Virus record (IMG/VR): IMGVR_UViG_3300048091_000012
Coordinates: 1 to 22,345 of that record
Strand: one strand, 5' to 3'
Length of the DNA: 22,345 nt
From: a virus
The stretch's first letter is position 1. Every line of letters starts with the position of its first letter. Positions 1-22,345 of the stretch are shown here, one piece after another. Both the position numbers and the translations under genes were made by a program. The notes under the pieces are model-generated. The model was not told the DNA's origin and ran no database searches. It saw only the letters and a program-made list of their open reading frames with translations.

Positions 1-159
1 ACCCCCATAGAGGGCGTACTTGATTTGTAGGAGGGTTTTCTGGATAGCCTGGAGTCCATCCCCAAAGACCTCTTGAGTTTCCTTCAGGTCCTTCAGGGAG
101 ATGTCGGTAGCATCTGCGCGGAACTCCAGGCGAGCGATACGGTTATCGTAATCACTCAT
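1..159 (-). CDS. Partial small protein, possible holin or coiled-coil lysis protein (3' end beyond window)
   Basis: An open frame of 53 codons runs off the left edge without a stop. Its ATG (157-159) overlaps the endolysin TGA as ATGA, so the two are probably translationally coupled. The visible part begins MSDYDNRIARLEF and is a charged, heptad-like amphipathic helix without a membrane segment. XhlA-type phage lysis proteins have an N-terminal coiled coil followed by a C-terminal membrane helix, and the position just after the endolysin fits that. The diagnostic C-terminal part is outside the window, so holin is only inferred. A spanin or other small lysis protein is equally possible. Confidence 0.6.
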   Translation of the reverse strand, partial: MSDYDNRIARLEFRADATDISLKDLKETQEVFGDGLQAIQKTLLQIKYALYGG

Positions 160-623
160 GCTGCGGCCTTCGTCTCGAAGTTAGAGCCGAGGAGGAACAG
201 CGCTCGCTCCCCTTCCCTACGTTTCGTCAGACCATTCATCACCTTGCCAGCAGCTTTGTTCCACCGGGGGAACTCGTTGGCAGCCCCTTCGATGTCCCCA
301 GCATTCAACTTCTTGAGCAGCGTGCTACCCTTGAGAGCCGTTTGGCCCACGTTGTACGCAAAGGAGATCAGTGCGGCCTTCTGCTCATCCGAGAGCGTGA
401 CCTTCACAATCGAGTCCACGAAGGAGCCTAAGGCAACCACTCGGACCTGAAGGTCAGCATCAGCTTGAGCCTGGGTCCACAAGGTTCCCTTGGAGATCCC
501 CGGGCCTGTCGCGCCGTAACCAATGGTCCATGGTGCGCCCCCCGTAGCAGGGTCAGGGTATGCACGAAGATCACACCCCTCAGCACCCTTGATTTGTTTT
601 TCGGCGTATTCACACCATGTCAT
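156..623 (-). CDS. Endolysin, phage-type lysozyme (GH24 muramidase)
   Basis: This 155-aa protein is the expected size for a T4/lambdoid-type lysozyme that hydrolyses the MurNAc-GlcNAc bond of peptidoglycan. The GH24 catalytic arrangement is visible: Glu15 in GAEGCDLRAY, Asp24 in YPDPATGG and Thr33 in WTIGYGAT. The helical core (SDEQKAALISFAYNVG, then the FPRWNKAAGKVMNGLTKRREGE block near residues 118-140) is typical of the family. There is no signal peptide or SAR anchor, so it should act in the cytoplasm until a holin opens the membrane. AAGGA lies just upstream of the ATG, and the previous gene ends 3 nt away. Family assignment is confident. Confidence 0.95.
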   Translation of the reverse strand: MTWCEYAEKQIKGAEGCDLRAYPDPATGGAPWTIGYGATGPGISKGTLWTQAQADADLQVRVVALGSFVDSIVKVTLSDEQKAALISFAYNVGQTALKGSTLLKKLNAGDIEGAANEFPRWNKAAGKVMNGLTKRREGERALFLLGSNFETKAAA

Positions 624-626
624 TTG

Positions 627-848
627 CTAATCCTTAATGATTGCCTGTGCTCCCTCATCGGTCTCTATGGACTTCAGACAGTGATCCTTCTGTACAAAAT
701 CAAGAAGACGACAGAGGACACAGCCCCAACGCTTCCCCTTCAGTTGAGCTTTGGCCGCCCTACTAGAGATGGTCTCGTCAGGGTCCCCGAGCAGGAACGT
801 GTTGATGAACTGGTCCAGAGAGACCAGTAGGTTCCACAGGTAAGCCAT
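627..848 (-). CDS. Conserved small phage protein of the lysis region (73 aa), function unknown
   Basis: The sequence starts MAYLWNLLVSLDQFINTFLLGDPDETISSR and later has GKRWGCVLCRLLDF and QKDHCLKSIETDEG. This pattern (hydrophobic N-terminal helix, GDPDET, a W/C cluster, DHC) is one I recognise as a widespread small protein encoded next to lysis genes in many proteobacterial phages. It is not functionally characterised as far as I know. The N-terminal hydrophobic stretch (about residues 3-20) could be membrane-associated, but the acidic DET segment argues against a simple holin. It sits 2 nt after the fibre-assembly-like gene and 3 nt before the endolysin, so it is transcribed with them. Confidence 0.85.
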   Translation of the reverse strand: MAYLWNLLVSLDQFINTFLLGDPDETISSRAAKAQLKGKRWGCVLCRLLDFVQKDHCLKSIETDEGAQAIIKD

Positions 849-850
849 GG

Positions 851-1291
851 TTAATCCAGAGGTGCATCTAAGGGGAACGGAGGGAGAAGCGAGGGAACCT
901 CAGAGACCGTAGGGAAACTACGGGTACCCGCCTGGACCTCAGCGAGAATGGAGTAAGCCGTGGCCCACACCGTAGAACGCCACGAACGGAACGCTTGGCC
1001 TTCCTCTTGGAACTTAGGGACCGAGGGTTCCTCTGCGTATGTCACAGCCGTGGTCAGGTTGTCGTAGTGATAGGCTTGGGCCTTGGAGTCCATAAGGGAC
1101 TGCACGGTGTCTGTGAGGAGGCGTTGGAGTTCCTGAGGGGTAGGCTGAGGGGGGCTGTAGGGAGTCGCTGAGCTACCTTGGGAGACCCAGAGGAGGTAGG
1201 CTTGATAGTCCGAGTTGGCTTCGTCTTGGGGGATGAAAGCTCCATCGGAGTCCCTAACGATTCCCCCGGCTTGGTTGAGTGTGTAGGTCAT
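851..1291 (-). CDS. Putative tail fibre assembly / tail protein
   Basis: A 146-aa protein with two recognisable parts. The N-terminal part (about residues 1-40, ending DYQAYLLWVSQG) resembles the start of fibre-assembly-like proteins. The second part, residues 76-122, contains YDNLTTAVTYAEE, FQEEGQAFRSWRSTVW and ILAEVQAG. That second block recurs in phage tail and fibre-associated proteins, often next to a fibre gene, and the protein lies immediately after the 501-aa fibre here (3-nt gap). A chaperone role in fibre folding or attachment is inferred from position; it could instead be a minor structural component. Confidence 0.7.
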   Translation of the reverse strand: MTYTLNQAGGIVRDSDGAFIPQDEANSDYQAYLLWVSQGSSATPYSPPQPTPQELQRLLTDTVQSLMDSKAQAYHYDNLTTAVTYAEEPSVPKFQEEGQAFRSWRSTVWATAYSILAEVQAGTRSFPTVSEVPSLLPPFPLDAPLD

Positions 1292-1294
1292 CGT

Positions 1295-2800
1295 TTAGAG
1301 TTCCGCAGAGGCAGTCCATTGTGAGTTTGTATAGCCGTTCCCTGCAGACGCATTGAACTGGAGACAAACTTGCGATACATATGCGGCGTTCAGAGCAAGG
1401 CCGCTTCCGCTTCCATACGTTGTGTTGGAAAACGCAACAGTGGGGATCGCCCGCTTGGGCACCATGCTCAAGCTCTGCATAAAGAACCCGGCAGCGGGAC
1501 TCTGCATATTCACTTGCCCAGCCTCGTAGTACCGCTGACACAGGGAAAGCTCATGCCCATACGCACGCCGTTCGAAGGGGGTTGCTACGGATCCTGCTTC
1601 GAGTTGGATGTCTGAGAGCGCAAAGATCTGGCCGCTTGCGAGTGCCGCGACGAATTGGACCCCAAGCCCAGTTGTTACGCCTGCCGGCAGCGTTACAGTG
1701 AGGCTGAACGGAACCCAAGTTCCTGCCGGGAGCGTCGGGAGGTTAAGTGTCGAATAGCTCGTAGATGACGTGTAATTGTCAGCCGCTGACGGGTATGCGA
1801 GGTTGACCGTAGCGCCGCTTGTACCGGCACTGTGATACGCATAGCCGCTCAAGGTCACTTGCGCGCCTGCGAGATCCTTGATGTTCTGCGTCTCGATGCG
1901 CTGGTTAAGGCTGATCACCGTAATTCCGGTGCCGCCTTGTGCGGTGATGACCGGAACGTTGCCCCGCGTGTTGCTGTTGGAAAGCGTCGCCGGGCCACTC
2001 GTTGCACCCCCGAACCAGCGATCGGGACCATAGGCTACGCTTCCAGCCGGGACCGTTACGCCATTGCCGCGTTGGTTAACCCGGAAGTCCCCGTTGATGA
2101 TCCGGTTCTTACCTGCGAGAGACGCGGTGAAGTTCTGGGCGACCAGTGCCGAAGCTGCAGAAGCAGAGGCCGAGCTTGCTGCGCTGGCTTCACTGGTCGC
2201 GGCGTTGTTCTTACTGGTGAGGGCTGCAGCAGCCGAAGTGGCCGCATTGGATTCCGAGGTGCCCGCAGCATTCTTCGAAGCAAGGGCCGCAGCAGCGCTC
2301 GATGCCGCATTAGACTCGCTAGTCCCGGCGTTCACCTTGCTCGTGTTCGCTGCAGTTGCCGAAGCAGCCGCACTGGTCTCGCTCGTACCCGCTGCGTTCT
2401 TAGAGGCCAAGGCTGCACTTGCGGAAGCTGCAGCGGTCGTCTCACTAACCGAGGCTTGACCAGCAGCGGTACCCGCCGTGGAGGCGCTGGCGGAAGCTGC
2501 AGATGCCGAGGTTGCCGCAGAGATTGCCGAAGCAGCCGTCGAGGCAATAGCGTCATTGGCAGCCGCAAGGGCATCATTAGCCTGAGCGAGAGTATCGGTA
2601 GCAGCCTGCGAAAGACCCGCTACGTTCCCTTCGGAGATAGCAGCATTCGATGCAGACGCAGCAGCCGCAGTCGCAGCCGCTTGGGCCGCTTGGGAATCCG
2701 CAGTACTCGCAGTCAACTGAGCCGTCAGAGCGTCAACCAACTGGTCCGTTGTGTTGTTCTCGGGGAACGTCGAGGCCCCATTAAAGAAACTGGTGGTCAT
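1295..2800 (-). CDS. Tail fibre with Ala/Ser-rich repeats
   Basis: A 501-aa fibre protein, likely trimeric and involved in host recognition. Residues 1-20 are a short N-terminal part. Residues about 30-220 are almost entirely Ala, Ser, Thr and Asn, including register-perfect 21-aa repeats from Ser119 onward, resembling the lambda Stf-type phage fibre repeat. A beta-rich C-terminal region begins near residue 232 (IINGDFRVNQRG) and contains GPDRWFGG, a pattern common in phage receptor-binding domains. Near the end is RRAYGHELSLCQRYYEAGQ, a frequent terminal segment of fibres. The ATG overlaps the adaptor stop by one base (TAATG). Receptor and sugar specificity cannot be read. Confidence 0.9.
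   Translation of the reverse strand: MTTSFFNGASTFPENNTTDQLVDALTAQLTASTADSQAAQAAATAAAASASNAAISEGNVAGLSQAATDTLAQANDALAAANDAIASTAASAISAATSASAASASASTAGTAAGQASVSETTAAASASAALASKNAAGTSETSAAASATAANTSKVNAGTSESNAASSAAAALASKNAAGTSESNAATSAAAALTSKNNAATSEASAASSASASAASALVAQNFTASLAGKNRIINGDFRVNQRGNGVTVPAGSVAYGPDRWFGGATSGPATLSNSNTRGNVPVITAQGGTGITVISLNQRIETQNIKDLAGAQVTLSGYAYHSAGTSGATVNLAYPSAADNYTSSTSYSTLNLPTLPAGTWVPFSLTVTLPAGVTTGLGVQFVAALASGQIFALSDIQLEAGSVATPFERRAYGHELSLCQRYYEAGQVNMQSPAAGFFMQSLSMVPKRAIPTVAFSNTTYGSGSGLALNAAYVSQVCLQFNASAGNGYTNSQWTASAEL
2195..2446 (-). repeat. Four 63-bp (21-codon) tandem repeats within the tail fibre gene
   Basis: Residues 119-202 of the fibre are four consecutive 21-residue units starting at Ser119, Ser140, Ser161 and Ser182. 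Each begins SE and carries an Ala/Ser run, then S-K-x-N and a G-T or A-T end; a degenerate fifth unit starts at Ser203. Twenty-one residues equals three heptads, which suits a trimeric coiled shaft. The DNA units are diverged at third positions, so this is an old protein repeat and not a recent expansion. Confidence 0.85.
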
Positions 2801-3411
2801 TAATACTCCGAGCCGTAGGCGGGTTCCATTGCTTGCGTGCTCTGATCCGTATCCGTAAGACGGCCCTGCTCCTCGACCTCTGCATAGAGGATTTCGTACT
2901 TGTTCTCGAAGCCGGTTACACGGTCATCAACGAAGTAGTCAGCAGCGAATGCGAGAGCACAATAGATCAGAAGGTCAGCAAGGACCGTGGTGAATAGATT
3001 GGTGTCGGTATCATTGACCAATGCAGGCTGTGCGCCGTAATAGATCAGGTAGACCGAGGTACCCAAGGGAACCGAGGGTTTGATGAGGTAGGACCCTGCG
3101 ACCCGGCAGTAATACCGGGGTTGACCAGATTCCTTAGGGAGACCGAGGAAGTGCGAAAGGTCCTTGTTGGACATCAGGACATCCCCGGAGTACATATGCT
3201 TCAGAGAGAGGAAGTCATCGGGGATGATGATCTCGTCCTCTACGGTCAGCGTGTTCCCTGTGGACACACTGATCTTCTCTTGGCCTGGAGTGCGCAAGGT
3301 GCGCTCAATCCGGGTCTGAGCCATTTGAATGAAGTCGTTTACGAGATCATCAGTTGCGTCATTACGGTTGAGCAGGCCTTTAACCTTCGCTCTCACTTGT
3401 GCGCGATTCAT
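2800..3411 (-). CDS. Head-tail adaptor-like protein
   Basis: A 203-aa protein beginning MNRAQVRAKVKGLLNRNDATDDLVNDFIQMAQTRIERTL (quoted in part: NDFIQMAQTRIERTLRTPG). This helical N-terminus followed by IIIPDDFLSLKHMY and a later YLIYYGAQPAL strand resembles head-to-tail adaptor proteins of SU10-like and related podoviruses, which join the portal to the nozzle. The position after the capsid gene and before a fibre supports a connector role. Its ATG lies inside the 3' end of the HNH gene (32-nt overlap), so translation may depend on ribosomes finishing that ORF. Family assignment is moderate; the structural role is more secure than the exact family. Confidence 0.7.
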   Translation of the reverse strand: MNRAQVRAKVKGLLNRNDATDDLVNDFIQMAQTRIERTLRTPGQEKISVSTGNTLTVEDEIIIPDDFLSLKHMYSGDVLMSNKDLSHFLGLPKESGQPRYYCRVAGSYLIKPSVPLGTSVYLIYYGAQPALVNDTDTNLFTTVLADLLIYCALAFAADYFVDDRVTGFENKYEILYAEVEEQGRLTDTDQSTQAMEPAYGSEY

Positions 3412-3838
3412 TGCGTTGTTTCCTAATCTGAGCTATAGCAGCCCCGATTAGTTTGAACTCTTCGGGGGTAAAGTTATCGTTACGGGCTGTGTTGCAGATG
3501 GCGCAGCAGGGGACCACATTGGTCTTTAGATGCCCTCGGGAGTTATCAAGGCGGTCTAGACCCCTGGCATCTTCGGTGGTGCCGCAGTAGGCACAGGGCC
3601 CTTGGGTCGTATCCTCAATGAAAGCCTCGGTCAGATCGTTAGAAAGGCTGCGCTTTGTGTCCCCTCTTCGGTAGTAGCCAAGCATCGTCTGAGCACGGTG
3701 AGCCTCTTTGTACAGCCGGACCTTAATTGCCGCGCATGGCTTACACAGTGAGTAGAGGCCATCGCGGTTTCTTGAATCAGGACTGAAGAACTCCTTCGTT
3801 GCTGGTTTGGATTCCCTGCACTTGCTGCAGGTCTTCAA
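3380..3838 (-). CDS. HNH endonuclease with N-terminal zinc ribbon (probable free-standing homing endonuclease)
   Basis: The 152-aa protein has two cysteine pairs at the N-terminus (C4/C7 and C32/C35), a zinc-ribbon-like module. The HNH module follows: CAYC at 82-85, GLDRLDNSRGH at 94-103 and NVVPCCAICNTARND at 107-121. This is the usual layout of phage HNH nucleases that cut double-stranded DNA and spread into related genomes. Its start overlaps the 98-aa ORF as ATGA, and its 3' end overlaps the adaptor gene by 32 nt. A homing role is inferred; an active site residue cannot be ruled intact without alignment. Confidence 0.88.
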   Translation of the reverse strand: MKTCSKCRESKPATKEFFSPDSRNRDGLYSLCKPCAAIKVRLYKEAHRAQTMLGYYRRGDTKRSLSNDLTEAFIEDTTQGPCAYCGTTEDARGLDRLDNSRGHLKTNVVPCCAICNTARNDNFTPEEFKLIGAAIAQIRKQRNESRTSESEG

Positions 3839-4131
3839 ACGGATTTCCCGGTAGTCAGGAAATACTCCATACCTTCAGTCTTCAATTTGGCGACGATGGA
3901 ACGTGCGGACTCGTTATAAAAGTCGTAACCTTCGGCCAGCCACCGTTCGATGAGGACCACAGGGATAGACGCTACGCGCATCATTTCGCTTTCACGAACC
4001 GACGACGAGTCATCACGCTCTGCTTTGAGGCGGTCAAGGAATTCCGTAGGGATTTGCTGGACTCGCTCAATAATGTGACCATCGCTATTTTCAGAGAGGG
4101 AGCGGCCGATGTCGTTGTACAGTTGTGTCAT
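3835..4131 (-). CDS. Conserved phage protein next to the capsid gene (98 aa), function unknown
   Basis: The protein begins MTQLYNDIGRSLSENSDGHIIERVQQIP and contains MMRVASIPVVLIERWLAEGYDFYN and a C-terminal KLKTEGMEYFLTT. I recognise this pattern as a small conserved ORF found beside capsid genes in podovirus-like genomes. It is helical, with no enzymatic motif. It is the first gene downstream of the two hairpins after the capsid gene, so it is probably expressed by read-through. A head-completion or virion role is a guess from position. Confidence 0.75.
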   Translation of the reverse strand: MTQLYNDIGRSLSENSDGHIIERVQQIPTEFLDRLKAERDDSSSVRESEMMRVASIPVVLIERWLAEGYDFYNESARSIVAKLKTEGMEYFLTTGKSV

Positions 4132-4137
4132 AGATAT

Positions 4138-4178
4138 AAAAAGGCCCCGAGGCGCGGAGAGTAAGCACGCCTAAGGGC
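4138..4178 (-). terminator. Intrinsic terminator 2 after the major capsid gene
   Basis: On the minus strand, arm GCCCTTAGGCGTG (4178-4166) pairs with CGCGCCTCGGGGC (4156-4144). The pairing covers 13 positions with one T-C mismatch and two G-T wobbles, around a 9-nt loop, and is followed after one C by TTTTT (4142-4138). This is a good Rho-independent terminator in the 100-nt gap between the capsid gene and the 98-aa ORF. Partial termination here would keep capsid mRNA above that of the downstream genes. Confidence 0.75.
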
Positions 4179-4189
4179 TGAAAGTGGAG

Positions 4190-4207
4190 AAGCCCCCGAA
4201 GGGGCCT
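4190..4207 (-). terminator. Stable hairpin just after the major capsid stop (terminator 1 or mRNA 3' stabiliser)
   Basis: On the minus strand, AGGCCCC-TTCG-GGGGCTT forms a 7-bp stem with one G-T pair, capped by a UUCG tetraloop. It starts 27 nt after the capsid TAA. The following tract (CTCCACTTT) is only weakly T-rich, so it may act mainly as a 3' end protector, with the neighbouring hairpin as the stronger terminator. Confidence 0.6.
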
Positions 4208-4233
4208 CAGTGCTACAGGGAACCGCTCACTGA

Positions 4234-5169
4234 TTAGGGGAGCAGCGGGTTCGTACCCGTCAGGCCGATGATGGCACCCGAGGCACCGTAGTTCACGTGC
4301 TTGAGACCGAACTCACCAACGATCTGCTCACGGTGTCCGTCGCCCGTAACAGCCAGCGGGTTGCGGAACCAGTTACGGAGAACCGTGGTCTTCCAGTTAG
4401 CCGGATCGAACAGGAGTGCCGAGTCAGCCTTCATGAAGCGGTTGATCACAACCTTCTGCTCACCGAACGGCGACACGTACAGGTCCACCACGTTCACAAT
4501 GGCCTTCTCGCCACCGAAGTCACGCATACGGCCAGCAGCAGCCGAGAAGCCCGCAACGATCAGCGAGTCAGCAGGCTTGATCATGAGGAACTTGGCTTCA
4601 CCGCCGTTCTCATAGAGCTTCTGGTTTGCCGAGAGGACATCAGCTTCCACCAGGGCAGCCGGGGTTCCCGTGTGGTCAATGGTGTTCGCTGCGTTGATCA
4701 GCTTTGCACCGTTCACGTCCGTACCCCAGACGTTACCGAACTTGCGGACCACAGCTTCCGAGCCGACAGCAGCGTTCTGCGAGAGACCAACGTATGCGTA
4801 CTCGAGGTCACGCTTGGCTTCCGCCGACTTCTTACCGAGTTGGTATGCCAATTCCTTAGCACGACCATACGTCGAAACCGTGTCCGCCGTGTTCGACACC
4901 TTCACAGTCTTCTGGAAGATCTGCGTGGTGTTCGCACGCATTTGGGTAGCAGCCAGCGTGCTATCGACAGCGTCAGCGCCTTCGAGGCTCGCGTTAGCTT
5001 GCACCTGCGCGAGTGCGTCTTCCTGCCATTGGTACAACGTGTTCGAAGCCTTGTCGCCCTTAACGAGCGTGGTAAACGGCGTCAGCGTCGGGCTAATATT
5101 CGAGATAACATCGCTGATGTCTTCCTTCTTGCCGACTTGGTCATACGTCTTAAATGCGGTTGCGCTCAT
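4234..5169 (-). CDS. Major capsid protein (SU10-type / DUF5309-like)
   Basis: A 311-aa protein beginning MSATAFKTYDQVGKKEDISDVI, with SNISPTLTPFTTLV, then YQWQEDAL and a central AYQLGKKSAEAKRDLEYAYVG helix resembling the HK97-fold spine helix. The C-terminal part has MKADSALLFDP and GLKHVNYGASG. These features match the SU10 major head protein family (DUF5309), which forms the icosahedral shell. It lies directly after the scaffold gene, with TAGGAAAC upstream of the ATG, and is followed by two hairpins, as expected for the most abundant virion protein. No N-terminal propeptide or decoration domain is evident. Confidence 0.92.
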   Translation of the reverse strand: MSATAFKTYDQVGKKEDISDVISNISPTLTPFTTLVKGDKASNTLYQWQEDALAQVQANASLEGADAVDSTLAATQMRANTTQIFQKTVKVSNTADTVSTYGRAKELAYQLGKKSAEAKRDLEYAYVGLSQNAAVGSEAVVRKFGNVWGTDVNGAKLINAANTIDHTGTPAALVEADVLSANQKLYENGGEAKFLMIKPADSLIVAGFSAAAGRMRDFGGEKAIVNVVDLYVSPFGEQKVVINRFMKADSALLFDPANWKTTVLRNWFRNPLAVTGDGHREQIVGEFGLKHVNYGASGAIIGLTGTNPLLP

Positions 5170-5198
5170 GATATTTGTTTCCTAAATGGAGAGAGAGA

Positions 5199-6227
5199 TT
5201 AGTCCTGCGCCCAACGTGCCAAGAAGGCTTCCGCTGCGTCATCCGTAGTACCCGACGCCTTGAGGCGCTTCATCTGGGCATCGGCCTTGTTGACCTTGAC
5301 ATCTCGTCCTGAGGTAGTCTTGGTGGTCTTAAGGACCTTCTTCGGGGTCACAACTTTCTTCTTCGTGACGATGGTCTTCGCCTTGTCGTGGTTCATGGCC
5401 TTGTGGATCAACTGGATTGCCACAGGGTCGACCATTTCATTCACTACGTTTTCCGGGAGACCTTGCGAGATCGCGTATTCCCGTACGGAGTTGTAGGTGG
5501 CTTGAGACCAGCCGGGGATCTTTTCCTTCAGGACCTTCACCGCTTCTTTGGCTTGGGTCTGGAGGAACTGTTGACGCTGTTGATCCGCAGACTTCACGAA
5601 CTCATCAGCTTCCTGAGAGATGAACTGAAAGTCCTCGTAGGCAGCATTGGCTTCAGCACGGAGGGCAGCGAATTGGTCACCATCCAACTGCTTACTTGCC
5701 ACGAGCATGTCAATCTTCGAATACGGTTCCCAACGGGCAGCGGCCTTCTCATAGACGCGCTGCATCTGGGCTGCCAGCTTCTTACCGTTCTCTTCGACTA
5801 CCTTGCGCTCTGCTGCTACTGCTTGGGACTTCGTTGTCAGTGCTGCTTCCTGACCGTAGAGTCGCTTTAGATCCTTGACGGATACCTCGTGCTCCTTGTC
5901 GCCAACCTTGATCTTGACCTTGACGTCATCCGAGGTATCCTTCTTGTCCTCAGGTTCGTCTTCTTCATCTTGATCTTCGTCATCCGACTCGGAGTCCGTT
6001 TCTTCAGGGTCCGTTTCGCTATCTTCAGCTTCGTCTTGGTCTTCTTCAGCTTCAGTCTCGACCGTCTCATCATCGGTTTCGACTTCGTCTTCCTCAGGGC
6101 TTTCGGATACCTCTTCAGGGTCCTCTTCGCTCCATCGAGACAAGAATGCTTCTGCTGCGTCGCCTTCGGTAAAGTTGAGGGCGGCAGCGGTGTTGCTGTC
6201 CACGCCCGATTGGGTGGTGGTTGTCAT
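5199..6227 (-). CDS. Capsid scaffolding protein
   Basis: A 342-aa protein with an extremely acidic Glu/Asp-rich segment (about residues 33-102), then VKVKIKVGDKEHEVSVKDLKRLYGQE (about 102-127, quoted in part: EVSVKDLKRLYGQEAAL), and a long charged helical region. This order, and the location just before the capsid gene, is typical of phage scaffolds that guide procapsid assembly and are then removed. The basic C-terminal part (TKKKVVTPKKVLKTTKT near 290-306) resembles the basic capsid-binding tails of scaffolds. A ten-residue motif, DAAEAFL(S/A)RW, occurs at both ends (residues 23-32 and 330-339). No protease motif is seen. Confidence 0.88.
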   Translation of the reverse strand: MTTTTQSGVDSNTAAALNFTEGDAAEAFLSRWSEEDPEEVSESPEEDEVETDDETVETEAEEDQDEAEDSETDPEETDSESDDEDQDEEDEPEDKKDTSDDVKVKIKVGDKEHEVSVKDLKRLYGQEAALTTKSQAVAAERKVVEENGKKLAAQMQRVYEKAAARWEPYSKIDMLVASKQLDGDQFAALRAEANAAYEDFQFISQEADEFVKSADQQRQQFLQTQAKEAVKVLKEKIPGWSQATYNSVREYAISQGLPENVVNEMVDPVAIQLIHKAMNHDKAKTIVTKKKVVTPKKVLKTTKTTSGRDVKVNKADAQMKRLKASGTTDDAAEAFLARWAQD

Positions 6228-6233
6228 ATTGGT

Positions 6234-6476
6234 TTACTCTTTAGGGGAAAGTAACTGCGTCTTTTGGTAGACCCAGTCAGTGAGTTCAGCAGTGATGCTC
6301 TGTAGCGCTCGGATATGGAAGTAAGCAATCTCTCGCTTCTCTTTGTCTTCCGGGGCACTCATCGTCATCACGTTGAGTTGTTCGTTGTATAGCTCGTTGA
6401 TGGCAACCGTGAAGGCCTCTGTTTCCAGAAGCACTTCAGCGGCTGTGCCACGTTTGAGCGTGAGTTCTTCGCTCAT
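6234..6476 (-). CDS. Small conserved ORF between portal and scaffold (80 aa), function unknown
   Basis: The protein begins MSEELTLKRGTAAEVLLETEAF and is mostly alpha-helical and acidic, with no cysteine cluster, membrane segment or enzyme motif. It starts 6 nt after the portal stop and ends 6 nt before the scaffold ATG, so it belongs to the head-assembly block. Short helical ORFs at this position are common in podoviruses, and some are minor head proteins; nothing in the sequence decides its role. Confidence 0.75.
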   Translation of the reverse strand: MSEELTLKRGTAAEVLLETEAFTVAINELYNEQLNVMTMSAPEDKEKREIAYFHIRALQSITAELTDWVYQKTQLLSPKE

Positions 6477-6482
6477 GTCTTA

Positions 6483-8540
6483 TCAGTTAGGGGAGACAAT
6501 CGCCTTAGCGGACGCAGGGTCAGCCGCAGCCATTTCCTTAGCCTGTGCCATCTCTTCAACAGCGATAGCAGCCTTAGAGGTGACTTCGTATTCCTTGATG
6601 TCCAGTTCGCGGTCCTTGATGGTCTTCTCGAGTTGAAGCTTGAGTTGATCCAGTTGAGCCTGCATCTGTTCGATACTGATGTGACCTGTAACCTTGGTAG
6701 ACGAGGTTTGAGCAACAGCTTCTTGCACTGCAACCTTGCGTTCCTCGAGTTGCAGTTCCTTCATCTTGATCGGATCAGGCTGAGGTGCCGGGAGGGTCTT
6801 AGGATCAGTCAGGAACAGTTGAGCGTCCTTGATGCCGAGCTTCTCGAGCACCTTGGACTGCAGGGCGAACGCGTTCTGCTCGGTGTACATACGGGCCATC
6901 TTCGGGTCCTGAGAGAACGCCTGATGGGCCTTCATGTACTTCGTTGCATCTTCAGCTTGCGAGGCGGCGCCGAGGTGGAGTTCCACGGTACAGGTGACTT
7001 CCTCGGTCCACTCTTCAACAGAGACAGGGACGAAGTTGCCAGCGACACGGAGAACCTTCTGCTGCTTCTCGTTCTGGATGACCAGTCGGTAGACCTCAAG
7101 GTACAGAGGCTTGATGAACTGGTTAGCGAAGTTACGGGCCATGATCTTCTCGCGTTGCTGCGAGAGGGACACGAGACCTTCCACCATGCCTTGCGAGTTC
7201 TGCTTCGACAGGGCGTCCTTATTGAGACCTTGGGACAGCTTCGAGACACCTGTGACCTCCTCCTTCTCCTCATCGAGAAGCTGGAGCGTCTGGAACACGA
7301 AGGGATTCAATCCAGGCTGCGGGAGCGGGATGAGACCATCAGGACGCGTGACGTTGACCAAACCACCAATGCGGTTCTCTAGGAGTTCCTTGGGGTTCGT
7401 CAGGGCACCCTTCACCACCATCATGCGAGGGTTATTGGTGATGACCGTGTGGTCCAGGATGCCCCGGGTCAGCACAGTGCGTGCGTTCTGCGTGGGGATC
7501 ACTCGGGCCGCATAGTTCGAACCATAGAACGCATGGGGAACCGGAGTCGGACAGAAGTGCAGGAAGGGCTTCTTGTCCACTTCCTCTTTGTCAAGGATCA
7601 CCGAGCCAGCCATGGTGACCTTCCAGAGCTTCGTGACGCCTGTGCCCTTCATGTCTAGGTACAGGTAGCACTCGTGGACCAGTACGCCCTCAGAAGCCTC
7701 TTGCAACTCCGAGTCTTCATCACTGAGCAAGGAGGCCCCGATGTCCTGGAAGCGGGTGATCTTTTCCGGGTCCATGTTGAGCGAATCGTCCGATCCTTCA
7801 CCGCTAATCTCAGCGATCTTCTTCGGGTCGTACCCGGCTTCCTTGAGGTCCGATTTGGTCTTACGGGTACGGTGAGCTACGAACTCAGCATCTTCAATCG
7901 AGGAAGCCGTGGAGGTGATCAGGAACTCTTCGGGCGGGATGTTGACGATCTTGACTTGCGAGCGGTCAACCTTGCGGGTAAGCGTGCCTTCACAGAGACC
8001 TGTTTCTTCATCGTGCTCGATCTCGATGCTTACCACGTCCGGCTGTTCAGCGAGGAGATCCGCCTGTTCGATAGGGATGTCGTTGAACGTCTCTACAACT
8101 TCCTCATCACAGTCTTCCCAGTAGACCTTCACGATTCCCACGCGGGCGATAAGGCCATCGTGGATCAGTTGGGAGAAGATGCTGTACGAGTCGTTCTGCC
8201 TGTGGACCACGTAGTCCGCATAGGCCGTAGCGATCTTCATCGCATCGACATCGTTAGCCGTCTGCGGATCGAAGGAGACGATGTTGTTTCCTGCGGAGAA
8301 CGTCTCGAGCAAGACGGCCTTCAGGGACTCCACGGCATCGAAGACATCCATCGAGACGTACTTACTGTTCCCTGCGTGCGAGGGGGCAGGCTTAGTGCCC
8401 TGGTAGTAATCAAGCACGTTCTGGCGCTCGTCGGAAAGCTTGGAGTCGTAGTAGACCGACGAGGTTTTAATCTGCCTCTCGACAAGGACTGCCAACTCTT
8501 CCTTCGACACCGGCTTGAACTTGTCTGAAGCTTTAGCCAT
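6483..8540 (-). CDS. Portal protein (P22/SU10-like)
   Basis: The 685-aa length is close to that of the P22 portal (725 aa). Recognisable family features are the N-terminal DERQNVLDYYQG and SKYVSMDVFDAVESLKAVLLETF blocks (about residues 37-85), a central region with GSNYAARVIPTQNARTVL, and TGVSKLSQGLNKDALSKQNS. The C-terminus (about 595-680) is a long Gln/Glu/Lys-rich coiled coil, comparable to the P22 barrel helix that reaches into the capsid. The dodecameric portal is the DNA entry channel and the docking site for the terminase. Its ATG lies 3 nt after the terminase stop. Confidence 0.93.
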   Translation of the reverse strand: MAKASDKFKPVSKEELAVLVERQIKTSSVYYDSKLSDERQNVLDYYQGTKPAPSHAGNSKYVSMDVFDAVESLKAVLLETFSAGNNIVSFDPQTANDVDAMKIATAYADYVVHRQNDSYSIFSQLIHDGLIARVGIVKVYWEDCDEEVVETFNDIPIEQADLLAEQPDVVSIEIEHDEETGLCEGTLTRKVDRSQVKIVNIPPEEFLITSTASSIEDAEFVAHRTRKTKSDLKEAGYDPKKIAEISGEGSDDSLNMDPEKITRFQDIGASLLSDEDSELQEASEGVLVHECYLYLDMKGTGVTKLWKVTMAGSVILDKEEVDKKPFLHFCPTPVPHAFYGSNYAARVIPTQNARTVLTRGILDHTVITNNPRMMVVKGALTNPKELLENRIGGLVNVTRPDGLIPLPQPGLNPFVFQTLQLLDEEKEEVTGVSKLSQGLNKDALSKQNSQGMVEGLVSLSQQREKIMARNFANQFIKPLYLEVYRLVIQNEKQQKVLRVAGNFVPVSVEEWTEEVTCTVELHLGAASQAEDATKYMKAHQAFSQDPKMARMYTEQNAFALQSKVLEKLGIKDAQLFLTDPKTLPAPQPDPIKMKELQLEERKVAVQEAVAQTSSTKVTGHISIEQMQAQLDQLKLQLEKTIKDRELDIKEYEVTSKAAIAVEEMAQAKEMAAADPASAKAIVSPN

Positions 8541-8543
8541 TGT

Positions 8544-10112
8544 TTAAATCATCTCAAAGTAGAAGTCATCGGTAACCGCGATGGGTACGTAGTGACCTTC
8601 GTGAATAAAGTTCGCAATCGCTAGGGACATCACGCAATCATCGAAACACCCTGCTTCCGCCTCTAACTTTCCATCGTCTTTGACCACGTAAGTCATACAC
8701 TCACGGAGGGTGAGCTTGTCGTTGACTACGATGTCGTTCTCCCGCAGTGCTGCGCGGAGTTTGTCGATAATGAGAGGCTTGGTCTTGACCGTAGTACGGA
8801 AGCCATAGGTCACGGTCTCCGCTTCGGTCTGCTTGTCCACTTGCGTTTCAAAGTAGATATTTGGGTACGCAAGGTCTTTGCCGAGGCGCGTTGCGGTGAG
8901 AATGCCGTGGTTGTTGTTTTCCACTGCGATCTTGGCTGTATTGAAGAAGTAGCCAAGCTTCTCTAGGACGGTAGCGAAGTAGTCAGGGTGTACCTGAGAC
9001 CTATAGATACCGACCTGCTGTTTCTTGCTGTCTAGGATCTGAGCTACGGACCAGTCACCACCTCGGACACCCATGGCAACGTCTGCGCCAATGTAGTAGG
9101 TCTCCCCGGGCTGATGGTGCTGATAGAGCAGCAGAGACCCTCTCGGAGCCTCTTCGAACTCTTCGCTGATTAGCTCGAGCCTGGAGACAACCTCAGGGGA
9201 CTTCTCGATGAGACCTTGGAGTTGCTGAGGGTTGAATACAGGGCGCCCAGAGGTCAGGAAGGCTTCGTCAGCGTGGCACGGGTATTCCTGTTGGAATAGC
9301 TCCAAGCCATTGACAGCAATCTTTCGCCTACGGAACATGATCTGCTGATCATCCAGCCCATACTTCTCGACCAATTTGTCCTCTTCTGGAGTTCTTTCGA
9401 ATCCTGCAGGGACAGGCATGCGGTATTCTTTCTGCACGAACCAAGGGATAAAGACCGCTTGGAATTCGTTAGTACCATTGACAGCGTTGGTCCAAATATC
9501 GTGGAAAGGGTTGCCTATGCCGTTAGCTGTGGACTCTACGAAGCAGAAGGTGCCTGGGGAGTTCGGGATACTCTGCATTAGGCCGTTGATGTTCTCGCGG
9601 GCTGTGGCAGTGGGATAGAAAGCTGCTTCTGATAGGTGAGCACACTGGAGTGTTTCTCCACGACCCACGCCTTCACCGCCTGCAGTAGCGACCATGTAGG
9701 AGCTATCAAGGATGTCGAACGCGAGTTCTTTGCGCGAGGAGTACTTGGTGTGTGGCTTAAGGATGTCCGGGCAGTTCTCATGGAACCGTTTCGTCATCTC
9801 AAAGAGGGCCTTAGTACTTTCTCCCAAATGCGTCATCACGATGGCTTTCGTAGCCTTTCTCTGTGAGACCCACCAGTACAAAATCCCTTCAATAATAGTG
9901 GAGAGGCCTTGCTGTCGTCCCTTAAGGACAACCACACGGACTCTGCCAGTAGTTTCCAACTGGTCTACCACCGCTTTCATGAAGATCGTTTGGGCTTCGT
10001 TCAGGATCAGGGGTTTGATCTCCCCTTCCTTCGTGCGTATCTTCAAAGCATGTCGTGCGTAGTACGCAAAATCTTCGTAGAGGCGCTTACGTACTTCCGT
10101 TACTTTGTCCAT
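8544..10112 (-). CDS. terL: Terminase large subunit (packaging ATPase and nuclease)
   Basis: A 522-aa motor protein. The ATPase domain has a Walker A-like loop KGRQQGLST at residues 64-72 and a Walker B region CAHLSEAAF at 157-165, with Glu162 as the likely catalytic glutamate. The RNase H-like nuclease domain shows GADVAMG, AVENNNHG and GCFDDCVMSLAIA, which carry the acidic metal ligands. It pumps DNA through the portal and cuts concatemers. Its ATG lies within the last 26 nt of the endonuclease VII-like gene, an overlap that suggests coupled translation. Domain content and length are complete. Confidence 0.95.
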   Translation of the reverse strand: MDKVTEVRKRLYEDFAYYARHALKIRTKEGEIKPLILNEAQTIFMKAVVDQLETTGRVRVVVLKGRQQGLSTIIEGILYWWVSQRKATKAIVMTHLGESTKALFEMTKRFHENCPDILKPHTKYSSRKELAFDILDSSYMVATAGGEGVGRGETLQCAHLSEAAFYPTATARENINGLMQSIPNSPGTFCFVESTANGIGNPFHDIWTNAVNGTNEFQAVFIPWFVQKEYRMPVPAGFERTPEEDKLVEKYGLDDQQIMFRRRKIAVNGLELFQQEYPCHADEAFLTSGRPVFNPQQLQGLIEKSPEVVSRLELISEEFEEAPRGSLLLYQHHQPGETYYIGADVAMGVRGGDWSVAQILDSKKQQVGIYRSQVHPDYFATVLEKLGYFFNTAKIAVENNNHGILTATRLGKDLAYPNIYFETQVDKQTEAETVTYGFRTTVKTKPLIIDKLRAALRENDIVVNDKLTLRECMTYVVKDDGKLEAEAGCFDDCVMSLAIANFIHEGHYVPIAVTDDFYFEMI

Positions 10113-10521
10113 AGTGTCCCACCCTCTCTAAATATGCCGCCGCGTCGCGAAGGCGTGAGGGCGAATCTTTGAACAACCCTAAGGCGCGGTTACAAGGCTT
10201 GCAGAGCAGTCCCCTAACCTCCCCGGTCGCGTGGTTATGATCGGTTGCGTACCCGAATTTGATTTCAAGCGAGAGCGCTGTTTGACAAATGTCACAACAC
10301 CCTCCTTGGGCATCCCAACGAGCCATGAAGGCTTCCTTGGAGATTCCATATGCGCTTTTCAACGAGCGCCAGCGGGCTTTCTCTGGGTCGTATGCTTTAC
10401 GGTAGTGGCCCTTCTTGCACTCTTTACAGTACGATTGGAGACCATTAGCGTTTCGTTTATAAGGGTGAAACGCGTCCCGTGGCTTTTCTTCATCGCACTT
10501 CGCGCATTTCACCAGTTCCAT
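10087..10521 (-). CDS. Endonuclease VII-like HNH nuclease with N-terminal zinc ribbon
   Basis: The 144-aa protein starts with a zinc-ribbon-like module (C6/C9 and C32/C35). A recombination endonuclease VII-type domain follows: CDIC at 76-79, TDHNHATGEVRGLLCKPCNRAL from residue 93 (the DHNH catalytic block, then C107/C110), and an AAAYLE helix. T4 gp49, the prototype, resolves branched DNA before packaging. Stand-alone relatives also behave as mobile HNH genes. The gene overlaps the small terminase stop by one base (TGATG) and the large terminase start by 26 nt. Either a packaging-linked resolvase or a homing gene fits; the sequence alone does not decide. Confidence 0.87.
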   Translation of the reverse strand: MELVKCAKCDEEKPRDAFHPYKRNANGLQSYCKECKKGHYRKAYDPEKARWRSLKSAYGISKEAFMARWDAQGGCCDICQTALSLEIKFGYATDHNHATGEVRGLLCKPCNRALGLFKDSPSRLRDAAAYLERVGHYGQSNGST

Positions 10522-10913
10522 CAGTCTTTAATTCCTGCCTCATTAGCGAGATCGTTGAGGAAATCTTCTGCTCGCTTCACGTTAAGGTTGGTCTCCGCTG
10601 CGGGCTTCGCCATCGACCACTCAAGGACCGTGCGAGCGAACGCAAGTTTGTCCTTGGGCAGAAGATCCTTGCGGCGCATCTCGGTGACCACGGTTTCAAA
10701 TGCTTCCCGAGCCGCTGCATCCTTCGGGATCACGATTCCTTTGTCTTCCATAGCTTTCACAATTACCTTCGCCTCAGCCGCAGCCTTGGCAATCATTTTC
10801 TTTCGACGGTACGCAGAGAAGCCATCAGTGGCCCCTCGGGGACGGCCAGCTTTCGCATGGGCAGCCTTGCGCCACTCAGCTAACTGAGCGCGTCCCTCGG
10901 GGGTTTCAGCCAT
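10521..10913 (-). CDS. Probable terminase small subunit
   Basis: A 130-aa basic, helical protein starting MAETPEGRAQLAEWRKAA, followed by GRPRGATDGFSAYRRKKMI and ending in KLAFARTVLEWSMAKPA and KRAEDFLNDL. I recognise this order (GRP-G-x-DG block, helical middle, K-L-A-x-A-R-x-V-L-E, K-A-E-D-F-L) from small terminases of several podovirus groups, which bind DNA and load the large subunit. The ATG at 10913 overlaps the preceding 96-aa ORF by 8 nt. The frame stays open to a TTG at 11024, but using that would create a 119-nt overlap, so I prefer the ATG. No Shine-Dalgarno is obvious at either. Confidence 0.62.
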   Translation of the reverse strand: MAETPEGRAQLAEWRKAAHAKAGRPRGATDGFSAYRRKKMIAKAAAEAKVIVKAMEDKGIVIPKDAAAREAFETVVTEMRRKDLLPKDKLAFARTVLEWSMAKPAAETNLNVKRAEDFLNDLANEAGIKD

Positions 10914-11196
10914 TACTGCGAACAGGGGCTTCTTTGACTTTGGTGTTCCCTTTGGCCGGTTTGCTCGTGGCTTTTTCGGTTGCTGCTCCAAGAGTTCCCT
11001 CCAGTTGAGATACACGGTCACCAATCGAGCGGAGAACCGCTTTCAAGGTGGCATCAGACGATGGGTACAGGCCTTCATGGGGGAGCCGAAGCAACACTTC
11101 GGTCCCAATCACAGCCTTTTCCTTATCAGTTAGAAAACTCGACGCGTAGACTTCATCAAACGCCGAGAGCAAAGACAACATTTCGGTTACTTTCAT
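10906..11196 (-). CDS. Small ORF upstream of the terminase block (96 aa), function unknown
   Basis: I do not recognise this protein. It begins MKVTEMLSLLSAFDEVYASSFL. The first 75 residues look helical, with a coiled-coil-like segment SIGDRVSQLEGTLGAA near 57-72, and the last 20 are a Lys/Pro-rich flexible tail. It starts 3 nt after the transglycosylase gene and overlaps the small terminase start by 8 nt. Its place beside the terminases leaves open that it, and not its neighbour, is the DNA-recognition subunit, but no DNA-binding motif is visible. Confidence 0.7.
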   Translation of the reverse strand: MKVTEMLSLLSAFDEVYASSFLTDKEKAVIGTEVLLRLPHEGLYPSSDATLKAVLRSIGDRVSQLEGTLGAATEKATSKPAKGNTKVKEAPVRSNG

Positions 11197-11199
11197 TAC

Positions 11200-13122
11200 T
11201 TAAGGGTTCCCTTTGGGATTTTTAGCCCGCCATGCAGCCTGACGACCTTCCTGTAGCTTGCGGAGGGCGTTCGTGAGGCCGTAAAAGCCAGCTTCGTTAT
11301 CCTTGATTGCCCCTGTGCGCCTCAGTTCGTCGGCGAGTTTGCCTAGAACCGGGTGTTGCGAGAGAGCGCGAAGGTCTTGGATAGCTTGTTTCGAGGGCAG
11401 GTTGAGGCCTGAATCCCCACCAGCAAGAAGCGTCTGGAAACCTCCGCCTTGGGGCATGCGGGTTGCCTTAGCCATAGCAATTCTGACTTGGGCTTGCTGC
11501 TGTGCCTTAGCTGCAGCGTCTGCAATCTTCTGTGCCGCTGCCGCTGCATCCTTATCTGCCTGCGCCTTGGCCGTAGCCTTGAGGGTGTCAAGCGCCTGTG
11601 AAGCCTTGGATGCCCCGAGCTTCGCTGTAACAGCGTCTGCAACCTTGGACTCGCCCACGAGACCCGCGATCGTCTGCTCCCGTGTGGCCCTGCCACCGAG
11701 TACGTGATTAACTACGTAGTCTCGCACTGGCTTGATAGGAATCAGATTGTCCGCAGCTACGCGACCTGCTCGAGAGATAAGGTTGTTGCTTGCTGGCTTT
11801 GCTGCTGTTGCAGCCTGGACCGCGTTCTGAAAGCGAAGCGTCTCAGCGATCTCCGGGGGGAGGTTCGACAAATCAGCATCGTTAAGTCCACGCCCCCTTA
11901 GAAGGGCTGTGCGTTGGGCAGGGTCCTTTACGACATCCAAAGCCTCTTGGACACCTCGGTTTGCTACGGCATTCGCATCCCTAGCACCAAGAGCAACGCC
12001 TCCTTGGGCCTCACGGTCAGCGAGGGCCTTGAGGGCAGTAGAGGCTTCCGCAACACGGCGGGCCTGTTCTTCCCCACCAGCCTTGTTGACAAACCGCTGG
12101 ACCTTCTGGGCCATGCTAGGTCCTGTGAGTATCGGCGCAATAGTCCCAAGAGCGCCACCAAGAGCAGCACCTTTTCCTGCGCCTGCGAGACGGTCTCCGT
12201 CGTCAGCCTCACCAGCACCGAGAACAGCGCCCTGAGCAGCACCCTGAGCCACACCTAGCCCCAAGCGACCGAGCTTGCCGACAACAAGGGGAGCCTTGGT
12301 CACCGCAGCGCCAGGGATTAGCACGGACCCAACGGTACCCGCCACGTTACCCACAGTGCCTGCGGTTCCACCGTTAGCCAACTTGTCCCGTTCGACCTTG
12401 ATATAGTCATCCCAGGACCTGCCTTTGTCCGTACCCTTCGCCCTCCCTTCAAGGTAGTTCATGCCACCCATCAGTTCGTCGTACCAACCAGCCCCGAGGC
12501 CTTGGGCAACACCTCGGAGACCACGGGTAAGCGCACCCCCGGTATCAGCCGGGGCTTCAGGCGTACCTGGGGCCTTTGCAGGTTGTTGGGTAACTTGAGG
12601 GGCAGGTTTAGCGCCTTGCTTAGTAACAGAGCCTGTTGCAACTTGGGGTGCCGAAGGCGAAACGGACTGGGCACCGGAAGCTTCCGGTTGGGTCTCCTGG
12701 CGAGCAGCGGGGTTCCCTTGTTGACCTTGTTGCTGGTGCATCTGCGAAACGTACTTCAGGGTTTCATCAGGAAGGTCCTCAAGCTTGGCGCCATTGGCGA
12801 GCCACTTGTCGGCGTGCCCTGGCCCCCAGTTGTATGCAACCGCAGCCGTGATCGGGTCCTTGTACTTCATGTGCAAGGCCGCATAGTAATCACGACCCGC
12901 ACGGGCTGTATCCTCAGGAGAACCGTCCGATGGGCGCACGCCGAATCCGGGGTCCTTCTGAGTGGCAGGCATCACTTGCATCGAGCCTTCCGCACCACTT
13001 GCCGGGTTGACGATACGCGCCGAATCCGAAGCACCGCTGGACTCGTTCTGATGAATGGCCTGAGTGTTGCTGTAAAGCGCCTTCAGGTCATCATCGGACA
13101 TACTCGAGAGGTCTAAACTCAT
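11200..13122 (-). CDS. Virion-internal ejection protein with N-terminal lytic transglycosylase (SLT) domain
   Basis: The 640-aa protein opens with a compact SLT domain in residues 20-110: IHQNESSG with likely catalytic Glu27, SGAEGSMQVMPAT at 42-54 and AVAYNWGPGHADKW at 94-107. The rest is low-complexity: a Gln/Pro/Ala-rich linker, then Gly/Ala-rich hydrophobic stretches (about 255-335) that could insert into membranes, then Ala/Lys/Gln helices. This layout is that of podovirus ejection proteins, carried in the capsid and released to cut peptidoglycan and extend a channel for DNA. Its ATG overlaps the preceding stop as ATGA. There is no signal peptide, consistent with delivery from the virion. 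Confidence 0.88.
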   Translation of the reverse strand: MSLDLSSMSDDDLKALYSNTQAIHQNESSGASDSARIVNPASGAEGSMQVMPATQKDPGFGVRPSDGSPEDTARAGRDYYAALHMKYKDPITAAVAYNWGPGHADKWLANGAKLEDLPDETLKYVSQMHQQQGQQGNPAARQETQPEASGAQSVSPSAPQVATGSVTKQGAKPAPQVTQQPAKAPGTPEAPADTGGALTRGLRGVAQGLGAGWYDELMGGMNYLEGRAKGTDKGRSWDDYIKVERDKLANGGTAGTVGNVAGTVGSVLIPGAAVTKAPLVVGKLGRLGLGVAQGAAQGAVLGAGEADDGDRLAGAGKGAALGGALGTIAPILTGPSMAQKVQRFVNKAGGEEQARRVAEASTALKALADREAQGGVALGARDANAVANRGVQEALDVVKDPAQRTALLRGRGLNDADLSNLPPEIAETLRFQNAVQAATAAKPASNNLISRAGRVAADNLIPIKPVRDYVVNHVLGGRATREQTIAGLVGESKVADAVTAKLGASKASQALDTLKATAKAQADKDAAAAAQKIADAAAKAQQQAQVRIAMAKATRMPQGGGFQTLLAGGDSGLNLPSKQAIQDLRALSQHPVLGKLADELRRTGAIKDNEAGFYGLTNALRKLQEGRQAAWRAKNPKGNP

Positions 13123-14264
13123 TTCAGGAGTCCTCGTCTACGCATTTCTGCAGTTACAGCGTCAACGTTCTGGACGCTAGAGGCTCCGCCAGTGGGAGCA
13201 ACGGGTGCTACAGGCTGAGATTGCGCCGTACCGCCCTGGGCATTCACGACTTGATCGGAGTACTTTTGAGCGACACGGCGCAAGGCTTCCTTGTTGCGGG
13301 CGTACCAATCTTTAACCACCGCAGGATCAGCGCCCTTGGCAGGGACATTCTGAGAGAGCAACGCCACGTCCTTGTCCGACGCCGAACCCGGGAGTTGCTT
13401 GATGTGCTCAAGAATCCCTTGGACGTTGAGTTCACCAATCTGCTGGTTGTCGATGGCGACTTGAGGATCAAGAGCACCCGCGATAGCGCCACCAATAGAA
13501 CCTGTAGCAGCAGCGGCACGGTGGGCGTTACCGTAGCGCTCGATAGCAGGGCCAGCGGCATCAAACTTAGCGATTGCCTCGTTGATACTGTCGAGACCAG
13601 CCTTGGCCTTGTCCGCCTTAGCACGATTTTCCGCATCAACCTTGCCCTGCTGTTGGAAACCAGCGGAAGCCTGGAGCTTCATGATGGCAGCCGTGGTTGC
13701 GTCGAGCTTCTGTTGCGAGACGTACTTGGCAACCTCATCGTTGCGCACGACCTTCTGGGTCCCGTTGGAGAACTGTAGGAGCGAGAAGGCCCCATCGGCC
13801 AGCGGGGTTACCTTGGGCTGATTGAGATCCCGATCCTTATCAGTCTTGGCGTCGTAGGCGTTATTGAAGCCCGTGACACCATCTGCAAGGCCTTCCTTCA
13901 GGTTCTTCGCACCGAGGAGCGCGGCACCGCCATTGATCAGACCATCATAGATCGAGTTCTTATCACCTCGGGCCTGGAACCGGTCCATCAAACTAGGACC
14001 TTGGGGGGCCTGAGGAGCACCTTGCGGAACTCCTTGGGGAGCCATAGCAGCGCCCATAGGCCCCTGAGGAACCTGGGCAGCCATAGCCTGATCCATGGGA
14101 CCCTGCGACTGTGCCTGTTGTTGCGCCCTGAGGGCCTCGAGGACGTAAGGGGGAACCTGCTCACCTTCAGCGGGGTCCCCTGCGTTGACAGGAGCTACGT
14201 CAGGGTTCGTGCCGCCCATGGCTTGCGCGATGAGCGAGTAGTAATCTTGGGGGTTATACGCCAT
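13119..14264 (-). CDS. Putative internal virion (DNA ejection) protein
   Basis: A 381-aa protein beginning MAYNPQDYYSLIAQAMGG. Residues about 53-90 are Pro/Gln/Gly/Met-rich with repeated PQG units, followed by RGDKNSIYDGLINGGAALLGAKNL, long Ala/Lys/Gln helices, and a small hydrophobic Gly/Ala patch (TGSIGGAIAGALDP near 255-268). The C-terminal end is another helix (VTAEMRRRGLLK). Composition and position between two other ejection-like genes support an internal virion protein comparable in role to the P22 gp7/gp16/gp20 set. No enzyme motif is seen. A strong AAGGAAAC precedes the ATG. The exact family is not recognised. Confidence 0.75.
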   Translation of the reverse strand: MAYNPQDYYSLIAQAMGGTNPDVAPVNAGDPAEGEQVPPYVLEALRAQQQAQSQGPMDQAMAAQVPQGPMGAAMAPQGVPQGAPQAPQGPSLMDRFQARGDKNSIYDGLINGGAALLGAKNLKEGLADGVTGFNNAYDAKTDKDRDLNQPKVTPLADGAFSLLQFSNGTQKVVRNDEVAKYVSQQKLDATTAAIMKLQASAGFQQQGKVDAENRAKADKAKAGLDSINEAIAKFDAAGPAIERYGNAHRAAAATGSIGGAIAGALDPQVAIDNQQIGELNVQGILEHIKQLPGSASDKDVALLSQNVPAKGADPAVVKDWYARNKEALRRVAQKYSDQVVNAQGGTAQSQPVAPVAPTGGASSVQNVDAVTAEMRRRGLLK

Positions 14265-14272
14265 GAGTTTCC

Positions 14273-15391
14273 TTAGCCGTAAGCATCGACGCTATCGAAT
14301 GCACCAGCGCCTGTTACGTTGTTATAACCACCCTCAAGCCCCGGCATCGCCGCAGTGGTGTTATTGAAACCACCAAGCTTCCCGTAAAGACCCGCACCAG
14401 TCGCTGCACCACCGAGGGCACCTTGGAGAGCCGCGCCGCTATTGGCAACCGTGCCTGTAACACCTGCACCACCATAGGCACCACCAATGATCCCCATGTA
14501 CTTCGCAAGGAGATCAAGGTTCGTGTTCTGGCCTTCGGTGTACGCTGCCTTGTTGGCATCAAGGTTCGCTTGAGCGTTGGTCTGGTAGACCTGTCCAGCA
14601 GCGTTGAGTTGGTCGAAGTTGTTACCGTTCGCCTGTTGGGCACCTGTGAGGGAACCAACACCTTGACTATAGGCAGTGCCGAGTTGTTGATTGACGTTGC
14701 CAGCGAGGGCTTGCTGAGTGTTGTACTGCGATTGAGCCGTGCTGAGACCTGTGTTGAACAGGTTGCTACGGATACTCGAAGAGATGTCAGCGAGACGATC
14801 CGATGCACCACGTTCTGCGATACCTTGGGCCACTCCGGTACGCGTGGAGTTCGTGTTGCCACTACCTGCAGCCGCGAGGTTCAATGCGGGAAGCTGGTTT
14901 TCATTCAGGTTCCGCACAGTGTCCCGAGATGCCGCGTCGATCATCGAGTCAGCATAGGGACTGTTGGCGTACTGATTAGCCGTATTCAGGAAATTCTGAG
15001 TCTGGTCCGTACCGGCCTGATTGATGATGTTCTGGGCGTTCTGGCCGAACTGCTGGCCGTAGCCAAGCATCGAGGTCCCGCTGTTGTACAGGCTATTCGC
15101 GATGTTCTGGCCTTGGTTGCCAGCGAACGCTGCGGTACTGTCGGCACCCTGGGTGGTGTACGGATTGAGGCCAGCTACACGTTGACCAGTGTAGGCACCG
15201 GTAGAGGCTGCATCGAGCAGCGGGCCTGCCTTATCGTAGCCACTAATAATGTACGGCTGCGCTTGAGACCACGGCGAATTGGCTGCCTCTGCTGCTGCTA
15301 CTTGACCATCGGAGGAGGTTTTTGCGGCCATGTTGGAGGCAACACCCCCGACCACTGCTCCACCCACTGCTGCTGCTACTCCCCACGGCAT
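14273..15391 (-). CDS. Putative internal virion protein with N-terminal glycine-zipper hydrophobic segment
   Basis: The 372-aa protein starts MPWGVAAAVGGAVVGGVASNMAA, a Gly/Ala hydrophobic stretch (residues 4-23) that could span a membrane. It continues with SPWSQAQPYIISGYDKA and very Asn/Gln/Ala/Gly-rich helical sequence, then ends in a Gly-rich region (GAYGGAGVTG, GGAATGAGLYGKLGGF). Phage ejection proteins often begin this way, with a PW-x-x-Q-P-Y motif after a short hydrophobic helix. It overlaps the cupin gene by 16 nt, and a GGAGTC Shine-Dalgarno precedes the ATG. The virion-internal role is inferred from composition and neighbours. Confidence 0.75.
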   Translation of the reverse strand: MPWGVAAAVGGAVVGGVASNMAAKTSSDGQVAAAEAANSPWSQAQPYIISGYDKAGPLLDAASTGAYTGQRVAGLNPYTTQGADSTAAFAGNQGQNIANSLYNSGTSMLGYGQQFGQNAQNIINQAGTDQTQNFLNTANQYANSPYADSMIDAASRDTVRNLNENQLPALNLAAAGSGNTNSTRTGVAQGIAERGASDRLADISSSIRSNLFNTGLSTAQSQYNTQQALAGNVNQQLGTAYSQGVGSLTGAQQANGNNFDQLNAAGQVYQTNAQANLDANKAAYTEGQNTNLDLLAKYMGIIGGAYGGAGVTGTVANSGAALQGALGGAATGAGLYGKLGGFNNTTAAMPGLEGGYNNVTGAGAFDSVDAYG

Positions 15392-15747
15392 ACGGACTCC
15401 TTCTTGATTAGTACTTCGTCCACTTCGGAAGAATCCGTAGCGTCAGTAGCGTGAATGCAGTACCAGAGCACGTTTTCAAGTGCGGTAATGCTGTGATGGA
15501 CGCCGGCCTTAATCTCAAGCATTGCTGGCGCGGTGTACTCGACCTCACTGTCGTCAGTGCGGAGGATTACGCGGCCAGCCTGAAGGAGACTGAGGTGGTT
15601 GTAGTTGTGTGCGTGCGAGATTGCCTCGTACCCTTTCGGGAGAGACATCTGCTTTGCGTAGAGACCATCAGAGAAGAAGTGCTTGGTTAGCAAATCGACT
15701 TCAAAGGTCCCCTCCAGTTCGTTGAACCGGTCGGTTACGGTGCTCAT
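15376..15747 (-). CDS. Cupin-fold protein
   Basis: A 123-aa single-domain protein with a cupin motif 1-like stretch: PKGYEAISHAHNYNHLSLLQAGRV (about residues 37-60), giving candidate metal ligands His45, His47 and His51. The motif 2-like region is LEIKAGVHHSITAL (77-90), with His84/His85. Cupins are metal-binding beta barrels that include dioxygenases, isomerases and sugar-binding proteins, so no substrate can be named. It overlaps the upstream oxygenase by 47 nt and the downstream ejection gene by 16 nt, so all three are co-translated closely. No clear Shine-Dalgarno precedes the ATG, consistent with coupling. Confidence 0.78.
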   Translation of the reverse strand: MSTVTDRFNELEGTFEVDLLTKHFFSDGLYAKQMSLPKGYEAISHAHNYNHLSLLQAGRVILRTDDSEVEYTAPAMLEIKAGVHHSITALENVLWYCIHATDATDSSEVDEVLIKKESVCRGE

Positions 15748-16312
15748 TAGAGAATCGGTCGTTAGGCTCGATACAGACGATCATTGCAATACGATCAGTC
15801 TGGGAGTCATTGATGACCCAGTGAGGCACATCGTTCCGAAACCAGTAGACTTCACCGTCTTTCGGAGCAATAGCCCCATCGGGGAAGTTGAAGGTCGCAC
15901 CGGAGTTGTTGAGGATCGGCACGTAGTACTTGTCGTAGTACTCCGCATGCCACCCATGATCAACGTGAGGGTCGATACGGCCACCTGGGGGAACCCTCGT
16001 GATGAGGACCCCACCGAGGCGCTTGGCCTGTACTCTTTCCATCAGTTCGGTAACGACTGGGAACACCTCGGGCATCTTGAAGGAAACCGGATACCACATA
16101 GGTTCGTGTTCATCACAGAACCCCGTCATATCACCAGCCTCGAGGTGAGGCCTGACATCCTTGTAGCGAACCCATATGTCTCGCATTTGGGTGTGCGGGG
16201 ACCCATAGGCAGCCCCTCGGAAGTCATAGAGACCAAAGAGGTCCGGGTTGTTACACAGCCGGTCCCTCAACGGTGCGACATTGAAGTCATTGGCGATAAG
16301 ACGGAAGTTCAT
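15701..16312 (-). CDS. 2-oxoglutarate/Fe(II)-dependent oxygenase, aspartyl/asparaginyl beta-hydroxylase-like
   Basis: The 203-aa protein carries the facial triad of 2OG-Fe(II) oxygenases: His116-x-Asp118 in GRIDPHVDHGWHAEYYDKYY and the distal His164 in WFRNDVPHWVIN, with Arg174 in QTDRIAMIV placed to bind 2-oxoglutarate. The upstream VLITRVPPGGRI is typical of Asp/Asn hydroxylase-like members. The likely reaction is hydroxylation of a protein side chain, but a small-molecule or sugar substrate is possible. I chose the ATG at 16312, preceded by a purine-rich AGAGAGAG. The in-frame TTG at 16333 directly abuts the previous stop and has no such site. The gene is embedded among virion genes and overlaps the cupin. 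Confidence 0.85.
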   Translation of the reverse strand: MNFRLIANDFNVAPLRDRLCNNPDLFGLYDFRGAAYGSPHTQMRDIWVRYKDVRPHLEAGDMTGFCDEHEPMWYPVSFKMPEVFPVVTELMERVQAKRLGGVLITRVPPGGRIDPHVDHGWHAEYYDKYYVPILNNSGATFNFPDGAIAPKDGEVYWFRNDVPHWVINDSQTDRIAMIVCIEPNDRFSNEHRNRPVQRTGGDL

Positions 16313-16333
16313 ACTCTCTCTGTTAAGGGTCAA

Positions 16334-16492
16334 TCAAGGTACGTGTACGCCGATCTGCTCGAGGGCAGCCACGAGAGACTGAATGGTCCGCTCCAGTTTC
16401 TTCAGTTCCTCAGTGAGAAAGAGAACCTGCGACTGGGCATTAGTCGGAACACTCGCGCGTACATATTTGGTGAGGGGTGTTGTGTAGATCAT
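16334..16492 (-). CDS. Small coiled-coil ORF (52 aa), function unknown
   Basis: The ORF starts at an ATG overlapping the nozzle stop as ATGA and ends in TGA 21 nt before the oxygenase ATG. Its product begins MIYTTPLTKYVRASVPTNAQ and ends with an amphipathic helix (FLTEELKKLERTIQSLVAAL) that has heptad spacing of Leu, Ile and Val. It fills an otherwise empty gap in the operon. I do not recognise a family. A small trimeric or dimeric helical protein, perhaps a minor tail component or chaperone, is the most that can be inferred. Confidence 0.7.
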   Translation of the reverse strand: MIYTTPLTKYVRASVPTNAQSQVLFLTEELKKLERTIQSLVAALEQIGVHVP

Positions 16493-18204
16493 CTGCGACT
16501 CAGGGCCTTGATGTCGAAGTCCATACCGGAGAACTGGAAGTTACTGATCGAAGCTGTGCTCACCTTGTAGGCGAGGTAGCGGCCTGCGACCATCATGTCC
16601 AGCTTGTACTCTTCGGCAGGGTTATACGTCTGACTCGAGCGGTACACTGCAGCCTGCTTAGGGAGATCCGCAGAACCCACTTCGAACGTGAAGGAACCCG
16701 TGGAATCCTCGAAGGAACACTGAGGAACGATGGACTGGACCAATTTGTACCCTCGAAGGGTCGTGGGCAACCCTGCGTTATCCAGGTCGATACCTGTACG
16801 CTCGACATAGGCGGGCTTCAGGACCTCTTGGTTAGCCGGGAGATTAACCAACCCTGCGGTCGGTAAATCCACAGCGAAGACTCGCGTATCTGTGACCCCG
16901 GCGTTCTGATCGGCAACCGAGAGCATGATGGGCATCTTCGGGGTGATCCCGAGGAAGCTGGTGTAGCTCGTGTTGTACAGTTCGTAGGTATCCGTGACAT
17001 CCGGGAAGGAGTTCTTCACCAGTGAGGCGTTCGCTTCGGCACCCCCAATTACATTCGGGAGATCCATGAAGGACCACGTGTCATTCTTGTAGTTGTAGAT
17101 CGCGGCCTGATTACAGAAGTCAGCATTAACGAATGCGGCCTCATCCTGCAGTGTTGGGTAGCAGAAGTGGATCAGGTTAGCGACCGAATCATGGACCACG
17201 AAGCACGAGGTCTGCCGGGTGCGATCCAGGGTGTTGTAGATCGTGCGGCGAACCCTGCTGTCACTGATGGAACTCTTGGAGAGACCATCGTGGACGTAAA
17301 TGTCGTTCTCACCGAAGACGAAGTGCTTGCCCTCGACCTCAACGACACAGTTCGTGTTGATGATGCCGCCCTCGAAGGGAGCCTTGCGGAACCCAAAGAC
17401 TGCAGAGTCCCCACGGTATTCCACGTTCCACACTTGGGACTGGTTGTAGACCACGAACCCACTACCGAGGACCAGACCATCGCGGATTGGGGAGCGCATC
17501 TCAGAGATGACGTTCTCGCCCGCTACATAGTTGGTGTTAGAAGGGTCCCAGGTGATCGTAGAGACTGCAGCCCCGTATTGGATCGGGTTACACCACTTGA
17601 ACATCGTGGGGTACTTCACCCCGTTCTTGTCGATATTCATCATGATGGCGTAGTCCAGGAACGGACGGACCACCGCTGCGGTATCTGTGGCTACCCAGTC
17701 CCCTCCGATCAGGGAGTACAGGGGATCACTGTTGGGGATATTACGGACCAGAGGCCGCATACCCTTGCGAGCCAAGAAGGAAATCCCTGCGACCTGACAG
17801 TGAGACCAAGGGTTGTCGTTCGTTACTGTGCCCGAAGTGGGCGTAAGGAACGTGAGGGTATTGTTTGGATACGCACGAACGGTACCATCTCGTTCACAGA
17901 CGAATACTGCCTCTCCGATCTGGGCGTCAGCATAAGAGCCAACGAAACGAGCAAGCGTAGAACTACCACCTTCAGCAGAGTCATAGGGGTTCGTATTGGA
18001 GTCATAGTCCCCCGTGGACCCATCGTAGGTCAGGGCAGAGCGGATCGGGTTGAACAGTTGCTTGAACACAGGAGCACGGGTAATCCGGTCCTCGTCAAAG
18101 ATGACGTTGTTCGCAGCAGAGAAAGCGTTAGGCGGGAGGTCGTAAGGATTCGCATCAGTGATGACCCCCACGCTCCCAAGCTTCCGAAGCGGGAGAGTCG
18201 GCAT
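16489..18204 (-). CDS. Tail nozzle / tail hub protein
   Basis: A 571-aa protein beginning MPTLPLRKLGSVGVITDANP, then DLPPNAFSAANNVIFDEDRITRAP (about residues 22-45, quoted in part: NNVIFDEDRITRAP). This opening is typical of podovirus nozzle proteins, the hexameric tube that extends from the adaptor. The body is beta-rich and repetitive (GDWVATDTAA, GFVVYNQSQVWNVEY, HFVFGENDIYVHDG, IYNYKNDTWSF), consistent with a beta-propeller. It occupies the first half of the late operon after the two collar fibres. Length fits nozzle proteins such as those of the SU10 and T7-like groups. It could also be called tail tubular protein B-like. Confidence 0.82.
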   Translation of the reverse strand: MPTLPLRKLGSVGVITDANPYDLPPNAFSAANNVIFDEDRITRAPVFKQLFNPIRSALTYDGSTGDYDSNTNPYDSAEGGSSTLARFVGSYADAQIGEAVFVCERDGTVRAYPNNTLTFLTPTSGTVTNDNPWSHCQVAGISFLARKGMRPLVRNIPNSDPLYSLIGGDWVATDTAAVVRPFLDYAIMMNIDKNGVKYPTMFKWCNPIQYGAAVSTITWDPSNTNYVAGENVISEMRSPIRDGLVLGSGFVVYNQSQVWNVEYRGDSAVFGFRKAPFEGGIINTNCVVEVEGKHFVFGENDIYVHDGLSKSSISDSRVRRTIYNTLDRTRQTSCFVVHDSVANLIHFCYPTLQDEAAFVNADFCNQAAIYNYKNDTWSFMDLPNVIGGAEANASLVKNSFPDVTDTYELYNTSYTSFLGITPKMPIMLSVADQNAGVTDTRVFAVDLPTAGLVNLPANQEVLKPAYVERTGIDLDNAGLPTTLRGYKLVQSIVPQCSFEDSTGSFTFEVGSADLPKQAAVYRSSQTYNPAEEYKLDMMVAGRYLAYKVSTASISNFQFSGMDFDIKALSRR

Positions 18205-18207
18205 TGA

Positions 18208-18753
18208 TTAAACCTTCATGATGTAGGCCAAGGCCATGTACGGAGGCAGCGAGGTATGCTGGTGGTCACCCACGAGGTTCGCAGTGTGCGTATGGGACTG
18301 AGGGACCACCGAGGTAACCACGGTAGTTCCTGTGCCCGCCTGGACAGCCCCAGTGGCTACCGTGAGGGCCTCGGTGGTCCCATTGATCGTGTGGGTATGC
18401 GAGCCAGCCATGCCGGTACTTGCGGAACCCCCAACGGTCTTTTCGGTATAGGTAGACCCTGCACCGACCACGAACCTATTACGGAGATCCGGGGTCCCAT
18501 TGGTCCCATCACACAACTGGTACCCGAGAGGGATCGCGGTGATAAGGCCCGACCACATCAGGATCACACCCACAGGAACCGGGTTGTTCAACTGAGAAGG
18601 CGTAGAGAGGACCGGGGCATCCAGGTTCGGGAAGGTGTTCTTCAAGGCTGCCTTGATTACCCGAAGGTGATCGTCCGACTGGGACACGGAATCCGTAGAC
18701 AAAGGATTCGCGGGGTTCAGTTGGTTGATATAGTTTGCTGATTCGAGGGGCAT
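18208..18753 (-). CDS. Tail collar-domain fibre protein 1
   Basis: The 181-aa protein has an N-terminal attachment-like region MPLESANYINQLNPANPLSTD and DDHLRVIKAALKNTFPNL. A phage tail collar domain follows: VGVILMWSG, LGYQLCDGTNGTPDLRNRFVVGAGS (about residues 61-100, quoted in part). Two His-rich HTH/HQH clusters (SHTHTINGT, SHTHTANLVGDHQHT) resemble metal-chelating histidines in trimeric short fibres such as T4 gp12. The C-terminus is YMALAYIMKV. It is the shorter paralogue of the gene just upstream and shares its head and tail segments. It probably makes a short receptor-binding or adsorption spike. Confidence 0.85.
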   Translation of the reverse strand: MPLESANYINQLNPANPLSTDSVSQSDDHLRVIKAALKNTFPNLDAPVLSTPSQLNNPVPVGVILMWSGLITAIPLGYQLCDGTNGTPDLRNRFVVGAGSTYTEKTVGGSASTGMAGSHTHTINGTTEALTVATGAVQAGTGTTVVTSVVPQSHTHTANLVGDHQHTSLPPYMALAYIMKV

Positions 18754-18759
18754 CTGTAT

Positions 18760-19491
18760 TTACACCTTCATGATGTAGTAGAGGGCGAAGTACGGATTCC
18801 GGATGTCGATAGCGGCACCGCCCCCCTTAACCCCTGTCCATACGTTGTGGAAGTGGGCGCCATTGACAGAGGAGTTCACATCAAACGTGTGGAAGTGGGA
18901 ACCCCCTCCCAAAGTGGGAGACTGGAAGCGTCCCGAGGAGTACCCGGTACTCACACTTACGTTGGCACCGCCATTGTCCGAACCGGCCTGAACGGACCCG
19001 AGGTTCTGAAGACCGTGGGTGTGGTCACCGATGGTGGCTGTATTGCCACTCACGTTATGCTGGTGATTCCCTTGGACGTCCATCGCGGCATCGTGAGCGT
19101 GCTGCGGCATTTGGGCTTCACTGAGCGTGATGTTCCAATTACCACCAGCCTGTGCGAGACCGTAACTCGACCCGGCACCGACAATGAAGCGATCGAGAAG
19201 GTTAGGCGTGGTGATATTGCCCGTACCGTCCGACTTAGCCACGGTCTGCCCATTACACACTGCCCACCCTGCAGGGATAGAAGCTCCCGACCACATAATG
19301 ATCCCGCCAATGGGCATCATCGTATTAAGTTGGTCTTGGTTCCAATTCACTGCACCCGAGAGATTCGGGAAGGTATTCTTCAGGGTCGTCTTAATGAGAC
19401 GAATATGATCATCTGCAAATGCAATGGCATCAGAGCCAAGAGGATTCGCTGGTACTAGACCATTAATATAAGTAGCTGATTCGAGAGCCAT
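18760..19491 (-). CDS. Tail collar-domain fibre protein 2 (first gene of the late operon)
   Basis: The 243-aa paralogue starts MALESATYINGLVPANPLGSD, followed by DDHIRLIKTTLKNTFPNL and the collar block GGIIMWSGASIPAGWAVCNGQ, TPNLLDRFIVGAGSSYG (about residues 63-112). Histidine clusters MPQHAHD, GNHQHN, GDHTHG, SHFHTF and AHFHN occur through the middle, and it ends YFALYYIMKV. Compared with its neighbour, the N-terminal 45 residues and the last 9 are conserved, while the middle is about 60 residues longer and diverged. It has no strong Shine-Dalgarno. The 830-nt control region lies upstream, so its promoter must be there. Confidence 0.85.
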   Translation of the reverse strand: MALESATYINGLVPANPLGSDAIAFADDHIRLIKTTLKNTFPNLSGAVNWNQDQLNTMMPIGGIIMWSGASIPAGWAVCNGQTVAKSDGTGNITTPNLLDRFIVGAGSSYGLAQAGGNWNITLSEAQMPQHAHDAAMDVQGNHQHNVSGNTATIGDHTHGLQNLGSVQAGSDNGGANVSVSTGYSSGRFQSPTLGGGSHFHTFDVNSSVNGAHFHNVWTGVKGGGAAIDIRNPYFALYYIMKV

Positions 19492-19576
19492 GGGTATCTT
19501 GGAGTTACTGAGGGATACCCTGGGGGTACCTTGGGCTTCCTATTAGGAAAACCGTTATGAATAACCTATATAAACT

Positions 19577-19591
19577 CTATAGGGACTATAG
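19577..19591. repeat. CTATAG-GGA-CTATAG palindrome, T7/SP6-promoter-like core
   Basis: Two copies of the self-complementary CTATAG flank a GGA. On the plus strand, ACTCTATAGGGACT resembles the initiation part of T7-type promoters (ACTCACTATAGGGA) with two bases missing. It is a single site with no second copy found, so it is only a candidate for a phage RNA polymerase promoter or an operator. Confidence 0.35.
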
Positions 19592-19592
19592 A

Positions 19593-19628
19593 AACCTTAG
19601 GGTTAACCTTAAGGAAAACCTTAGGAAT
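19593..19628. repeat. Three 12-bp tandem repeats (AACCTTAGG-type)
   Basis: The units AACCTTAGGGTT, AACCTTAAGGAA and AACCTTAGGAAT start at 19593, 19605 and 19617, an exact 12-bp period. The middle one contains the palindrome CCTTAAGG. T7-like phages carry arrays of short CCTAAAG repeats next to their terminal repeats, so this could mark a genome end or a replication/packaging signal. It could also be a set of protein-binding sites. Confidence 0.6.
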
Positions 19629-19762
19629 CCCCCCTCCCCCTTATAGCCCCTTTATTGGTCTCAATAATGGTCGATTAATGGTGAAACCATAGAAACCATA
19701 GGGGGTACATTAGGGGAAAAGTTGCACAACTTAGACGCACCCTGGCCGGAGCCTTAGGGGAC

Positions 19763-19993
19763 TTGGAGATTCCTAAAGAAATAGGGACGGGTTACTTTGA
19801 GGGACTAGGGGGTGTCCTAGGGGGTACCTTTGAAAACTTGGGAGCGTTGCTCTCACACAACAGGTCGAACAACAACAACAAGGCGAAACCTTTAGCGGCA
19901 TTTGTGAAAGCGATCCCGGAAGGCCCTAGGGGGTACATTCAGCCCCACGCAGCACGCGAGGTGAGCACGGAGCTAGGCGAGAGCCTGAGCTAA
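19763..19993 (+). CDS. Doubtful small ORF in the control region (76 aa)
   Basis: An open frame of 76 codons starts at a TTG preceded by TTAGGGGAC, a possible Shine-Dalgarno, and ends in TAA at 19993. The product would be Gly-rich at the start (YFEGLGGVLGGTFENLG), then NRSNNNNKAKPL, ending ELGESLS. The frame stays open upstream to 19685 with no ATG or GTG. The codons include many GGG and CTA, unlike neighbouring genes, and the AGGGGGTAC repeats run through it. I recognise no family. It may be a real early gene with a rare start, or a chance opening. Confidence 0.25.
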   Translation: MEIPKEIGTGYFEGLGGVLGGTFENLGALLSHNRSNNNNKAKPLAAFVKAIPEGPRGYIQPHAAREVSTELGESLS

Positions 19994-20000
19994 CCTGTTG

Positions 20001-20122
20001 ATTCCAAAGGGAATACACTAGATGAAGTATCTAATGTGGAATCGGGGACGCTCGAGCTAGGCATTGGCCTACCTATATAGGAGGCATTGGGCATAGCTGA
20101 TGCATTAACCGACCGAGCGGTC
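20001..20122. repeat. Cluster of short inverted repeats and a direct repeat
   Basis: In order: ATTCC-AAAG-GGAAT (20001-20014), TAGAT-GAAGT-ATCTA (20019-20033), TAGGC-ATTG-GCCTA (20058-20071), the 10-bp palindrome CCTATATAGG (20072-20081), and GACCG-AG-CGGTC (20111-20122). The palindrome is flanked by two copies of AGGCATTGG (20059-20067 and 20082-20090). None is followed by a T-run, so these are not intrinsic terminators. They could be operator sites, an origin or a structured leader. Confidence 0.5.
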
Positions 20123-20241
20123 AGGTATTCCAAATAGTGAGGGAAGGGGTTGTCTTGTGTTCGACAGGCGAACGAACCTAGGGACCCCAAGGAAAACCAG
20201 TAGTCACCCCAAAGAATCTCCATGACTTGCACAACTTTGTG

Positions 20242-20270
20242 TTGACACTCAGTCACATGCCCTGTACATT
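20242..20270 (+). promoter_or_regulatory. Sigma70-type promoter for the rightward operon
   Basis: TTGACA (20242-20247), an exact 17-bp spacer, then TACATT (20265-20270). The -35 box is a consensus match and the -10 box matches TATAAT at four of six positions. Transcription would begin near 20277, about 45 nt before the first rightward ATG. A TGCACAAC copy (20228-20235) lies just upstream of the -35 box and could bind a regulator. Recognition by host polymerase would make this an early promoter. Confidence 0.75.
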
Positions 20271-20321
20271 GGAGTCCATGCAGTAACCAAGACAACCCAA
20301 GCGATAACCAGGGGAAACCAA

Positions 20322-20537
20322 ATGAACCTTAAAGCCTTCGCGACCATGCTCGAATGGATCAACAAGGATAAGCGCGGTAGCACAATGCGTAGCAAGCGCT
20401 TTACATTGAGTTCCCTTGGCTTCTCTAAGCTTCCCGCAGTTTCTGATATTTACTGTAGCGCCAAAGGAATGTTCTTTGATGAAAGCGCGGAGTACCAAAT
20501 TGCTGCGTTGGTAGCTGTAAATCAGATGGGTGAATAA
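20322..20537 (+). CDS. Small early ORF (71 aa), function unknown
   Basis: The first gene of the rightward unit begins MNLKAFATMLEWINKDKRGST and contains SKRFTLSSLGFSKLPAVSDIYCSAKG (quoted in part: FTLSSLGFSKLPAVSDIYC). It is small and basic in the first half and acidic near FFDESAEYQ. A good Shine-Dalgarno (CAGGGGAAACCAA before the ATG) and the sigma70 promoter 45-80 nt upstream support expression. First-expressed small phage proteins often block host functions, but no family is recognised and no function should be assumed. Confidence 0.75.
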   Translation: MNLKAFATMLEWINKDKRGSTMRSKRFTLSSLGFSKLPAVSDIYCSAKGMFFDESAEYQIAALVAVNQMGE

Positions 20538-20544
20538 ATATCAC

Positions 20545-20573
20545 TTGCACACTACTGCACAACACGTTATAGT
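20545..20573 (+). promoter_or_regulatory. Putative sigma70 promoter before ardA
   Basis: TTGCAC (20545-20550), a 17-bp spacer, then TATAGT (20568-20573), a five-of-six match to the -10 consensus. The -35 box is weak (three of six). The spacer contains TGCACAAC (20556-20563), part of an 18-bp module shared with the leader of the 117-aa gene. Transcription from here would give ardA a leader of about 65 nt. Confidence 0.55.
20555..20572 (+). repeat. CTGCACAACAC..ATAG module, copy A
   Basis: This 18-bp segment, CTGCACAACACGTTATAG, matches copy B (21174-21191) at 15 of 18 positions. It overlaps the -10 box of the putative ardA promoter. The core TGCACAAC also occurs at 19723-19730 and 20228-20235, all outside confident genes, which suggests a shared regulatory site. 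Confidence 0.6.
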
Positions 20574-20645
20574 TCATCCCATAGCAGCACGAGATGCACC
20601 AGACACACAAACCAAACGAATCACACGGAAACCTGGAGATACCAA

Positions 20646-21167
20646 ATGGCCTACTTCGCTAACCCCTACGACACTACGACCAATGGTTTTTACTTCGAGT
20701 CTTTCGAAGAGTACACAGAGAAAGCAGCAGGCTTATTAAATAGCTCGGGTGCACCTGTTGAAGAGTTCATGATTGACTACCTTGATGGTGACGATGCGCA
20801 ACTCTTCGAGGCGTGCAAGGTAGACCAAAGCAACCTGGAGTTCTGGTTTGATGAGGTAGAGAGCCTTAAGGATCACGAGAAGGCTGCTTTGTTCTACTTG
20901 GTGTCAGTGAATGGTCAAGACATGGACGAAGCCTTGCAAAACCGTGGGGGTCACGTGCGCAACATTGACGACGTTATCCTGTTCCAGGGGGAACTTAAGG
21001 AAGCTGCGGAAGAACTGTTTGACGAGTGCTACCTGAGCGAGATTCCTGAGAACGTCCGCGCTTACATCGACTACGACTCTTTCGCCCAAGACTGCCGCCT
21101 GAATGGTGACATGTACGAATTCGAGTTCAATGGGGAAACCTGGACGTGCACCAACGCTAATTCGTAA
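20646..21167 (+). CDS. ardA: ArdA-like antirestriction protein
   Basis: The 173-aa protein is strongly acidic throughout, and its last third has the signature of ArdA proteins: EELFDECYLSEIPENVRAYIDYDSFAQDCRLNGD (about residues 122-155, quoted in part: YIDYDSFAQDCRLNGDMYEF). ArdA is a DNA mimic that binds type I restriction-modification enzymes and blocks cleavage of incoming DNA. Length matches the family (about 165-175 aa). The N-terminal domain is more diverged than the C-terminal. GGAGA lies 6 nt before the ATG. Its place as second gene in the rightward unit suits a protein needed soon after DNA entry. Confidence 0.9.
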   Translation: MAYFANPYDTTTNGFYFESFEEYTEKAAGLLNSSGAPVEEFMIDYLDGDDAQLFEACKVDQSNLEFWFDEVESLKDHEKAALFYLVSVNGQDMDEALQNRGGHVRNIDDVILFQGELKEAAEELFDECYLSEIPENVRAYIDYDSFAQDCRLNGDMYEFEFNGETWTCTNANS

Positions 21168-21173
21168 GCCAAC

Positions 21174-21191
21174 CTGCACAACACACAATAG
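21174..21191 (+). repeat. CTGCACAACAC..ATAG module, copy B
   Basis: CTGCACAACACACAATAG begins 7 nt after the ardA stop and matches copy A at 15 of 18 positions. If ATAG is part of a -10 box as in copy A, transcription would begin about 21197-21199, at the first base pairs of the hammerhead ribozyme. That leaves it open whether the ribozyme acts on this transcript or on read-through from ardA. Confidence 0.6.
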
Positions 21192-21195
21192 AACA

Positions 21196-21253
21196 GGTCG
21201 AAACCCTCTAGGACACATGAGGGTCTGCGGGTAACGCCCGTACTGATGAGACC
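21196..21253 (+). ncRNA. Type II hammerhead ribozyme in the ardA-downstream intergenic region
   Basis: All parts of a type II hammerhead appear in order. Stem II: GGTC (21196-21199) pairs with GACC (21250-21253). Core: GAAA (21200-21203). Stem III: ACCCTC (21203-21208) pairs with GAGGGT (21219-21224) around a 10-nt loop. The cleavage triplet is GTC (21223-21225). Stem I: TGCGGG (21226-21231) pairs with CCCGTA (21237-21242), including one G-U pair. Core: CTGATGA (21243-21249). The G-C pair closing stem II next to the core and the A-U pair next to GAAA are the invariant ones. Self-cleavage would fall between 21225 and 21226. Stem II is only 4 bp, and the loop-loop contact cannot be seen, so activity is inferred. 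Confidence 0.9.
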
Positions 21254-21274
21254 AACGCAACCAAGGGGAACACA

Positions 21275-21628
21275 ATGAACATTGAAAACATCACCAAGCA
21301 TTACTTAGTCGCTGCTCTTTGGTCGTCCACGGATGAACATGGGGAACCCTTGGACGCAGTGTGCACCCTTGATGACGTTTCGCCTGAGTGCCTTGAGGAA
21401 GCCAAGCTTGATGTGATGGATTTCGTTATGAGCAACACACATCTGCTTAGTCTCTCAGGGCTCTCAGACGAACAAATCGGACATGACTTCTGGCTGACGC
21501 GGAATGGTCACGGTGCAGGCTTTTGGGATCGTGGTCTGGGTCAGGTTGGCGAAGCGCTCTCGAAGGCTAGCAAGGTGTACGGGGAAGTAGACCTGTATGC
21601 AGGCGATAACGGCTACATCTACAGCTAA
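21275..21628 (+). CDS. Conserved phage early protein with HDFWLTRNGHGAGFWDR motif (117 aa)
   Basis: The protein starts MNIENITKHYLVAALWSSTDEHGEPL, continues with LDDVSPECLEEAKLDVMDFV, and carries GHDFWLTRNGHGAGFWDRGLG at about residues 69-89 (quoted in part: FWLTRNGHGAGFWDRG), ending LYAGDNGYIYS. I recognise this as a family found in early regions of many phages and some plasmids, with no known function. The dense W/H/G/D motif suggests a conserved binding or catalytic surface. The hammerhead ribozyme ends 21 nt before its ATG, and AAGGGGAAC is its Shine-Dalgarno. Association with ardA suggests a takeover or anti-defence role, but that is a guess. Confidence 0.85.
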   Translation: MNIENITKHYLVAALWSSTDEHGEPLDAVCTLDDVSPECLEEAKLDVMDFVMSNTHLLSLSGLSDEQIGHDFWLTRNGHGAGFWDRGLGQVGEALSKASKVYGEVDLYAGDNGYIYS

Positions 21629-21641
21629 TCAAGGGAAAACC

Positions 21642-21779
21642 ATGTTCATCCTAGTCCATCGTTTCACCGGCAAAGCGTTATTACGGTTCCCCACGCTGGA
21701 GCAAGCCCTAACGGCCCTCCAGGACGCTGCGGTACCTGAACTGTTCTACATTGGTAACGCTGTATCTAACAAACACTGA
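21642..21779 (+). CDS. Small ORF (45 aa), function unknown
   Basis: The product is MFILVHRFTGKALLRFPTLE followed by QALTALQDAAVPELFYIGNA and VSNKH. I start it at the ATG at 21642, which has AAGGGAAAACC upstream and follows the 117-aa gene by 13 nt. The frame is open further left, but only inside that gene. The beta-beta-alpha-beta look, with a TLEQALTAL helix, is common in small phage proteins. No family is recognised. Confidence 0.7.
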   Translation: MFILVHRFTGKALLRFPTLEQALTALQDAAVPELFYIGNAVSNKH

Positions 21780-21785
21780 GGGCCC

Positions 21786-22079
21786 ATGCGTACACTCGAA
21801 GAGAAAGTTAAATTTGACTCTGGGCTAACCATTGGTACCCATCCGGTCACGTTCGTCCTTAACGGAACCATTGAACGGCGGGCGCTCGTTGAGATTGGCA
21901 AGCGTGGCAAGGTCTCAGTGCTTATTGAGCCTGACGCTGAAGATATGTACACATCTTGGTGGCGCCTCAAAGGGGACACTTCTGTGTCTGAGGGCGGGAC
22001 CATCGTATGGGGTGCACGTGACCCTAAACTGAGGGAGCTTTTTAATAACCCTGTAGCACGCATTGAGATGACGCGCTAA
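21786..22079 (+). CDS. Early-region ORF (97 aa), function unknown
   Basis: The protein begins MRTLEEKVKFDSGLTIGTHP and appears beta-rich (VTFVLNGTIERRALVEIG, KVSVLIEPDA), with SWWRLKGDTSV and IVWGARDPKLRELF later. I recognise no family or catalytic motif. It starts 6 nt after the 45-aa ORF with GAGGG as Shine-Dalgarno, and its TAA overlaps the next ATG (TAATG), so it belongs to the same operon. Confidence 0.75.
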   Translation: MRTLEEKVKFDSGLTIGTHPVTFVLNGTIERRALVEIGKRGKVSVLIEPDAEDMYTSWWRLKGDTSVSEGGTIVWGARDPKLRELFNNPVARIEMTR

Positions 22080-22276
22080 TGAGACCCTCTGTTCGCCCAG
22101 TAACCCAAGCGCTCGAAGCATACTCGCGGGCCATCAATCCAACGCCTACACTGATACATGATCTAACCAGGGCGTTGGCTGAGGAACTAGCTGGAACCTT
22201 GGGAGGGACCGTAGAGATACGGCTCCCTGGAAACATTCGGATCATTCGACAACATAGCTCAAACGAGAAAGCCTAG
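22079..22276 (+). CDS. Small ORF at the end of the rightward operon (65 aa), function unknown
   Basis: The product begins MRPSVRPVTQALEAYSRAIN and contains LTRALAEELAGTLGGTVEIRLPGN, a helix then a beta strand. It is translationally coupled to the previous ORF by a TAATG overlap. Its TAG lies inside the left arm of the terminator hairpin. No family is recognised. Confidence 0.65.
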   Translation: MRPSVRPVTQALEAYSRAINPTPTLIHDLTRALAEELAGTLGGTVEIRLPGNIRIIRQHSSNEKA

Positions 22277-22293
22277 GGATTCCCCTGGGTTTT
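22272..22293 (+). terminator. Intrinsic terminator of the rightward operon
   Basis: CCTAGGG (22272-22278) pairs with CCCTGGG (22283-22289) across an ATTC loop, giving seven pairs with one T-G wobble, followed directly by TTTT and a T-rich stretch. The stem overlaps the stop codon of the 65-aa ORF, so termination coincides with the end of translation. The last 52 nt of the window show no gene that I can support. Confidence 0.65.
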
Positions 22294-22345
22294 GTCGTTT
22301 GGGTTACATTACGTGCGCATTACCTATCACAATAATTGACCTAAC

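Follow-up and report, generated by a model that had tools for sequence, protein, structure and literature searches.

A type II hammerhead ribozyme between ardA and a phrog_1915 gene of a viral contig is probably an intercistronic RNA cutter

Introduction

Why would a phage operon carry a self-cleaving RNA between two of its genes? Hammerhead ribozymes cleave themselves in an Mg2+-dependent reaction that yields one product with a 2',3'-cyclic phosphate and another with a 5'-OH. The role of the bacterial and phage members has been an open question since 2011, and it is raised by a stretch of viral DNA of 22,345 nucleotides (IMG/VR record IMGVR_UViG_3300048091_000012, positions 1 to 22,345; hereafter the window), in which a hammerhead lies between ardA and a phrog_1915 gene. 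The idea that such elements split messages and their link to ardA were both published in 2011 (Perreault et al., PMC3088659); that paper describes the association with ardA in Agrobacterium and Legionella and reports in vivo cleavage of the ardA-flanking hammerheads of A. tumefaciens. A sequence-only reading of the window had proposed a type II hammerhead in an early operon, cutting the message between the two genes and leaving a protective hairpin on both new ends.

Results

The genes and signals around the element, all on the + strand, have the layout of an operon. A promoter-like site, TTGCAC-N17-TATAGT (20546-20573; the consensus scan matched TGCACA-16-TATAGT), lies 5' of ardA, which encodes an antirestriction protein of 173 aa (20646-21167; Pfam PF07275, E 1.9e-10; phrog_2059, E 8.1e-9). 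Downstream of the ribozyme, a Shine-Dalgarno-like AAGGGGA (21263-21269) precedes the phrog_1915 gene (21275-21628; E 1.3e-27), whose 117-aa product belongs to the 'GHDFWLTRNGHGAGFWDRG' family of unknown function and has many phage relatives. A terminator-like hairpin is found at the operon end (22262-22299; -24.1 kcal/mol, z -5.4). These matches bear out the neighbourhood given by the sequence-only reading, with ArdA upstream and a conserved gene downstream; of its 'early operon', the operon layout is visible and 'early' is plausible. The terminase is at most 38% identical over its length to those of named phages, and the portal is of the SU10 type. Short imperfect direct repeats (CCTAGGGGGTACMTT, ACYATAGAAACC) are clustered at 19585-19939, in the region that separates the structural genes from the + strand operon, and are possibly a regulatory or origin sequence.

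The element itself occupies positions 21196-21253. The 5' strand of stem II, GGUC (21196-21199), pairs with GACC (21250-21253), and the core GAA (G12 A13 A14; 21200-21202) leads into the stem III hairpin (21203-21224), in which ACCCUC (21203-21208) and GAGGGU (21219-21224) enclose a 10-nt loop. From the hammerhead core geometry, cleavage is predicted between C21225 (C17) and U21226, in agreement with the position proposed earlier. The 17-nt stem I hairpin follows (21226-21242), with six base pairs between UGCGGG (21226-21231) and CCCGUA (21237-21242) and the loop UAACG, and the core CUGAUGA (21243-21249) completes the element. Every component named in the sequence-only reading was thus located. 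The invariant core CUGANGA ... GAAA, the A15.1-U16.1 pair and an NUH cleavage triplet are all present; stems I and III are closed by loops and stem II is open, as in type II. Minimum free energy folding gives the secondary structure of a hammerhead (-22.9 kcal/mol, z -2.5). Judged by its core, stem order, predicted fold and the conservation described below, the element is a genuine hammerhead of type II, as had been claimed, and adds a member to a known kind.

In a local search, the Rfam model RF02276 (Hammerhead_II) matched the element with 29.8 bits (E 2.1e-4). The curated gathering score of this model is 37 bits, so at that threshold Rfam yields no match in the window, and default annotation is silent on the element; the covariance search suggested with the sequence-only reading therefore gives a match, at a score below the cut-off. 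A motif scanner that demanded the core, the A15.1-U16.1 pair, H17 and three helices found no hammerhead in reversed and shuffled control sequence. From 300 Mb of sequence produced by a first-order Markov model of the window, the scanner returned three loose type II matches, none of them as strong or with stems as long as the window ribozyme, which corresponds to about 0.0004 loose matches expected per window.

Relatives of the junction were collected from viral contigs via both flanking proteins. Nine homologous hammerheads (eight distinct) could be aligned, and the core was unbroken in all of them. All three helices were kept: standard pairs occupied 128 of 128 stem cells in the eight distinct homologues, against 28-48% in slid controls, and 3 of the 16 pairs had changed on both sides, in stems I and III. 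The pairs of stem II were invariant in this close set and variable in a wider alignment of 44 subtype sequences (A3). Hammerheads tolerate any base at core position 7, and here it was U or A; the cleavage triplet was GUC, or GUA in locus L008. The expectation that relatives would keep the core with covarying stems was thus confirmed. It is hence close to negligible that the window element is an inactive chance look-alike: its Rfam score under the gathering cut-off would fit that reading, but a low score is common to the whole subtype, the chance expectation is about 0.0004 loose matches per window, and the compensatory changes already contradict it. A small ORF of 10 codons that starts at the AUG of CUGAUGA and overlaps the start of the gene was rejected as not conserved, because L004, L017, L018 and L020 have CUGAAGA.

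Departures from the intact form were seen at other loci. The hammerheads of L024 (3985-4042) and L028 (3902-3959) are intact except that stem II (GGCC/GACC) has a C-A mismatch with no compensating change. In L095 (2499-2590), CUGAUGA of a hammerhead of the same subtype is interrupted between C and U by a hairpin-forming insert of about 29 nt, and this copy is either broken or conditionally folded. In L055, the phrog_1915 gene lies between two altered-core hammerheads (2456-2519 and 3372-3434), with CUGAUGU and with an additional U behind CUGAUGA.

Pattern scans of viral contigs yielded 358 distinct hammerheads with flanks, 340 of them distinct by sequence, and the type II members fell cleanly into two classes by stem II length. 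Those with a 3-bp stem II mostly have a stem I hairpin of 21-24 nt, and where the loop has at least 4 nt, pairing of loop I with the 3' tail is possible in 90% (22% with shuffled tails). In the class with a stem II of at least 4 bp, the stem I hairpin is 17 nt long in 159 cases; these hairpins (6 bp, five-base loop) begin the loop with U in 154, have A in the middle in 123 and end it with G in 121. An A stands just before the ribozyme in 148 members of this class and just after it in 127. Loops shorter than 4 nt were found in 125 members with a 4-bp stem II, and in the 49 with longer loops the pseudoknot is possible in 29% versus 18% when shuffled; the pseudoknot is largely absent from this class. 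The window ribozyme agrees with the second class at every one of these points, with A21195 and A21254 on its flanks, its loop U-A-A-C-G being the subtype signature U-N-A-N-G, and its loop is too short for the loop I/3'-tail pseudoknot of the published type II consensus.

We add here that the window hammerhead, by its sequence features, is a member of a no-pseudoknot subtype that the Rfam model misses. At its cut-off, Rfam found no hammerhead in any of the 20 loci fetched by the pattern of this class. Our own covariance model R1, built from 44 sequences of the subtype with the window sequence among them, scores the window ribozyme at 65.3 bits and also recovers subtype hammerheads outside its building set. 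This subtype description accounts for default Rfam annotation passing over many phage hammerheads. The loop I/3'-tail pseudoknot itself was published in 2011 (Perreault et al., PMC3088659), and parts of the no-pseudoknot class may have been seen previously, since that work mentions non-pseudoknot contacts in a supplementary figure. A wide spread of the subtype in bacterial chromosomes was rejected: a tighter pattern gave only 3 matches in 84,980 genomes, and among 190 genomes of the class of L299, R1 and RF02276 both matched the same single genome.

Hammerheads of the other strand order were found at homologous junctions. In L005/L006 (ardA 80% and phrog_1915 75% identical to those of the window), the ardA-phrog_1915 junction carries two type I hammerheads, one of which weakly matches Rfam HH9, on either side of an extra 42-codon ORF. 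The genes upstream of the type II hammerhead in L022 and of the type I hammerhead in L302 are homologous, with 89% identity. Hammerhead pairs that differ in type number 45 by homology of the downstream genes and 11 by homology of the upstream genes, many of them sharing members, so that these are not independent counts. The upstream product is closed by stem III in both types, and a hairpin on the downstream product is found in type II alone; in L005/L006 and L302 the downstream RNA would start with an unpaired strand. Because homologous junctions carry either type, the downstream 5' hairpin is not the conserved feature. What is retained is the predicted cut, with its 5'-OH and an upstream end capped by stem III. 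Swapping of whole ribozyme classes at similar locations has already been recognised (PMC10085705), and the type II/type I exchange carries that principle over to permuted ribozymes at homologous junctions. Just 5' of the first type I hammerhead in L005/L006, positions 3556-3588 hold a possible leader ORF of 10 codons whose Shine-Dalgarno sequence is good, and this leader also precedes the type I hammerhead of L302, beside a different gene.

Among the phage hammerheads distinct by sequence (340), the median distance from the upstream stop codon to the ribozyme was 2 nt for type II and 0 nt for type I, and that from the ribozyme to the next start codon 22 and 26 nt, respectively, with genes of at least 80 aa taken from mechanical ORFs rather than curated genes. 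In the window, the ardA stop lies 28 nt before the ribozyme and the start codon 21 nt after it. It is a further addition of this work that phage hammerheads occupy the gap between the upstream stop codon and the ribosome-binding site of the next gene. Single contigs hold up to seven copies (some 6-7), one ahead of each gene. In L146 (8400-11320), seven type II hammerheads lie within 3 kb, each of them before a gene, and one of these genes is a clear ArdA (PF07275, E 3.9e-34) with hammerheads on both flanks.

Outside the relatives of the window, every one of the nine independent pattern-fetched contigs with an ardA-like gene had it next to a hammerhead, against a background of about 20% of genes in such loci. 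When Pfam was run on six of these nine genes, two were above the cut-off, one just below and three too divergent; the calls in L235, L261 and L275 came from an iterative HMM, with no Pfam match. The window hammerhead directly adjoins its ardA gene (PF07275) and in this respect belongs with the ardA-linked hammerheads of PMC3088659.

Two copies of CTGCACAACAC bracket ardA: the first (CTGCACAACAC..ATAG, 20555-20572) forms direct repeat D5 with the second (21174-21191), a conserved leader of the ribozyme. The promoter-like sequence TTGCAC(A)..CTGCACAACACG[TC]TATAGTTCATCCC is kept in L002, L004, L017, L018 and L020. An SP6-like phage RNA-polymerase promoter in the leader ('TGCACAACACACAATAG') was considered and dropped, with just two copies in the window, of which the one upstream of ardA is a better fit to a sigma-70-like promoter. 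The slot between the repeats differs in content between relatives, holding ardA in the window and L002-L004, another ArdA-like gene in L017, DUF7249 in L018, no ORF of at least 25 aa in L020 and nothing in L021 and L219, while leader and ribozyme are kept. In L004, ardA and the ribozyme are kept and the next gene is different. Over all loci, 44/165 were homologous on the upstream side versus 46/124 beyond the next gene. Hammerheads as general synteny break points were rejected on this weak trend, and a general cassette-boundary role is not established, because synteny is only slightly more broken upstream than further downstream.

On predicted cutting, the unpaired probability of the ribosome-binding site rose from 0.557 to 0.593 for type II, and it rose equally in shuffled controls; the ribozyme thus has no predicted effect on accessibility of this site beyond that of shuffled sequence. 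Masking of the site by the uncut ribozyme was rejected on these grounds, and masking of translation is not supported, because the predicted accessibility is independent of the ribozyme.

Discussion

We consider it roughly two-thirds probable that the type II hammerhead is a built-in intercistronic cutter, the most likely benefit being independent decay and translation of two messages. The operon would be transcribed from the promoter-like site to the terminator-like hairpin, and the ribozyme would fold co-transcriptionally as the polymerase passes from ardA to phrog_1915 and then cut itself after C21225. By known hammerhead chemistry, a 2',3'-cyclic phosphate would be left on the ardA RNA, whose last structure would be the stem III hairpin; the phrog_1915 RNA would start with a 5'-OH, 49 nt before the start codon. 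Such a 5'-OH would be a poor entry for 5'-monophosphate-dependent decay, and the hairpin with the cyclic phosphate would block 3' exonucleases, so that the two messages could decay and be expressed separately. In the early mRNA of phage T7, RNase III sites likewise lead to cutting of a polycistronic message between genes with hairpin-bearing ends; that processing differs in using a protein enzyme and leaving 5'-phosphate and 3'-OH ends.

The complete core and three stems, with predicted pairing kept at 100% at homologous junctions, argue for this cutter. Its type changes between II and I at homologous junctions while the cutter stays; it fills the gap between genes, in up to seven copies ahead of genes, and adjoins ardA in 9/9 contigs. 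The reported in vivo cleavage of the A. tumefaciens hammerheads (PMC3088659) and the roughly twofold gain in mRNA from RiboJ, a hammerhead-based leader, in E. coli (PMC6206723) also speak for it. Against it, some relatives lack the ribozyme (L012; L007 and L010 with a plain hairpin), cores are defective at several loci (L095, L055), accessibility of the ribosome-binding site shows no predicted effect beyond that in shuffled controls, and the ardA-like calls in L235, L261 and L275 have no Pfam match. The message splitting put forward in the sequence-only reading thus remains the best reading, with a predicted cut, and repeats the 2011 proposal for ardA-flanking hammerheads (PMC3088659). The claim that both ends need a protective hairpin is weakened: the upstream stem III cap is kept, and the downstream hairpin is missing from the type I forms of L005/L006 and L302.

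The cut might instead matter mainly for the downstream gene, as an insulator that gives a uniform short leader whatever the upstream gene, as RiboJ (PMC6206723) does in engineered circuits. The ribozyme stays while the slot between the CTGCACAACAC repeats changes its content, and its distance to the start codon is fixed across both topologies. We nevertheless regard this as unlikely, since L004 combines the same ardA with a different downstream gene, synteny is just slightly more broken upstream (44/165 vs 46/124 homologous), and cutting brings no ribozyme-specific gain in accessibility. Conditional control, with cleavage modulated by translation of the upstream gene, a ligand or a protein, appears improbable. 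The upstream stop codon directly borders the ribozyme in most phages, which would place a ribosome at termination over the ribozyme's 5' strand, and regulated cleavage in phages is also raised in PMC3088659; but the ardA stop of the window is 28 nt upstream, beyond the reach of a ribosome, and the loops are short and conserved, with no aptamer-like extension. It is very improbable that the ribozyme hitch-hikes with cassette-exchange repeats as a selfish or recombination module whose cutting brings the phage no benefit. The slot is bracketed by repeat copies, and L021 and L219 resemble a repeat-to-repeat deletion; however, stem-preserving changes with intact cores at homologous junctions, a position tuned to stop and start codons and independent replacement by the other topology indicate selection on cutting.

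Type II hammerheads of bacteria and prophages (RF02276 and PMC3088659) have the same core as the window ribozyme, the same strand order and cleavage after GUC and are likewise intergenic in phage operons, including beside ardA. In their model and consensus, stem II is short and loop I forms a pseudoknot with the 3' tail, whereas the window ribozyme has a 4-bp stem II, no pseudoknot and a 17-nt stem I hairpin with a U-N-A-N-G loop, and scores under the Rfam cut-off. The same source describes a triple array around ardA in A. tumefaciens, which cleaves in E. coli, and a hammerhead upstream of ardA in Legionella, with mRNA processing proposed; the window differs in its single copy, downstream of ardA, on a viral contig and with predicted cleavage. 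Hammerheads of the haloviruses HF1/HF2, ahead of early genes and likewise just upstream of the start codon, are described there with a variant core and an archaeal host, in contrast to the canonical core of the window. RiboJ (PMC6206723) is also a leader hammerhead that removes upstream sequence and leaves a 5'-OH product; it was engineered from the sTRSV hammerhead with an added hairpin, unlike the window ribozyme.

The odds appear about even that phage type II hammerheads comprise two fixed architectures, with the window kind common in viral metagenomes, invisible to Rfam and using a different tertiary contact for high speed, and that type II/type I exchange at homologous junctions shows selection on the cut and the stem III cap rather than on topology. 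Homologous junctions occupied by a hammerhead of either type, by a plain hairpin or by nothing form a natural experiment on product features, in which a 5'-OH near the start codon and the upstream stem III cap are conserved and the 5' hairpin is not. The ardA/phrog_1915 junction of L012 has neither a ribozyme nor another structure, and in L007 and L010 a plain long hairpin replaces the hammerhead. L025 has a hairpin upstream of phrog_1915 and no hammerhead there. The three share a conserved hairpin, CGCTAGATAAACCGGATGNATGCCC..GGCCGTCTGGTT..TCTAGCG (-31 to -35 kcal/mol; L007 3510-3660, L010 3510-3660, L025 about 2880-3000). It matches no Rfam family, and a known ribozyme was rejected on that account; the sole new pattern match, in L382, was discarded as a likely coincidence within coding sequence. 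The hairpin may be a site of nuclease processing or a ribozyme of another kind.
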